From Pseudobdellovibrionaceae bacterium (GTDB taxonomy: Bacteria > Bdellovibrionota > Bdellovibrionia > Bdellovibrionales > Bdellovibrionaceae): 64,000 nt of DNA. Each line of letters opens with the position of its first letter. Position 1 is the first letter of the stretch. The stretch is from the NCBI GenBank assembly GCA_022843825.1, contig JALHMX010000011.1, positions 1 through 64,000 of the forward strand, read 5' to 3'. Shown piece by piece: positions 1-64,000 of the stretch. The position numbers and the translations under genes are program-made. The notes below the pieces were generated by a model. The model did no database searches. It was not told the DNA's origin and saw only the letters and a program-made list of their open reading frames with translations.

Positions 1-1523
1 ACAAAGTTCTCAATGATTTGACTCATGATTTTTTCCGCTTCTTCGCTAGTTGATAATGAATACAGATCGACATGCGGAATTGTCGCCAACATGGACATGT
101 AGCTGAGGGCCTGATGAGAGGCTCCATCTGCCGCATCCTGAAAGCCCGTGTGAGAAAAAATGCCGATCACCGGAGCTTGAGAAAGCGAGCCCATAGTTAA
201 GGGTAATGCGCCTTTCGTTACCCCAAACTGAGCAAATGTATCTACCGCCGGAATAAAGCCCTGCTTGGATAAGCCTGAGGCCATCGAAATCATATTGCTT
301 TCGGCCACACCCACATCGAAGGATTGGTTGGGAAATTCTTTTCTAAAATCTGCGACGCCAGTAGATCCTGGCAGGTCCGAAGTTACCGAAACGATAGGTA
401 AACCCTTTTTGGCGGCATCGATCATCGCTTTAGAAATACCTTTTTGGATTTTCTCACCGGTATCCGGAGTCGCATTGGCCTTGATTTGAGCTTCGGTCGC
501 TTTTAATTCTTCTATCCACTCCGTGAACATTTGTGGCATCGGCTGCCCGTTTAAAATTTCAGTAACAAACGCTGGAACCTCGGAAGCTGATTTACAAGGA
601 AACCCGTGACCACCGCTGGAAGAATCAGCGGTTTTCTTAGTCCCAATACCTTTTACCGTTTTGGCCCAGACAGCCACTGGCTGTTGTGGATTCGTTCGCG
701 CTAAATGCAAAGCATGCATCAATGCTCTGGCGCAGGCCTGAAGATTATTGCCGTTTTCTAACATCACAATTTTCCAGCCCAGCGTTTCAAGCGAAGAAAA
801 AGTTTCTTTCATACTATAAGCATCGCTATCAATGCGCCCTGAAAGCTTGGTGTTGTTGTCACTAATTAATAAAACATATGGTGCCAGTTTATCTTTGCGT
901 GCAAAACCAGGAATGGCGGCCATAGCTTCCTTAGCTTCGCCCTCCATAGACGCTCCATCTGATAACGTGCATAGGGTTACGCGATTGGTGCCGGACAGTT
1001 TTTCTGCAATGGCCAAACCTTGCGACTGAGGAAATGCAGATCCTAATGGTCCATTTGAAACATAAACACCCTCAGGAAACAAATGCGACTCTCCATGACC
1101 AGTAAGTGGTGATTCGATCGATCGAAACTTTTTTAATGAATTAAAATTAAGTCCTGCCATTTCATAGTTGGCTTTCAGTGCATATAAACCATTTTCACAG
1201 TGACCCGCATCGTTCACAAAATGAAATAATTCATGCCATGGCTTATTTTTTTGATGAGCTTCCCTAAACATAATTGCATGTGTCGCTGACCATAACTCAC
1301 TTAAGGCGGCCGGACCACCATAGTGACAAGCAGCTCCCCCTAAAACAGCATTCATATCCATCAATGCGACGAGCGCTCGAAGCATATCTGGATCTGAGCA
1401 CTCCAACTCCACGGTCTCGTTGTTTTGCGGGTCAGTGGCAGAGATTTTTTTAGAAAAGTGAGGTTTTAATTTTGGCGTACCAGCTAAATGATTTTTAACT
1501 TGAAGTGGTTTGATTTGTGTCAT
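1..1523 (-). CDS. tkt: Transketolase (C-terminus cut by window edge)
   Basis: Open minus-strand frame from ATG (cat at 1521-1523) through position 1; translation has MDMNAVLGGAACHYGGPAALSELWSATHAIMF, HFVNDAGHCENGLYALKANYEMAGL, LTGHGESHLFPEGVYVSNGPLGSAFPQSQGLA, typical of transketolase. Confidence 0.9.
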   Translation of the reverse strand, partial: MTQIKPLQVKNHLAGTPKLKPHFSKKISATDPQNNETVELECSDPDMLRALVALMDMNAVLGGAACHYGGPAALSELWSATHAIMFREAHQKNKPWHELFHFVNDAGHCENGLYALKANYEMAGLNFNSLKKFRSIESPLTGHGESHLFPEGVYVSNGPLGSAFPQSQGLAIAEKLSGTNRVTLCTLSDGASMEGEAKEAMAAIPGFARKDKLAPYVLLISDNNTKLSGRIDSDAYSMKETFSSLETLGWKIVMLENGNNLQACARALMHALHLARTNPQQPVAVWAKTVKGIGTKKTADSSSGGHGFPCKSASEVPAFVTEILNGQPMPQMFTEWIEELKATEAQIKANATPDTGEKIQKGISKAMIDAAKKGLPIVSVTSDLPGSTGVADFRKEFPNQSFDVGVAESNMISMASGLSKQGFIPAVDTFAQFGVTKGALPLTMGSLSQAPVIGIFSHTGFQDAADGASHQALSYMSMLATIPHVDLYSLSTSEEAEKIMSQIIENF

Positions 1524-1534
1524 ACTTATTTTTT

Positions 1535-2554
1535 ATGTCATCTCTATTATCAATACAAGAAATTAGATCCTTACCAAAAATCGACTTGCACCGACACTTA
1601 GATTGCTCGATGCGCTGGAGTACGATGCTAGAAATTGCATCAGCGCTTAAGCTGGATTTTCCTGAAAGCGCGAAGGCTCAGCGACAACATTTTTTAGTCA
1701 CTCAACCTATGGATAACCTTGGGAGTGTATTAAAGAAGTTTTTAACCTCGCAGAAACTTTTAGGTTCTACCGAAGTCTTAGAGCGATTGGCCTTTGAAGC
1801 TTGTGAAGATGCCTTTAATGATGGCGTGCGCATTCTTGAGCTGCGTTACGCCCCGACTTACATTGCAGAAGGTCACTCTCATTTAACTTATCAAACCATT
1901 CATACCGCCTTACTTAAAGGCATAGAAAAAGCTAGAACTAAATTTCCCATGGCAGTTGGACTTATTTGTATTATCCAACGAAATTTATCTTTAGACAAAG
2001 CTACTGATGTAGCTGAATTCGCCATCGAAAATAAAAAGACATTTATCGGTATAGATTTGGCTGATAATGAAGAGGGATTCGAGCCTAAAAAATTTGCGAC
2101 GCTTTTTCAAAAGGCTAAATCCCATGGACTGAATATCACTATTCACACCGGTGAAACGCCGTCCGCCTTAGCGGGTCAGTGGATGAGGGACTCGATCGAA
2201 ATCTTAGGGGCTTCTCGTATTGGACATGGTGTTCAGTCCATTCACTTCCCCGAAATCATTCAATTACTTAAAGAAAAAAATATTGTTCTAGAAGTTTGTC
2301 CCTATAGTAACTATTTGACTCAAGCTTTTAAAACCTACGATGAGAATCCCTTGAAAAAACTGAAAGAGCTGGGGGTCGCAGTCACCATTAATTCTGATGA
2401 CCCTGGTATGTTCGGTTCATTGTTAAGTGATGATTATGTAATTGCACAAAATAATCTAGGTTTTACTAGAGAAGATTTTAAAGACTGCAATCAAACAGCT
2501 TTTGAACATAGCTTTATTCCGTTAAATGAAAAACAAAAAGTTTGGAGACTATAG
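1535..2554 (+). CDS. add: Adenosine deaminase
   Basis: LPKIDLHRHLDCSMRW, TIHTGET, RIGHGVQS, LEVCPYSNYLT, VTINSDDPGMFG motifs. ORF track starts at 1517; ATG at 1535 fits the family N-terminus better. Confidence 0.93.
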   Translation: MSSLLSIQEIRSLPKIDLHRHLDCSMRWSTMLEIASALKLDFPESAKAQRQHFLVTQPMDNLGSVLKKFLTSQKLLGSTEVLERLAFEACEDAFNDGVRILELRYAPTYIAEGHSHLTYQTIHTALLKGIEKARTKFPMAVGLICIIQRNLSLDKATDVAEFAIENKKTFIGIDLADNEEGFEPKKFATLFQKAKSHGLNITIHTGETPSALAGQWMRDSIEILGASRIGHGVQSIHFPEIIQLLKEKNIVLEVCPYSNYLTQAFKTYDENPLKKLKELGVAVTINSDDPGMFGSLLSDDYVIAQNNLGFTREDFKDCNQTAFEHSFIPLNEKQKVWRL

Positions 2555-3502
2555 ATGAAAACTTTTTTTCCTGAAATTGAGCCTTTTAAAACCGACTTTC
2601 TAAAAGTTTCTGAATTACACACCATCTACATTGAACAGTGCGGAAACCCCAAAGGGCAACCTATCGTTTTCTTACATGGCGGCCCAGGCGGAGGGATAAA
2701 CTCTGATCATCGACGCTTTTTTGATCCAAAACATTATCATATTATTCTTTTTGACCAACGGGGCTCTGGAGAGTCTACGCCGGCCGCTGAACTTCAGGAA
2801 AACACCACCTGGGATCTAGTCGCTGATATCGAAAAAATTCGCAACTACTTAAAAATTGATTCATGGATTGTTTTTGGCGGCAGTTGGGGCTCAACTTTAG
2901 CGTTAGCCTATGCCGAAACTCATCCGAGTCATGTCAAAGGTCTTATTCTTCGGGGAATCTTTCTGTGTCGCCCCTCAGAAATTAAATGGTTCTACCAAGA
3001 AGGGGCCTCACATATTTTTCCGGATCTTTGGGAAAGTTACCGCGAACACATTCCTGTTGAGGAAAGAAACGATTTTGTAAAAGCTTATTATAAACGTCTT
3101 ACTCATCCTAGTATCGAAGTTCGTTTGGATGCGGCTCGTATTTGGAGTAAGTGGGAAGCGGCCACTTCACGTCTACTGATTGACACAGACGCCATAGATG
3201 ATTTCGATGAAGCGGATTTAGCTTTAAAATTTGCGCGTATTGAGTGTCATTATTTTACCAATAATTCCTTTTTTAAAACTGATAATTGGTTAATTGAAAA
3301 TGTCGATAAAATCCGCCACATTCCCGCAGTCATGGTGCAGGGCCGTTACGATATCGTGTGTCCAGCCCGCAGCGCTTGGGATCTTCACCGCGCTTGGCCT
3401 GAGTCAGAATTAAAAATTATCCCTGATGCAGGGCACTCTGTTAGCGAATTAGGCATCAAATCTGCGCTAATCGAAGCCACTGAGAAATTTAAGTCGCTAT
3501 AA
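2555..3502 (+). CDS. pip: Proline iminopeptidase (alpha/beta hydrolase)
   Basis: FLHGGPGGG, LFDQRGSGESTP, VFGGSWGSTLALAYAETHP, GRYDIVCP, AGHS motifs. Confidence 0.95.
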   Translation: MKTFFPEIEPFKTDFLKVSELHTIYIEQCGNPKGQPIVFLHGGPGGGINSDHRRFFDPKHYHIILFDQRGSGESTPAAELQENTTWDLVADIEKIRNYLKIDSWIVFGGSWGSTLALAYAETHPSHVKGLILRGIFLCRPSEIKWFYQEGASHIFPDLWESYREHIPVEERNDFVKAYYKRLTHPSIEVRLDAARIWSKWEAATSRLLIDTDAIDDFDEADLALKFARIECHYFTNNSFFKTDNWLIENVDKIRHIPAVMVQGRYDIVCPARSAWDLHRAWPESELKIIPDAGHSVSELGIKSALIEATEKFKSL

Positions 3503-3635
3503 CTTATTGAAATTACTTGATTTTTGTTACAAAAAAAAGACCATAAAAAAAATTTATGTCAAATATTTTTACAATTGAATTGTGGATGGTTCCAAAATGG
3601 GTTCTATTCCCTATTGCCTGTAACGGAGGGGTTTT

Positions 3636-4640
3636 ATGAAAACAATTTTAAAGACAAAAACAATGATTCTTCTTGCCGCTGTTTTCGTAATGTATACAGG
3701 CTGTTCTCCTGCGGCTCTTTCTGAAGGAACTGTTGCTCCAACACAAAGTTCGTCAAATATATTTGGCGGATCCTTGTCGACACAGGACTTTCAAAACAAA
3801 AATGGATTAGTCGGATTAATAATTACTACCGAAGTTACTGTAGCTGGCGGATTAAAACCTGTAACTCGCGAATTCACATCACTTTGCACAGGAACACTGA
3901 TTGAACGCCGAGTCGTTTTAACAGCGGCTCACTGTGTAACGAGCTACCAAGGTGAACGTATTGTCGCGGTACAAGCTTACTTTAAGCCAAACATCAATTT
4001 AGTTACTCAAAAAGATATCATTTCAGCTGATCGATTAGCAGTTCATCCACGATACATGGAAAATGTAAACCAAAGCGTATCTGTTGACTCGGTGGCTTGG
4101 AACGATATTGCACTCATTCGTTTATCTGCAGATGCCCCTAAAAATATTAAAACTGTAGCGATTGCAAATAAAAATTCAACTGTTGTAAATTCTAATTCTA
4201 AACTATTACTTTCTGGTTTCGGAATTGCGACGCCAACGGTGAGAGAAAAGGTTTTCAATGAGAAAACTCAAAAATGGGATGTCGTTGAGGTTCAGGAAAA
4301 ATCTCCAACCTCAGGCATACTAAGACAAGTCGCTGACATTTCAGTAGTTAACCTGATCAATCAATCTCATGAGATATTACTTACTCAAACTAATTCTAAA
4401 GGGGCTTGCCACGGAGATTCAGGCGGGCCTGCTTTTTTACAAAATGAAGATGGGTCTGTTGTCCAAGTTGGCGTCACTAGCCGCGGCACTAACGAGCTCG
4501 GAAACTGTGACGAAGGTGCAATCTACTCCAACGTAGCCGAATATTCCGCTTGGATAGAGACAACAACCGCGCGTTTAGTTCCAACTCCGCGATTTGATCC
4601 TAATGTTCCAGTGCAAGTAGAATTTCCTGTAGCTCCTTAG
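3636..4640 (+). CDS. Secreted trypsin-like serine protease (S1 family), probable lipoprotein
   Basis: Signal peptide with lipobox-like YTGC; LTAAHCV, DIALIRL, GACHGDSGGPAF catalytic motifs; GGAGG-type SD upstream. Confidence 0.92.
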   Translation: MKTILKTKTMILLAAVFVMYTGCSPAALSEGTVAPTQSSSNIFGGSLSTQDFQNKNGLVGLIITTEVTVAGGLKPVTREFTSLCTGTLIERRVVLTAAHCVTSYQGERIVAVQAYFKPNINLVTQKDIISADRLAVHPRYMENVNQSVSVDSVAWNDIALIRLSADAPKNIKTVAIANKNSTVVNSNSKLLLSGFGIATPTVREKVFNEKTQKWDVVEVQEKSPTSGILRQVADISVVNLINQSHEILLTQTNSKGACHGDSGGPAFLQNEDGSVVQVGVTSRGTNELGNCDEGAIYSNVAEYSAWIETTTARLVPTPRFDPNVPVQVEFPVAP

Positions 4641-5331
4641 GGCTATCTAATAAAATTCGATGACCTGAAAAAATCCTTTTAATATTTAGAAGGATTTTTT
4701 TTTGCTCGAGAGTATCTGTCAAAGATAAGAATTTTTTATCCTCTGTACCGACCACCCAATGTATTTTTTCTTGATGCTTTGCAATTATGTCAGAATAATC
4801 TTTTTGAGCTCCTAAAGAAAAATCCCTTAATGCTTGCCTTAATGATTGTATTTGAAAATCTAAAAGATTTCGATTTAATGACAACGAATTACTTAAAACT
4901 TCCTGCGTATTCCATTTTTTTAAAAAATCATCCCAGTTGAGCTGCTGTAATTGCTCTGCCCAAGCTTCATCAGTCTTAATTCTTTCCGTTTTTTCTAGCG
5001 CAGACTTCAGCCCTGGGTGAGTCGAAACAAAAATATATTCATCAAATAGGTCGGGCTGCTGATCTAGCATTTGCAATCCAATTCTTCCGCCCAGCGAATA
5101 TCCTATAAATATTTTTTTAACATTACTTACTGACTGCTGATGATCCCTTACATCTTGAATAAAGGAATGTATCGACAACGGCTGGTACTTCTTATCTGAA
5201 AAAAAACTTGGAGCAATTATCCGGTCTTTTTTAAAAATGGAGTGACTAAAAACTTCTGTCCAGTCTGAACCCTGACCTAAAAAACCGTGTAGTGCATAAA
5301 TAAAACAACGTGGTTGACTGACTAACGACAA
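4600..5331 (-). CDS. menH: Alpha/beta hydrolase, probable MenH (SHCHC synthase)
   Basis: LHGFLGQGSDW, IGYSLGGRIGLQML; adjacent to menD and menF. Confidence 0.8.
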   Translation of the reverse strand: MSLVSQPRCFIYALHGFLGQGSDWTEVFSHSIFKKDRIIAPSFFSDKKYQPLSIHSFIQDVRDHQQSVSNVKKIFIGYSLGGRIGLQMLDQQPDLFDEYIFVSTHPGLKSALEKTERIKTDEAWAEQLQQLNWDDFLKKWNTQEVLSNSLSLNRNLLDFQIQSLRQALRDFSLGAQKDYSDIIAKHQEKIHWVVGTEDKKFLSLTDTLEQKKILLNIKRIFSGHRILLDSPKELQEILLALEH

Positions 5332-6851
5332 TGTTCATCCCATTTCGACCAAAAAGCTGCAGTTTGCTCAGAGTCAGGCTTAAGTTCTATAATCACTTTT
5401 TGCGATGTAAGGTTTTTTAATTCAGTCATATCTGTTGCGGATTTCACTAACTGATACTCCCACCCCCACAATGTCGCCCAGGCCGAAAAATCTACTGTCT
5501 GTGAATTTAAGTATTTTTTGTTTTTAAACAATCGATTAAATATTTGGCCGCCCGAGTTGTTCATAACAACGATGCGTTTATTCAAACCGTCGTTGGATAA
5601 CCCCAGTGATGATAAATCATAAAGGGCAGTTAAATCTCCGACGAGGCACCAAGTCGTATTTTTTAAAGCGGACCAACCCAAATATCCCGAAATTTGTCCG
5701 TCGATGCCATTAGCCCCGCGATGAGCGAAGACCTGCTGCTCTTGTTGATGCATTATCGAAAACATATCCCACTCGCGAATCGGCAATGAATTACCAATAT
5801 ATAACGGCGCTTGATCTACTACCGCAGAAAAAGAACGAATCAACGCAGGTTCGGATAATGGATACTTTATTAAAAGTTCGTCTTTAGTTTTTTGCAAAAG
5901 ATTATCTTTTTGAGCGATCTCATCCCAAACGCTGCAATTCACTTGAAGATCTGACAACTGGGATAAGCTAAAAAGCTGAGAACTGCGAGCTAATCCCGAA
6001 AACTTTCTTCGTGAAAAGCTAAAGACTGGAATATTTTTATATTTGTTTTCTAAGTCTCGCCACACCCGATGCGTGGGAACACCACCGATACGAACAACTG
6101 TCTGAAATTTCTCTATGGCTAAGCCTTCTAAATTTTTAATTTGATAATTTGAAAGCTCTGGATGGTTTAAAAAGCCACTTAGAAATTCGGCATAAAAGTA
6201 AACTTGATTCTTTTTTAGAAAATTTAAAACCATTTGACGGTCTTCATATTGAAGTTCAGAAATTATGACTAAAGGTGATTTGATCTCAGGGAGACTATTT
6301 ATTTTTTTTACATTTAAATCCTGATTTACGATGGAAACTTTTTTAACCGGTGAAACAATGGAATAGTCCCCATCAATCAACGGCTCATCAAAACACAAAT
6401 TCATATGCATGGGACCATTTGCAGTGTAGTTCACTGAAGAATCAATATTATTAACATCCCAATCCACAGCGCAATTCACAAATTTTTGAAACAGTCCTGC
6501 TTGTTCAATCGCCTGTGGTGCTCCTGTGCCTCGATAGCTACGGGGGCGATCTGCTGTAATAACTATAAGTGGAATGTTTTGATAGTGGGCTTCCACTACC
6601 GCAGGAAAAAGCTCAACTGCGGCAGTCCCTGAAGTGGTTACAATGGCCACAGGTTTTTTAGTCGCTTGACTGAGACCCAATCCGTAGAAGGCGGCGGAAC
6701 GCTCTTCAAAATAACTGGTAACACAAAATGATTCATGTTCAAGCCCACAGACTAAAGGTGCATTACGAGCGCCCGCGCAGACTATAATGTCGACTACGCC
6801 TAAATCCTTAAGTACTTGTAATGTTATTTTAACTAACTCTATATTTTTCAA
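5322..6851 (-). CDS. menD: 2-succinyl-5-enolpyruvyl-6-hydroxy-3-cyclohexene-1-carboxylate synthase MenD
   Basis: ThDP-enzyme fold: VCAGARNAPL, TTSGTAAVELFPAVVEA, ITADRPRSYRGTGAPQAIEQ, NRGANGIDG, VGDLTALYDL. Confidence 0.95.
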   Translation of the reverse strand: MKNIELVKITLQVLKDLGVVDIIVCAGARNAPLVCGLEHESFCVTSYFEERSAAFYGLGLSQATKKPVAIVTTSGTAAVELFPAVVEAHYQNIPLIVITADRPRSYRGTGAPQAIEQAGLFQKFVNCAVDWDVNNIDSSVNYTANGPMHMNLCFDEPLIDGDYSIVSPVKKVSIVNQDLNVKKINSLPEIKSPLVIISELQYEDRQMVLNFLKKNQVYFYAEFLSGFLNHPELSNYQIKNLEGLAIEKFQTVVRIGGVPTHRVWRDLENKYKNIPVFSFSRRKFSGLARSSQLFSLSQLSDLQVNCSVWDEIAQKDNLLQKTKDELLIKYPLSEPALIRSFSAVVDQAPLYIGNSLPIREWDMFSIMHQQEQQVFAHRGANGIDGQISGYLGWSALKNTTWCLVGDLTALYDLSSLGLSNDGLNKRIVVMNNSGGQIFNRLFKNKKYLNSQTVDFSAWATLWGWEYQLVKSATDMTELKNLTSQKVIIELKPDSEQTAAFWSKWDEHCR

Positions 6852-7954
6852 AACTCTATGCCTAACATTTTTTTTACTGATTCTTGTTTATCTATTATCT
6901 CATTCCATTCGGCTTCAAATTGACTTTCTGCCGTGACTCCGCATCCCGCAAAAAGCTCAACCTGATTTTCTGCCCACATAATGTTTCTAATCCCTACTAA
7001 CATAAAACCACTCTGTAAACTGATATATCCAAAAGGTGCTCCGAACCGACCTCGTTTCTTTTGTAAATCAAACTCTGAAAATGTTTTCATATACCCCAGT
7101 GATCTTGGATATACCCCTAAAGCCGCTGTGGGGTGCTGCCTAACTAGTGAGTGAATATATTCTTTCAAGGTGTTGCATCGATAGATTAGCCGGGTTTTTA
7201 AATGAAACAAATGGGGAAGCTCTATCGCTTCAGTATTAGATTTTTCAAGCTGATCCAAATGGACCAGCTGAGCCTGTATGTCCTGCACCACCAAATTATG
7301 TTCATGCTGAATCTTGGGATCGAGAAAATTAATCTCTGCATGTTTTTGTTTATTCCAGGTTCCTGCTAAGGCCATAGTCTGCAGGGTTGACTGGTTTTCA
7401 TCCCAACCACATAAAACTTCAGGCGTAGTGCCAATCATGCCCCGTTGACCACTCCATATACCATAAGCAAAGTTATTTGTTTCTTGATTAGTTATACGAT
7501 GAATTAAATCTGCTAATCGGCAACGTATGTCTCCATCGCCCCGTTGAATTGCGATCGGAACGGCCTTAGAAAAATGACCCGCAGAAATTTGCTTTTGGAT
7601 CCAATCATACTGCTTTCTAAAGTCGCTAAACTCAGGCTTTTTCCAAACTATTTGGGTGCTTTTATTTGCCGCAGCTTTTTCCATAAATGCTTTAACTAAT
7701 TGCCGAGACCCTTCAAAAAACCGACGGGGCTTAAAATAAATATGCTCCTGTTGATCACTTTGTAAAAAACTCCAAAACTCTGGGCTATATATAACTGGCC
7801 CATCTGTTCCTGCCATGGAGGAACTGCCCTCAAAAGGCCCAATAAACAGCTTGAAATGGTCTTTGCTTGTCTGAAGTAAGGCCCCCTCAGTTAAAAACTG
7901 ATCCAGTGAAATATCTTCAGGGATATGAAGGTTTAAAAGGTTTGTATTCGTCAC
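6848..7954 (-). CDS. menF: Isochorismate synthase MenF-like
   Basis: Chorismate-binding domain: GTTPEVLC, LAGTWNKQK, HEHNLVVQDI, HPTAALGVYPR, FAGCGVTAESQFEAEWNE; GTG start. Confidence 0.9.
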   Translation of the reverse strand: MTNTNLLNLHIPEDISLDQFLTEGALLQTSKDHFKLFIGPFEGSSSMAGTDGPVIYSPEFWSFLQSDQQEHIYFKPRRFFEGSRQLVKAFMEKAAANKSTQIVWKKPEFSDFRKQYDWIQKQISAGHFSKAVPIAIQRGDGDIRCRLADLIHRITNQETNNFAYGIWSGQRGMIGTTPEVLCGWDENQSTLQTMALAGTWNKQKHAEINFLDPKIQHEHNLVVQDIQAQLVHLDQLEKSNTEAIELPHLFHLKTRLIYRCNTLKEYIHSLVRQHPTAALGVYPRSLGYMKTFSEFDLQKKRGRFGAPFGYISLQSGFMLVGIRNIMWAENQVELFAGCGVTAESQFEAEWNEIIDKQESVKKMLGIEF

Positions 7955-7961
7955 GGCACCT

Positions 7962-7997
7962 ATGATAAATTGCGGTCCACCATTTACGCAATATAAT
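7962..7997. promoter_or_regulatory. Interlocked divergent promoters menF(-)/aroF(+)
   Basis: +: TTGCGG(7970-7975)-N16-TATAAT(7992-7997); -: TTGCGT(7991-7986)-N18-TATCAT(7967-7962). Confidence 0.6.
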
Positions 7998-8023
7998 TAA
8001 AGCTGTTAATACGGGAGCTTCGA

Positions 8024-8857
8024 GTGGCTATTCAAATTGGAAATATTAAAATCGGAGGACCGCATTTCACTGTTATCGCGGGTCCTTGCTCCATTGAGTC
8101 CCCAGAACAGTTTATTAACACTGCACAGGCTGTAAAGGCCTCTGGGGCCGTTATTTTGCGTGGTGGAATATGGAAGATGAGAACATCCGCTCAAGCCTTT
8201 CAAGGATTAGGCGAAGAAGCTTTTTCCATGATTCAAAAAGTCAAAGCCCTTACGGGCATGGGATTAATTTCTGAAATCACAGATATCAGCCAAGTCGAAG
8301 CCACTTTTGATGTGGTCGACGCTTATCAAGTTGGCGCTCGTAACATGCATAATTACTCTTTACTTAAAGAATTAGGCAAACAATCAAAACCCGTTTTATT
8401 AAAACGCGGATTTTCGGCCTATATTGATGAGTGGCTTAAAGCCTCTGAATATATCACCAATGGTGGGAATCAAAATGTTATTTTATGTGAACGTGGCATT
8501 CGCACCTTCGAAACAGCAACGCGTAACACTTTAGACATCAATGCGGTGGCTTATGCTAAAAAACATTCAGGCCTTCCGGTTATTGTTGACCCTTCCCACG
8601 CTGTGGGAATCGCTGACTTAGTTCCTCAAATCAGCTACGCGGCGGCGGCGGCTGGTGCTGACGGATTGATGGTTGAGGTTCACCCTGACCCTAGTAAAGC
8701 TTTGTCCGATGGAGCTCAGGCATTAACTTTTGAGAACTTCAATAAAATGATGTTACAACTTGAACGTGTACTCGCGGCTTTTGACAAGGGTCTTAATCGC
8801 TTACCGCAGCAAATGAGTTCACAACATAACGAAATCCATAACCCCATATTGATGTGA
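8024..8857 (+). CDS. aroF: 3-deoxy-7-phosphoheptulonate (DAHP) synthase
   Basis: FTVIAGPCSIESPEQ, LRGGIWKMRTSAQAFQG, QVGARNMHNYSLLKELG, PVIVDPSHAVG, DGLMVEVHPDP; GTG start with GGGAG SD. Confidence 0.95.
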   Translation: MAIQIGNIKIGGPHFTVIAGPCSIESPEQFINTAQAVKASGAVILRGGIWKMRTSAQAFQGLGEEAFSMIQKVKALTGMGLISEITDISQVEATFDVVDAYQVGARNMHNYSLLKELGKQSKPVLLKRGFSAYIDEWLKASEYITNGGNQNVILCERGIRTFETATRNTLDINAVAYAKKHSGLPVIVDPSHAVGIADLVPQISYAAAAAGADGLMVEVHPDPSKALSDGAQALTFENFNKMMLQLERVLAAFDKGLNRLPQQMSSQHNEIHNPILM

Positions 8858-8861
8858 TGCT

Positions 8862-9581
8862 ATGGACAAAGAAATAAATCACTCTCCAGATCCTGAAAAA
8901 ATTCGCTCCATGTTTTCTAAAGTCGCCGCAAAATATGATACTGCAAATTCGGTTTTATCCGTGGGCATACATCATCTTTGGAGAAAAAAAGTAATTACTC
9001 TGTCTAATGCAAAACCTGGAATGAAAGTTTTAGATTGCGCCACTGGAACTGGTGATCTGGCCATCGCTTTTAAAAAAGCCGTAGGGCCGAAAGGCGCTGT
9101 TGTTGGAACCGACTTTTGCGTCGAAATGATGGAAACTGCTCCGGCGAAGGCTAAGTCCCAAAACCTAGATATTACTTTTGAATTTGCTGATGTGACTAAA
9201 CTTCAATATCCCGATCAACAATTTGATATCACATCGATCTCTTTTGGCATTCGCAATGTCAGTAATCCAGTGACTGCACTAAAGGAAATGGCTCGTGTAA
9301 CAAAGCCTGGTGGCAAAGTCATGATTCTTGAATTCGGTAAAATGGATATGCCGGTGATCTCTCCGATTTATAATTACTATTCTGAAAATATTTTACCAAA
9401 ACTTGGCGGATTAGTTTCCGGCCAAAAAGAAGCGTACGATTATTTGCAAAAATCTTCTGCCGCTTTTCCCTCACGCGAAAATTTCTTAAATCTGATGAAA
9501 CAAACCGGCGCTTTTTCTAGTGTAAAATACACGCCGGTCAGTTTAGGAATTGCTTATATTTATGAGGGTGTAGTTCGGTAA
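8862..9581 (+). CDS. ubiE: Demethylmenaquinone/ubiquinone methyltransferase UbiE/MenG
   Basis: YDTANSVLSVGIHHLWRKK, DCATGTGDLA, ISFGIRNVSN, GGKVMILEFGKM. Confidence 0.95.
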   Translation: MDKEINHSPDPEKIRSMFSKVAAKYDTANSVLSVGIHHLWRKKVITLSNAKPGMKVLDCATGTGDLAIAFKKAVGPKGAVVGTDFCVEMMETAPAKAKSQNLDITFEFADVTKLQYPDQQFDITSISFGIRNVSNPVTALKEMARVTKPGGKVMILEFGKMDMPVISPIYNYYSENILPKLGGLVSGQKEAYDYLQKSSAAFPSRENFLNLMKQTGAFSSVKYTPVSLGIAYIYEGVVR

Positions 9582-9582
9582 A

Positions 9583-10068
9583 TTAATCCATATCAATTTC
9601 AGGTAAACGCATCTTCGGCATAAAGCTTTCACCTTGCTCGAGCAAAGACAAATGCGCTTGGGCCATGGCTTTAAGGTTAGCTTCAAATTGCATTTTGCAT
9701 TTTCGAAGTTCAGATACTTCTTGATATATTTTTTTCAATGACTCTTTAGCATCACGAACAATAACTTCTGCCTTTTCATGAGCTTCATTAATGATAATTT
9801 TTCCGTCGCGCTCAGCATCTTGCTTCATTTTCGAAGTGGTTTGAGTGGCTTGAGTCATGGTTTCTTGAAGCAGCTGTTCGCGCTCTTTGTATTGATGTAA
9901 GTCCAACTCTTTTTCTTTTAAAGTGGATCTTAAATAAGTTAACTCTTGTAACAGAGCTTCCATTTGCGCAGCCAGTGCGACTAAATAATCTTCAACCTGC
10001 TCGGGGTCATACCCCATCATTTTGCGATCAAATACCTTAGCTGCAATTTCTTTTGGAAAATACTTCAT
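9583..10068 (-). CDS. DivIVA domain protein
   Basis: N-terminal KYFPKEIAAKVFDRKMMGYDPEQVEDYLVAL plus coiled coil. Confidence 0.85.
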   Translation of the reverse strand: MKYFPKEIAAKVFDRKMMGYDPEQVEDYLVALAAQMEALLQELTYLRSTLKEKELDLHQYKEREQLLQETMTQATQTTSKMKQDAERDGKIIINEAHEKAEVIVRDAKESLKKIYQEVSELRKCKMQFEANLKAMAQAHLSLLEQGESFMPKMRLPEIDMD

Positions 10069-10146
10069 CTTGTTCCTCCGTGAACTCGACCCTATTTAAC
10101 TATCTTAACTATAGGAAATTTTTGCCGTTTCCTCCAGTTATAAGGT

Positions 10147-12693
10147 CTAGGGCTTGATATTTACTGGACTAAAGTTTGGCTTTTTCCGGGATTGATACTC
10201 TTGAGAGCGTGAAAGGCTACCCGCTGACAAACCGTAGACTTCCACGGTCTGCAACTGGGTAGATGCTTCTTCTATTTTTGTGGTACCTTCAATAACTTGC
10301 AGATATGTCGCTATTTTCCCAATCAATTCATCACCAGTTTCATATAGTGCTTCATAGCGAACGCGCCCGATGCCAGCTTGTTGCCATGTCGGTAAATAAC
10401 TGAGTGCGGTTTGTGACTTGGCATTGTACATGGTGTTTCGGCATTCATGATCGGGTTTAATCCAATGCCAGTTTCCAAATTGATCTTTAAGCTGTACTTT
10501 GTGTTTTTCACAAGGTTTTCCACAATCCTTGAAGCTTGATCCTTTACTTAGAAACGCTGCAAACACACAGTGCTCCATATGAAAGCTGGGCATTGCTTGG
10601 TGGACGGTCGCTTCCAACTTTTGCGCATCTGAGTTCGTTAATAACAAATTCAATTGCTCTGCATTTAAATCATAAGAGACGCAAACGCTGTCTAGTCCTT
10701 TAGATAAAAGATAATCCGCTGTAAAATGGTTGGTCACATTTAAACTGAAATCCCCACGAATTTCTTTATTAAACGGATTTATATTCCTATAGTAATGAAC
10801 CGCCCCTAAATTACGAGCTAAAATAAAATCAGGATCTAAGCTTTTGATATTTTTTAAATTTTGATATTCTTGCGGCTTTAAAATCCGAGTCGTTGCAATC
10901 CCGACCTTAATTTTGTTTTCTTTAAATAAAGAAATCGAGTCTGAATAATCGCGGCCAAATTCAAAATCCAGAATCACTGAATCCAAATGTTGAATTTTAA
11001 TTTTTCCAGTCTTAATCGCAGATATGACGTCCATAACCTGTGATTTTTCTCGAAGTAAGACTACTAGCTGTGTTGATTGAATCTGCGATGGCTTGATGGT
11101 CGACGTAGGAAGCTGAAAATTTCGATCTATTGCCGTATCCCAAGCATCGATGTAATTTGTCGAGCGCGCCTGAGTCAGAAGTTCGGTGGCCCTTTGGCGA
11201 AGCTGTTTAATTTCTTTATTTGAAATATAAAGAGGCTCCGCTGTTTTCCAGTCAAAGCTGACTTGAGCTAATTCAAAGGGTGTTGCGGCCAAAGCGCCTA
11301 ATTCATTTTTGATCATCTCGTCATTAATACCACGGCTCTGAGCTGTTTGGACAATTGACTCAGAGATGACCTGAACTTGATGCCGCCCATCTGTTAACGT
11401 CAGCACCACGGGTTTATTAAGCTCTAAAACCACATGGTAAGAAACAGGAACACGTTTAAAGTAATTCTTATCATTATAAGATTTCTGAATTTCTTTTTTC
11501 TGTTCTTTATCATGATTCAAGTATACCAAAGCATTTAAATACGTTTCATCAATTTTAAGATCATTGGAAAACTCAACTTGATAGGTTCTAGCTGACTTCT
11601 TCTTCACGCCAAAGATAAAGCCACCCTTTTCACTTTTATTTAAAGCGAACAGTAATCCATCACCATTCTGCAAATTCATTTCAAGATCTGTTTTAATCAC
11701 TAAGGCCGAGGGCAAGACTTCTACAACTTTTCCAATGTTCGCTCCTCGATGTGAACTAAAAGTCCCATCGACTAATTTTTGATGATTAACTCCATGAAGC
11801 CAGCCCGAGAAAAATCCTCGCGAATAATTCACCGCCATTTTATTTTTCAGCTGTTGAATCTGATTTTCTGATGTTACTTCTTCAGCCAAAGTACTATCAA
11901 TAACTTGGCGATAGGATTCAGCAACGGAAGCGACATATTCAGGGGACTTTAATCGGCCCTCAACTTTAAAGCTGCTGACACCGATTTTCATCAATTCAGG
12001 AATCTCCGCAATGCCGCAAAGATCCTGTGGAGATACTAAGTAGTCCCGATTTACAGTCTCAACTTTTTCACCGTCGACAATCAGATCATAGCTGAAACGA
12101 CAACTTTGTGCACACTGTCCGCGATTCGCCGAACGCCCGCCAATCGATTCAGATGTGAAGCATTGTCCCGAGTAAGATACGCATAAAGCTCCATGAACAA
12201 AAACTTCTAATTCTTTTTCGGTGGCTTTTTTGATAAGTTGAATTTCTGATAAAGAATTTTCTCTGCCTAAAACAAATCTTTTTATTTTAAGATCGGAAAG
12301 AAATTCAATCGCCAAGTCATTCGTGATGGTCATTTGTGTAGAGCCGTGAATGACTTGATCCGGTGCAATTTGCCGAATCAACTGAGCTAACCCTAAATCT
12401 TGTACGATCAAAGCATCAGGTTTTAAAGGAAGTACTTTTTTTATAGCTTCAATCACCGCGGGAAGCTCATTTTCAAAAATAACTATATTGAAAGCCAAAT
12501 TAACTTTAACACCGTAAAGATGGCAGGTTTCAATGATCTCTTTCAGCTCTGAAAGCTCATGATCATGACTTCGGCCGCGAGCATTGAATCCCGGAAATCC
12601 CATAAAAATAGCATCGGCCCCATTGTGAATGGCAGCTAGAGCCATTTCTTTATGGCCCACGGGTAATAAAAGCTCGAAGTTTTGATTTAGCAT
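10147..12693 (-). CDS. Peptidase U32 family protein (RlhA/YegQ-like)
   Basis: ELLLPVGHKEMALAAIHNGADAIFMG, HGALCVSYSGQCFTSESIGGRSANRGQCAQSCRFSYDL, FKVEGRLKSPEYVASVAESYRQVID. Confidence 0.93.
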   Translation of the reverse strand: MLNQNFELLLPVGHKEMALAAIHNGADAIFMGFPGFNARGRSHDHELSELKEIIETCHLYGVKVNLAFNIVIFENELPAVIEAIKKVLPLKPDALIVQDLGLAQLIRQIAPDQVIHGSTQMTITNDLAIEFLSDLKIKRFVLGRENSLSEIQLIKKATEKELEVFVHGALCVSYSGQCFTSESIGGRSANRGQCAQSCRFSYDLIVDGEKVETVNRDYLVSPQDLCGIAEIPELMKIGVSSFKVEGRLKSPEYVASVAESYRQVIDSTLAEEVTSENQIQQLKNKMAVNYSRGFFSGWLHGVNHQKLVDGTFSSHRGANIGKVVEVLPSALVIKTDLEMNLQNGDGLLFALNKSEKGGFIFGVKKKSARTYQVEFSNDLKIDETYLNALVYLNHDKEQKKEIQKSYNDKNYFKRVPVSYHVVLELNKPVVLTLTDGRHQVQVISESIVQTAQSRGINDEMIKNELGALAATPFELAQVSFDWKTAEPLYISNKEIKQLRQRATELLTQARSTNYIDAWDTAIDRNFQLPTSTIKPSQIQSTQLVVLLREKSQVMDVISAIKTGKIKIQHLDSVILDFEFGRDYSDSISLFKENKIKVGIATTRILKPQEYQNLKNIKSLDPDFILARNLGAVHYYRNINPFNKEIRGDFSLNVTNHFTADYLLSKGLDSVCVSYDLNAEQLNLLLTNSDAQKLEATVHQAMPSFHMEHCVFAAFLSKGSSFKDCGKPCEKHKVQLKDQFGNWHWIKPDHECRNTMYNAKSQTALSYLPTWQQAGIGRVRYEALYETGDELIGKIATYLQVIEGTTKIEEASTQLQTVEVYGLSAGSLSRSQEYQSRKKPNFSPVNIKP

Positions 12694-12738
12694 AAGAAGG
12701 CTTTGTGATACCCGGAATCCATGATTTTTTGTAGCTTT

Positions 12739-13020
12739 TTAACGGGTTTGGGTCTTTTTAGCGTAGGCTTTGTTCTTGGCAATGATACTTTTTACAACGT
12801 CATGATACAAATCCCGCAAATGCTCGTCTTGAGATAGTTGCGGATGCTTATCGAATTGATGAATTAAAAAAAGTTCGCGCTCCAGATCAATTATCTCTAT
12901 ATTAGATTCGCCTTTAACTTTCCAGATTTGATCAACTAAGTCTTTACGTTTAAGTATAAATGTTAGTAGGTCCTCATGCAGCTTTTCAATTTCATTTCGA
13001 AGCTTCTTGATTTTTTCCAT
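12739..13020 (-). CDS. Chorismate mutase type II domain protein
   Basis: Short helical protein KLRNEIEKLHEDLLTFILKRKDLVDQIWKVKGE resembling AroQ-type chorismate mutase. Confidence 0.75.
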   Translation of the reverse strand: MEKIKKLRNEIEKLHEDLLTFILKRKDLVDQIWKVKGESNIEIIDLERELFLIHQFDKHPQLSQDEHLRDLYHDVVKSIIAKNKAYAKKTQTR

Positions 13021-13021
13021 G

Positions 13022-14179
13022 TTATTTTTTACGAAGTTTGATTTTATACCCTGGAGTGCTTTTTTTCTTAGGCACTGTATTTATTTGCATCTCTTCATCT
13101 TCTTCTGGCGTCGTGGCCTCTTTTAAGCTTTTCGGCGAGCCTTCTATTTGCTGGATATAATTATTTTCTACCGGCTGAATTGTTTTAAAATACTTTTGAT
13201 CAACACCATCATCGGTATTTTCTTTAAATAAGGGCTCTGGAGCCTGCCGGCGAGGACGCGCCGGTGTGGACGAACCAAATCCAGGGTCATAGTCTAAAAC
13301 CCACGCTAAATTTGCGCCCACATAAAAACCTGAGGATGTATTAGATCCTAAAATATTTGTACCCGCAAAAACTTTAAGCTCAGACTGATGAGTAAAAGAG
13401 ACATTGAAGTTAAACTCTACATTATGATAATTGGGGTTAATGGCATTGAATATTTTGCTTCCGCCATTAACACGATTGTTTAAATTATTTCTGTAAGCCG
13501 CATTATCTGTGTAATCATCATTTATAACAGTTATACCCCCTAAGACTGCACCACCAAGCCCGTAGCCAGAAAATCGATATTCTGCACCAACTCCATAGGT
13601 GGCTAGCGAAGATAGGCCAGAACCTCGCAGTAAAAAACCACCTTTTAAATAAGAATAAATCTCACCTTCAAAATCGACATTTAAAATAGCCTCTGGATGG
13701 ACTTTATAAACACCATCAGAGGTAAGAACAGTATCACCATTAGTGTCGACAGACTCTAACGGGTGTGAATAACTAAGTCGTCCAAAAAACCGGTACCATA
13801 TATCTTGCATAAACAAGTATTCGCCCCCAATGTCGATGCGATTAACTAAAGAATTCTTACGCGAAAATAACGCATCTTCTGATTCAGAGTTTGCTACGTT
13901 AATTCCCGCCATTAAAGCTAAGTCAGAAAACTGCCATCGAATATGCGGCGCTATGTCCGTAACTTGAAAGCTGTGACCTGCTGGCAAAGTGTCACGTGTG
14001 CCATCTGCACTAAAATTGGCCTCTGTCTTGTAATATTGGACATCCAAATGAAGACTGATCGGCTTCGTTCTAAATGTTCTATATGAATCATAAGCCCTTG
14101 CCTCTGTTTTTTGAGGAAAGTAGGCCAAGAACATTAACGATAAAAAGATAAAACGACGAACTATATAGATTTTTTTCAT
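13022..14179 (-). CDS. Putative outer-membrane beta-barrel protein with hydrophilic C-terminal tail
   Basis: Signal peptide, alternating aromatic/hydrophobic strands, Pro/Lys/Glu-rich C-terminus. Confidence 0.65.
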   Translation of the reverse strand: MKKIYIVRRFIFLSLMFLAYFPQKTEARAYDSYRTFRTKPISLHLDVQYYKTEANFSADGTRDTLPAGHSFQVTDIAPHIRWQFSDLALMAGINVANSESEDALFSRKNSLVNRIDIGGEYLFMQDIWYRFFGRLSYSHPLESVDTNGDTVLTSDGVYKVHPEAILNVDFEGEIYSYLKGGFLLRGSGLSSLATYGVGAEYRFSGYGLGGAVLGGITVINDDYTDNAAYRNNLNNRVNGGSKIFNAINPNYHNVEFNFNVSFTHQSELKVFAGTNILGSNTSSGFYVGANLAWVLDYDPGFGSSTPARPRRQAPEPLFKENTDDGVDQKYFKTIQPVENNYIQQIEGSPKSLKEATTPEEDEEMQINTVPKKKSTPGYKIKLRKK

Positions 14180-14247
14180 AGCCTTTTTAGTTTATACGAG
14201 TTTTAATACCTGAGTAGTTCGGAATTTTAATTTAGGGGACCTAAGTC

Positions 14248-15462
14248 TTGAAAAAACCTATGGCTATAATATTTATTACTGTATTTATTTACCTTCTTGG
14301 TTTCGGCATGATTCTGCCTGTTATTCCGCTGCTCAGCACCCATTATGGCGCTACCGCTTTTCAGGTTGGTCTACTCATGTCAGTTTTCTCATTGATGCAG
14401 TTTGTATTTGCACCATTTTGGGGGAAACTGAGCGATCGCTATGGCCGACGTCCTATTCTTATATATTGTCTTCTCGGCGAAGCCGTTGCGTATATTATTC
14501 TCGCTCAAGCCCGCTCGCTTGAAATGTTATTCGTCGCACGCATACTTACAGGATTTTTTGCCGCCTCGTTATCCACAGCATCCGCATATATTTCTGATAT
14601 CACAACGCCTGAAAATAGAACCAAGGGCATGGCACTTATCGGAGCCGCATTTGGTCTTGGCTTTTTATTTGGTCCTGCCATCGGTGGTGGATTAACAATT
14701 TTGGCGCAACAATACTCGACAGATTACTCTTTTATCGTCAGCTTCAATGCTTATCCGGTGGCCGTACTTTGTATTCTTACATTTGTTTTTGCCTATTTTA
14801 ACTTAAAAGAAAGCATGGAGAGAAAACCTATTGCTGAAGAAAAGTCGACCAAGAATCAACTTCGACAAATTTTGACTCTGTCGCAGCGGCCACTTATGGG
14901 AAAAATGATGTACATCTTTGGATGGACCACTTTCTGTATGGCCATGATGGAGTCTACTTTAGTGCTTTTAATGAAGGAACGGTTTAACTGGGGAATCAAA
15001 GAAGCCAGTTTCGGATTTGCTTATGTAGGAATCTGTATTGTTTTTACTCAGGCCATTCTGGTCCGTCGCATGATTCCTGTTTATGGAGAAAAAGCTCTGA
15101 TTCGACTGGGTCTTACATTTATGGCTTTAGGTTTTATTTTTATTGCAGTAGCGCCTAGCCTGTTAAGCATGGCTATAGCAATGACTTTCTTATCTGTGGG
15201 CAATGCCTTTGCAACCTCTTCACTTATGGGAAGTATTTCATTAATGGCTTCTCCGGATCATCAAGGCTCTACCTTAGGAGCTACACAAAGTCTTTCTTCA
15301 TTGGGACGTGTAATTGGGCCTGCCTTCGGAACTTTACTTTTTGGTGCCCTGTCTATGCCTTCCCCATTTTGGACTGCGGGCCTCTTTCTTATTCTTAATA
15401 TTTTGCTTATTTCTAAATATTACTCTCAGCTCCCCGCCTCAAATGTAAAAACAGCTTCGTAA
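14248..15462 (+). CDS. MFS transporter (drug/tetracycline-resistance type)
   Basis: GFGMILPVIPLLSTHYGA, FAPFWGKLSDRYGRRPILI, 12 hydrophobic segments; TTG start with AGGGG SD. Confidence 0.9.
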   Translation: MKKPMAIIFITVFIYLLGFGMILPVIPLLSTHYGATAFQVGLLMSVFSLMQFVFAPFWGKLSDRYGRRPILIYCLLGEAVAYIILAQARSLEMLFVARILTGFFAASLSTASAYISDITTPENRTKGMALIGAAFGLGFLFGPAIGGGLTILAQQYSTDYSFIVSFNAYPVAVLCILTFVFAYFNLKESMERKPIAEEKSTKNQLRQILTLSQRPLMGKMMYIFGWTTFCMAMMESTLVLLMKERFNWGIKEASFGFAYVGICIVFTQAILVRRMIPVYGEKALIRLGLTFMALGFIFIAVAPSLLSMAIAMTFLSVGNAFATSSLMGSISLMASPDHQGSTLGATQSLSSLGRVIGPAFGTLLFGALSMPSPFWTAGLFLILNILLISKYYSQLPASNVKTAS

Positions 15463-15492
15463 TTTGCCTTAGTTTTGTTATATTTCTGATCT

Positions 15493-18180
15493 ATGAGCAA
15501 AGACCAAAATACCAATTTAGATGATCGATATAATCCACAAAACGTAGAGGCTCGAGTTTATGCCGAATGGGAAAAAGCGGGCTACTTTAAATCCCATGAT
15601 CAATCAAACAAGCCGCCATTTTCTATTATATTACCTCCGCCCAATGTGACTGGATTTTTACATATCGGTCATGCTTTAGATCACACAATTCAAGATTTAT
15701 TAATTCGGTGGAAACGCATGAGTGGATTTAATGCCATGTGGTTACCTGGCACTGATCATGCGGGTATCGCTACTCAAAGCGTCGTGGAGAAAGATCTAAA
15801 AAAGCAAGGAATCACTCGACATACTTTAGGACGAGAGAAATTTGTTGATAAAATTTGGGAATGGAAACATGAGTACGGCGATCGCATTTATCGCCAAATG
15901 CGCAGACTGGGTGATTCCTGTGACTGGGATCGCGCTACTTTTACTTTAGATGAAGGTGTATCGCGCGCCGTTCGTAAAGTTTTCGTCACTTTGTATAAAA
16001 AAAATATGATCTACAAAGGTCTTAAATTAATTAATTGGAGCGGACCACTTGAAACCGCCATTTCAGATTTAGAAGTCGAGCACAAACAAGTTAAAGCCGC
16101 TATTTACCATATTAACTATCCAGTTGATGGTACTTCCGCTTTTTTAACAGTTGCAACAACTCGTCCGGAAACAATGCTGGGTGACACTGCTCTTTGTGTG
16201 CATCCAGATGATGAGCGATATCAGCAGTATATTGGCAAAACCGTTACTGTGCCTTTAATCCATCGTAAAATTAAGGTGATTGCAGACACCTATGTCGATA
16301 GAGAATATGGATCTGGAGTTTTAAAGGTTACTCCCGCTCATGATTTTAACGATTACAAAATTGGAAAAACCCATGATTTAGAATTTATTAATATTCTGAA
16401 TAAAAAAACTGAATTGAATGAAAACGCAGGTCCTTATCAGGGACTTAAAGTCACGGAGGCACGCAAGAAAGTTTGTGAAGACTTAAAAGCTTTAGGACTT
16501 TTGATTAAGGAAGAGCCCCATGTACACTCCGTGGGACACTGTTCGCGCTCGGGTGCAGTGGTAGAGCCTTTTCTTTCTGAACAATGGTTTATGAAAATGG
16601 ACGACTTGGCTGGGCCCGCAAAGCGTGTGGTTGAATCAGGCACTGTTCGTTTCGAGCCTGAGTCTTGGTCCAAGGTTTATCTTCATTGGATGAATATTAT
16701 TGAAGATTGGTGCATCTCGCGACAGCTATGGTGGGGACACCGTATTCCTGCGTGGCATTGCGAAGCTTGCCAAGAACACACAGTGTCTGAAACAGATCCT
16801 ACCCAATGCGCAAAGTGTGGAAGTAAAAATATCAAACAAGAAGATGATGTTTTAGATACTTGGTTCAGCTCCGCTTTATGGCCTTTTTCAACAATGGGTT
16901 GGCCGGATGAAAACACCCATTCATTGGAAACACAAAAAACTTTTTATCCCACCAGTTACTTAGTTACCGGTCATGATATTATCTTTTTCTGGGTTGCGCG
17001 CATGATCTTGATGGGTCTTGAGTTTAAAAAAGATGTTCCCTTTAGAACAGTCTATATTCACGGACTTGTACGTGATAGTAAAGGGCAGAAAATGTCGAAA
17101 TCTTTAGGAAACTCTGTTGACCCTATTGATATGATCGACAAATACGGAGCTGATGCTCTTCGCTTTAGTTTCTTAGCTCATCTATTTAGCGGAAAAGACC
17201 TTAAATTTAGTGAGCAGCGCCTTGAAGGATATCGCAACTTCATGAATAAAATATGGAATGCGGCTCGGTTTGCTTTAACCAATTTAGCGGACTTTAAAGT
17301 TCCAGCTGAAGGACTAAAAGCCTTACCTAATGCGAAAGACATGAGTGTTTTTGATCAGTGGATTGTTACTAAGCTTGCCGATGTGGAAAAGAAAGTGGAT
17401 GAGGCTTTAGAAGCAGAAAGATTTTCTGATGCAGCCACGGCACTTTATCAGTTTATTTGGAATCAATTCTGCGATTGGTATATTGAATTCACTAAACCAA
17501 CAATCACGAGTTCGCCAGCGACACAATTGGTGATGGCTCACGTACTTAATCGTATTGTGCGACTACTGCATCCATTCTGCCCGTTTATAACAGAAGAGAT
17601 TTATTCAAAACTTCCACTGAAAAGTGAAGCTTGTATTATCGATACCTATCCTAATATAAGAAACGACAAAGAGTTTTTAGCATTAGGAAATAAACAAATT
17701 GAAGCTGAAATTGATTTGATCAAAGAAGTTATTACGGCCATTCGTAATATTCGTGGCGAGCTCAGAATAAGTCCCGCAGTTAAATTGCAACTTCGCTTAG
17801 CGACTAATAATGCTAAAGCCATAGAAATACTTAAAACCAATCAAACAGCTATTTCTCTATTGGGAAGAACTGAAAACATTGCCATAGGCGATGAAGGAAA
17901 CTTAAATAAATGTGCCGTATCCCAAGTGAATTCGACAGATCTGAAGGTGAAAGTCATTATACCCCTTGAAGGATTGGTGGATTTTAACGAAGAGGTTAAA
18001 CGCATTCAAAAAACCATTGAAAAATTAGATAAAGATATAGCATTGCTTACAAACAAATTATCTAACGAAAAGTTTCTACAGAATGCCGATGAAGACGTCG
18101 TGGCCGTAGACAAAGAGTTATTACTGCAGTCTAAAGAGCAAATCGTTCTTTTAAAGGAAGCGCTTGAGCGATTCAAGTAA
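15493..18180 (+). CDS. valS: Valyl-tRNA synthetase
   Basis: LPPPNVTGFLHIGHALDHTIQD, MWLPGTDHAGIATQ, GQKMSKSLGNSVDPID; C-terminal coiled coil. Confidence 0.98.
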   Translation: MSKDQNTNLDDRYNPQNVEARVYAEWEKAGYFKSHDQSNKPPFSIILPPPNVTGFLHIGHALDHTIQDLLIRWKRMSGFNAMWLPGTDHAGIATQSVVEKDLKKQGITRHTLGREKFVDKIWEWKHEYGDRIYRQMRRLGDSCDWDRATFTLDEGVSRAVRKVFVTLYKKNMIYKGLKLINWSGPLETAISDLEVEHKQVKAAIYHINYPVDGTSAFLTVATTRPETMLGDTALCVHPDDERYQQYIGKTVTVPLIHRKIKVIADTYVDREYGSGVLKVTPAHDFNDYKIGKTHDLEFINILNKKTELNENAGPYQGLKVTEARKKVCEDLKALGLLIKEEPHVHSVGHCSRSGAVVEPFLSEQWFMKMDDLAGPAKRVVESGTVRFEPESWSKVYLHWMNIIEDWCISRQLWWGHRIPAWHCEACQEHTVSETDPTQCAKCGSKNIKQEDDVLDTWFSSALWPFSTMGWPDENTHSLETQKTFYPTSYLVTGHDIIFFWVARMILMGLEFKKDVPFRTVYIHGLVRDSKGQKMSKSLGNSVDPIDMIDKYGADALRFSFLAHLFSGKDLKFSEQRLEGYRNFMNKIWNAARFALTNLADFKVPAEGLKALPNAKDMSVFDQWIVTKLADVEKKVDEALEAERFSDAATALYQFIWNQFCDWYIEFTKPTITSSPATQLVMAHVLNRIVRLLHPFCPFITEEIYSKLPLKSEACIIDTYPNIRNDKEFLALGNKQIEAEIDLIKEVITAIRNIRGELRISPAVKLQLRLATNNAKAIEILKTNQTAISLLGRTENIAIGDEGNLNKCAVSQVNSTDLKVKVIIPLEGLVDFNEEVKRIQKTIEKLDKDIALLTNKLSNEKFLQNADEDVVAVDKELLLQSKEQIVLLKEALERFK

Positions 18181-18829
18181 CCCACAAGGCGTAGGGTCAC
18201 ATTACGACAACTCTGTATTTAGAAAATCTCAAGCTAAGGGCTGGGAAATTCTTTTCGCTTTAAAAGATAAAATTCAGGCCGGCATGACAGAAAAAGATGG
18301 CCATCGCGCCTACAAAGAAGTACTAGAAAAATACGGTATCGAAAAAAGTTGGCATCCGGCGAAAATTCGTTTTGGACCAAATTCGATTAAATCTTTTCGA
18401 GAAATTTCAGATGAGAACTATGTACTTAAAGACCGCGATATTTTCTTTTTGGATATAGGTCCCATCATCAACGGCTATGAAGCGGACGTTGGAAAAAGTT
18501 TTGCTCTGCAACCTTCTCCAGAATCATATCAAAGAATTATCGCTGATGGCGAAGAGATTTTTAAACTCACTAAGCAGGCTTTTTTAAAAGATAAACTCAA
18601 CGGTCCCCAGCTGTATGACTTAGCCGAAGCTCAGGCCAAGACCCGCGGATGGCTGCTGGTCGGCGACGGTGCCAATGGACATCGTATCGGTGATTTTCCT
18701 CACCATGTTCATTACAAAGGGAATCTTCGCAGTTTTACTAATAGCATAATTCCTGATCTATGGATTCTAGAGATCCAGCTTCGCAGTCCTGATATGACTT
18801 TTGGAGCTTTTTTTGAAGATGTATTATAG
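18164..18829 (+). CDS. M24 family metallopeptidase (Xaa-Pro aminopeptidase-like)
   Basis: IKSFREISDENYVLKDRDIFFLDIGPIINGYEADVGKSFAL, NGHRIGDFPHHVHYKG; TTG start overlapping valS end by 17 bp. Confidence 0.85.
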   Translation: MSDSSNPQGVGSHYDNSVFRKSQAKGWEILFALKDKIQAGMTEKDGHRAYKEVLEKYGIEKSWHPAKIRFGPNSIKSFREISDENYVLKDRDIFFLDIGPIINGYEADVGKSFALQPSPESYQRIIADGEEIFKLTKQAFLKDKLNGPQLYDLAEAQAKTRGWLLVGDGANGHRIGDFPHHVHYKGNLRSFTNSIIPDLWILEIQLRSPDMTFGAFFEDVL

Positions 18830-18841
18830 CGCCAAATCGCT

Positions 18842-18878
18842 TAAAACCAGCCCTAATCGTCACTGGCTGTAGTTTTTG
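18842..18878 (+). terminator. Probable intrinsic terminator after the M24 peptidase gene
   Basis: AAAACCAGCC...GGCTGTAGTTTTT hairpin followed by T tract. Confidence 0.6.
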
Positions 18879-18965
18879 CCTGTCAGAATCATAACAGAGG
18901 AAACCTATCCCCTTTTTATATATAACAGTCTTGTTCCTAACGGGACATAAACAAAGGGGTAAACA

Positions 18966-19040
18966 ATGAACAAACTAAATATTTCTTTAACAATCGTTTT
19001 GATGGTTTTAGTAACTACTAATTTAATGTTAACTGCTTAA
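18966..19040 (+). CDS. Tiny ORF, 24-aa hydrophobic peptide
   Basis: ATG with AAAGGGG SD-like sequence upstream; MNKLNISLTIVLMVLVTTNLMLTA, below the ORF-track cutoff. Confidence 0.45.
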   Translation: MNKLNISLTIVLMVLVTTNLMLTA

Positions 19041-19048
19041 TTCTAAAA

Positions 19049-19103
19049 AGGTGCCAGGCTACTTTTCGGAACGCTCTGCGTTCCGAAAAGTAGCCTGGCA
19101 CCT
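19049..19103. repeat. Perfect 26-bp inverted repeat (REP-like, GGTGCCAGGC family, copy A)
   Basis: AGGTGCCAGGCTACTTTTCGGAACGC-TCT-GCGTTCCGAAAAGTAGCCTGGCACCT. Confidence 0.9.
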
Positions 19104-19851
19104 AATAACATTGGCAGGTTGATGCGCCTGTGGCCAATGAAATGCAATTCAAGGTCTTGTTACCTTTGGTTAACGTGAATGAATCTAATTTTCCATTTTG
19201 CTCAATGATGGACATCTCTTCTCCTCCTTGAAAATAAGCTCGACCACCCTTTTCAGAGAGCATTACGTCTGAACCTACCATTAGCGATGCTATGTACTCA
19301 TCTGTGGGATTAATACTGTACTGCGGATCCATTTCTTCTAATTCAGGAATACCTTCTTCATTTAACTTATAAATTTGTAAATACCGAACAGGGTTTCCTG
19401 GATTATCATAATTAATTTCAGTTCGTATTCTTTTAGTTACACCATCACCATAGCGCACATCGGTTTGAGCCCAATCATCTGTGTAAACTGTGGCCTCTCC
19501 TAATGCTGGCTGTAAACTAGCCAATAGATTACTTAAAGTGGGATCTTGTGCAGCCTGATCTGTCGTATTTTTAACTTGTAAACACTGACTGATTTCATTT
19601 AATACATTAGAAAAAAGTACATTTTCTGTAGTTGATGCTTCTGCATCAGCCCCGATCACGGCCTCCGCAGAAGGAGTAACCTCATTAGTAAAATTATCTT
19701 GAGGTACACTTTCAGTTACTGGCGCAACACTTTCTCTGTAGGACCCAAATGAAGGCTGCATGTTTCCACGACCGAAATAATTATCCTGCCAATAAAAAAT
19801 CACCATGATAAAAATAGTTACCGCAATAATGAGTAAGTATTTTTTATTCAT
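19102..19851 (-). CDS. Hypothetical membrane-anchored/secreted protein
   Basis: N-terminal hydrophobic anchor MNKKYLLIIAVTIFIMVIFYW; no family recognised. Confidence 0.6.
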   Translation of the reverse strand: MNKKYLLIIAVTIFIMVIFYWQDNYFGRGNMQPSFGSYRESVAPVTESVPQDNFTNEVTPSAEAVIGADAEASTTENVLFSNVLNEISQCLQVKNTTDQAAQDPTLSNLLASLQPALGEATVYTDDWAQTDVRYGDGVTKRIRTEINYDNPGNPVRYLQIYKLNEEGIPELEEMDPQYSINPTDEYIASLMVGSDVMLSEKGGRAYFQGGEEMSIIEQNGKLDSFTLTKGNKTLNCISLATGASTCQCY

Positions 19852-19855
19852 GACC

Positions 19856-20812
19856 TTACTTTGTTAATCCGATTTCACGTAACCGCTGCATCAAAAACTC
19901 GTGCGCTGTAATATCGGGATATTTAGCACCACTTCCTTTACAAGAGGCCAAACAGCTTAAACTTGACTCGGGATGCGGATGCATAAAGAACGGCATAGAG
20001 TACCGAGATACGTTGGTGCCGTCTTGAGGATTAATCACTCGATGAGTCGTCGATGGAATTACATCATTGGTAATTCGCGCCAACATATCCCCGGCATCGA
20101 CGATAAGTGTTCCGAAATCACTTTCAATATCTAACCATGTACCGTCGCGATCCTTGAGTTGCAAACCTGACTGCGTTGCTGCCGGCAATAGTGTGATAAA
20201 ATTAATATCTTCATGGGCTGCCGCGCGAACACAACGTGGATCAACTCCCTCAGGAATTGGAGGGTAATGCAACAATCTTAAAATAGAGTTTCCTTCACTG
20301 ACCATATTTTTGAAAAAATCTTTTTCTACTTCTAGTGGGCCCGTCAAAGCTTCCATCATTTGAATACCCGCTTGCTCCAACTGAGTATAAAGTTTTTCAA
20401 AAATGGGTTTAAATTCTGGAGTGATATCATGGGGCCAAATATTTTGTGGATAATACTTTGCAAAAGGATGACTTGCTTCTACTTCTCTTCCCACGTGCCA
20501 AAACTCTTTTAAATCCATCACCGGAGAAGACTTTGCGTGCTCGGTACCAAATGCGGTGTAACCACGTTGGCCTCCGCCTTGAGCTGAGATATATGATCTT
20601 TTTTTCTCCGTAGGAAGGCTGTATAACTTTTCAAGTATTTGATAGGCTTGCTTCAACAAATCCGGCGAGACATCATGATCTTTCAGAATAATAAATCCAT
20701 ATTCCTTAAGCCCCTGATAAAGATCATCGACAAATTTTTTCTTTTGTTCCGGAGTTCCTCGAGTATAGCTTGCTAAGCTGATGGTATTAACTTTGCGGAT
20801 GTTTTGCGCCAT
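19856..20812 (-). CDS. 2-oxoglutarate/Fe(II)-dependent oxygenase, isopenicillin N synthase family
   Basis: GFIILKDHDV, AAHEDINFITLL, LQLKDRDGTWLDIE, LIVDAGDMLARITN, STTHRVINP. Confidence 0.9.
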   Translation of the reverse strand: MAQNIRKVNTISLASYTRGTPEQKKKFVDDLYQGLKEYGFIILKDHDVSPDLLKQAYQILEKLYSLPTEKKRSYISAQGGGQRGYTAFGTEHAKSSPVMDLKEFWHVGREVEASHPFAKYYPQNIWPHDITPEFKPIFEKLYTQLEQAGIQMMEALTGPLEVEKDFFKNMVSEGNSILRLLHYPPIPEGVDPRCVRAAAHEDINFITLLPAATQSGLQLKDRDGTWLDIESDFGTLIVDAGDMLARITNDVIPSTTHRVINPQDGTNVSRYSMPFFMHPHPESSLSCLASCKGSGAKYPDITAHEFLMQRLREIGLTK

Positions 20813-20847
20813 AATCTCTCCTTGAGTGTGCCGTCATAGTAACTTCT

Positions 20848-21600
20848 CTAAAAAATAATATCAATGATCACTGCGTGGTCCTCAGACAAAAACCTAAAAT
20901 GAATATCTGCTTCATACAAACGAAACGCATGCTGATTTCTATAGGGAGAATCTTTTTGCTCATAGCCCTTATACAGGGTAGGACGAGGATCCTGCTGGAT
21001 TATTTCCATAATCGATTTCTTTAAACTAAAATCTTGTTTTCTCTCCATCCATTGGAGGATCTTCTGCTCTGCAAAGTCCGTGAATTCCACTGTAATATTT
21101 TTATGAATTTGTGCGGACCATCCACCAGCGGCCTCAGGCTGGCTTTCAAACTGTGGCAAATAGGGCTTTATATCTAAAACCGGTGTGCCTTCGACCAAAT
21201 CTCCACCCCAGAAAAAAATTCTATCATCTGCCACTTCTTTGATCTTTACCAATGACAGCCCAATGGGATTAGGGCGGTGCGGCGACCTAGTCGCAAAGAC
21301 TCCTTTAGACCCTCCGTCTAATCGCGGTGGATGAACTTTTGCGTGATAGTTGGATGTATTGTTTTTATGAAATACAAAGATAATCCATAGATAGCCATAA
21401 TCATTTAAACCATCTAAGGCCGCTTTGGGCTGCCACTCTGGCGCAATAACAAGCTCAGAAACCACATCCTTAACTATTCCTGGCTGGCGGGGTACCCCAA
21501 ATTTTTCAGGGTAGCATGATTTAATGTGACCGATGATTTTCATTTGCGTATATTTTTCATCAAGCGATAACTCAAAAGACGGGGTGTTTTTTTCACTCAT
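20848..21600 (-). CDS. trmO: tRNA (N6-threonylcarbamoyladenosine37-N6)-methyltransferase TrmO (TsaA family)
   Basis: GIVKDVVSELVI, GVFATRSPHRPNPIGLSLVKI, VLDIKPYLP, DPRP motif. Confidence 0.9.
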   Translation of the reverse strand: MSEKNTPSFELSLDEKYTQMKIIGHIKSCYPEKFGVPRQPGIVKDVVSELVIAPEWQPKAALDGLNDYGYLWIIFVFHKNNTSNYHAKVHPPRLDGGSKGVFATRSPHRPNPIGLSLVKIKEVADDRIFFWGGDLVEGTPVLDIKPYLPQFESQPEAAGGWSAQIHKNITVEFTDFAEQKILQWMERKQDFSLKKSIMEIIQQDPRPTLYKGYEQKDSPYRNQHAFRLYEADIHFRFLSEDHAVIIDIIF

Positions 21601-21618
21601 AGGTCAGAAAGGTACAAG

Positions 21619-22734
21619 ATGAAAACTTTTTTTGCATCAGTTTTGTTTTTCTTTGGAGTCACTTTTTCTCTCACACAACAGGCTTTTGCTTGGGGAGGTC
21701 GCGGTCACGACACCATCTGCCAGTCGGCAGTTCAGCTAGTGCAAGATAAAAATTTAAAAGCTTTCTTACTTTATCGCCCCCATGTTTTAGGTCACCTTTG
21801 CAATGTTCCAGATGTTTACTGGAAAAGTATGACTTCTGACTTAACTAAAGAAGGGAATCCTACTCATTACATTAGCTCAGAAATGCTGGGTGTTTCCTTG
21901 CAATATTTACCGTTAGATTTAGCTGCCTTAACAGCTAAATACAATGGAACTGAAAGTAAAACTAAGCCTGGAGTTAAAATTGTCAACCTTCCCTACGATA
22001 TGGGAACCAGTTGGTGGAGAGCAAATCAGCTTTTTCACATGGCCGTTAAATCAGCCTCTAAAATTAAGGCTCAGTCTCTTCCTGCACCAACAAATTCTAA
22101 AGAGCAGCAAGACAGCAACTTACCTTATAACCAAGCGGTTTACGACATGATGGTTTATATGGGAGTCATGGGCCACTTTGTTGGCGATAACTCTCAGCCT
22201 TTTCACAATAATGATGATCACGATGGATATGCGGCCGGCCACGGCGGAATTCACGCCTACTATGAAGAGCAAACAGTGGCCTTCTTTGAAGCGGATCTTT
22301 CTGCGCGCATCGTAGCTAAGGCCAATACTCTGAAGCGTAGTCCCTTCATGTTTGAAAAAACTCCTCTTGAACAAATGCGCAGCCTTAGTCAAATCGCCTT
22401 TGACGAAGTCGGAGCCGTTTTAAGATTAGATCCTATTTTGACTCCTTCGACTTTGAAAGAAGAGCATGGAATGAAAATCAGAACGCCAGCAACGCGCAAG
22501 CCCGCTGAAATTGGACAAAAATCTTTTGCTCCACTGATAGTGACTCAAATGGGACGTTCCGCTTTATTGTTGGCAAAACTGTGGGATGATATTTATGCTC
22601 AGGCCGGAAAACCTAACTTAGCCCCCTATAGAAGCTATCGGTATCCATTAACTCCAGATTTTATTATGCCTGACTACTATACGATTGCTGCAGTTCCAAC
22701 GCCGATCGATCTACCCGCAACAGTAGCGCAGTGA
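21619..22734 (+). CDS. S1/P1 nuclease family protein, secreted
   Basis: Signal peptide then WGGRGHDTICQSA, HYISSE, YMGVMGHFVGDNSQPFHNNDDHDGYAAGHGGIHAYYE zinc-ligand motifs. Confidence 0.88.
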   Translation: MKTFFASVLFFFGVTFSLTQQAFAWGGRGHDTICQSAVQLVQDKNLKAFLLYRPHVLGHLCNVPDVYWKSMTSDLTKEGNPTHYISSEMLGVSLQYLPLDLAALTAKYNGTESKTKPGVKIVNLPYDMGTSWWRANQLFHMAVKSASKIKAQSLPAPTNSKEQQDSNLPYNQAVYDMMVYMGVMGHFVGDNSQPFHNNDDHDGYAAGHGGIHAYYEEQTVAFFEADLSARIVAKANTLKRSPFMFEKTPLEQMRSLSQIAFDEVGAVLRLDPILTPSTLKEEHGMKIRTPATRKPAEIGQKSFAPLIVTQMGRSALLLAKLWDDIYAQAGKPNLAPYRSYRYPLTPDFIMPDYYTIAAVPTPIDLPATVAQ

Positions 22735-22824
22735 ATGTCAGATTACACTTTCATACTAGCAATAGGACTTAGTTTCCTATTGCTGCTCTTAGCAACCGTC
22801 ATCTTTATTAAAAAATTTAAATAA
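22735..22824 (+). CDS. Tiny ORF, 29-aa single-TM peptide, abutting the nuclease stop codon
   Basis: TGA|ATG junction; MSDYTFILAIGLSFLLLLLATVIFIKKFK; below ORF-track cutoff. Confidence 0.5.
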   Translation: MSDYTFILAIGLSFLLLLLATVIFIKKFK

Positions 22825-23928
22825 TTAAAACCAGTACGTCAAACTGGTCCCTGCAAGAAAACTATTTCCATCCAGATTTTGATTTGCATTGGATCCAATA
22901 AGCCCCTCAAAAACGCCATCAACGCTTAAGCTATTATACTTCAAACCCAATCCCACTGCGGCTGTAGTAGTGTTTAAGCCTGGACCCTGATCATTTTGGT
23001 GAAACATTCCCACGATTTGTTTAATTGAAGAACGTAAAATCATAGCGTCGGTCATAGGAGACTCAAAGCCGATAACCATCGGCAACTGAACTAATACAGT
23101 CGACCCACCTGTTAACCGGTTCTTGTTTTGTGACGTCTCAAAGTTGACGCGATAAAAAATAGTATCCACTCCAGCAAAAAAGTTTTTTACAAAACTCATT
23201 TTATAATCGAGTATTTCCAAGTCGTTAACCTCAGTGCCCAAAACTTTTTTCTTCGCGCGGCTGCTGTTCAAATCAAACATCAAATAAATATCATCAAACT
23301 CAAAAAGCACTCCAGCTACAAAGGCCTGGCTAACTGAAAGTCGCGATGAAGTTACAAAATCGTCCACTTCGTTTAAAAATCCCGAACCAGCAAAAAAACT
23401 CAAATCATTAAAACGAAAACCTAAGTTAAGGTGGTTTCCATGATTACTGACCTTATTCACTTTATCATTCTCAGCTGCATAAAATAAATCAATAGCATAA
23501 GAGTAACCCAGCGAGCGGGCCGCATAATTAATGTTCAACGAGTTAGAACTCAGCTTAAATGCCGAGGTTGTTGCTATGTTCATGTATTCACGAGACCGAT
23601 CAATCAAATCACTTGGACGCCCTAAAGCCACGCCCACTGCGTAGCGGTCAGAGGCCTGTTCATTCATCGTCTTCTTTGCCAACAAATAAGGGCGCGACTC
23701 GACAGTAGCACCTAAGGTACTGCCAGACTGAATAAGAATATAATTAGGTATCTCTAACAACTTCGTAGGAAACAAAAAAGACAGCTCAGTATCTTTAAGA
23801 TGGTTGGATTGTAGCGCCTGAACACGGGCACGCGATGCATGACCCTTTACAGAAAAAAGCAGACAGCCCGCACTAACCAGGACGCCAATAACGGCCATTT
23901 TTAAGCAAGAATGTCTTGAACAACTCAT
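22825..23928 (-). CDS. Outer-membrane protein, paralogue 1 of tandem family
   Basis: ASRARVQALQSNHL N-terminal motif, beta-strand pattern, terminal aromatic (TSLTYWF). Confidence 0.7.
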   Translation of the reverse strand: MSCSRHSCLKMAVIGVLVSAGCLLFSVKGHASRARVQALQSNHLKDTELSFLFPTKLLEIPNYILIQSGSTLGATVESRPYLLAKKTMNEQASDRYAVGVALGRPSDLIDRSREYMNIATTSAFKLSSNSLNINYAARSLGYSYAIDLFYAAENDKVNKVSNHGNHLNLGFRFNDLSFFAGSGFLNEVDDFVTSSRLSVSQAFVAGVLFEFDDIYLMFDLNSSRAKKKVLGTEVNDLEILDYKMSFVKNFFAGVDTIFYRVNFETSQNKNRLTGGSTVLVQLPMVIGFESPMTDAMILRSSIKQIVGMFHQNDQGPGLNTTTAAVGLGLKYNSLSVDGVFEGLIGSNANQNLDGNSFLAGTSLTYWF

Positions 23929-23967
23929 AGTCTTGGACTGTATATCAAAAACCAGAAAGATAAAATA

Positions 23968-23997
23968 AAAAAGGCTTATGTTTCCATAAGCCTTTTT
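23968..23997 (-). terminator. Intrinsic terminator for the 24032-25129 gene
   Basis: AAAAAGGCTTATG-TTTC-CATAAGCCTTTTT; U-tract in minus orientation. Confidence 0.8.
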
Positions 23998-24031
23998 GCG
24001 ATTTTGAAAATCAACTTATATTTCTATAAAA

Positions 24032-25129
24032 TTAGAAGTTATAAGCAACACCAACAGTTGTTAACAAGTTATTAGCATTAATTGTCTGAGTTCCACCAGT
24101 CATGATAGTTCCATCAACAGTGATTTTGTTGAAGTTAACTCCAACACCAGCTGCGAATGTAGTTGTATTAAGACCTGGGTTAGTTTCTGAAGTTGTAGTT
24201 CCTGCTGTTTCAGTTTTCTCGTTAGATAACATTACGTTTTGCGTAACAGATCCGCGGAAAGTTAACCAAGAAGCTGCTGCTGTCTCTAAACCTATGATAA
24301 TTGGTAAATTCATAGTAGTAGTTTTAACTTCATTCTCTTTTTCTTCTGAAGTTGTCGTATTTAAACCAACACCATAGAAAAAGTTAGAATCGCTTTTGAT
24401 TGTGTCAATAACGTTAATACCTATTGTTGTAACAGCTAAGTTACCCAAATCAGTGGTTGGATCGCTAACAGTCGCACCGCGAGAAACGATGTTACCATGT
24501 ACTGATAAGTCACCAAAGTAGTATCCACCCTTAATATCAAAGCTTGCTTTACCTTTGTAAGTAAACGCAGCACTTTCCCAAGTGTCACCCACGATGATTT
24601 TAGCATTAGCATAAAATAAAGAAGAACTTACACCGGCTTGAACACCCATAGAAGATTCTTTTACTTCATTAGCCTTATCGTTGAAGTTAGAGTATATAAG
24701 TCCAAAGCCTGCATTCAAATCAGCCATACGTAAAGAATAGCTTACGTTTAACGGGTTTTGCTGAGCGCGGATTTCTTCCAAACCTGCAACTGCATTGGCT
24801 ATTGCTATATCATAGACCTGACTTCGACCTGCATACACAATAGAGTCTTGGTGGCCAAGGCCTAAACCTAATTTGCCTTCGCCAACAGTTCTGTACAACC
24901 AGCCCTCAGCTCGCTGAGTTGCTCCAAGAGTAAAGTCGTCTGCTCCACCTGCAGGAGCTGTAACTCCTGATTCAATTGTTAATGAATCGCCAAGTGGTAA
25001 TAATTGGTCTGGAGAAGATTGTGACACATCAATTAGGTGTGGAGCATTCCCTAGTGCTGTTACACGTGAACGTGTTGCAAAAGCTGTCGCTGTCGAAAGT
25101 ACGATGGCTAATGTAATTATATGTTTCAT
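24032..25129 (-). CDS. Outer-membrane protein, paralogue 2 of tandem family
   Basis: ATRSRVTALGNAPHLIDVSQ motif; C-terminal VGVAYNF. Confidence 0.75.
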   Translation of the reverse strand: MKHIITLAIVLSTATAFATRSRVTALGNAPHLIDVSQSSPDQLLPLGDSLTIESGVTAPAGGADDFTLGATQRAEGWLYRTVGEGKLGLGLGHQDSIVYAGRSQVYDIAIANAVAGLEEIRAQQNPLNVSYSLRMADLNAGFGLIYSNFNDKANEVKESSMGVQAGVSSSLFYANAKIIVGDTWESAAFTYKGKASFDIKGGYYFGDLSVHGNIVSRGATVSDPTTDLGNLAVTTIGINVIDTIKSDSNFFYGVGLNTTTSEEKENEVKTTTMNLPIIIGLETAAASWLTFRGSVTQNVMLSNEKTETAGTTTSETNPGLNTTTFAAGVGVNFNKITVDGTIMTGGTQTINANNLLTTVGVAYNF

Positions 25130-25174
25130 GTTTTATATCCTTTATTTAAGTTAATCTTAAAGATTCGAAGGTCA

Positions 25175-25204
25175 ACATACTTGTACTAATTAGTACAAGT
25201 ATGT
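25175..25204. repeat. 30-bp perfect palindrome spanning the stop codon of paralogue 3
   Basis: ACATACTTGTACTAATTAGTACAAGTATGT is its own reverse complement. Confidence 0.9.
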
Positions 25205-26278
25205 AACGCCTACCATACCTAATAAGTTGTTACCGTTGATGTCTTGAGTAGCTTGGTTAAAACCAGTCAAAGTTGCATCGATAGTTAATTTGTCATGCTT
25301 GATACCTACGCCAGCTGCTACAGAAGTCGCATTAAGACCTGGATTAAGATCAACTGTTACAGGGTCAGCATCGTTTTTTGTACTGTGTATAATTACAGGT
25401 TGTGTAATTGATCCACGGAAAGTCATCCATGAAGCAGCATCAACTTCCATACCGACAGTGATAGGTAAAGACATTGTCGTTGTAGTTACCGCATCAGCTG
25501 GTGGAACTTCTCTTTTAATTGTTCCATAAGCTAAAGCCGCACCCCAAAATAATTCGCTACCATCTTGTTTTAGGCTTTGTAATGCACCCAAAGAAAGGTT
25601 CATTCTGTCTTCACTAGTTCCATCAACTCCAGCAGCTTCAGTTTTGAAACCAGCTTGATCAACAGCTAAGCTATAGTACATGTCATCCATTGCGTATCCA
25701 ACCGCTGCCGAAATTCCGCCAGTTCCAGTAAATTTTTCGTCTGCATTAACATCTTCATAAGAGTTCATTAAACCAATTGCAACCTTAGCATCCCATGCGC
25801 CAGTACGTAGACCTAAACGTAACCCAGCAGAAGATTCTTTTTCTTCAGTAGCAGTCACTTTGTCTGCGTAATTTGAGTAAACTAATGAAGCTCCAAGTAA
25901 CATATCATCCATTTTCCAGCCATAAGCTAAGTAAATTGGATTTTGTTGACCTTTAATTCTGGCAATACCAGTTAAACCTGCATTACGTAAACCCCATGTT
26001 GAAGCATTTTGATTTTGGTGACCGACACCAAGACCGAATTTAGATTCACCCATTGAACGAGTAATCATACCTTCTGCGTAGTTAGTTCCTGTACCACCTG
26101 CTGTTGTACCTGATTCGAAGTTGACGTAGTCAGCAAGAACCATCATGTCAGCTGGGTTTGAGTACACCGTTTGTGTATCTACTAAGTGCGGTGAATTTCC
26201 TAGAGCAGTTACTCGTGCTCGTGATGCAAATGCGTTTACTGATGCGAAGGCAACAGCGACTATCAAGATCTTTTTCAT
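25190..26278 (-). CDS. Outer-membrane protein, paralogue 3 of tandem family
   Basis: ASRARVTALGNSPHLVDTQTVYSNPADM motif; C-terminal VGVTYLY. Confidence 0.75.
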   Translation of the reverse strand: MKKILIVAVAFASVNAFASRARVTALGNSPHLVDTQTVYSNPADMMVLADYVNFESGTTAGGTGTNYAEGMITRSMGESKFGLGVGHQNQNASTWGLRNAGLTGIARIKGQQNPIYLAYGWKMDDMLLGASLVYSNYADKVTATEEKESSAGLRLGLRTGAWDAKVAIGLMNSYEDVNADEKFTGTGGISAAVGYAMDDMYYSLAVDQAGFKTEAAGVDGTSEDRMNLSLGALQSLKQDGSELFWGAALAYGTIKREVPPADAVTTTTMSLPITVGMEVDAASWMTFRGSITQPVIIHSTKNDADPVTVDLNPGLNATSVAAGVGIKHDKLTIDATLTGFNQATQDINGNNLLGMVGVTYLY

Positions 26279-26783
26279 GGGTATTCCTTTCGTTAATCGT
26301 TAAAGTTATAAACTTTAAACTTTTTATTTATAGAACTATTTATATGTTTTAATCGTAATGACGTCCTGGTGCTTGCGCAACTTCAAAAGAAACGACAGGG
26401 TTTCAAGGAGTTGCATTTGATGACTAATTTTTAGGATAGTGTGTTTTTCCTGCAACTTTTTTTATTCGGTTTTGAAAAGCCATTCTAAAAAAGTTTTTTG
26501 AATTTTAAAAATCTTTGCTTTCCGCTGCTGGCGCGAATTTCCGAATGATATAAATAAATTTTATTTTTTAAAAACTATGTTCTTTTTTTTTAATTTTTTT
26601 GATTTTTAATAAGCTTAAACTAAGGTCTAGAGCATTTTGACGCGCACGCTAAATTCGGTTAATTCGCACCATGTTAAATCTGGACCTTTGTCCTGATTAG
26701 TCATTGATTTGTCGTTTAAATCGATCCTATATGTGACATACTTAGACTTTAGTGGAAATCAAATTTCAACAAAGGATTAAAAC

Positions 26784-29126
26784 CTGAGCAAGAATCCAAA
26801 AAGCAAATCGATGAACAGATCATTGAACGGACTTATTAAACGACACCCTGATGGATTTGGTTTTTTTATTCCCGACAACCCTGAACACGCTGACGTATTT
26901 ATTCCCGCAAGCTCCATGCAAGGAGCAATGACCAACGATAAAGTTACTGTCATGGCTGAACAAGAACGTGATGGCCGCTTCAAAGGCGATATACTACGAA
27001 TTAACGAGCGCTCACAAAAAAAAATTGCAGGACGATATCTTGTTGTTAATGAGTCTTACGGTCTTATTAAAGATGAGGGCAAGGGCTGGGGCGCTGATCT
27101 TCGCATAAGTGCAGAAGATTCCATGAGTGCAAAAAATGGCGAATTAGTTTCCGCAGAGATCTTAACTTATCCTAGTATGTCCTCTACTTCCGATAAAGCT
27201 TTGTTCACCGGCAAAATTGTAGAAATTATTGGTGATGCCGATAGCGCATTAAATGATGTTCGCCGAGTTATCATCAACCAAAACATTCCCGATCAATTTG
27301 CTCCAGGGACATTACAAGAAGCCCAGCAGTTTTCAAAAAATCCGGATGAGAGTGATTTTAAAAACCGAAAAGATTTACGGAATATCCCCATCATTACAAT
27401 AGATGGTGCTACGGCTAAAGATTTTGATGACGCCGTTTATACAGAGATTAAAGCCAATGGTTTCCACCTTTATGTAGCGATCGCAGATGTCAGTCACTAT
27501 GTAAAATCGGGAACCAGTATGGATAAAGACGCCTATGAGCGCGGAACTTCTGTTTATTTTCCCAATTTTGTGGTGCCGATGCTGCCGGAAGCATTATCTA
27601 ATGGGCTGTGTTCGCTAAATCCCCATGTGCCGCGCTTAGCTTTAGTCGCAGAAATGAATTTTGATTTTCAAGGGCAGATGTTAAATTCTAACTTTTTTGA
27701 AGCCGTGATCGAAAGTAAAGCGCGCGTTACTTATGGTGAGGCTCAAGAAATCGTTGATGGACAAGAGAATCCTAAGTTTTCGCATGTAAAAGAAAACATT
27801 CTTCGCTGCGCTGACTTAGCTAAAGTTTTAATGGCCAAACGATTTAAAGAAGGCTCTTTGGATTTAGAAGTTCCTGAAACCGAGTTAGTGATTGATGGCA
27901 CCGGTGAGCCCATTGATGTGATCAAATCTGAAAGATTGTTTGCCCATCGCTTGATTGAAGAATTAATGTTGGCAGCCAACGTGGCCGTCGCAAAATACTT
28001 AGGATCAAAAGATATTCCTTCAATGTATCGCATTCATGAGCCACCAGATCCTTTGAAGATAAGCTTTTTACAAAAGTTCATTGGGCAACTTGGATCGAAA
28101 GCTAAATTTTCTGGTGAAAAGCTGCAAAAGCAACTGACCAAAGCTTTACAAGAGTTCAACAATAAGCCTCAGGCCAGTGTTATTCATATTTTAACTTTAC
28201 GCTCGATGAGCCAAGCCAAGTACACGATCGACAATATTGGACACTTTGGATTAGGTTTTGATTTTTATACACATTTTACTTCTCCGATCCGTCGCTATCC
28301 TGATCTAATCGTTCATCGATTAATTAAGAATCAAATTGGTGTGGCAGGATATCGACTTACTGCTGAAGAGGATTTGCAAACCGCAGGCACGTGGCTTTCA
28401 GCCTGTGAGCAACGCTCGGCCAAAGCAGAAAGACAAATTCAAGCTATAAAAAAAGCGCGTTTCATGAAAAAAATGGAAGGTGAAACTTTTGATGGTATGG
28501 TTAGCTCGATCACCAAGTTCGGATTATTTGTTTTGCTGAAGCAATACAATGTCGACGGTCTGGTGCGTATAGATGATTTAGGTACACAAAACTCCTGGGT
28601 TTATGATGAAGAAAATATTCGTTTAGTGTCTAAAAAAACCGGGTTTTCATATAATATCGGAGACATTATTAAAGTGACGGTCAGCCAAGTGGACGTCGAG
28701 CAAGGACAAATTAACTTTGTCCTTGAAGGCGCCGCCGCCCGCGCACACAATGCAGATCATAAAAAACCGGCTAAAGCCCAAATTAAAGTGGCGCGCCGTT
28801 TTGACAATAAAAAATCTGGCGAAAAAAAATCTTTAAGACTGCAGTCTATTGAAAAAATACAACAGCGTGATGGCGTAGCCCCTGAAGAAAAACCACAGTT
28901 TTATGAAATAAAACCCAAGTACTCTTCACTGTCTGATTACTTAGACAAAAACCAACATACTAAAGTGGACAAATCTTATGACAAAAAACCAACAACCCAA
29001 AAGCGCGCTTCTGGCGCCACTGAAAATCGGGAAAACACTGAAAAACGCGGGAAGGCTTCGGATCATACTGGCCGTTCTGGCCAAGCACGGTTTAAGCAAC
29101 CTGGTCGAAAGAATAAATCTCGGTAG
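26784..29126 (+). CDS. rnr: Ribonuclease R (ORF-track ATG at 26811; possible CTG start at 26784)
   Basis: RNB domain: ITIDGATAKDFDDAVY, VAIADVSHYV, YFPNFVVPMLPEALSNGLCSLNP, HFGLGFDFYTHFTSPIRRYPDLIVHR; S1 domain; basic tail. Confidence 0.93.
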   Translation: MSKNPKSKSMNRSLNGLIKRHPDGFGFFIPDNPEHADVFIPASSMQGAMTNDKVTVMAEQERDGRFKGDILRINERSQKKIAGRYLVVNESYGLIKDEGKGWGADLRISAEDSMSAKNGELVSAEILTYPSMSSTSDKALFTGKIVEIIGDADSALNDVRRVIINQNIPDQFAPGTLQEAQQFSKNPDESDFKNRKDLRNIPIITIDGATAKDFDDAVYTEIKANGFHLYVAIADVSHYVKSGTSMDKDAYERGTSVYFPNFVVPMLPEALSNGLCSLNPHVPRLALVAEMNFDFQGQMLNSNFFEAVIESKARVTYGEAQEIVDGQENPKFSHVKENILRCADLAKVLMAKRFKEGSLDLEVPETELVIDGTGEPIDVIKSERLFAHRLIEELMLAANVAVAKYLGSKDIPSMYRIHEPPDPLKISFLQKFIGQLGSKAKFSGEKLQKQLTKALQEFNNKPQASVIHILTLRSMSQAKYTIDNIGHFGLGFDFYTHFTSPIRRYPDLIVHRLIKNQIGVAGYRLTAEEDLQTAGTWLSACEQRSAKAERQIQAIKKARFMKKMEGETFDGMVSSITKFGLFVLLKQYNVDGLVRIDDLGTQNSWVYDEENIRLVSKKTGFSYNIGDIIKVTVSQVDVEQGQINFVLEGAAARAHNADHKKPAKAQIKVARRFDNKKSGEKKSLRLQSIEKIQQRDGVAPEEKPQFYEIKPKYSSLSDYLDKNQHTKVDKSYDKKPTTQKRASGATENRENTEKRGKASDHTGRSGQARFKQPGRKNKSR

Positions 29127-30675
29127 TTTTCTTAGTTCTCATAAAGTCGCAGAAGACAAAGAGCATTTATCAATTCCCACTCGTTTACGTATGAGCTTCG
29201 AAGAGCTAGGTCCTACTTTTATTAAGTTTGGACAGCTTCTGGCCACCCGTCCTGACTTAGTCCCACAGGATTTTATTGATGAAATGTCTATGTTGCACGA
29301 TCATGTTCAATCTTTACCATTTAAAACAATCGCTGAAGTGATTTCCGAAGAGCTTGGAGCTGATTGGAAAAAACACTTTAAAACTATAAATGAAGAGCCT
29401 CTAGGATCAGCCAGTATAGCGCAGGTTCACGAGGCTGAGCTGCACAATGGTAAAAAAGTGGTCCTTAAAGTTCAGCGTCCAGGAATTGTTACGAAAATCA
29501 ACGATGACTTAAATGTACTGTATTTTATCGCCGAGCTTTTAGATCAATACATTCCTGAAGTCCGTCCTTTCAATCCGGTAGGCATGGTTGATGAGTATTT
29601 TAAGACACTTCAACTTGAGACTAACTTTCTGGTCGAAGCTAATAATATTCGTCGTTTCAAAATAAACTTTAAATCTGTCCCCGACGTCGTTATTCCCGAG
29701 GTGCACTTCGACTATTCCACAGAAAAAGTTCTGACCATGGACGCTATTCAAGGCGTGCCTGTCAGCCAAATAAATAACCCTGCTGAAATAAAGCAAAAAT
29801 TTAATGCAGACCCAGACAAAATTATGAAGCTGGGTTTTAAAAGTTATCTACAGATGGTTTTTGTGGACGGATTATTTCATGGCGATCTCCATCCTGGAAA
29901 CTTTTTCATTTTACCGGATAATAAAATAGGACTTATTGATTTCGGTGTAGTGGGGCGTATAAATTCGAAAACTCAGTCAGCGATTGTTAATATGCTGCTG
30001 GCTTTATCTAAAGAAGATTATCTGCGCTTAGCCTATGAATATGTGGACCTTGCCCCGTTCAGCGATATTGTCGACGTGGATCTTTTTGCTAAAGACTTAC
30101 AGGCGCTGATTGCGCCTTACTTCGGATTAACTTTAAAAAATGTCAACGTAGGTAAAATTTTATTAACGTCGTCAAGCATAGCTGCTCGTCATGGTCTTGT
30201 GGTGCCTACAGAATTAATGCTATTTTTTAAATCGATTATTTCTATAGAGTCTTTAGGGCAAAAAATATCAGATGATTTTGATTTCCTCAGTTTCGTATTG
30301 TCACAAGTGGGACAAGTCGCTGAAAACTTTTTTCAGCCAGTAAAAACGGCCAATGAGTTAAATCTTATTTTTCGTGAATCGCGAAATTTCTTAGGAGCAC
30401 TTCCTCGTCAGCTCAATCTAATGATGAGACGGATTAATTCTCCAAGCTACGCCAACCGAGTAGAACTGAGTGGCTTTGCAGATTTTTCGAAAATCTTCTT
30501 AAAATCCTTTACTCTGTTGTTCTTCGGTATTGTCATCGCCGCCTTAATTATTTCCAGCACAATGCTGTACTCTATCCCGACCAGTTTTTTAATCTTCGGA
30601 ATCCCCGGACTAAGCTTTATCGGATTTTCACTAGCATTATCCCTTGGAGCCTACGCTTTCCTTCGTTACTTTTAG
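28978..30675 (+). CDS. ubiB: AarF/ABC1/UbiB family protein kinase-like
   Basis: KNAGRLRIILAVLAKHGLSNLVERI, LGPTFIKFGQLLATRPDL, PLGSASIAQVHEAEL, GLFHGDLHPGNFF, GLIDFGVVG. Confidence 0.93.
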   Translation: MTKNQQPKSALLAPLKIGKTLKNAGRLRIILAVLAKHGLSNLVERINLGSFLSSHKVAEDKEHLSIPTRLRMSFEELGPTFIKFGQLLATRPDLVPQDFIDEMSMLHDHVQSLPFKTIAEVISEELGADWKKHFKTINEEPLGSASIAQVHEAELHNGKKVVLKVQRPGIVTKINDDLNVLYFIAELLDQYIPEVRPFNPVGMVDEYFKTLQLETNFLVEANNIRRFKINFKSVPDVVIPEVHFDYSTEKVLTMDAIQGVPVSQINNPAEIKQKFNADPDKIMKLGFKSYLQMVFVDGLFHGDLHPGNFFILPDNKIGLIDFGVVGRINSKTQSAIVNMLLALSKEDYLRLAYEYVDLAPFSDIVDVDLFAKDLQALIAPYFGLTLKNVNVGKILLTSSSIAARHGLVVPTELMLFFKSIISIESLGQKISDDFDFLSFVLSQVGQVAENFFQPVKTANELNLIFRESRNFLGALPRQLNLMMRRINSPSYANRVELSGFADFSKIFLKSFTLLFFGIVIAALIISSTMLYSIPTSFLIFGIPGLSFIGFSLALSLGAYAFLRYF

Positions 30676-30710
30676 GGTGCCAGGCAACCAAACTGTAAGC
30701 GCTGCACCTA
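30675..30710. repeat. GGTGCCAGGC family repeat, copy B (half element)
   Basis: GGGTGCCAGGCAACCAAACTGTAAGCGCTGCACCTA between convergent ubiB and TonB-receptor stop codons. Confidence 0.75.
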
Positions 30711-32492
30711 AAAGAGAATTTGGGCGCCGAGTTTGTAAGTAGCGCCTTTATTGTAATAGCCGTAAGTGGTTTGATATTCGATGCCGCTAAGATTTTCAAT
30801 GCGCACAAACGCCGTAGTCTGGTCAGAAAACTTTAAATTTCCAAAAACATTCAACAGAGTGTAGTCATCCACCTTCACCATAGTTGTTCCGGACTTATCG
30901 GATTTTTCACCAATATATATAAGCTCCGATCCTGCATCAAATGAAGAATTAAGATCACCTGCGATTTTAAAGCTGCCGCTGTATAATGATCTACGGGCTA
31001 ACCAGTGGCCTTGAGTTACATCGCGTGGCTCTTGATAACCTATTCCTAAGGAAAGACGAAGTCCATTCTGTAAAAAACTAAACTTAGTTATAGACTCTGC
31101 ACCTACTGTTCGTGTCGCAAATATATTTTGGTATTTGCTAACAGCAAATGAATAATCAATTAAATTTTCAAATTGAGTGTCAAAGTAAGTTAGCGACGTA
31201 GAAACCTGATTACCAAATTGATGATCCACACTAACACTGAAGCTTTGAGATTTTTCAGGTTTTAAATCAGGATCACCGAAAGTCACGTCATACTTTTGAA
31301 ATAGGGATGGCGCTTTAAAACCGGTCGAGTATTCAAAAAGTAAAACTTTATTCCAATTCAAACCGACATGATGCAAAGTTGCCAAAGATTTTAATTTCGA
31401 TGCTTCATGACGAAGGCCGTATTCAAATTGCCAGAACATGGGAAGTTGAAAAGTAGACTTCAAAAATACGCCTTCATATTGATCCGAAGCCGCTAATCCC
31501 ACAACACCTTGATTTTTAAACTCCATTTCCTCAGAGCTGAGTTGCATTCCCCCGATTAGATTCACCAAAGAATTCCTATACAAATCCGCATCAAGTCTTA
31601 TGTTACCTAAGTTTCCTGTATAATTTAGATCCGCAACCAATGGCTGCTTTAAAGAGCGATCAGTCTTTTGCAAGGAAGAACTTAAAGAGAAAACATTCTC
31701 TTTTTTAAGAATCCACATGACTGTCGAAGATGATACTTCCACATTATAGTCTTCAATATCTACCGCTTTTGAAGTTGCAAAATCCGAGTCATTGATTTCA
31801 CCTTTGTCTTTTGAATAGCCCAGCTTAATAATATTTTCATAATCTCCGACGACTTTAACGCCCAGCTCTGCCCCGCCCGATGTGCGCGGGTATAACTGAT
31901 CTGAATCCTGCCCCGGAGAATTGTTTTGAGCCTTCAAGCCATGCAAACCGATGCTTAAAGAAATCGATTCAGATAATGGATACAATCCGTCCACTGATGT
32001 TATTTGCTGTGAACCTTGATCCCGAGCAAAAGCCGTTTCAACTAAAACTGATGTCTGCGGCCTATTATCGTCCGCAAAAGTTTCTATACTAATAACGCCC
32101 GCCAAAGCTTGGCCGCCGTAAATCACTGACTGGCTGCCCTTTAAAATCGTCACCCGCTTTATTTTTGAAACATTCAAATTCAACAGATTAGCAGTTTTCT
32201 GCGGCGTAGAAGCGTCGTAAATAGGTACCCCATCCACTAAAATCAAAACATGACTGGAATCTCCACCGCGAACGAAAATTGAACTGGGTTGCGCCGCCGT
32301 CGCAGTGACCGAAATATTCGCCTGCGTAGATAACAGCGCGGGAACATCCGTCACCCGCGATTTTTGAATTTCATCTTGTTCAATTACAATTTTTTGCGTC
32401 GAACTAAAGTTTTGATCGATAACATCCATAGTAAGCTCGGCGAAGGCCGAGCTGTAGATCATAAAACTAAAGGCGTAAAAACATTTTTTCAC
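30708..32492 (-). CDS. TonB-dependent receptor (BtuB-like)
   Basis: Plug domain VTDVPALLSTQANISV, IFVRGGDSSHVLILVDGVPIYD, ILKGSQSVIYGGQALAGVISIET; C-terminal barrel. Confidence 0.88.
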   Translation of the reverse strand: MKKCFYAFSFMIYSSAFAELTMDVIDQNFSSTQKIVIEQDEIQKSRVTDVPALLSTQANISVTATAAQPSSIFVRGGDSSHVLILVDGVPIYDASTPQKTANLLNLNVSKIKRVTILKGSQSVIYGGQALAGVISIETFADDNRPQTSVLVETAFARDQGSQQITSVDGLYPLSESISLSIGLHGLKAQNNSPGQDSDQLYPRTSGGAELGVKVVGDYENIIKLGYSKDKGEINDSDFATSKAVDIEDYNVEVSSSTVMWILKKENVFSLSSSLQKTDRSLKQPLVADLNYTGNLGNIRLDADLYRNSLVNLIGGMQLSSEEMEFKNQGVVGLAASDQYEGVFLKSTFQLPMFWQFEYGLRHEASKLKSLATLHHVGLNWNKVLLFEYSTGFKAPSLFQKYDVTFGDPDLKPEKSQSFSVSVDHQFGNQVSTSLTYFDTQFENLIDYSFAVSKYQNIFATRTVGAESITKFSFLQNGLRLSLGIGYQEPRDVTQGHWLARRSLYSGSFKIAGDLNSSFDAGSELIYIGEKSDKSGTTMVKVDDYTLLNVFGNLKFSDQTTAFVRIENLSGIEYQTTYGYYNKGATYKLGAQILF

Positions 32493-32583
32493 GCCTCATT
32501 CATCGAACATTTCAATCAAAAAGACAACTGAAAGCTGTTTTACCTGTTAAACACGCGTTCTAATAATTTGGCCATTAAAATGC

Positions 32584-32642
32584 AAAAAGCAGCGATGAAC
32601 TCACTCATCCCTGCTTTTTGAGCCTTTCGGCGACTCTTTTTT
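32584..32642 (+). promoter_or_regulatory. Two consecutive hairpins plus T6 tract upstream of the 43-aa ORF
   Basis: AAAAAGCAG-C-GATGA-ACTCAC-TCATC-C-CTGCTTTTT, then GCC-TTTC-GGC and CTTTTTT. Confidence 0.55.
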
Positions 32643-32656
32643 AAGGAGGTGACCGA

Positions 32657-32788
32657 ATGGCGGATTTAAACTGCTGTCTTGACGGACAGAATAAGAATCG
32701 GCGTATTTGGTGGGTAACTTTAGTCCTAAAAATAATTTTATTATTATTAAAAGTGATTAAAAGCTACCTCGACTTAATTAGACCTTAG
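32657..32788 (+). CDS. Small ORF, 43-aa hydrophobic basic peptide
   Basis: AAGGAGGTGA SD at 32643-32652, ATG at 32657; MADLNCCLDGQNKNRRIWWVTLVLKIILLLLKVIKSYLDLIRP. Confidence 0.55.
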   Translation: MADLNCCLDGQNKNRRIWWVTLVLKIILLLLKVIKSYLDLIRP

Positions 32789-32900
32789 TCAAATTTGAGT
32801 ATTCTTTGACCTGATTTTTAAATAAGGACCGAAGAAGGGACTTTAAATCCTCGCCAATAGGTTCATGGATGCAGGGATGAGCTTGAGTTCCTATAATCCC

Positions 32901-34733
32901 TTAAGCGCGCGTTCTAATTATTTCTTGCACTACACCTGGATCCGCCAAAGTCGAAGTATCCCCTAGGTTAGTTATTTCATTCTCGGCAATCTTTCGTAGA
33001 ATTCTGCGCATGATTTTGCCGGAGCGAGTTTTTGGTAAGCCCGGGACCCAATGCACTTTATCTAACGAAGCGATAGGACCAATCACTTTTCTTACCGTTC
33101 CATTGATTTCTTTTTTTAATTCTTCAGTGGGTGCTTCGCCATTTTTTAAAATAATATATGCATATACCCCTTGGCCTTTAAGATCATGAGGGTATCCTAC
33201 CACCGCGGATTCGGCGACGGAGTGATGTTCTATAATAGCGGACTCTATTTCCGCGGTACCCAAACGATGGCCTGAAACATTTATCACGTCGTCCACCCGT
33301 CCGGTAATCCAGTAGTAGCCCTCATTATCCCGACGACAACCATCACCGGTGAAATAATATCCTTTAAAAGTTGAGAAATAAGTTTGCTCAAAGCGATTGT
33401 GATCTCCGTACACCGTTCGCATTTGTCCTGGCCAAGATTTTTTAATTGCCAGTAATCCATCAGCAGCCCCCTCAAGAACTTTGCCTTCTGGTGTCAGCAA
33501 TTCTAATTCAATACCGGGTAATGGAAAAGTCGCAGAGCCTGGTTTTAACTTCGTCTCACCAGGTATTGCTGAAATCATTATTCCGCCAGTCTCCGTTTGC
33601 CACCACGTATCCACGACTGGGCATTTTCCATTTCCTACGTTGTCAAAGTACCACTGCCAAGCTTCAGGATTGATGGGCTCACCGACGCTACCTAAAACTT
33701 TTAAACTTTTTCGCGAAGTGGTATTTAAATAGTCTAAGCCCTCTTTCATTAAGGCGCGAATTGCCGTTGGCGCAGTATAAAAAATATTAACCTGGTGTTT
33801 ATCGACCACTTGCCAAAAACGTGCGGGTGTTGGGTAATTAGGAACGCCTTCAAAAATCAAAGTCGTAGCCCCGTTAGCCAGTGGCCCGTACACAATATAA
33901 CTATGTCCAGTGACCCAGCCGACATCGGCGGTACACCAATAAATATCACCAGCTTTGTAATTAAAAACTTTTTCATGGGTGTAGCTGGCGTAAACTAAAT
34001 ATCCACCCGTTGTATGAAGAACTCCTTTAGGTTTTCCCGTAGAGCCCGAAGTGTATAAAATAAAAAGTGGATCTTCAGCGTCCATGATCTCAGGTTCACA
34101 AAACTCAGGAACGTCTTTGACTTCTTCAGCAAAAACTAAATCAACAGAGTTTTTAGTCCAGGCTGCATCTGTGTGATTAATGACTAAAACCTTTTTAACG
34201 CCATCCACTTTTTTTAACGCTTCGTCCACATTCTGTTTTAACGGTATTATTTTTCCCGCTCGTCGCCCTTCATTAGCAGTAATTACAAAGTGTGATTTAC
34301 AATCTCGAATGCGATCCGCGATAGAATCTGCAGAAAAACCACCAAATATCACCGAATGAATTGCACCCAGACGCACGCAAGCCAACATCGCATAGGTAGC
34401 TTCAGGAACCATAGGCATATAAATCGTTACCCGATCACCTTTTTTTACTCCATGTTTTTTAAGAACATTGGCAAATCGACAAACATGCGAAAGCAGTTCA
34501 GCATAGGTAATTTTTTTAGATGGCGTCTTAGGATCATCGGCCTCAAAAATAAGGGCCACGCGATCGGGAGTTTTTTGAGCATGACGATCTACACAATTAA
34601 CAGAGACATTCAATTTTCCATTGAGATACCATTTGATCTCAACCGGTGATACAAAGGATGTCTTTTGCAATTCGGTCCACGGTGATATCCAATCAATTCT
34701 TCTTGAAATATCACTCCAATGCTGATCGCTCAT
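32901..34733 (-). CDS. acs: Acetyl-CoA synthetase
   Basis: [92 protein letters not shown]. Start at MSDQHW is preceded by GCGGAGG. Confidence 0.96.
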
Positions 34734-34762
34734 AAAAACCTCCGCAGTCATGATAGTTCAAT

Positions 34763-34823
34763 AAAAGGTGCCAGGCAACAAAGCTGGAAGCGGTGCTTAC
34801 AGTTTCGTTGCCTGGCACCTTTT
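34763..34823. repeat. GGTGCCAGGC family repeat, copy C (imperfect palindrome)
   Basis: 29-nt arms AAAAGGTGCCAGGCAACAAAGCTGGAAGC / GCTTACAGTTTCGTTGCCTGGCACCTTTT, 3 mismatches, GGT loop. Confidence 0.85.
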
Positions 34824-34910
34824 GGCAGTTTTTACATGTCAGAATCCTGACAGTTTTAAAAAAGTCTAAACTCGATTATCTTAGCTTTTCTAACAATGAA
34901 TGGAGAACTT

Positions 34911-35288
34911 ATGAAAAAAATTATTATGACTTTAGTAATTGCTGCAAGCTCACAGGCATTAGCAATTGATCAAAAAGAACTAACTTTAAACAAAAAGTGT
35001 TTGGATAAAATTGCTGCAGCAGTAAATGCAAAATATGGTGCTGGCGATGAAACGTTTAGTATTTTTGCTACTAAGCTTTTATATGGAGGCAGCAAAGGCG
35101 GTCTTCATATAAACCCTGTAGTTTTAGTACAAACTAGCGATGAAGTTGAGCCGCGTGATATCGTAGTTATAACTTCAGTTGATGGTTCTATAGATGTAAA
35201 AAAACATGGATGTAAAGTAGTTTCAATGAACGTTATGGCTGACGGCATGACCGTTGATATCGATGATGCAGTGCCATTTAATCAATAG
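34911..35288 (+). CDS. Small secreted protein, hypothetical
   Basis: Signal peptide MKKIIMTLVIAASSQALA; GGAGA SD. Confidence 0.65.
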   Translation: MKKIIMTLVIAASSQALAIDQKELTLNKKCLDKIAAAVNAKYGAGDETFSIFATKLLYGGSKGGLHINPVVLVQTSDEVEPRDIVVITSVDGSIDVKKHGCKVVSMNVMADGMTVDIDDAVPFNQ

Positions 35289-35324
35289 TTAAATTTTTAA
35301 TTATTAACAATGAATGGAGAACTT

Positions 35325-35729
35325 ATGAAAACAATTATCGTAGCTACCTTATTAACTTTATTAAGCACTCAAGCTTTTGCACAATCTCAATTGTCTTGTA
35401 AAACTGAAGGTCCTTTTTCTGTATACATAGCCGCAGCACTACAAGCAGACATCACCTCTGAAACTGAATTATCTAATGTTAGCTTAGTCGCTGTAAGAAA
35501 AAGCGGTTACACTAAAAGTGGTTTTGAAAATGAAGTCTTAGCCAGCAAATCAGTTGTTAATTTAAACAACGGACAAACTGAAAATCTACATAAAGGATGG
35601 GGCGATCTTATCCTTAAAATCGAAGGTTTAGATAAAAGAAACGTAAAAGCTTCATTGTATTACTCAGAAGTTGATGGTGATTATTTCTATGAAAGTACTA
35701 CTAAAATGGTGTGCGAAATATCTCAGTAG
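35325..35729 (+). CDS. Small secreted protein, hypothetical
   Basis: Signal peptide MKTIIVATLLTLLSTQAFA; GGAGA SD identical to the preceding gene. Confidence 0.65.
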   Translation: MKTIIVATLLTLLSTQAFAQSQLSCKTEGPFSVYIAAALQADITSETELSNVSLVAVRKSGYTKSGFENEVLASKSVVNLNNGQTENLHKGWGDLILKIEGLDKRNVKASLYYSEVDGDYFYESTTKMVCEISQ

Positions 35730-35768
35730 TTTCCTTAATTAATCGACAATTTATGTCTCATTTTGTAT

Positions 35769-35792
35769 AGGGTGTTAGGAATCTAACACTCT
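35769..35792. terminator. Hairpin, possible terminator of the secreted-protein pair
   Basis: AGGGTGTTAG-GAAT-CTAACACTCT; no long T tract. Confidence 0.4.
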
Positions 35793-35859
35793 ATCTCTAT
35801 TATACGCCTTCTCAGCTAGGTCCTAAGATTGAATATTGTTCTTACTTGAGGAGTATTTT

Positions 35860-36624
35860 ATGAAAACAATGATATCTCTTATATTATTAGGTCTATCAGC
35901 AGCTATACTTACAGGTTGCGGTGGAAAAAATGAAAGTGGCGGCGTTGCTAATACGGCATGTCCGGCCGGATTCTATTACTATAATAACCAATGTTATCCT
36001 TTAAATAATAGCGGTGGTTACGTTAACCCTAACTTTAACTACAGCAGTGGATTCTACGCCGATAACCATTCAGGGACTACTGTTCTACGAGTAGTCGATG
36101 GCTCTCGCATGAAGCAGTTTTTCAAATTGGCTATGGGCGTATGTGATCGTGCTGCCTACAACTACGGACAAGCCTCATGTGATACTTATGTTGGCGGATC
36201 TATGGATATTATCATTCAATTTCCGAACAATGCGAACAGCTCTTTATTAGCAACTTTCATTGCTCGCCCAAGATATAACCCCTACAGTTATTATTCTGCG
36301 CAATTCCCATCAGGCTGGGGAATGCTTGGAATCGCACTAGGTACTATGACAGGTGTATACCTTCCCGACCCACAATCATATAACGGGGCCTACAAAAATC
36401 CATTACAATTAGAGATGGCAGTTTCAGCGATCAATAACTCCACTGGCTTTGAAGCACGCGGCTACGGAGATTATTGGACAGGGGCCAATACAACTTTATT
36501 GGCGATCCAGGTACCACAAGGTAAGGTAGAAGATCATCGCCTTAATTTTAATTTTATGGTGGGCGGACAAAATGCAGCTCAAGGGACGATGCAAAGATGT
36601 AATACTTTGAATTGCGGATTATAA
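35860..36624 (+). CDS. Hypothetical lipoprotein
   Basis: LSAAILTGCGGK lipobox; Tyr/Asn-rich mature region. Confidence 0.65.
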   Translation: MKTMISLILLGLSAAILTGCGGKNESGGVANTACPAGFYYYNNQCYPLNNSGGYVNPNFNYSSGFYADNHSGTTVLRVVDGSRMKQFFKLAMGVCDRAAYNYGQASCDTYVGGSMDIIIQFPNNANSSLLATFIARPRYNPYSYYSAQFPSGWGMLGIALGTMTGVYLPDPQSYNGAYKNPLQLEMAVSAINNSTGFEARGYGDYWTGANTTLLAIQVPQGKVEDHRLNFNFMVGGQNAAQGTMQRCNTLNCGL

Positions 36625-36646
36625 AAAATTATTTTACATTCAAGAC

Positions 36647-36874
36647 ATGAAACCAAAAGAAATTAAATGCCCGCAGTGCGGGCATTTAACATTATACAGT
36701 TTAGAAAATGCCTTTCGCCCCTTCTGCAGCGAACGCTGTCGCTTGCTGGACTTGGGCGACTGGGCTTCAGAAAACTATAAAATATCTCATACTAGTAATG
36801 ATCAAGATCATGATGAAGAAGAGGATCCTGAGAGTGAAGATCACGGAGCTTCAGACCCCTCAAAGCTTTCATAG
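36647..36874 (+). CDS. yacG: DNA gyrase inhibitor YacG-like zinc-binding protein
   Basis: IKCPQCGHLT...FRPFCSERCRLLDLGDWASENYKI. Confidence 0.9.
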   Translation: MKPKEIKCPQCGHLTLYSLENAFRPFCSERCRLLDLGDWASENYKISHTSNDQDHDEEEDPESEDHGASDPSKLS

Positions 36875-37031
36875 ACTAACGGTGCTCCTTTCATCTGTAG
36901 ACCTGCCTTTCCATAAAATGAACTACGGAGCGTCACGTCCACCTTGACGTTCGCACTGTTTTGATTTCTGATGAACAAATCACGGAAGATGAACAACAAC
37001 AAGGACGTCAACACTAACAGGGAGAAACATC

Positions 37032-37304
37032 ATGAATAAAGCGCAATTAATCGAAAAGATTGCAACAGAAACTAAATTTTCTAAAGCACAATGTGAACAC
37101 ATCGTTGACTGCTTCATCACTAACGTTAAAAAAACAGTTAAAAAAGGTGATGATGTTAAATTAGTTGGTTTTGGTACATTCACTAAAGCTAAACGTAAAG
37201 CTCGTGTTGGTCGCAATCCACAAACTGGTAAAGCGATCAAAATTCCTGCTGCATGGGCTCCAAAATTCCGTGCTGGTGCTGAATTTAAAGCATTAGTTAA
37301 ATAA
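37032..37304 (+). CDS. HU family DNA-binding protein
   Basis: MNKAQLIEKIATETKFSK, GDDVKLVGFGTFTKAKRKARVGRNPQTGKAIKIPA. Confidence 0.96.
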   Translation: MNKAQLIEKIATETKFSKAQCEHIVDCFITNVKKTVKKGDDVKLVGFGTFTKAKRKARVGRNPQTGKAIKIPAAWAPKFRAGAEFKALVK

Positions 37305-37327
37305 TTAATTTAATTATTTGTTAAAAT

Positions 37328-37359
37328 AAAAGGCGTGCTTGATAAAGTACGCCTTTTTT
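37328..37359 (+). terminator. Intrinsic terminator after the HU gene
   Basis: AAAGGCGTGCTT-GATA-AAGTACGCCTTTTTT. Confidence 0.88.
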
Positions 37360-37374
37360 ATTAAATCATACCCT

Positions 37375-38352
37375 ATGAATACTATTAAAAAAATTGGTTT
37401 ATTTACTAGTGGCGGAGATGCCCCGGGCATGAATGCAGCTATTCGGGCCGTGGTGCGTACTGCGATCTCGCATCAAATTGAAGTCGTAGGTATTTACCAA
37501 GGCTATATCGGCATGATCGAAAATAAAATGGCTCCTTTGCAAATGCGAGAAATGGCAAATATCATTCAACGCGGAGGAACTATTCTAAAAACCGGTCGCT
37601 CGGCAGAGTTTTTAAAAGCAGAGTTTCGAACGACAGCAGCTAAAAATTTAAAAAGTGCAGGAATTGACGGATTAGTTTGTATAGGCGGAGATGGCTCTTT
37701 CAAAGGAGCTCAGGCCCTATGGGCTGAACACCGCATTCCCGTCATTGGAATACCAGGAACAATTGATAATGATGTTTATGGTACTGACGACACCATAGGT
37801 TTTGATACTGCAGTGAATACTGCTTTAAATGCGATAGATAAAATTCGTGACACTGCTGATAGCCATGATCGAATTTTTATCGTAGAGGTCATGGGACGTA
37901 ACTCGGGATTTATTGCGTCACATGTCGGGGTCGCCGGTGGAGCAGAAGAAATCTTAACGCCAGATAATGTTGTGACTGTAAGTAAAATAGTTGAAATGTT
38001 GAAAGACTCGCGCGCTCGTGGAAAGACAAGCAGTATACTAATTACTGCTGAAGGCCAAAAACCAGGCAGAGCTTACGACCTGGCCGATGCGATACGCTCG
38101 AAATCAAATTTCGATGCTAAAGTTTGCATATTAGGACACCAGCAACGCGGAGGAAGTCCCACTGCCCATGATCGCATTTTAGCGTCTCAGTTAGGTGCTG
38201 CCGCCGTACAAGCCCTGATTCAAGGAAAATCCAATTTAATGATTGGGATAGCCGCTGATAAAATCGTTGAAGTCGATCTTGATGTCGTCACTAAAAAATT
38301 AAAACCTCATGATAATAGCTTGATTAATTTAGCCAGAATGCTATCAGTTTAA
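37375..38352 (+). CDS. pfkA: 6-phosphofructokinase
   Basis: KKIGLFTSGGDAPGMNAAIRAVVR, IGGDGSFKGA, GIPGTIDNDVYGTDDTIGFDTAVNTA. Confidence 0.97.
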   Translation: MNTIKKIGLFTSGGDAPGMNAAIRAVVRTAISHQIEVVGIYQGYIGMIENKMAPLQMREMANIIQRGGTILKTGRSAEFLKAEFRTTAAKNLKSAGIDGLVCIGGDGSFKGAQALWAEHRIPVIGIPGTIDNDVYGTDDTIGFDTAVNTALNAIDKIRDTADSHDRIFIVEVMGRNSGFIASHVGVAGGAEEILTPDNVVTVSKIVEMLKDSRARGKTSSILITAEGQKPGRAYDLADAIRSKSNFDAKVCILGHQQRGGSPTAHDRILASQLGAAAVQALIQGKSNLMIGIAADKIVEVDLDVVTKKLKPHDNSLINLARMLSV

Positions 38353-38367
38353 GCCCGAGGAGTTTTA

Positions 38368-39501
38368 ATGAAAAGATTTTTATCTTTAGTTACGTTGGTT
38401 ACTCTGGCCCTGACATTTGCATCATGCACTAAAAAAGCGAATGAAAATGAATTGTTGATTGGATCTTACAGCTCTAACACCGGCGCTACTGGATCATTTG
38501 GAATACTTCAAAATCAAGGTATCGATATGGCCGTTGAAGAAATCAATGCTGCCGGAGGCATCAATGGTAAAAAAATTGTCATGGTTAATTATGACAATAA
38601 ATCTGAAAATGAGGAAACCCTTACTGTGGTCAATCGTTTAATTAGTCAAGATAATGTCTTGGCTATCATCGGAGAAACAACCTCTGGTAAATCCAAAATT
38701 GGGGCTCAGGTCGCTCAGGCCAATAAAGTTGTTATGTTAAGTCCATCAGCTACAAATCCTGACGTGACGAACGTGGGAAATTATATTTTCCGGACTTGTT
38801 TTATTGATCCCTTCCAAGGATTGGTCATGGCGAAGTTCACCACTGAATATCTTAAATTTAAAAAAGCCGCAATCCTTCGCGATATCAAAAGCGATTATTC
38901 AATGGGTTTGTCCGATGTTTTTGCTGCTGAATTCAAAAAACTAGGCGGTGTAATTGTTGTAGATACGTCCTACGAAGAAGGTGATATTGATTTTAAATCG
39001 CAACTCAATTCAATTAAGTCTAAAAACCCAGATGTCATTTTTGTCCCAGGCTACTACAACGAAGTCGCTTTATTAGCTAAACAATTAAAAGAACTTAATA
39101 TGAAACAAATTCTTTTAGGCGGTGATGGCTGGTCTTCACCGAAGCTGTATGAAATAGCTAAAGAGGCCATTACCGGCCACTATTTTTCAAATCACTACAC
39201 GACTAATTCCACTGACCCAAAAACGGTCGAGTTTGTAAAAAACTATAAGGCCAAATACAACCAGGATGCAGATGTCATGGCAGCCCTTGGATATGATTCA
39301 GTATATCTTTTGGCGGAGGCAATTAGAAACACTCAAACCGTCACTCGCGAAACCATTCGTGAAGAGTTAGCGAAAATTAAAGACTTTGCGGGCGTTACAG
39401 GAAAAATGTCTATGGACGAGAACCGCAATGCTGTTAAAAGTGCGGTGGTTGTTAAAACTGTGGGCCCAGAATACAAATATATTACGACTGTGAATCCTTA
39501 A
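38368..39501 (+). CDS. ABC transporter substrate-binding protein (branched-chain amino acid type)
   Basis: Lipobox FASCTK; GSYSSNTGATGSFGILQNQGIDMAVEEINAAGGINGKKI. Confidence 0.9.
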   Translation: MKRFLSLVTLVTLALTFASCTKKANENELLIGSYSSNTGATGSFGILQNQGIDMAVEEINAAGGINGKKIVMVNYDNKSENEETLTVVNRLISQDNVLAIIGETTSGKSKIGAQVAQANKVVMLSPSATNPDVTNVGNYIFRTCFIDPFQGLVMAKFTTEYLKFKKAAILRDIKSDYSMGLSDVFAAEFKKLGGVIVVDTSYEEGDIDFKSQLNSIKSKNPDVIFVPGYYNEVALLAKQLKELNMKQILLGGDGWSSPKLYEIAKEAITGHYFSNHYTTNSTDPKTVEFVKNYKAKYNQDADVMAALGYDSVYLLAEAIRNTQTVTRETIREELAKIKDFAGVTGKMSMDENRNAVKSAVVVKTVGPEYKYITTVNP

Positions 39502-40808
39502 CCCACATTATAAAGTCCGTTAAACTGCAGTTTTGAATCAGTCCCAATACAAGAGACCTTCCAGGATGCATCTGAAACCCTTCCTGTTTTCTCAAAAACC
39601 AGAAAATTTTCTTTTAAGTAACCTTGGATATGTTGATTTGGATTATCATAATAGCCAGACTTAGTAGAAGAATGCATGCAGCTTGAAATGAATTCATAGC
39701 TTTCGTAGCCCAGAATATTTTTATTTAAGCGGGATACTTCACTGTAATGAACATCACCCCCCATAAATACCGCAGGCGCATTCCATCTAGAAACTTCTTT
39801 TAAAAATAAATCTAATTCTTGAGGTGCAGCGGCTTGGTAACTGGTTTTGCTTTTATTAACACGTCCGAAGAAAGGGCTTCCTTCCATGATCCATGTGGGA
39901 CCATTTGCTGTGCTCATGATCTGAGAGGCCCAGGCCATTTGTTGAGCCCCGAGAAATCCGCTGATATTTTGGTGGGGAAGGCCTCTGAAATACCGACTAT
40001 CAAGAAAGAAAAAATTCTGATTAAACGCTCGGAAGTAGGTAGCGTTACCTGGGCCCTCTGACAAGATCGACCCTTGGGACTCTTGACCATAGAATGCTTT
40101 GAAGATTTTTAAAGTGCTGTCTTTGTGTTTGTAATTTCCATCCTCGTTGTTTTTTCCAAAATCGTGATCGTCCCATGTGGCTATAACGGGCTTCAGATTT
40201 TTCCATTGATATAAAGAAATGTTCGACCGAGTTTCGATAAAACGCGACCAGAGTTTATCCGGCCCGTGAGAAAAAAGTGTATCTCCGTAAACCGTGTCTC
40301 CTATGAAAAAATAGTAATCCGCATTGGCCGCAAGTGCCGACGCCCAAATTTTTACTCTGGCCGATGCGGAATCCTTCATACAAGACATAACTGCAATCTT
40401 CGCGTTTTCTTTATTTAGATCGACAGTAGTTAAAAAGCGCTCATCTAGATTTTTGTTCGAGGCCGTGTCTTTGACATTCAATTGATAATTGTGACCCAAT
40501 TCAAGCTGAGAAAAAAATATTCGATCAACTCTCCACGGGGACTTAGCGTTCATATTATTGCGAATCCATTGAGGCTGAAAAATCCGACCTGTGTCACGAT
40601 CGACTATCGTGTATTCCACTTTTAGTTGTTTTGCCAGATCGACAGTAATCTGGGTCGTGGTCTCTGTCGTAAGTCCTTGTAAAATATTAAGACCACTTGC
40701 TTGCACCTTTAACAAATTATTAGCGAAAGCATTGTAAGGAATTGTTGCAAGTAAAATCTCAGTTGCAGCTAGTGCGCCCGCTGCCTTCAGAAAGTCACGA
40801 CGTTTCAT
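39498..40808 (-). CDS. phoD: PhoD-like alkaline phosphatase
   Basis: Tat-like MKRRDFLKAAGALAATE; YFFIGDTVYGD, ATWDDHDFGKNNEDG, FMGGDVHYSEVSR. Confidence 0.88.
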   Translation of the reverse strand: MKRRDFLKAAGALAATEILLATIPYNAFANNLLKVQASGLNILQGLTTETTTQITVDLAKQLKVEYTIVDRDTGRIFQPQWIRNNMNAKSPWRVDRIFFSQLELGHNYQLNVKDTASNKNLDERFLTTVDLNKENAKIAVMSCMKDSASARVKIWASALAANADYYFFIGDTVYGDTLFSHGPDKLWSRFIETRSNISLYQWKNLKPVIATWDDHDFGKNNEDGNYKHKDSTLKIFKAFYGQESQGSILSEGPGNATYFRAFNQNFFFLDSRYFRGLPHQNISGFLGAQQMAWASQIMSTANGPTWIMEGSPFFGRVNKSKTSYQAAAPQELDLFLKEVSRWNAPAVFMGGDVHYSEVSRLNKNILGYESYEFISSCMHSSTKSGYYDNPNQHIQGYLKENFLVFEKTGRVSDASWKVSCIGTDSKLQFNGLYNVG

Positions 40809-40900
40809 AAGCATCCTTTGTGTGTGGTCTACTTATGATCCCTTTTGACAAAGCAAGTCTTCAAGCCAAAAGGCATGCTCTAGATGTTCGTCCAGTGAAA

Positions 40901-40930
40901 AAAAGCCTATATGTTTCCATATAGGCTTTT
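40901..40930 (-). terminator. Terminator of the flagellar operon after flgE
   Basis: AAAAGCCTATATG-TTTC-CATATAGGCTTTT, T tract in minus orientation. Confidence 0.85.
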
Positions 40931-40953
40931 AATTAGTAGTTAATAACTATCTA

Positions 40954-42246
40954 TTATCTTTTTAACTGAATCACTTCACTCAATAACTCATCAGATGTTG
41001 TGATGGTTTTTGAATTGGCTTGGAACGCTCTTTGATTTGTGATCATGGTTACGAATTCACCGGCAAGATCGACATTCGATCTTTCTAAGGATTTCGCGAT
41101 CACCGAACCACGACCCGATAATTGAGGCGCACCGACTGAGGCCTCTCCTGAGTCTCTGGATTGCTTAAATAGATTTCCACCGATTTTAGTTAAGGCTTCA
41201 GCGTTCTCAAAGTTAGCTAAAACAATTTGTCCCAAATCAAGTACTTGTCCATTTGAATAACCCGCAGTTAAAACACCTTCATCATTAAATGATAAGTTTG
41301 TCACCATACCTGCAGAGAAACCATCCTGGCTCCATGATATGATATCGGACTCTTTACCAAACTGCTTCGTGCCTTCCATTCCTTTACCACCAGTATCTAT
41401 ATCATCGCCAAAGTTAAACTTAACTTGTTGATCTGGCTTAGCTCCACCAGTAAATGTAAAGTTTGCATTAGTTAACTCTTGTGATTTTAAAAGACCGTCT
41501 TCCGTAAAGGTTAGTTTTCCTTCACAGACCTGGGCTAGATCTTGTCCTTCTGGTGCTCCGCCTTCAACTTCTTTACCATCGATCAAACCCTTGTATGTCC
41601 ACTCGCGATTCTCACCTTTATTGAAAAATAAATTCAATAGATGCTTATTCCCTTGAGAATCATAGATTTCAACGGCCGTTGCATAATGAGAAGTTTGATA
41701 CGGATCTTTTGGATTAAAAGTCTTAGAGTTATCTACATGACGAGAATCTAAATTTAAATCCAGTTTGATATTCTCCGTCGCTGAGGCATTAACTAAGGCT
41801 TTAGGAAATTTAATATCTCCCATTTTAGTTTCAATTTGTCCCTTAGCATTAGCTTGATAACCTTGTACGCGTTGTTTTGCGTTGTTAACTAAGATTCCGT
41901 CTTTATCGAAGTGAAAAGAACCATCACGAGTATAGCTTACGCCTTCGCTTCCTTTTACTTGAAAAAACCCATTACCATTGATAGCGATATCTGTTGAGCG
42001 CTCAGTGTTTTCAATATTGCCTTGCGATAATAAAGGATTTACTGCGCCGATACGAGCTCCACGGCCTAATTGATTACCACCGTCGATACCACCGATACTT
42101 CGAGACATGATATCTTGAAATTCTGCACGTGATGCTTTAAAGCCCACAGTGTTTGAGTTGGCAATGTTATCTGCAGTAACGCCTAACGCTTCACCGTTAG
42201 CTGTCATACCAGATACACCTGTCCACATTGATGTTAGAATTCCCAC
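40954..42246 (-). CDS. flgE: Flagellar hook protein FlgE
   Basis: MWTGVSGMTANGEALGVTADNIANSNTVGFKASRAEFQD and C-terminal SNVDLAGEFVTMITNQRAFQANSKTITTSDELLSEVIQLKR. Confidence 0.95.
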   Translation of the reverse strand: MGILTSMWTGVSGMTANGEALGVTADNIANSNTVGFKASRAEFQDIMSRSIGGIDGGNQLGRGARIGAVNPLLSQGNIENTERSTDIAINGNGFFQVKGSEGVSYTRDGSFHFDKDGILVNNAKQRVQGYQANAKGQIETKMGDIKFPKALVNASATENIKLDLNLDSRHVDNSKTFNPKDPYQTSHYATAVEIYDSQGNKHLLNLFFNKGENREWTYKGLIDGKEVEGGAPEGQDLAQVCEGKLTFTEDGLLKSQELTNANFTFTGGAKPDQQVKFNFGDDIDTGGKGMEGTKQFGKESDIISWSQDGFSAGMVTNLSFNDEGVLTAGYSNGQVLDLGQIVLANFENAEALTKIGGNLFKQSRDSGEASVGAPQLSGRGSVIAKSLERSNVDLAGEFVTMITNQRAFQANSKTITTSDELLSEVIQLKR

Positions 42247-42411
42247 GAGAACCTCCATGTTTTAAGCGTGATCATTCTGATCCGCTGTTATCGGCAAACT
42301 CATTTCCTATGCTCTTCCACATTGGACGATTTTGCCTTTGAAGGGCCCCCTCTGCTTCTCGTAGACTACGAGTCACATCTGAGGACCAGCCCTAAATTTA
42401 TTTTAATACCC

Positions 42412-42858
42412 TTACAAAACCACCGTGCTATCGATATTGGTAAAAACATTCTCTTTAAGATTATTTTTATCCATCACCGTTACCACTGTATTATTCTTCA
42501 CACTGACGATCAGAGCCGAATCATCCATTAAAACTAATGTATCCTTCGATCCTTTCGCCGCCGCTTTTTGTACGGCTTCATCTAGCTTCTGTAAACGTTC
42601 GGGATTGTAACTTATGCCCCGTGTTTGCATACGCTCGATGGCGTGATTGGAAAACTTTAGTCCTCCACCATTTAAAGCTTCTGTCTGGCCCTTTGAGAGA
42701 GCAGGACTTGAAGTCTCTAGTGTAGACGATAAAACTTCCTTAAACGACTCTGCACCGTCCTGACTCTTATCCGGCCCTATATCCTTAGGCGCCTTAGGAA
42801 TCAGATTTTCGATTCGACTCAGTTGATTGCTCAAATGGTTGTTTTTTAACTTATCCAT
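42412..42858 (-). CDS. Flagellar operon protein of the flg_new type
   Basis: LKFSNHAIERMQTRGISYNPERLQKLDEAVQKAAAKGSKDTLVLMDDSALIVSVKNNTVVTVMD, between flgD and flgE. Confidence 0.85.
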   Translation of the reverse strand: MDKLKNNHLSNQLSRIENLIPKAPKDIGPDKSQDGAESFKEVLSSTLETSSPALSKGQTEALNGGGLKFSNHAIERMQTRGISYNPERLQKLDEAVQKAAAKGSKDTLVLMDDSALIVSVKNNTVVTVMDKNNLKENVFTNIDSTVVL

Positions 42859-43946
42859 CAGAACGCTCCCCGACCCGCATCGTTATCAACATCGGCCGCC
42901 GCGACTTGAGCTGATGTGCCTTTGTTGTCTAAGGATTTGCTCGCTTCCTGAGTCAATTTTTCCATTAGACCTTGAGACATACCTACATCTGCTAAAACAT
43001 CACCGGTCGACGCTGCTATCGCTTTTTTCTGCGCTGCAGTCTTCGCTTCTTCCTTAATATCATTTTTTCTTGGAGTGGTCCCATTTTTCAAGTCAAGTTC
43101 AGTAACATCCTTTGCATTCTGGTCGTTACTCTTAAGACCTGGGTCTGAAAACTGACGTATGTCCCTAAGACGAACGGTCTGTTTTCCAACTTGCAGTACT
43201 GGGCCTTCGCTAGAAAAACTCATGCCTGTGATAATTCCATCAAATTCTGTTTTCACTTGAACTTTCTTGCCTTGAGAATCTAGTGCTTCCGTTTGGAAAA
43301 AATATTCGCCAGCAGGAGCCTTACGACCATCTTGCATTTCACCATTCCACATCACTTTATTATCACCTGCTTTTAGTTCGTTGAATTTGTATTCCCGAAC
43401 GACATCACCTTTATTATTCATCACTTTGACTTCGGCAGTTTTTATATCTTGCGGAAGTTTAAACATAAACTGATGTTCTTTATCTGTAGATTGTCGAGTC
43501 ACTCGAGCAGCATCGCCTGAGACTTGTTTGCCAATCAGGTTTAAAGCTTGAAATTGCTCTACAGGTTTTCCGCCATTTTTCATTTCAGTCAATGTGGAAT
43601 TAACATTCGACATCTGCTCTAAAGTTGAAAACTGCGCTAACTGTGCAGCCATTTCGTGATTCTTCAAAGGATTGGTTGGATCTTGATGTTTTAGTTGGGC
43701 CAACATCAGTTTAAAAAAGGCATCCTTATCCATCTCCTTGTCACCTGTACCGCGAACTTTTTTTGAAGGATCAACATAACCCGGATCACTGACTTTATTC
43801 AGCACCTCACCTAAATTTTCTGCACCTAAAGCTTTTTTCTGCTCGTCAGTTAACTTGGCTTGATTCTGATCTAACTTCAGATCAGATCCTGCATTTGCAG
43901 AATCTGTCCATGTTTTCGTTCCTATATTAGTACTTATTACCGACAT
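42858..43946 (-). CDS. flgD: Flagellar hook capping protein FlgD
   Basis: MDKDAFFKLMLAQLKHQDPTNPLKNHEMAAQLAQFSTLEQM. Confidence 0.95.
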   Translation of the reverse strand: MSVISTNIGTKTWTDSANAGSDLKLDQNQAKLTDEQKKALGAENLGEVLNKVSDPGYVDPSKKVRGTGDKEMDKDAFFKLMLAQLKHQDPTNPLKNHEMAAQLAQFSTLEQMSNVNSTLTEMKNGGKPVEQFQALNLIGKQVSGDAARVTRQSTDKEHQFMFKLPQDIKTAEVKVMNNKGDVVREYKFNELKAGDNKVMWNGEMQDGRKAPAGEYFFQTEALDSQGKKVQVKTEFDGIITGMSFSSEGPVLQVGKQTVRLRDIRQFSDPGLKSNDQNAKDVTELDLKNGTTPRKNDIKEEAKTAAQKKAIAASTGDVLADVGMSQGLMEKLTQEASKSLDNKGTSAQVAAADVDNDAGRGAF

Positions 43947-43963
43947 AATTACATCCTTTCGAC

Positions 43964-45433
43964 TCAAGCCACTGCATTTAATGTTTGCGCCTTGTTAGCT
44001 TGGTATACACGATGAGCCACTGCTTTTCTAATTTCTGACTGAGCTATCGGAACCGCTTGCGACATCTCGTGATTAAATCTCTGAGATGCTTCTTGGTTCT
44101 GCTGTCGGTTTTGATGAGATTGGTTTGCAAAACTATTTGCACCGCTATCAGCAAACTGACGAGAGTCAGAAAAATTTTGTGAATCGTTAGCTTTATGCAT
44201 AGATTCCACAGTTGCCACCTTACTATTTAGTGTAACATGTTCTACACTAATTTGATGCGCAGCCAGACTCGACTTAAGATCAGAAAGATTGTCCTGAATT
44301 AGCTTTTGGATATTCTTGTCTTGAGCATTCAATTCAAGATTCATTTTTCCATTATCAAGCATAACCTTCAAATGGACTTCACCCATACCTTCAGGAGACA
44401 TTCTTACTGAAACTTCCCCTCCGCCTTGCTTCACTAAATATTGAGCTTGCTTCAGGATTTCGTTTACATTCGTATCCTGAGTCTCGCTATTTTGTGTTGA
44501 GTTCTGAGGAGCTATTGCCGCCTCTGCAGGGCGTAGAGAAAACTCTTTCAAACCTGGTTGAGGCTGCTGACTAGAAGTCACAGTAGATGCGCTCTCCTTG
44601 TCTGAAAAAGAAGTCTGATCGTCCTGATCTAAACTGCTTTCAGACTGTGAGCTATCCGCTTCCACTGCAGTTGCCAATTTTTGAGAAATTTCAGCACTGA
44701 CAGCTGTCTCAGCCTTAACTTGCATGCTTTTATCCATGAAGTTTTCATCGACAACTAGTTCTTCAGCCGCCGGAGCTTCTGGCTGAGCCATTGCTTCCAG
44801 TTTCTGAAACAACTGTTCGCGGTTTAAAGTCTCAAGCACTTTATTACTGTCAGCTGGCAAACCCTCAGGCATAGCTTGTATCGTCGCGGCTTCAGTTTCT
44901 AACTCAAAAGACTGAGGAGCCACTGCTAACTTTACAGTTTGCATATCACTTGCCTCAGGCATGTCCTGAATAAGTTCCGGCTCCAATACAATAGGTTGTT
45001 CCGTTTCTAAGTTGTGACTTAAAATTTCGGAATCCACTGTCTGTTCAATAGTCGAAGCAGTTAAAGTCGGTACAAAACTTGTTTTTTCAAGACCATCCAG
45101 ATTTTCTTCAGCATCTGGGGTTTTAATTACACTCTCGATTGAGGCCATGCTCATTAAAACCATCTCATCTTCTAACTTGTTTCTAGCCTTCTTTTTTTCT
45201 CCTTCTTTCGATTCTTCAGCTTCTTCTCGTTTTTTTGGTTTTTCTGTCTCCGACCTGGGCTCATCCTGCGCTCTCTTTTTACTTCCCCCAAGCGCTTGGT
45301 CATCTCTGTCCTTGAGCCGATCTAAGTAACTTTCAAAATCAGACTTTTTGTCTTTAAAATCTACAGTTACTTTTTCAGAAAAACTACTTAGTTCATTCCG
45401 TGGGGGGATGACACCAATAGTTTTATCAATCAC
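43964..45433 (-). CDS. fliK: Flagellar hook-length control protein FliK
   Basis: C-terminal VRMSPEGMGEVHLKVMLDNGKMNLELNAQDKNIQKLIQDNLSDLKSSLAAHQISVEHVTL; ORF track starts at 45490, GTG at 45433 follows AAGGAGG. Confidence 0.88.
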   Translation of the reverse strand: MIDKTIGVIPPRNELSSFSEKVTVDFKDKKSDFESYLDRLKDRDDQALGGSKKRAQDEPRSETEKPKKREEAEESKEGEKKKARNKLEDEMVLMSMASIESVIKTPDAEENLDGLEKTSFVPTLTASTIEQTVDSEILSHNLETEQPIVLEPELIQDMPEASDMQTVKLAVAPQSFELETEAATIQAMPEGLPADSNKVLETLNREQLFQKLEAMAQPEAPAAEELVVDENFMDKSMQVKAETAVSAEISQKLATAVEADSSQSESSLDQDDQTSFSDKESASTVTSSQQPQPGLKEFSLRPAEAAIAPQNSTQNSETQDTNVNEILKQAQYLVKQGGGEVSVRMSPEGMGEVHLKVMLDNGKMNLELNAQDKNIQKLIQDNLSDLKSSLAAHQISVEHVTLNSKVATVESMHKANDSQNFSDSRQFADSGANSFANQSHQNRQQNQEASQRFNHEMSQAVPIAQSEIRKAVAHRVYQANKAQTLNAVA

Positions 45434-46181
45434 TTTCCTCCTTTGTTGTTGTTTGTTGAGCTGGCGTTCTATACCCAGCATAACGTTCACTAAAAATTTG
45501 TGCTTTATCTGTTTTAATTAAATTAAGAATATCTGCAGCATTTTTTCTTTTCATTTTACTTAAAATTTCTATGACTAAGTCTTCATCCATAGATTCAAAA
45601 ACCTTGGCCGCCTGATTTGGCTTCATGTTAGAATAAACCTGAACAAGTGTATCAATTTTTTGAGCGTCTGAAGAAATTCGCTCTTTTAACATGCTCGAAA
45701 TTTTTTCGCGTGATTCTTCAAGCTCTTTTAGCTTGGCCTCAACTTCGGATTTTTGCTTGCTGATTTCTGCTGATCGCTTATTTAACTCTTCTTCGCGCGC
45801 ATCAAGCTCTTTTTTTCTTTCTGCTAGTTTGAATAAATAGTCAGCGTTGTCTTCAGTTTTTATTTCGACGACCGGAGTTTTTTCCTCAGCTGGTTTATTA
45901 ACTTCAGTCGTGACAGTTTGTGCCTCTGCAGCGCCTAAGCCTATTTCGATTTTACTCATGTAACTTTCAATGCTATCAAATTTTTCAATTAAGACGAACA
46001 CGGCCACCAAACACATTCCAAAAACAACCATCGAAAGAACGGGAAAAGATTTTTTATTTTTCTTTTTTTCTTCACGCCTTTTAAATTGAGACTGTTGAAT
46101 TTTTAATGAAATCGGTTCAGTCGAATCATTATTCGCATTTTTTTTAGCTTTAACAAAAAACTGATCGTAGCCTGATTTCAT
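45426..46181 (-). CDS. MotE/MgtE-N-like flagellar protein with one TM helix and coiled coil
   Basis: TM segment FPVLSMVVFGMCLVAVFVLI, coiled coil, YSNMKPNQAAKVFESMDEDLVIEILSKMKRKNAADILNLI. Confidence 0.8.
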   Translation of the reverse strand: MKSGYDQFFVKAKKNANNDSTEPISLKIQQSQFKRREEKKKNKKSFPVLSMVVFGMCLVAVFVLIEKFDSIESYMSKIEIGLGAAEAQTVTTEVNKPAEEKTPVVEIKTEDNADYLFKLAERKKELDAREEELNKRSAEISKQKSEVEAKLKELEESREKISSMLKERISSDAQKIDTLVQVYSNMKPNQAAKVFESMDEDLVIEILSKMKRKNAADILNLIKTDKAQIFSERYAGYRTPAQQTTTKEESD

Positions 46182-46193
46182 TAAATAATATTC

Positions 46194-46643
46194 CTATCTG
46201 TTTTGATCTCGAGTACCTTTAATAGTACCTATCTCATCAAGTTCTTTTTGTTCGCTATCCATAGCTTCTTTAAGAAAAGCTGCCTTTTGCTTTTCTTTAA
46301 GCTTCTCTACCATTCTAGCCTCAGTTAAGGCTTTCAGCAAAATTTGCCTAAGCACCTCGACTTCTTTTTCAAGTTCGCTTAGACGTTTGTTTTGCTTTTC
46401 TATGCGGAGGTCTTGTCCAGTTAGAAAGGCATTCTTCATATTCACATCATTTTGCCAATCTGAACTAGACTGCACCTGGCTATGAAGATCTGTCTTAACT
46501 TGCTCTTTAAGCACTATCATTTCATCACGTTTTTGTGCTTCTAAGTCATATTCATTCTTTTTTTCTAAAAATCGGCGCCGCTCTATATCGGCTTGGATGT
46601 GACGCTGTGTAAGCAGTTTTTCTAGTGGAAACTTAAATTTCAT
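46194..46643 (-). CDS. fliJ: Flagellar export protein FliJ
   Basis: MKFKFPLEKLLTQRHIQADIERRRF coiled coil, adjacent to fliI. Confidence 0.85.
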   Translation of the reverse strand: MKFKFPLEKLLTQRHIQADIERRRFLEKKNEYDLEAQKRDEMIVLKEQVKTDLHSQVQSSSDWQNDVNMKNAFLTGQDLRIEKQNKRLSELEKEVEVLRQILLKALTEARMVEKLKEKQKAAFLKEAMDSEQKELDEIGTIKGTRDQNR

Positions 46644-46646
46644 AAA

Positions 46647-47972
46647 CTATCCCAAGATTGTTGAGAGTCGTTTAATGCACGTGTTCATATCTGATTGGTC
46701 TTCTGTGCTTTGCTTTAAAAACTCATTGATAGCATCTATATACTTAATAGATCGATCTATTTTTGGATTTGCACCCGCTTTATACGCACCGATATTAATA
46801 AGATCTTCAGCATCCTTATATGTTGCTAAAATTTCTCTTAGTTTCAAATTTAGTTTTCGATGATCTTCATTGGTTACAGAGCTCATGACACGACTGGTAC
46901 TCTGAAGCACGTCGATTGCCGGGTAATGACCCTTGTGAGCTAACTCCCGCGACAAGACAATATGACCATCAACAATAGAGCGCACTGTATCACCTATTGG
47001 ATCATTCATGTCATCGCCTTCAACCAAAGTTGTATAGAAGCCAGTGATTGATCCACCATTTTCAAAATTTCCTGCTCGCTCTAAAAGTTTTGGCAAAGTT
47101 GAAAACACGCTAGGAGTATAACCCCTTGAAGTTGGGGGCTCTCCGATAGATAGTCCGATCTCACGCAAGGCCATCGCAAAACGCGTAACAGAGTCCATGA
47201 CCAGTAAAACACTTTTGCCTTGTCCAGAAAAATATTCAGCTACTGCAGTAGCAACATAAGCGCCGCGCATACGTAGCAAAGGGCTTTGATCGCTTGTTAC
47301 ACAAACGACAACTGTCTTCTTCATACCCTCAGGTCCCAATTCATTTTCAATAAATTCCCGAACCTCACGACCGCGCTCACCGATCAGCGCAATCACATTG
47401 ACGTCGGCCTCAGTTTGTCGGGCCATCATACTCATCAGAACTGACTTACCCACTCCAGATCCAGCCATAATGGCAATCCTCTGCCCGCGCCCTGCTGTAG
47501 CGGTAGCGTTGATAGCTCTGACTCCAACATCTAAAGATTTCCTAATTGGTACCCGGTGTAATGGATTTATCACCTCAGCGTACAAAGGCATTTCATCGTA
47601 CTCTTCTAGTGCAGGTCCGCTATCAATCGGCAAACCCAACCCATCAATTGATCGACCGAGTAAATCATCACTTACCTTTACGGTCGCTATTGATTTATGA
47701 AGTGTTATTCGACAACCTAAAGACACACCACGCATGTCATTTAAGGCCATCATCAAGACAAGTTTATCTTTAAATCCTACGACTTCTGCTAATAGTTCTT
47801 TAGACGTTATAGGTGATTGAATCGAACAAATACTTCCTACGCTGGCGCCAGGCAAATAGCCTTTAATGAGTAGACCCGTGACCTCAATCACTTTGCCGCT
47901 ATCCTGAGTAAGATGCGTTTGATCTACTATGTTGAGGTACTTTTCTAGATTCAAAGCATAGTTTGAATTCAT
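46647..47972 (-). CDS. fliI: Flagellum-specific ATP synthase FliI
   Basis: IMAGSGVGKSVLMSMMAR Walker A, ALIGERGREVREFIE, LLVMDSVTRFAMALREIGLSIGEPPTSRGYTPSVFS. Confidence 0.97.
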   Translation of the reverse strand: MNSNYALNLEKYLNIVDQTHLTQDSGKVIEVTGLLIKGYLPGASVGSICSIQSPITSKELLAEVVGFKDKLVLMMALNDMRGVSLGCRITLHKSIATVKVSDDLLGRSIDGLGLPIDSGPALEEYDEMPLYAEVINPLHRVPIRKSLDVGVRAINATATAGRGQRIAIMAGSGVGKSVLMSMMARQTEADVNVIALIGERGREVREFIENELGPEGMKKTVVVCVTSDQSPLLRMRGAYVATAVAEYFSGQGKSVLLVMDSVTRFAMALREIGLSIGEPPTSRGYTPSVFSTLPKLLERAGNFENGGSITGFYTTLVEGDDMNDPIGDTVRSIVDGHIVLSRELAHKGHYPAIDVLQSTSRVMSSVTNEDHRKLNLKLREILATYKDAEDLINIGAYKAGANPKIDRSIKYIDAINEFLKQSTEDQSDMNTCIKRLSTILG

Positions 47973-47973
47973 G

Positions 47974-48759
47974 CTAGCCTGCTATTTTTTTTATTTTAGG
48001 CAACGACTGTTGTAGCTCTGTCCAAATCTTATCTATTCGAGTTTCAATTTGTGCATCAATTACGCCATAATTAGTTTCAACGATACAGCCACCTGCAGTT
48101 ACAACTTCTGAGGGCTCAAGCTTTACGTTTTTAAGAAAATCAAAATCACGATTAGCTAAATTTTTAAGGTTTTCGATGAAATCGACTTGCACTTGTGAAA
48201 CAAGGACTGTGATTTCTTCATCCGTTTGAGCCATTTCCACTGTTTTCTTAATGACAGGCAAAACTAGGTCAGGGTTGTCTTCGATGTGAGAGTAAGCAAT
48301 TTTTCGTGCAATATGAAAAACTGAGGAAACGATATGCGCCTCATTTTGATGAACTAAATCTTCTTTGATATTTTGAATTGAGCTCACTAATGTTTGAAAG
48401 TCATCTATAGCCTGATTAATTTCCTTAAGTCTTTGCTCTGCGGCGGATTTAAACCCATCTTTTAATCCCTCTTGATAGGCTTCGTCATAAGCTTTAACTT
48501 TTATAGCCTCAAGCTGCTCTGCTACTTTTCGATCGACAATATCCTGCTCATTTTTTTTCTCAATACTTTCCACGCCAGTTACTTTTTTTGCCACGTCATT
48601 CATTACAAAATGAGAGCCTCGCTTCTTGCCTTCCATGTATGAAGCGTTAGACTCACTTTGACTTAACGTAAAAGCACGTGGCTTAAACTCAGTAACCTTT
48701 TCTGGTTGCTGCTCATCAGCGCTTTTTTTGTTGTGATCGGAAATACTAGACCATGGCAT
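47974..48759 (-). CDS. fliH: Flagellar assembly protein FliH
   Basis: Position between fliG and fliI; C-terminal GGCIVETNYGVIDAQIETRIDKIWTEL. Confidence 0.88.
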   Translation of the reverse strand: MPWSSISDHNKKSADEQQPEKVTEFKPRAFTLSQSESNASYMEGKKRGSHFVMNDVAKKVTGVESIEKKNEQDIVDRKVAEQLEAIKVKAYDEAYQEGLKDGFKSAAEQRLKEINQAIDDFQTLVSSIQNIKEDLVHQNEAHIVSSVFHIARKIAYSHIEDNPDLVLPVIKKTVEMAQTDEEITVLVSQVQVDFIENLKNLANRDFDFLKNVKLEPSEVVTAGGCIVETNYGVIDAQIETRIDKIWTELQQSLPKIKKIAG

Positions 48760-49783
48760 CTTCTGAACCGCCTCTTGTAATCATAATTTTGCCTTCAGCC
48801 TCTAAGCGACGTGCGACATTAACGATTTCCTGCTGAGCTCCTTCAACATCGGATAACCGAGCTGGCCCCATATTTGATAAGTCCTCTTTCAACATATCAG
48901 CCGCACGTGTCGACAAGTTTTTAAAGATTTTGGCTTTAACTTCATCACTGGCCGTTTTTAAAGCCAACAGTAATCTGTCATTAGGAACTTCCTTAAGTAA
49001 AACTTGAATTCCTCGATCGTCGATTTTTGCGATGTCCTCGAAAACAAACATCAGTTTTCTAATCTCTTCAGCCAATAATGGATCTTTTTCTTCCAAACGA
49101 GACATAATCGACTGTTCAGTGTTTTTATCCATAATATTCAACATCTCCGCTACGGGCTGAACCCCACCAAGAACTGCGTGTTCAATTGCATGTGTATTGG
49201 CTAACTGTTCTTTTAAAACTTTATCAATATCGGCAATCAATTCCGGGTCAACATTATCCAAGTTCGCCATTCGCATAACAACTTCTGCCTGTAAGTTTTC
49301 AGGCAATTTTCGTAGTACGTCGCCTTTTTTTTCTGGATCTAAGTGGGCTAAAATAACAGCCACTGTCTGCGGGTGCTCATGGATCAAAAATGTTGATAGT
49401 GCTTTTGCATCAACCATTTCAAGAGATTCTAATGTTCGTCCTGAAACTGAATTAATATTTAATCCACCTAAAATTTCGCGCGCGCGCTCTTCTCCTAAAG
49501 CGTCTACTATGGACTCTTTACTTGACGTTTTTTCAGAAAAAATAAAATCCTCTGATTCATTAATTTTTTCATAAAACTCTTCTAGTACTCTTTTAGTGAC
49601 ATGCACAGGAACGATTTTAAACTTCGACATCAAATGTATAAGCTTTCGGATATCTCCATCATCCATTTTACCTAGTAATACTTTAACTGCGTCTCGCCCT
49701 AAGAAGTTCACAAGAATCGCGGCTTTATCGATTCCTCTAAGGGATTCATAATCTACGTTTTCGTATTTTCCATTATTTCTCAT
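48746..49783 (-). CDS. fliG: Flagellar motor switch protein FliG
   Basis: EHPQTVAVILAHLDPEKKGDVLRKLPENLQAEVVMRMA, MFVFEDIAKIDDRGIQVLLKEV. Confidence 0.97.
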   Translation of the reverse strand: MRNNGKYENVDYESLRGIDKAAILVNFLGRDAVKVLLGKMDDGDIRKLIHLMSKFKIVPVHVTKRVLEEFYEKINESEDFIFSEKTSSKESIVDALGEERAREILGGLNINSVSGRTLESLEMVDAKALSTFLIHEHPQTVAVILAHLDPEKKGDVLRKLPENLQAEVVMRMANLDNVDPELIADIDKVLKEQLANTHAIEHAVLGGVQPVAEMLNIMDKNTEQSIMSRLEEKDPLLAEEIRKLMFVFEDIAKIDDRGIQVLLKEVPNDRLLLALKTASDEVKAKIFKNLSTRAADMLKEDLSNMGPARLSDVEGAQQEIVNVARRLEAEGKIMITRGGSEDAMV

Positions 49784-49793
49784 ATCATTTCAC

Positions 49794-51455
49794 CTATGCG
49801 CCAATGTTATCTTTTTTAGATACCCAAGCATTAATAGCACTTGAGGCTTTTTCTTCATCTTTAGAAATTAAAGCTAAAATTCTTTCTTTTAGTAATTCAC
49901 TTTCAGCTTTTTCAGGCTCCACTGACTCTTGCAATATAGGCAAAATATTTCCTAAGCCTGGTAAGCTATTATCAACAGACTGAAGCTCTTCCAGCTCTTC
50001 AATCGTACGAGGCAACATTTCCTCCACTGAGTCTGACACTGTATCAGTAATCCATTGCATAAAGGGCCTAACAACCATGAAGAACAATAAAATTAATGAA
50101 AATCCTAACAGTCCCCATTTAAATAACGATTGAATAAGTTGTTTTTTTTCTAAATTAGTCAGAAGCTTTTCGCTTTCGCCGAAATCTTCTGCTTGAAACT
50201 GAATAGACTCGATTTTTACAGAGTCTCCGCGTGTCCCCACAAAACCAATAGCATTTTTAACTAATGATTCATATTTTGCAATTTCTTCCAAAGAGCGTGG
50301 CTGCCACTTACTTTCAGTTTTTCCATCTGCTCCGGTGACTGTAGTTGATAGACCATCGACTAGCACAGCTACACTTATTTTTTCAACGCCGCCAGCTGCC
50401 TCTCGCACATTTCGCACGGTCTTAGGAACTTCGTAATTAATGGTTTTTGTTTCCTGATTGCTGCCTTGAGTAAATCCATTAACTATGGCTGCTCCGTCTC
50501 CATCAGGCAAATTGGCCCGAGACCCCGGTACTCCAGAAGGATTATTGCGAGTGCCATTCGACGATTGCTCATTAGTTGTAATGCTTCGAGTAGCTGTTTT
50601 ATCTGGGTCTATTATTTCTTCGACCGCCGTCGTCGTCTTGTGATTAACTGTTGCATCAACACGAGTGACTACACGTCCGCTACCCACAACTTTTGATAAA
50701 ATGGAATCTATGCGTTGCTCTAAATCTTTTTCAATTTGCATTTTTAGTTCTAAAATATCGCTTGTCGCTCCAATAGCGCTATCAGATTTTTTAGAAAGTA
50801 GTTTTCCTCGTTCATCCAATACAGTAACTTTTTCAGGATCTAGGCTTTCAACAGCGTTCGCCACTAAAAATTTAATTCCCTTAACTTGATCAGCAGTAAG
50901 TTCTTTTCCTGAGTGCAAGGCCACAATAACCGAAGCTGTCGGAGGAGCAGACTCCTCCATAACTGTCTTTTTTTGCGGAAGTGCCAAAATGACTTTTGAT
51001 TGCTTAACTGCTGTCAAAGTATTAATAGCTCTCATTAATTCACCTTGAAGCGCACGCTGATAATTTACTTTTTGCGCATACGAATTAATTCCGAAGTCTT
51101 GTTTGTCAAAAAGCTCTAATCCAATACTTCCCATATTTGATGAGCCCAGCTCAGCCATTAATTGCATTTGTGTCGAATGTAAAAAGTTATTCGGAACTAG
51201 AATTGTTTTTGAGTCATCTTTAAGCTGGAAAGGAATGTTTTTAGTTTGAAGTTTATTGATTATCACTGGAACTTGATCTGGTGGAACGTTCGTCAATAGA
51301 ACTGCATAGTCTTTACCGGAAGCCATAAAAACTGCAAACCCAATTGCTACAACAATCGCCAAAGTAGAAACAGTCAACGCCGTTCGCCGAGTGGGTCCTA
51401 ACGACTTATGAAATTCCTTGAATTGTAAAATTAAACTACTAAACAAATTCCCCAC
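49794..51455 (-). CDS. fliF: Flagellar M-ring protein FliF
   Basis: YAVLLTNVPPDQVPVIINKLQ, GLELFDKQDFGINSYAQKVNYQRALQGELMRAI. Confidence 0.97.
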   Translation of the reverse strand: MGNLFSSLILQFKEFHKSLGPTRRTALTVSTLAIVVAIGFAVFMASGKDYAVLLTNVPPDQVPVIINKLQTKNIPFQLKDDSKTILVPNNFLHSTQMQLMAELGSSNMGSIGLELFDKQDFGINSYAQKVNYQRALQGELMRAINTLTAVKQSKVILALPQKKTVMEESAPPTASVIVALHSGKELTADQVKGIKFLVANAVESLDPEKVTVLDERGKLLSKKSDSAIGATSDILELKMQIEKDLEQRIDSILSKVVGSGRVVTRVDATVNHKTTTAVEEIIDPDKTATRSITTNEQSSNGTRNNPSGVPGSRANLPDGDGAAIVNGFTQGSNQETKTINYEVPKTVRNVREAAGGVEKISVAVLVDGLSTTVTGADGKTESKWQPRSLEEIAKYESLVKNAIGFVGTRGDSVKIESIQFQAEDFGESEKLLTNLEKKQLIQSLFKWGLLGFSLILLFFMVVRPFMQWITDTVSDSVEEMLPRTIEELEELQSVDNSLPGLGNILPILQESVEPEKAESELLKERILALISKDEEKASSAINAWVSKKDNIGA

Positions 51456-51456
51456 G

Positions 51457-51780
51457 CTACACCTGCATTCTCATAATTTCTTGATACGCGTCGATTATCT
51501 TGTTTCTTACCTGCACCATAGTACGCAAGGCTATTTCTGCTTTTTCTGTTGAAATCATCACTGCTGCTACGTCATCAGTTTTTCCTGTGGCCAGCTGTTG
51601 AATTTTATGATCAGAGTCTAATTGTAACTCATTCACTTTAGAGATGGTGTCTTTGAGTGTATCTGCAAATGTTTTCTGCCCCTCGCCGACACCATTACCC
51701 GACGGTAGCGCGTCAGAATTTGATAGACTTCCAGCGTTTTCAATAAAACGATTTGCATTTGAGATTCTTAAACCATCCAT
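51457..51780 (-). CDS. fliE: Flagellar hook-basal body protein FliE
   Basis: C-terminal VAAVMISTEKAEIALRTMVQVRNKIIDAYQEIMRMQV. Confidence 0.95.
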   Translation of the reverse strand: MDGLRISNANRFIENAGSLSNSDALPSGNGVGEGQKTFADTLKDTISKVNELQLDSDHKIQQLATGKTDDVAAVMISTEKAEIALRTMVQVRNKIIDAYQEIMRMQV

Positions 51781-51807
51781 GGTATAAACTCCTCTTGGTT
51801 ATATTTA

Positions 51808-52254
51808 TTATCTACCAATTTCTAGTGCACTTAAAGCCATATCTTTAGTTGCTTGCACAGCCTGTACGTTAGCCTCGTAAGCGCGAGTGGCCTGGATCAT
51901 ATTGGTCATTTCTTCCATCAAATTTACATTGGGATAAGCTACGTATCCATCTTGGTTGGCATCTGGATGACTCGGCTCAAACTTCATCAATGGAGCTTTG
52001 CGATCATAAATGACGTCACTGACCTGGACTTGATTCGCTCTTGCCCCCGGACCTCCTTGATTTAAAACAAGGTCACTAAAACTTTTGGTATCTGGCACAG
52101 TTTCAAAAACCACATCTTTTCTTCGGTAGGGGCCACCTTCAGGAGTTTGAGTTGTATTTATGTTTGCAATATTTTCTGAAATTGTATTCAGTCGGGCTCG
52201 TTGCGCCGACATACCACTTCCAGCAATACGAAAGCCTGATAAAAAATCTGACAT
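51808..52254 (-). CDS. flgC: Flagellar basal-body rod protein FlgC
   Basis: GFRIAGSGMSAQRARLNTISENIANINTTQTPEGGPYRRKDVVF, VNLMEEMTNMIQATRAYEANVQAV. Confidence 0.96.
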   Translation of the reverse strand: MSDFLSGFRIAGSGMSAQRARLNTISENIANINTTQTPEGGPYRRKDVVFETVPDTKSFSDLVLNQGGPGARANQVQVSDVIYDRKAPLMKFEPSHPDANQDGYVAYPNVNLMEEMTNMIQATRAYEANVQAVQATKDMALSALEIGR

Positions 52255-52261
52255 AAACTAA

Positions 52262-52675
52262 CTACCTTTCTCCGATGGCGTATTTAACAGCAGCCATTTT
52301 CTTATTAATAAGCTGCAAAGCGGCCTTATATAATATTGAATTCTCTGATAGGGCGGCCATTTCTTTTTCTAAATCGACTGTATTTCCATCATTGTTAAGA
52401 GCTGCATCCGGATTATCGTATACATCTGGCACTAGCGATTTTACATCTCCCAATCCGCCGGCGCCTTTGAAATGCTCCGCGTGGGTGGCATCCATTGTTG
52501 CAGCTCCGTTACTGTCAAAAGCTGAAGCCAAAGCATTTTCGAAATCCAGTTTTTTAGCTTTATAATTTGGAGTTTCAGCATTTGCGATATTTGATGATGT
52601 CACACTGTGACGCATCTGTCTCATTCTTAATGAGGCCGCCAAAGCATCTGTAGTTTTATCGAAAAAATCACTCAT
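52262..52675 (-). CDS. flgB: Flagellar basal-body rod protein FlgB
   Basis: SLRMRQMRHSVTSSNIANAETPNYKAKKLDFENAL, NTVDLEKEMAALSENSILYKAALQLI. Confidence 0.95.
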   Translation of the reverse strand: MSDFFDKTTDALAASLRMRQMRHSVTSSNIANAETPNYKAKKLDFENALASAFDSNGAATMDATHAEHFKGAGGLGDVKSLVPDVYDNPDAALNNDGNTVDLEKEMAALSENSILYKAALQLINKKMAAVKYAIGER

Positions 52676-53097
52676 AGAAAACCCTCCAGTCGATATTGAT
52701 TAATTTTATTACGCAAGGTGCGAATAGAAATTCCCAAAATTTCGGCGGCTCGTGTTCTGTTCTGCTCAGCAAAATAAAGTGTTTGCAAAATATACTGTCG
52801 TTCTAAATCTTGAAGCTTAAGTCCCATTGGCACGGGTAGTTCTCCGTTCAAACCTGTTCGAAAAATAATATCATCGGGTTCAATTATATTATTTTTACAA
52901 TTTTGCGCGGCGTTTTCCAAAGCGGATTCTATTTCCTCATCTGGCTCTACTACGGCAGAAGTCAAAAAGTGATGAATAATTTTCTCAGACGCTTTTTCAG
53001 AAATGCTCATGTTAGAGTTTCCCAACATTAATCTTAGTACATTAAGATTAAATTCGATTGTCTGAACAATTTTAATTTTTGCGGATGTGTCGTGCAT
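52672..53097 (-). CDS. Stand-alone Fis-type HTH DNA-binding protein in the flagellar operon
   Basis: C-terminal LERQYILQTLYFAEQNRTRAAEILGISIRTLRNKINQYRLEGFL; no AAA+ domain in the 141-aa product. Confidence 0.8.
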   Translation of the reverse strand: MHDTSAKIKIVQTIEFNLNVLRLMLGNSNMSISEKASEKIIHHFLTSAVVEPDEEIESALENAAQNCKNNIIEPDDIIFRTGLNGELPVPMGLKLQDLERQYILQTLYFAEQNRTRAAEILGISIRTLRNKINQYRLEGFL

Positions 53098-55790
53098 TAC
53101 TCTACTCCTACTGTTGCCGGAATGCGCTTTAAATACTTTTTATACTCATCTTGCCATTTAGCACTTTGCATTTTTTCATTAGCCAATTTTGACCAAAACT
53201 GGTCATCCTTATCAGCAAAACTTGACCATACATTTTCAGCTTTTTTTAGTTCGCCTTTTTGAAAATAAAGATCTCCTAATTGATATTTCTCTTTAGCTAG
53301 ATTCTCTCCAGATCCTTTTTCTATAATATAGGATAATGCCTCAATAGCTTCTTTAGTAAGCTTCGCATTAATAGCTATTTCGCCCTTAGCTTTATAAATT
53401 TTCTTAGTATTGGCCGCTGTAATTTTCTCGTTTAAAAACTGATCCAAAACTTGAATGCCTTGTTCTGCTTTTCCTGCTTTATTCAGCAGCATTGCCAGGC
53501 GAACTGCACTGTCAGTGACAAGATTTGGCTTTTCTTTCCATACTCTTACAACCTCAGATAAATATCGAGTTGCCGTTTCATATTCACCATTTTTTTCGTG
53601 CAACTGAGATGCTAAGTTGACCCGCGCAATCTGCTCCTCGGGACTTAAGACGTCCGGATTTTTAATTTTATCCAAAGCTAATTCAGCTTCTTTCAATTGA
53701 TTTTTTTCAAACAATGACAATGCTCTGCCTAAACTAATGGTTTCTTTTGGAGGCAAACCACTATTTTCCTCAGAGGCCGGTGAGCGAGAAGCCAACATTT
53801 TTTCAGATATATCATATTTTTTTAACGCCTCATCATAGGCTCCGGCGGCCTGATATGCTTTACCCAAATAATAGTAAGTATCAAATCCCTCTTGCTTTCG
53901 TAGCCAGTTGTCAGCGTATTGTTGGTATACTTTTAATACTTCTTTATTCTTTCCAATTTCGGATAGGTCTCGTATGTAGCTGTGGATATTGCTGCGCACA
54001 CGATTTGCCATACGGTCTGGATTTTTCATGTTTGGATAATCTTGGTGATACTTAACTAAAACTTGTATGGCCTTATCAAATTCTTTGCGACGAGAAAGGC
54101 CGTCGCTGATCATAACGGTCTTAAATTGCTGAATATTATCCAAATCGCTTTTATCTGCCAACTCATTCATTTTGTCGATCGTCTGCTTCAACTCGACGTC
54201 TTTCATGCCTTTCATACGCGTACTCATCAAATGCAAACGAGCTACAACAGTCTTAGGGTTATCGCCATACCGAAACTGTGTCTCAAGATATGCACCTACT
54301 GCTTTTTCCTGTGGAGCCCCTATTAATTCGATAAGTTCCCCAAGACGAGTTAATGCGTAAGGAGCAAAGTCATCTTGTGGAAATCGCTGAATGAAATCCA
54401 GCGCAGCTTCATGCGATTGATGACTCATTTTTAAGTGAAAGTAAGCTTCCATTTTATTAAACAGTGCGCTGGGATAAAGATGTGTATACTGTGGAAAATC
54501 CTTCTCAGCTTTTAAATATTGATTTTTTGCGCTTTGATATTTTTCAGCCATGACATAATAGTCACCTTTTCTAAAGGACGCCTCTGCCTTAATAAAAGCT
54601 TCTTTTGTTGAGTTTTCAACGCTTTCAACGATTTGGATTGCTTCATCTATTTTATTCAACTTGGCCAAGGCGTAAGACAAGCCTAGCTGTGCGTAGTAGT
54701 TAGAGTTCTTGTTTTCATATTTTTTATTTTCGCTATGATACTTTAGCTTTCTCATGGCTGCTAAGTAGTTTTTTTTATCAAGCTCGTACATTCCCACCGC
54801 TAACGAGGTTCGCTCTGCTAGGGGTGAATCTGGATAAAATTCCGTGAGTTTATTATAATACAGTTGGGCCAAGTCATAATATTCATTCTTTTTTTCTTTT
54901 TCCCAAAGGCCAATTAAGCTGTCAGCTGTCATTGCATAGGCTAGCTCTAGATATTTAGATTTTGGGTATTTACTGGAAAACCAATCTGTAGTTTGCTGAA
55001 GTACGTGCGTCCTATTTTTATCAAATAATTTCTTTATAAGTCTTACGTGTTTATTCTCTTCACTTTTTTCAGGCAATATCTCATAAGCTGGCTGATTTTC
55101 CTTCATTCGGTTCCAAAAAACAAAGGTTCGATCCATAATGGGATAGCTGAAGTAATAATCATAAACCTCATAGGCATCTTGCTTCGGCTTTACTTCATGT
55201 GCATCGAATTTGAATCGAGCCAATCGCGCCTCATTGTTGGTAAATAGACTTTCCTTTAAGTTAACTGGTTTTGTGTTGAGCCCGATAGGAGTCACTTCAA
55301 AAAAATCAGTATTCGCAGGAGCACGCCCTACTTGCGGTTTTGCTTTCTGAGGCGCTGGAGCAGCAGCGGCTTGCGTTGTTTTTTCGGGTTCATTGAAATA
55401 AAAATCTATGATTAGTTTTGAGGGGTGGTCCGTTAAATAATCAAAAGTCTCCACCTTGCTACTGCTAAGAGTAAATTCAATTTGTTTTTTACCGTCTGGT
55501 CCATCCGCTTTTACCTGAATCGATTTTATTAATGAATTTTTGGTGTTTTTAAGTCTTTCATAAAGTTGCTCGTCTAGCCCATTAACTACTAATAAAACCT
55601 TAGTCTGGTTTTTCTCAATTTTGCGCTTTAGATCGTAGCTCCAATCAGTTTGCCCAGTAAGCTCCAGACTAAGAGTATCGCCCTGATTCTTAAACGAAAC
55701 TGATCCTGCCGCTTTTACCTTTTCGCCGAAGGTCCAGATAGTTACGCCAGTTAATATAAATAAAAGCAGTTTTCTTGAAACAAGTCTCAT
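53097..55790 (-). CDS. Exported TPR-repeat protein with AMIN-like N-terminal region, first gene of the flagellar operon
   Basis: Signal peptide, beta-rich ~120-aa N-domain, Pro/Ala linker, many TPR-like helices. Confidence 0.7.
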   Translation of the reverse strand: MRLVSRKLLLFILTGVTIWTFGEKVKAAGSVSFKNQGDTLSLELTGQTDWSYDLKRKIEKNQTKVLLVVNGLDEQLYERLKNTKNSLIKSIQVKADGPDGKKQIEFTLSSSKVETFDYLTDHPSKLIIDFYFNEPEKTTQAAAAPAPQKAKPQVGRAPANTDFFEVTPIGLNTKPVNLKESLFTNNEARLARFKFDAHEVKPKQDAYEVYDYYFSYPIMDRTFVFWNRMKENQPAYEILPEKSEENKHVRLIKKLFDKNRTHVLQQTTDWFSSKYPKSKYLELAYAMTADSLIGLWEKEKKNEYYDLAQLYYNKLTEFYPDSPLAERTSLAVGMYELDKKNYLAAMRKLKYHSENKKYENKNSNYYAQLGLSYALAKLNKIDEAIQIVESVENSTKEAFIKAEASFRKGDYYVMAEKYQSAKNQYLKAEKDFPQYTHLYPSALFNKMEAYFHLKMSHQSHEAALDFIQRFPQDDFAPYALTRLGELIELIGAPQEKAVGAYLETQFRYGDNPKTVVARLHLMSTRMKGMKDVELKQTIDKMNELADKSDLDNIQQFKTVMISDGLSRRKEFDKAIQVLVKYHQDYPNMKNPDRMANRVRSNIHSYIRDLSEIGKNKEVLKVYQQYADNWLRKQEGFDTYYYLGKAYQAAGAYDEALKKYDISEKMLASRSPASEENSGLPPKETISLGRALSLFEKNQLKEAELALDKIKNPDVLSPEEQIARVNLASQLHEKNGEYETATRYLSEVVRVWKEKPNLVTDSAVRLAMLLNKAGKAEQGIQVLDQFLNEKITAANTKKIYKAKGEIAINAKLTKEAIEALSYIIEKGSGENLAKEKYQLGDLYFQKGELKKAENVWSSFADKDDQFWSKLANEKMQSAKWQDEYKKYLKRIPATVGVE

Positions 55791-55850
55791 TAAAAATCCT
55801 TTTTATATGAGCATTAAAAAGCACCTACAAAAGTGCTTCTATGAGTTAAC

Positions 55851-55866
55851 AGCATTTCAAGTGCCA
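55851..55866 (-). promoter_or_regulatory. Candidate sigma54 (-24/-12) promoter of the flagellar operon
   Basis: Minus strand TGGCACTTGAAATGCT: GG-N10-GC spacing and TGGCAC -24 box. Confidence 0.65.
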
Positions 55867-55992
55867 GATAATTTCCTAGACTTGTTATATTTTAAAGCTC
55901 GTACTTTAGAGACCAGGAAATTTATCCCTATCTTTTTGGCGACGAGTGACAAATTCATGACAGTATAAAGTCCAAACGCGAACATTAATTTT

Positions 55993-56021
55993 TTGACCTG
56001 GTCATCGGCCTTGTCTATACT
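55993..56021 (+). promoter_or_regulatory. Candidate sigma70-type promoter of the mla operon
   Basis: TTGACC-N17-TATACT, 8 nt before the ATG. Confidence 0.7.
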
Positions 56022-56029
56022 TTGATCTG

Positions 56030-56542
56030 ATGAAAAACCTCATAAATTATCTTCAGCACCGTGTTTTCATAATTTCGACCCTTGCTTTATCTATTATTAT
56101 ATCAAGTTGTATTTCATCCATACTTAAAGAACCCGCTCCATCTTTTTCAAAAGAAATTCGTTTATCTTCTCCGGCCCGTCCTTTTACAAAGATCCAGTCT
56201 TCAACTTACCCATCTTGGAAAAGCTCACAAACACAGAATGTTATTCTTGTTATCTCTAACTGCGACTCCTTATATACTGTTAATAGTATCCATCAATCGA
56301 TTGCTGAAAACGTTGAAAATGTAAAAATTGAGTCCGCACAAATGAGTGCTCTTAAATTCAATCGGCCCGTTGTAAAACAGATAAGCGGGGCTATCGACAA
56401 CGCTCCGGTTGCCATAAGGACTGTGGCTTTTCAAAATAAGAATTGCACTTACTTGTCTGCACTCTCCGGAAAGCCTGAAACAATGAGTAAGGATTTAGAA
56501 TTATGGAGTTCTTTTCTTAACTCTGTCGAGTTTACAAAATAA
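56030..56542 (+). CDS. Hypothetical lipoprotein, first gene of the mla-type operon
   Basis: Signal peptide with lipobox SIIISSC; overlaps next start by 1 bp (TAATG). Confidence 0.65.
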   Translation: MKNLINYLQHRVFIISTLALSIIISSCISSILKEPAPSFSKEIRLSSPARPFTKIQSSTYPSWKSSQTQNVILVISNCDSLYTVNSIHQSIAENVENVKIESAQMSALKFNRPVVKQISGAIDNAPVAIRTVAFQNKNCTYLSALSGKPETMSKDLELWSSFLNSVEFTK

Positions 56543-57348
56543 TGAAGTCTAAAACTTGGACGACCACAATCCCAGATGATTTTAAAAAAAGCTTTGAAGC
56601 TTTTCTTATTCATCTCGGTGGCTGTGGTTTGTTGATCAAAAAATTTTTTTCAGAAATTCGTACTAAGCCATTCTATTTCTCTTTGCTCGTTGAACAAATT
56701 TATCTTATCGGGGTTAAATCCTTACCCTTAATTATAATTACCGCCCTATCAACTGGAATGGTCATGGCTCTGCAATATGGATTTGGCCTTGAAAAATTTG
56801 GCGGAAAACCCTACGTACCCCGCCTGGTGGCGTCGACTATACTTCGCGAAATGGGACCTGTATTCACTAGCCTTATGTTAGCAGCTCGAGTCGGAGCAGG
56901 TATCGCTAGTGAAATTGGATCTATGGTGGTCACACAACAGATAGATGCGATTCGCGCGTTGGGAACCTCTCCGATTAAAAGAATTGTCATACCACGAGTG
57001 CTGGCTTGCTTGATTTCATTACCTATATTAGTTGCGATATGTGACGTAGTCGGTAACCTAGGTGGATTAATTGTTGGATACTATGAACTAGGATTAGATC
57101 CTCAGTTTTATCTACGCCGAGTCCTAGATACGTCAAATATCCAAGATTATGCTGTAGGACTGGGAAAATCTGTTTTCTTCGCCATCTTCATAGTCGTCCC
57201 AGCTTGCTATTTTGGTTTAAATGTCAAAAACGGAACAAAGGAAGTCGGATTAGCAACAACTAAGGCTGTTGTTACCGGATCATTGCTTATTTTGATTGGC
57301 GACTTTTTCCTTTCTAAACTATTTTGGATTTTCGACAAATGGATGTAA
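56542..57348 (+). CDS. mlaE: MlaE-family ABC transporter permease
   Basis: TGMVMALQYGFGLEKFG, LREMGPVFTSLMLAARVGAGIASEIGSMVVTQQIDAIRALGTSPI. Confidence 0.93.
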   Translation: MKSKTWTTTIPDDFKKSFEAFLIHLGGCGLLIKKFFSEIRTKPFYFSLLVEQIYLIGVKSLPLIIITALSTGMVMALQYGFGLEKFGGKPYVPRLVASTILREMGPVFTSLMLAARVGAGIASEIGSMVVTQQIDAIRALGTSPIKRIVIPRVLACLISLPILVAICDVVGNLGGLIVGYYELGLDPQFYLRRVLDTSNIQDYAVGLGKSVFFAIFIVVPACYFGLNVKNGTKEVGLATTKAVVTGSLLILIGDFFLSKLFWIFDKWM

Positions 57349-58070
57349 TACAAATCAAAAACTTTAAAAAATCCTTTGGCACTAATTTAGTTCATGACGG
57401 CGTTACTTTTGATGTAAAAAAAGGAGAGTGCTTAGGTTTGGTCGGGGGTTCAGGCGCCGGAAAATCCGTTATCCTGCGTAGTTTAATTGGATTAGAGCAG
57501 GCCGATTCCGGGTCTATTCTGATTAATTCAGTAGATATAACTCACATGAGTGAAAAAGAGCTGGTTGAGATTCGGAAAAAGATAGCCTATGTTTTTCAAA
57601 ATGGAGCCTTGTTTGATTCAATGACAGTTTTTGATAATTTAGCTTATTCCTTACGTGCACATACGCAGCTGAATGAATCACAGATTGACGATAGAATTTC
57701 TGTGCAATTGGATGAGTTCGGACTTCTCTCTGCAAAACTATTATACCCCTCTGAATTATCAGGCGGAATGCAAAAACGAATTGGACTTGCACGCGCAATT
57801 ATGCTGGGACCGGATATTATATTATACGATGAACCTACGGCAGGACTTGATCCATATAACACAATAAAAATTCAAGAACTTATTTTAAGAATGAAATCTA
57901 AAGGAGTAACATCAATACTTGTTACCCATGATATGCCGACAGGTATTGCTGTTTGCGATCGCTTTGTCTTCTTACAAAACAAAGTTATCAGCGAAGATGG
58001 TCAAACCGAAGAGCTATTAAACAAACCAGATAGTCTTATTAATCAATTTATCAAAGGACAAATCGTATGA
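57339..58070 (+). CDS. mlaF: MlaF-family ABC transporter ATP-binding protein
   Basis: GLVGGSGAGKSVILRSLIGLE, LSGGMQKRIGLARAIMLGPDIILYDEPTAGLDP. Confidence 0.94.
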   Translation: MDVIQIKNFKKSFGTNLVHDGVTFDVKKGECLGLVGGSGAGKSVILRSLIGLEQADSGSILINSVDITHMSEKELVEIRKKIAYVFQNGALFDSMTVFDNLAYSLRAHTQLNESQIDDRISVQLDEFGLLSAKLLYPSELSGGMQKRIGLARAIMLGPDIILYDEPTAGLDPYNTIKIQELILRMKSKGVTSILVTHDMPTGIAVCDRFVFLQNKVISEDGQTEELLNKPDSLINQFIKGQIV

Positions 58071-58831
58071 ACGAACATATTAAAGTCGGCGCATTTTTTG
58101 GATTAGGACTTTTAACTATAATGGTGACGATATTTTTGCTAGGATCTAACAAATCTATTTTTAGCACATCCCTAAGAATACACTCTTACTTTGACGCTGC
58201 TCAAGGTTTAAGTAACGGAGCAGTTGTCTCGTTGGCTGGAGTAAGAGTAGGCAATGTTGAAAATATAGAATTTGATGAAAATAAAAATCTAGTGCGAATC
58301 GAATACTTTATTCAATCCACTTACCAGAAAAAAATAAAAACTGATTCTACTGTAGATATACGAACTCAGGGCGCACTTGGCGATAAATATCTATACATAA
58401 CGCCAGGACGTGGGACTGAGACTATTTCTGACAATTCTGAAATTAAAGGCGAATACGGAAATGATTTTCTTTCCATTCTGAGTAAGCGCGGATCTGAAAG
58501 TGAAAAAATATTTGATGCCATTTCAGATTTGCAAATTCTGCTTAAAAGCATAGTTAAAGATAATAAAATTCCTCATTTAATTCAAAAGCTAGACAAGACA
58601 GCTGACAATTTACAAGACACCACTGCTCAACTAAAACAAGCTACGGCCAATAATCGTATTGAAAAATCAATGACTCGCCTAGATTCTATCCTAGAGAAAG
58701 TGGACAATGGTCAAGGCACTCTAGGGGCTCTTATTAATGACAGATCTGTTCACAATAGACTAAAAACCATTCTTGGTGCTGGAGAAAAACAGCAGCAAAT
58801 GAAAAGTATTCTCAAATCCAGTGTGGAATAA
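58067..58831 (+). CDS. mlaD: MlaD/MCE family protein
   Basis: N-terminal TM, YFDAAQGLSNGAVVSLAGVRVGNVENIEF, ALGDKYLYITPG. Confidence 0.92.
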   Translation: MNEHIKVGAFFGLGLLTIMVTIFLLGSNKSIFSTSLRIHSYFDAAQGLSNGAVVSLAGVRVGNVENIEFDENKNLVRIEYFIQSTYQKKIKTDSTVDIRTQGALGDKYLYITPGRGTETISDNSEIKGEYGNDFLSILSKRGSESEKIFDAISDLQILLKSIVKDNKIPHLIQKLDKTADNLQDTTAQLKQATANNRIEKSMTRLDSILEKVDNGQGTLGALINDRSVHNRLKTILGAGEKQQQMKSILKSSVE

Positions 58832-58836
58832 GAAAA

Positions 58837-58890
58837 GGGTGCCAGGTTGAGTTTACGGACGCGCCGCTTACAGGAACGGTGCCTGACCTT
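58837..58890. repeat. GGTGCCAGGC family repeat, copy D
   Basis: GGGTGCCAGGTTGAGTTTACGGACGCGCCGCTTACAGGAACGGTGCCTGACC between convergent mlaD and DUF721 genes. Confidence 0.75.
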
Positions 58891-58895
58891 TTTTT

Positions 58896-59276
58896 TTACT
58901 TAACAAATTTCTTCACGTCCTTTTTAAAGCCTTCATCGCTTTTGTAAGGAATATTTTTTCGATCTAAAGTGTATCGAATTTCAGTGACGAAGTTTTTTTT
59001 GAATTTTTGATTTACAGTATTTTTGATGGTTTCGGACATAAAAGTCATTTGTTGCATCCACGTCGAGTTTTTTACCCATAACCATAGGACGCCATTTCGA
59101 TAAGCCACGGGCTCAGTGTACTCCGCAGTGGTCGGACCGACGACATCTGTCCAACTCAGCCACAACTTCCATCTTAAAAATTGCTCAGAAACCGGCCCTC
59201 CGGCTTTTTCTTCAAATAGGCTTTTTAAGACTTCTGCCGAGCTTTTAAATTTAGATTTAATATCATTATCTCGCAT
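58896..59276 (-). CDS. DUF721/DciA family protein
   Basis: WRLW-like core SWTDVVGPTTAEYTEPVAYRNGVLWLWVKNSTWMQQMTFM. Confidence 0.75.
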   Translation of the reverse strand: MRDNDIKSKFKSSAEVLKSLFEEKAGGPVSEQFLRWKLWLSWTDVVGPTTAEYTEPVAYRNGVLWLWVKNSTWMQQMTFMSETIKNTVNQKFKKNFVTEIRYTLDRKNIPYKSDEGFKKDVKKFVK

Positions 59277-59301
59277 GAGCTATTAAAAATAGCCCATAAA
59301 C

Positions 59302-59330
59302 TTGCTTTTTGTCATGATTAAGTCTATTGA
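59302..59330 (+). promoter_or_regulatory. Candidate promoter of trmFO
   Basis: TTGCTT-N17-TATTGA, 6 nt before ATG. Confidence 0.45.
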
Positions 59331-59336
59331 TGACCC

Positions 59337-60671
59337 ATGCCAGAACAAACTTCTCAACCTAAGTCATTATCAAGCATTTCCGTTGTAGGAGCGGGTTTGG
59401 CTGGCAGCGAATGTGCTCTACAATTAGCCGACTTAGGATATGCCGTAACATTATACGAAATGCGCGGAGTTCAATCAACTGAAGCCCACAAGACCACAGA
59501 TTTTGCCGAACTGGTGTGTTCAAATTCTTTTGGGAGCCAATCCAGCGTGTCGGCACCGGGACAACTCAAGTGGGAAGCCCAACACTTAAATAGTTATATT
59601 TTAAAGACAGCCAAAGAATTTTCGGTACCTGCAGGACAAGCTTTAGGAATAGACCGTGAAGTGTTTGCAAAAAAAATTACCGAGTTAGTTGCAGCTCATC
59701 CGAAAATCAAAATTGAACGCAAAGTTGTTAACAGCCTAAACGAAGTGCCGCGACCCACAGTCGTTGCTACAGGACCTTTAACTTTTGAACCCTTAGCCAA
59801 TAGCCTAAAAGATCATTTTGGCGATGATTTTCTTTATTTTTTTGATGCCATCGCCCCGATTATTGATGCCGATTCGATTAATACTGAAGTTGCGTGGAAA
59901 GCCGATCGTTACAACAAAGGCACTGCAGATTATTACAACTGTCCGCTTAACAAAGAACAATATTTTAACTTCGTTAAAGAAATTGAGCTTGCGCGAAAAA
60001 TTGAACCTAAACATTTTGAAACCACAAATTTTTTTGAAGGCTGTATGCCCATCGAAGTCATGGTGGAGCGTGGTCCTCAAACGCTGCGCTTTGGCCCCAT
60101 GAAACCTGTAGGCTTAGATGATCCTCGTACTGGTCGTTATCCTTTTGCCGTGGTTCAACTCAGACAAGACAATGCCGAAGCCACAGCCTACAACATTGTG
60201 GGTTTTCAAACTCGTATGGCCTATGGCGAACAAACTCGTATTTTCAAAATGATTCCCGGACTAGAAAACGCAGAGTTTTTAAAGTTGGGAAGCATTCACC
60301 GTAATTTATATATAAATACTCCCAAAATGCTGAATAAAGATTTATCCAGCAAAAAGGATCCTTGGCTTTTTTTCGCCGGACAAATCACCGGCGTTGAAGG
60401 CTATTTTGAATCGACCTGCACAGGATTGTTGGTCGCCAAATTTATACATCAGAAATTAAGTGATAAAACATTCTCTCCGCCTCCGCGTCTGTCTGCTATG
60501 GGATCATTGCTGAATGCAATTACTGACGAATTTAAAATTAACACCTTCCAACCAACGAATATTAATTTTGCGTTGTTTCCACCATTAGAAAATCCAACTA
60601 AAGACAAAGCCCTCAAAAAAGCGGCTCAGATTAAATTAGCGCAAGATGCTTTAGTTCAGTGGACTCTTTGA
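59337..60671 (+). CDS. trmFO: Methylenetetrahydrofolate-tRNA-(uracil54-C5)-methyltransferase TrmFO
   Basis: VVGAGLAGSECALQLADLGYAVTLYEMR, TDFAELVCSNSFGS, FEGCMPIEVMVERGPQTLRFGPMKPVGL. Confidence 0.97.
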   Translation: MPEQTSQPKSLSSISVVGAGLAGSECALQLADLGYAVTLYEMRGVQSTEAHKTTDFAELVCSNSFGSQSSVSAPGQLKWEAQHLNSYILKTAKEFSVPAGQALGIDREVFAKKITELVAAHPKIKIERKVVNSLNEVPRPTVVATGPLTFEPLANSLKDHFGDDFLYFFDAIAPIIDADSINTEVAWKADRYNKGTADYYNCPLNKEQYFNFVKEIELARKIEPKHFETTNFFEGCMPIEVMVERGPQTLRFGPMKPVGLDDPRTGRYPFAVVQLRQDNAEATAYNIVGFQTRMAYGEQTRIFKMIPGLENAEFLKLGSIHRNLYINTPKMLNKDLSSKKDPWLFFAGQITGVEGYFESTCTGLLVAKFIHQKLSDKTFSPPPRLSAMGSLLNAITDEFKINTFQPTNINFALFPPLENPTKDKALKKAAQIKLAQDALVQWTL

Positions 60672-60678
60672 ATTTTAC

Positions 60679-60715
60679 TGCGCTGTTTACAGGAAAGTAG
60701 CCTGACCCCTTTTTA
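60679..60715. repeat. GGTGCCAGGC family repeat, copy E (half element)
   Basis: CGCTGTTTACAGGAAAGTAGCCTGACCCCTTTTT between convergent trmFO and glmS. Confidence 0.65.
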
Positions 60716-62563
60716 TTCGACAGTGACAGATTTGGCGAGATTGCGGGGTTGGTCGACGTCGTAACCTAAGCTGTCGGCTAAGTGATAGGCCATCAACTGA
60801 AGGGGCACGACAGCGATAATGGGATTAGTCGTCCACAGAGAGCCAGGAAGTGATAAGTAGTATTCACTCATGTCTTTTAAGGCTTTGTTTTCACCGGTAC
60901 CGATTGAAATAATTTTTCCGCCGCGCGCTTTAGCTTCTTGCAGGTTGCTTACAGTTTTATCTAGCAGCTCATCTGAAGGAGCGACAACCACGATGGCCAT
61001 GGATTCATCAATTAAAGCCAACGGCCCATGTTTCATTTCGCCAGCCGCATAGCCTTCGGCATGCATGTAAGCTAACTCTTTAAGTTTTAATGCGCCTTCT
61101 AAAGCTATAGGATAATTTACCCCTCGGCCAAGATAAAGGAAACCTTTGTATTTCTGTAACTCTTTTGCCGCTTCTGAAAAATACTTATCATAAGCTAAAA
61201 CAACTTCGATTTGACTGGGAATAGTTAATAAGTTTTGCACGTATTCTTTCTCACTAACTGGAGAAAGCGATCCACGAGCTTTGGAAATTTGCAAAGCGAG
61301 GACATTTAACAATGCCAAGGTACTGGTGAAAGCTTTAGTGCTAGCTACTCCAATTTCCACTCCAGAATTCATATACATGTGCGCATCAGCTTCACGGTCA
61401 ATCGAGGACTGCGCGACATTAGTAATGGATAGAACTTGAGCGCCTTGCTCTTTGGCCAATCGCACCGCGGCCAACGTGTCTGCCGTTTCTCCACTTTGCG
61501 AAACTGAAATCACTAAACTGTTTTTTGGTATTACCGGACGTCGATAACGAAATTCACTAGCTATATCAGTATCGACCGGTACTCGGCATATTTGCTCTAT
61601 CAAATATTTTCCGATCATCGACGCATAAAAACTAGTTCCACAAGCGACGAAAATAACCCGCTCAATACTTTTAAAAATCGTTTCGCTGTTAAAACTTTTA
61701 CCTTGGTCGTTAAACTTAACTGCATGTGTGTCGGTGTCAATATAAGGAGCTATGGCCGCAGCTACAGATCGCGGCTGCTCATATAACTCTTTCAACATAA
61801 AATGGCGATAACCCATTTTTTCCACCATATCCGCAGTCCAGTTTAAAACAGTTATCTCTTTTTTTAAGGTGGCGCCATCAGCATTATAATAATTAACGGC
61901 TTTGTCTTTGATATGGACCACTTCGCGATCGTTCAGATAAACAAATCTATTGGTATGGACCAAAGCGGCCTGTACATCACTGACAACAAAGAATTCTGAC
62001 TTTTCAGTATCTTTACTTAACCCCACTATAAGTGGTGGTCCATCTTTGAATGCGACCAATTCATTAGGTGATTTTTCCCAAAGCGCAACGATCGAAAACG
62101 CTCCAATAATTTTTTTCAACACAATTTGAACTGACAATAATAGGTTTTGATTTTTTTGAAGCTCTTTCCAAATTAAATGCGCGACCAGTTCTGAATCTGT
62201 ATCCGAGCTAATCACAGCGCCCTCTTTAATTAGTTCAGCTTTAATTTCTAAATAGTTTTCGATTATTCCGTTATGGACTAAACTTACTTCTCCAACCTGA
62301 TGAGGATGCGCATTTCTTTCGTTAGGCGCACCATGAGTTGCCCAACGAGTATGGCCTATGCCGACATGACCATTAAAGTCTTCGTTAAGTACTTTTTCCT
62401 CTAAGGCCTTTAATTTTCCCTGTGCTCGAATACGTTTTGTTTTACCATTATGAATAATTGCTACGCCTGCGCTATCATATCCGCGATATTCCAATTTTTT
62501 TAAACCATCAATAATGACTGTTTTAGGATTTTTTTCGCCTAAGTAGCCAACAATTCCACACAT
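60713..62563 (-). CDS. glmS: Glutamine-fructose-6-phosphate aminotransferase
   Basis: MCGIVGYLGEKNPKTVIIDGLKKLEYRGYDSAGVA, HTRWATHGAPNERNAHPH, SQSGETADTLAA. Confidence 0.98.
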   Translation of the reverse strand: MCGIVGYLGEKNPKTVIIDGLKKLEYRGYDSAGVAIIHNGKTKRIRAQGKLKALEEKVLNEDFNGHVGIGHTRWATHGAPNERNAHPHQVGEVSLVHNGIIENYLEIKAELIKEGAVISSDTDSELVAHLIWKELQKNQNLLLSVQIVLKKIIGAFSIVALWEKSPNELVAFKDGPPLIVGLSKDTEKSEFFVVSDVQAALVHTNRFVYLNDREVVHIKDKAVNYYNADGATLKKEITVLNWTADMVEKMGYRHFMLKELYEQPRSVAAAIAPYIDTDTHAVKFNDQGKSFNSETIFKSIERVIFVACGTSFYASMIGKYLIEQICRVPVDTDIASEFRYRRPVIPKNSLVISVSQSGETADTLAAVRLAKEQGAQVLSITNVAQSSIDREADAHMYMNSGVEIGVASTKAFTSTLALLNVLALQISKARGSLSPVSEKEYVQNLLTIPSQIEVVLAYDKYFSEAAKELQKYKGFLYLGRGVNYPIALEGALKLKELAYMHAEGYAAGEMKHGPLALIDESMAIVVVAPSDELLDKTVSNLQEAKARGGKIISIGTGENKALKDMSEYYLSLPGSLWTTNPIIAVVPLQLMAYHLADSLGYDVDQPRNLAKSVTVE

Positions 62564-62564
62564 C

Positions 62565-63971
62565 TTAAACTTCCTTTTTACCTGCAGTAAATCTTTTAGC
62601 TAAGCCCTCTTTGTTTTCTTGTCGTCCGCGGGCAATGGCTAGTGCGCCCTCAGGAACATTTTTAGTTATAGTGGAACCTGAGGCAATAATCGAATCCGAA
62701 CCTACCTCTACTGGCGCCACAAATTGACTGTCACTTCCTACAAAAACGCGATCTCCAATTTTAGTTTTATACTTTTTTCGGTCAGCGGCATAATTGCATG
62801 TAATCGTTCCACAACCAATGTTTACATTCTGTCCGATATCTGCGTCGCCCAAATAACTTAGATGTCCAGCCTTAGAATGATCTCCGAAGTTTACTTTTTT
62901 AAGTTCTACGAAGTTTCCTATCTGAGCACTTTTACCGATCACTGTATCCGGGCGAATGCGCGCATAAGGTCCTACTTTAGCCTGGGATTTAATATGCGAC
63001 TGTTCAAGATAGCTACCTGCCTTGATCTGTACACCGTCCTCAACAATACAGTCGGAAATAAACGCATTAGGTTCGATCACACAAAACGGACCGATAGCGG
63101 TTTTACCACGCATGAAAACGCCTGGATAAATAACACTGCCAGCTCCAATAGTCACAGATTCCTCGATGTATGCATTGCTGGCATCGATAAAAATAACACC
63201 TGCATGCATAAGTTGATTAACCTTACTTTTGAAAACCTGCGCAGTGGCTGCCGCTAATTCCTCTTGAGTATTCACCCCATGTGCCACTTTCGTATTATTA
63301 CAAAGAATAGCCTCCACGTTTTTACCACCGTCAATGGCTAATGAAATTAGATCTGTTAAATAAAATTCTTTCTTAGAGTTTTCATTTTTAATTAACGGCA
63401 GATACTTTTTAAGAACTTCAGCTTTGGCTACGTATATTCCAGTATTAACTTCTTTAATTTTTAGAGTTTCACTCGAAGCATCTTTTGTTTCGACTATAGC
63501 TTTTAACTGTCCTGACTGTCGAATAATGCGACCGAACTCTTTAGGGTTTTCTAGGTTAACTGAAATTACTGCTAAGTCCAGTTTACGTTCACGAAAGTCC
63601 GTTACAAAGTTTTTAAGATCTTCAGAAGTAATTAGCGGATGATCGCCGTTTACAATAATAACATCACCATCCAAAGACGCAATGTCTGCAGTTCCTACAG
63701 CGTTAGCGGTTCCCAATTGTTGAGCCTGCTGATGCAATTGGATGTGTAATTGCTTTTGCACCAATGAGGCAAATGGTTCTAAAACAGATTGAACCAGATG
63801 ATGCCCATGTCCTAAAACAACGCGGGCTTCATCAAAATCTGCTGCTAGACAATGTGAAAGTATGCGCAAAATCATGGGCTGACCTGCAATAGGATGTAAT
63901 ACTTTTGGCAAAGGACTTTTCATTCGTGTCCCTTGACCTGCTGCGAGTATAATAGCTGTGGTTTTTGTCAT
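62565..63971 (-). CDS. glmU: Bifunctional GlmU (UDP-GlcNAc pyrophosphorylase / GlcN-1-P acetyltransferase)
   Basis: AIILAAGQGTRMKSPLPKVLHPIAGQPM, left-handed beta-helix repeats, YARIRPDTVIG, GCGTITCNYAADRKKYKTKIGDRVFVGSDSQFVAPV. Confidence 0.97.
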   Translation of the reverse strand: MTKTTAIILAAGQGTRMKSPLPKVLHPIAGQPMILRILSHCLAADFDEARVVLGHGHHLVQSVLEPFASLVQKQLHIQLHQQAQQLGTANAVGTADIASLDGDVIIVNGDHPLITSEDLKNFVTDFRERKLDLAVISVNLENPKEFGRIIRQSGQLKAIVETKDASSETLKIKEVNTGIYVAKAEVLKKYLPLIKNENSKKEFYLTDLISLAIDGGKNVEAILCNNTKVAHGVNTQEELAAATAQVFKSKVNQLMHAGVIFIDASNAYIEESVTIGAGSVIYPGVFMRGKTAIGPFCVIEPNAFISDCIVEDGVQIKAGSYLEQSHIKSQAKVGPYARIRPDTVIGKSAQIGNFVELKKVNFGDHSKAGHLSYLGDADIGQNVNIGCGTITCNYAADRKKYKTKIGDRVFVGSDSQFVAPVEVGSDSIIASGSTITKNVPEGALAIARGRQENKEGLAKRFTAGKKEV

Positions 63972-64000
63972 GTCTTAACAGTATCTATTTCGATGCCCTT

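Follow-up and report, generated by a model that had tools for sequence, protein, structure and literature searches.

Dispersed palindromic repeats in a Pseudobdellovibrionaceae genome as very probable miniature elements of resident Y1 transposases

TIRtrons consist of a RAYT-like Y1 transposase gene (TIRYT) placed between long inverted repeats, the TIRs, which are also dispersed through the genome in moderate abundance as single and dimeric copies (PMC3733652); they largely correspond to subclass 2.1 of PMC6006769. Among the related REP systems, it has already been published that GTAG REPs supply TAG stop codons and prefer gene 3' ends (PMC3733652), and the IS200/IS605 elements end in small subterminal hairpins (PMC6006769). 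Here we describe a family of palindromic repeats in a 64,000-nt stretch of DNA (the window) and follow it through the 2.40-Mb draft genome (33 contigs) to which the window belongs. These repeats are very probably non-autonomous miniature elements, or TIR repeats, belonging to Y1/HUH transposases of the TnpA-REP superfamily that reside in the same genome.

Repeat copies in the window and in the genome

A first-pass annotation of the window had listed five dispersed copies, A to E, and this count is upheld. A profile of the 31-nt repeat unit, made from catalogued copies with copy D excluded, finds eight units that coincide exactly with A to E (scores 24-47) and no additional unit; nothing else in the window scores above 6, with five shuffled windows peaking at 8.2. 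Copy A (19049-19103) is a 55-bp palindrome of family R1 and, as had been read, its 26-bp arms around 3 nt are perfect; the minus-strand gene 19102-19851 has its TAG stop (19104-19102) completed by the right head of A. Copy C (34766-34820) is a 55-bp palindrome of the GGTGCCAGGCAAC...CTGTAAGC family, and A/T runs lengthen its arms to 34763-34823, giving the imperfect palindrome described before (29-bp arms, 90% complementary). Copies B, D and E had been called half or diverged elements. Copy E (60680-60710, minus strand) is a single 31-nt unit, AGGGGTCAGGCTACTTTCCTGTAAACAGCGC, and copy B (30675-30710, plus strand) is a single 31-nt unit at 30675-30705, GGGTGCCAGGCAACCAAACTGTAAGCGCTGC, with the final bases of another head behind it; copy B is probably a palindrome with an internal deletion. 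Copy D (58837-58891) is instead a full-length palindrome whose arms come from two families, GGTGCCAGGTTGAG... and AGGTCAGGCACC...CTGTAAGC; like A and C, it is listed without a strand. The covariance model (model R1), built from 18 full genomic copies including A and C, gives 81 bits for A, 69 bits for C and about 20 bits for D, and the two units of D score 24-25 in the unit-profile scan. Rfam has no match anywhere in the window, and tandem or CRISPR repeats are ruled out because the copies are palindromic and dispersed.

Four of the five copies lie between convergent genes, as claimed, and the exception is copy C, which lies between divergent genes. Copy B directly adjoins the stops of both its convergent neighbours, which end at 30675 (plus strand) and 30708 (minus strand), copy D is flanked by convergent mlaD-like and dciA-like genes, and the head of copy E lies 2 nt past the TAA stop of a glmS-like gene (60713-62563, minus strand), with the end of a GIDA-family gene (59337-60671) on its other side. 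An acetyl-CoA-synthetase-like gene (minus strand) starts at 34751, and copy C lies 14 bp upstream of it; the long hairpin placed there (34751-34820) could influence the expression of the gene. The window also holds a perfect 12-bp hairpin, TTAAATGCCCGCAGTGCGGGCATTTAA, at 36663-36689 between the ORFs 35836-36624 and 37339-38352; it scores weakly with model R1 (15 bits) and is likely an ordinary terminator.

Searches of the whole genome find the core of the repeats far above chance, and the relation between copies extends past the 10-bp head. GGTGCCAGGCNAC, searched with at most one mismatch, has 55 matches versus 2 for the reversed control, and GGGGTCAGGCNMC has 37 matches versus 5 for its control. 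The starts of paired matches show a constant spacing of 40 bp, indicating that the full element is 55 bp long. Rather than only a few copies genome-wide, our catalogue contains at least 114 units at 71 sites, comprising 43 palindromes and 28 singles; the number of units is a lower bound, as the model search scored 150 of 506 first-look candidates, and a search with the R6 end finds a few more copies of family R6 than were catalogued.

Each 31-nt unit consists of AGG, a head, about 12 variable nt and GC NNN GC. In the commonest form, two units with their heads outward overlap at the GCNNNGC core to make a palindrome with a fixed length of 55 bp, and the 18 full copies align without a gap. Per 25 positions, the two arms differ at 1.56 within a palindrome versus 2.76 between palindromes of one family, and none of 5000 shuffles gave a value as low, indicating that copying or correction acts on the whole palindrome. 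Pair counts agree with this likeness of the arms, with the caveat that the sequences were chosen as palindromes. In 11 of the 43 palindromes, D included, the arms were assigned to different families, some of these assignments being weak.

Resident transposases and the spread of the families

The window was said to hold no transposase, and indeed none is found there, while cognate Y1/RAYT transposases with matching terminal repeats are present elsewhere in the genome. Among 11 Y1_Tnp matches, three genes of one subtype, RAYT-1 (C12:49634-50293), RAYT-3 (contig C14) and RAYT-6 (contig C18), each of them single, have units on both sides in the arrangement inverted repeat, gene, inverted repeat. 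Their terminal repeats match three of the dispersed repeat families: RAYT-3 is bordered by AGGGGTCAGGCTCCC..., RAYT-6 by AGGTACCAGTTCCC... and RAYT-1 by the arm of copy A. Because the terminal repeat of RAYT-1 is identical to both arms of copy A, copy A resembles the two ends of RAYT-1 minus the gene. The RAYT-1 element, ends included, also begins immediately behind the stop of a nifU-like gene, like the small copies. For the body type of copies B, C and E (CTGTAAGC), no transposase bordered on both sides is found in this assembly; RAYT-5 was considered as the source of the CTGTAAGC family and is unsupported, as it has a unit on one side only. Eight more Y1 transposase genes (L002, L004, L005, L007, L008 and L009-L011) belong to two other subtypes, and none of these has units on both sides, L005 having one unit on one side.

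RAYT-1 matches Pfam PF01797 (Y1_Tnp) above the cut-off and the NCBIfam model REP_Tyr_transpos below the cut-off (62.8 of 80 bits). Its first match, both by sequence and by predicted fold, is the TnpA-REP structure 4er8 (E 3e-8; pLDDT 92.8 for a model built with 38 sequences), and 2a6m and 2xm3 are also among the fold matches. The HUH histidines and the tyrosine in YxxxNP are invariant among the transposases. The relatives of these transposases are mostly from Bdellovibrionaceae and Pseudobdellovibrio assemblies, and at 36 of 41 related genes, nearly all from Bdellovibrionota, the flanking inverted repeats score at least 13. When flanks were mismatched as a control, upstream from one locus and downstream from a second, scores of 7-12 predominated; the small number above that range probably comes from shared heads or near-duplicate loci. 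A gammaproteobacterial relative (L226) has AAAGGGGTCAGAGTAA repeats on its flanks, in agreement with the GGGGWSAS motif of TIRtrons.

We also compared the repeat families with those of 13 congeners. At up to 3 mismatches, the 25-mer from the RAYT-1 end has 39 matches in this genome and none in the 13 congeners. The R6 end has 36 matches here and a single one elsewhere (3 mismatches). Conversely, the end of one RAYT of the congener G002 is present 30 times in G002 and absent from this genome. This genome and G002 thus each contain families that correspond to resident transposases, as expected if the families were spread by transposase after the species split. Most orthologous gene ends in relatives lack the element and have an unchanged C-terminus (for example, YSSASS*, YRRNL* and VLKN*); the glmS-like gene by copy E keeps its VTVE* C-terminus in relatives that lack the element, and in G002 the genes around copy D are separated by about 20 bp. 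Since the C-termini match those of relatives, the idea that insertions shorten genes is mostly rejected; 1-2 residues are lost by the right-hand gene at G000:C10:23982 and at a few other sites. Flanking genes are often non-neighbours in relatives, and the palindromes might mark rearrangement breakpoints; for the flush ends, however, a 55-bp insertion into a short convergent gap is explanation enough.

Some gene ends carry an element of a different family in another species. The end of a dnaB-like gene has an R6 palindrome here and a single unit in G002, the end of the nifU-like gene has RAYT-1 here and a single unit in G002, and at the sites C2:134254 and C4:136629, G005 and G004, respectively, have their own palindromes. 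In a reciprocal test, different families are present at the same gene ends across species in 3 of 17 cases (P ~0.02, with an approximate base rate), and in one of these three (C21) the unit head faces the opposite gene. Such shared gene ends hint at hot spots or at a use as terminators. After the mlaD-like gene of copy D, three congeners have another motif, GGGGTATCGGTCACG or similar (L148, L149 and L151, in G013, G004 and G005).

Placement at stop codons and a possible terminator role

Heads that face a gene 3' end lie at -3 to +4 nt from the stop codon in 62 of 83 cases, and a TAG stop is completed by the majority of heads in G002. None of the 29 heads facing a 5' end lies 0-5 nt from the start, three negative gaps being overlaps that arise from simple ORF calling. 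Convergent pairs without an element in this genome (G000) are separated by a median of 3 bp, and 10 of 29 such pairs overlap, whereas the gaps of pairs with an element cluster near 57 bp; inserting 55 bp into so tightly packed a genome is therefore enough to make both ends flush. Such a fit could be purely passive, with insertion at random and survival only between the stops of tightly packed genes, as any insertion tolerated in a 3-bp convergent gap would be flush with both stops. We regard this as a real possibility but lean against it, because elements are also flush with stops where there is room to lie elsewhere. Co-directional gene pairs leave up to about 200 bp of room, yet 19 of the 29 elements between them lie at -3 to +4 nt of the upstream stop versus 3.9 expected under uniform placement, a null that ignores selection for promoters, and no element lies that near a start. 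In addition, a T plus A-run precedes 53 of 62 heads, and also 37 of 52 heads away from stops, versus a background of 45%. Together with the stop-flush elements between co-directional genes, the T(A)n before heads away from stops points to some sequence preference. A bolder proposal is that the transposases target stop codons, as T(A)n at gene ends, for safe landing, and that each insertion leaves the stop intact or restores it while putting a hairpin between convergent genes; the repeat would then be a self-propagating gene-end module, with different families reinstalled at the same genes across species. We consider this rather unlikely. By eye, no consistent target-site duplication is seen in the flanks of the copies.

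If the repeats are miniature elements of the resident transposases, the cognate enzyme would cut single-stranded DNA at the heads, at the boundary ...GGCACC|T, which fits the C|T cut site of the TnpA-REP enzymes studied so far (PMC8266576). The 55-bp palindrome would then be placed at new sites beside T(A)n, and stop codons would be the T(A)n sites that are tolerated in a densely packed genome. Where a family has an A-run ahead of its heads, a T-run would lie beyond the palindrome, and families of this kind could be ready-made bidirectional terminators or 3'-end hairpins. Several findings count against this explanation: the multicopy unit is the palindrome and not the transposon end, the CTGTAAGC body type borders no transposase on both sides in this assembly, the flanks show no consistent target-site signature, and most R6 copies are without a T-run.

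Copies A and C are predicted to form very stable RNA hairpins, single units fold no better than shuffles, and no notable hairpin is predicted for B, D and E. A GC-rich hairpin with a T-run is present in both directions in C and on the minus strand in A, and it is absent from single units and most R6 palindromes. A/T runs flank many R1 and R3 copies, and the R6 palindromes are mostly without a T-run. For the families with T-runs, a terminator role is plausible. The first-pass annotation had raised the idea of recycled bidirectional terminators, that is, hairpins kept or spread because convergent genes need one, with mobility by transposase secondary or absent. The strong hairpins of A and C, the A/T runs beside many R1 and R3 copies, the location of the majority of copies at gene 3' ends and the 3 of 17 gene ends shared by different families all agree with this idea, but the single units and copies B, D and E lack a notable hairpin, the R6 family mostly lacks the T-run, and the families copy transposase ends and belong to one species each, which termination alone would not account for. 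As the main account of the repeats it is very unlikely; termination is possible as a secondary role.

Comparison with known systems

The transposases share the Y1 HUH fold with IS200/IS605 enzymes (2a6m and 2xm3), whereas the ends here are near-identical long inverted repeats rather than small subterminal hairpins. The likeness to REP/REPIN-RAYT systems is closer, and includes the same superfamily (4er8 as the top match), inverted pairs, location at gene 3' ends and TAG stops supplied by the repeat. The earlier reading of these repeats as REP/RAYT-type thus had the kind right, but it does not hold for classical REPs. That these are canonical GTAG REPs or BIMEs moved by a classical RAYT is highly improbable, even though the transposase has the TnpA-REP fold, the other strand of R1 reads GTAG-CCTGGCACC, and dimers and TAG stops occur as described for REPs. 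A single unit here has no hairpin of its own, GTAG is confined to R1 with GTTG and GGAG in other families, the transposase genes end in long terminal inverted repeats instead of small palindromes, and the copies number tens versus hundreds to thousands.

The most interesting features of the repeats described here are their sharp placement at stop codons and the mixed-family palindromes. With three coexisting transposase-repeat pairs, lineage-specific families and stop placement within a few bases, this genome offers a clean comparative setting for TIRtron-type elements, which are little-studied relatives of REP/RAYT systems. What the Y1 relatives of TnpA-REP recognise, and whether gene ends are chosen or are where insertions survive, becomes directly testable with purified proteins and defined substrates of 31 or 55 nt.

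The known kind that fits better than canonical REPs is the TIRtron/TIRYT with its TIR repeats (PMC3733652). As in TIRtrons, a RAYT-like Y1 gene lies between long inverted repeats at RAYT-1, RAYT-3 and RAYT-6 and at the 36 of 41 relatives, and the terminal repeat is also dispersed, moderately abundant, and both single and dimeric (114 units, 43 dimers and 28 singles in the catalogue). The NH[YF]H motif of subclass 2.1 (PMC6006769) is found here as well. The GGGGTCAG heads fit the TIRtron motif GGGGWSAS and the GGTGCCAG and GGTACCAG heads do not, this motif being a majority feature of TIRtrons and not a universal one. The repeats described here differ from TIRtrons in that the dimers are fixed at 55 bp with a shared core, that three transposase-repeat pairs and mixed palindromes occur together in one small genome, and that Pfam finds no C-terminal HTH domain in the transposases.
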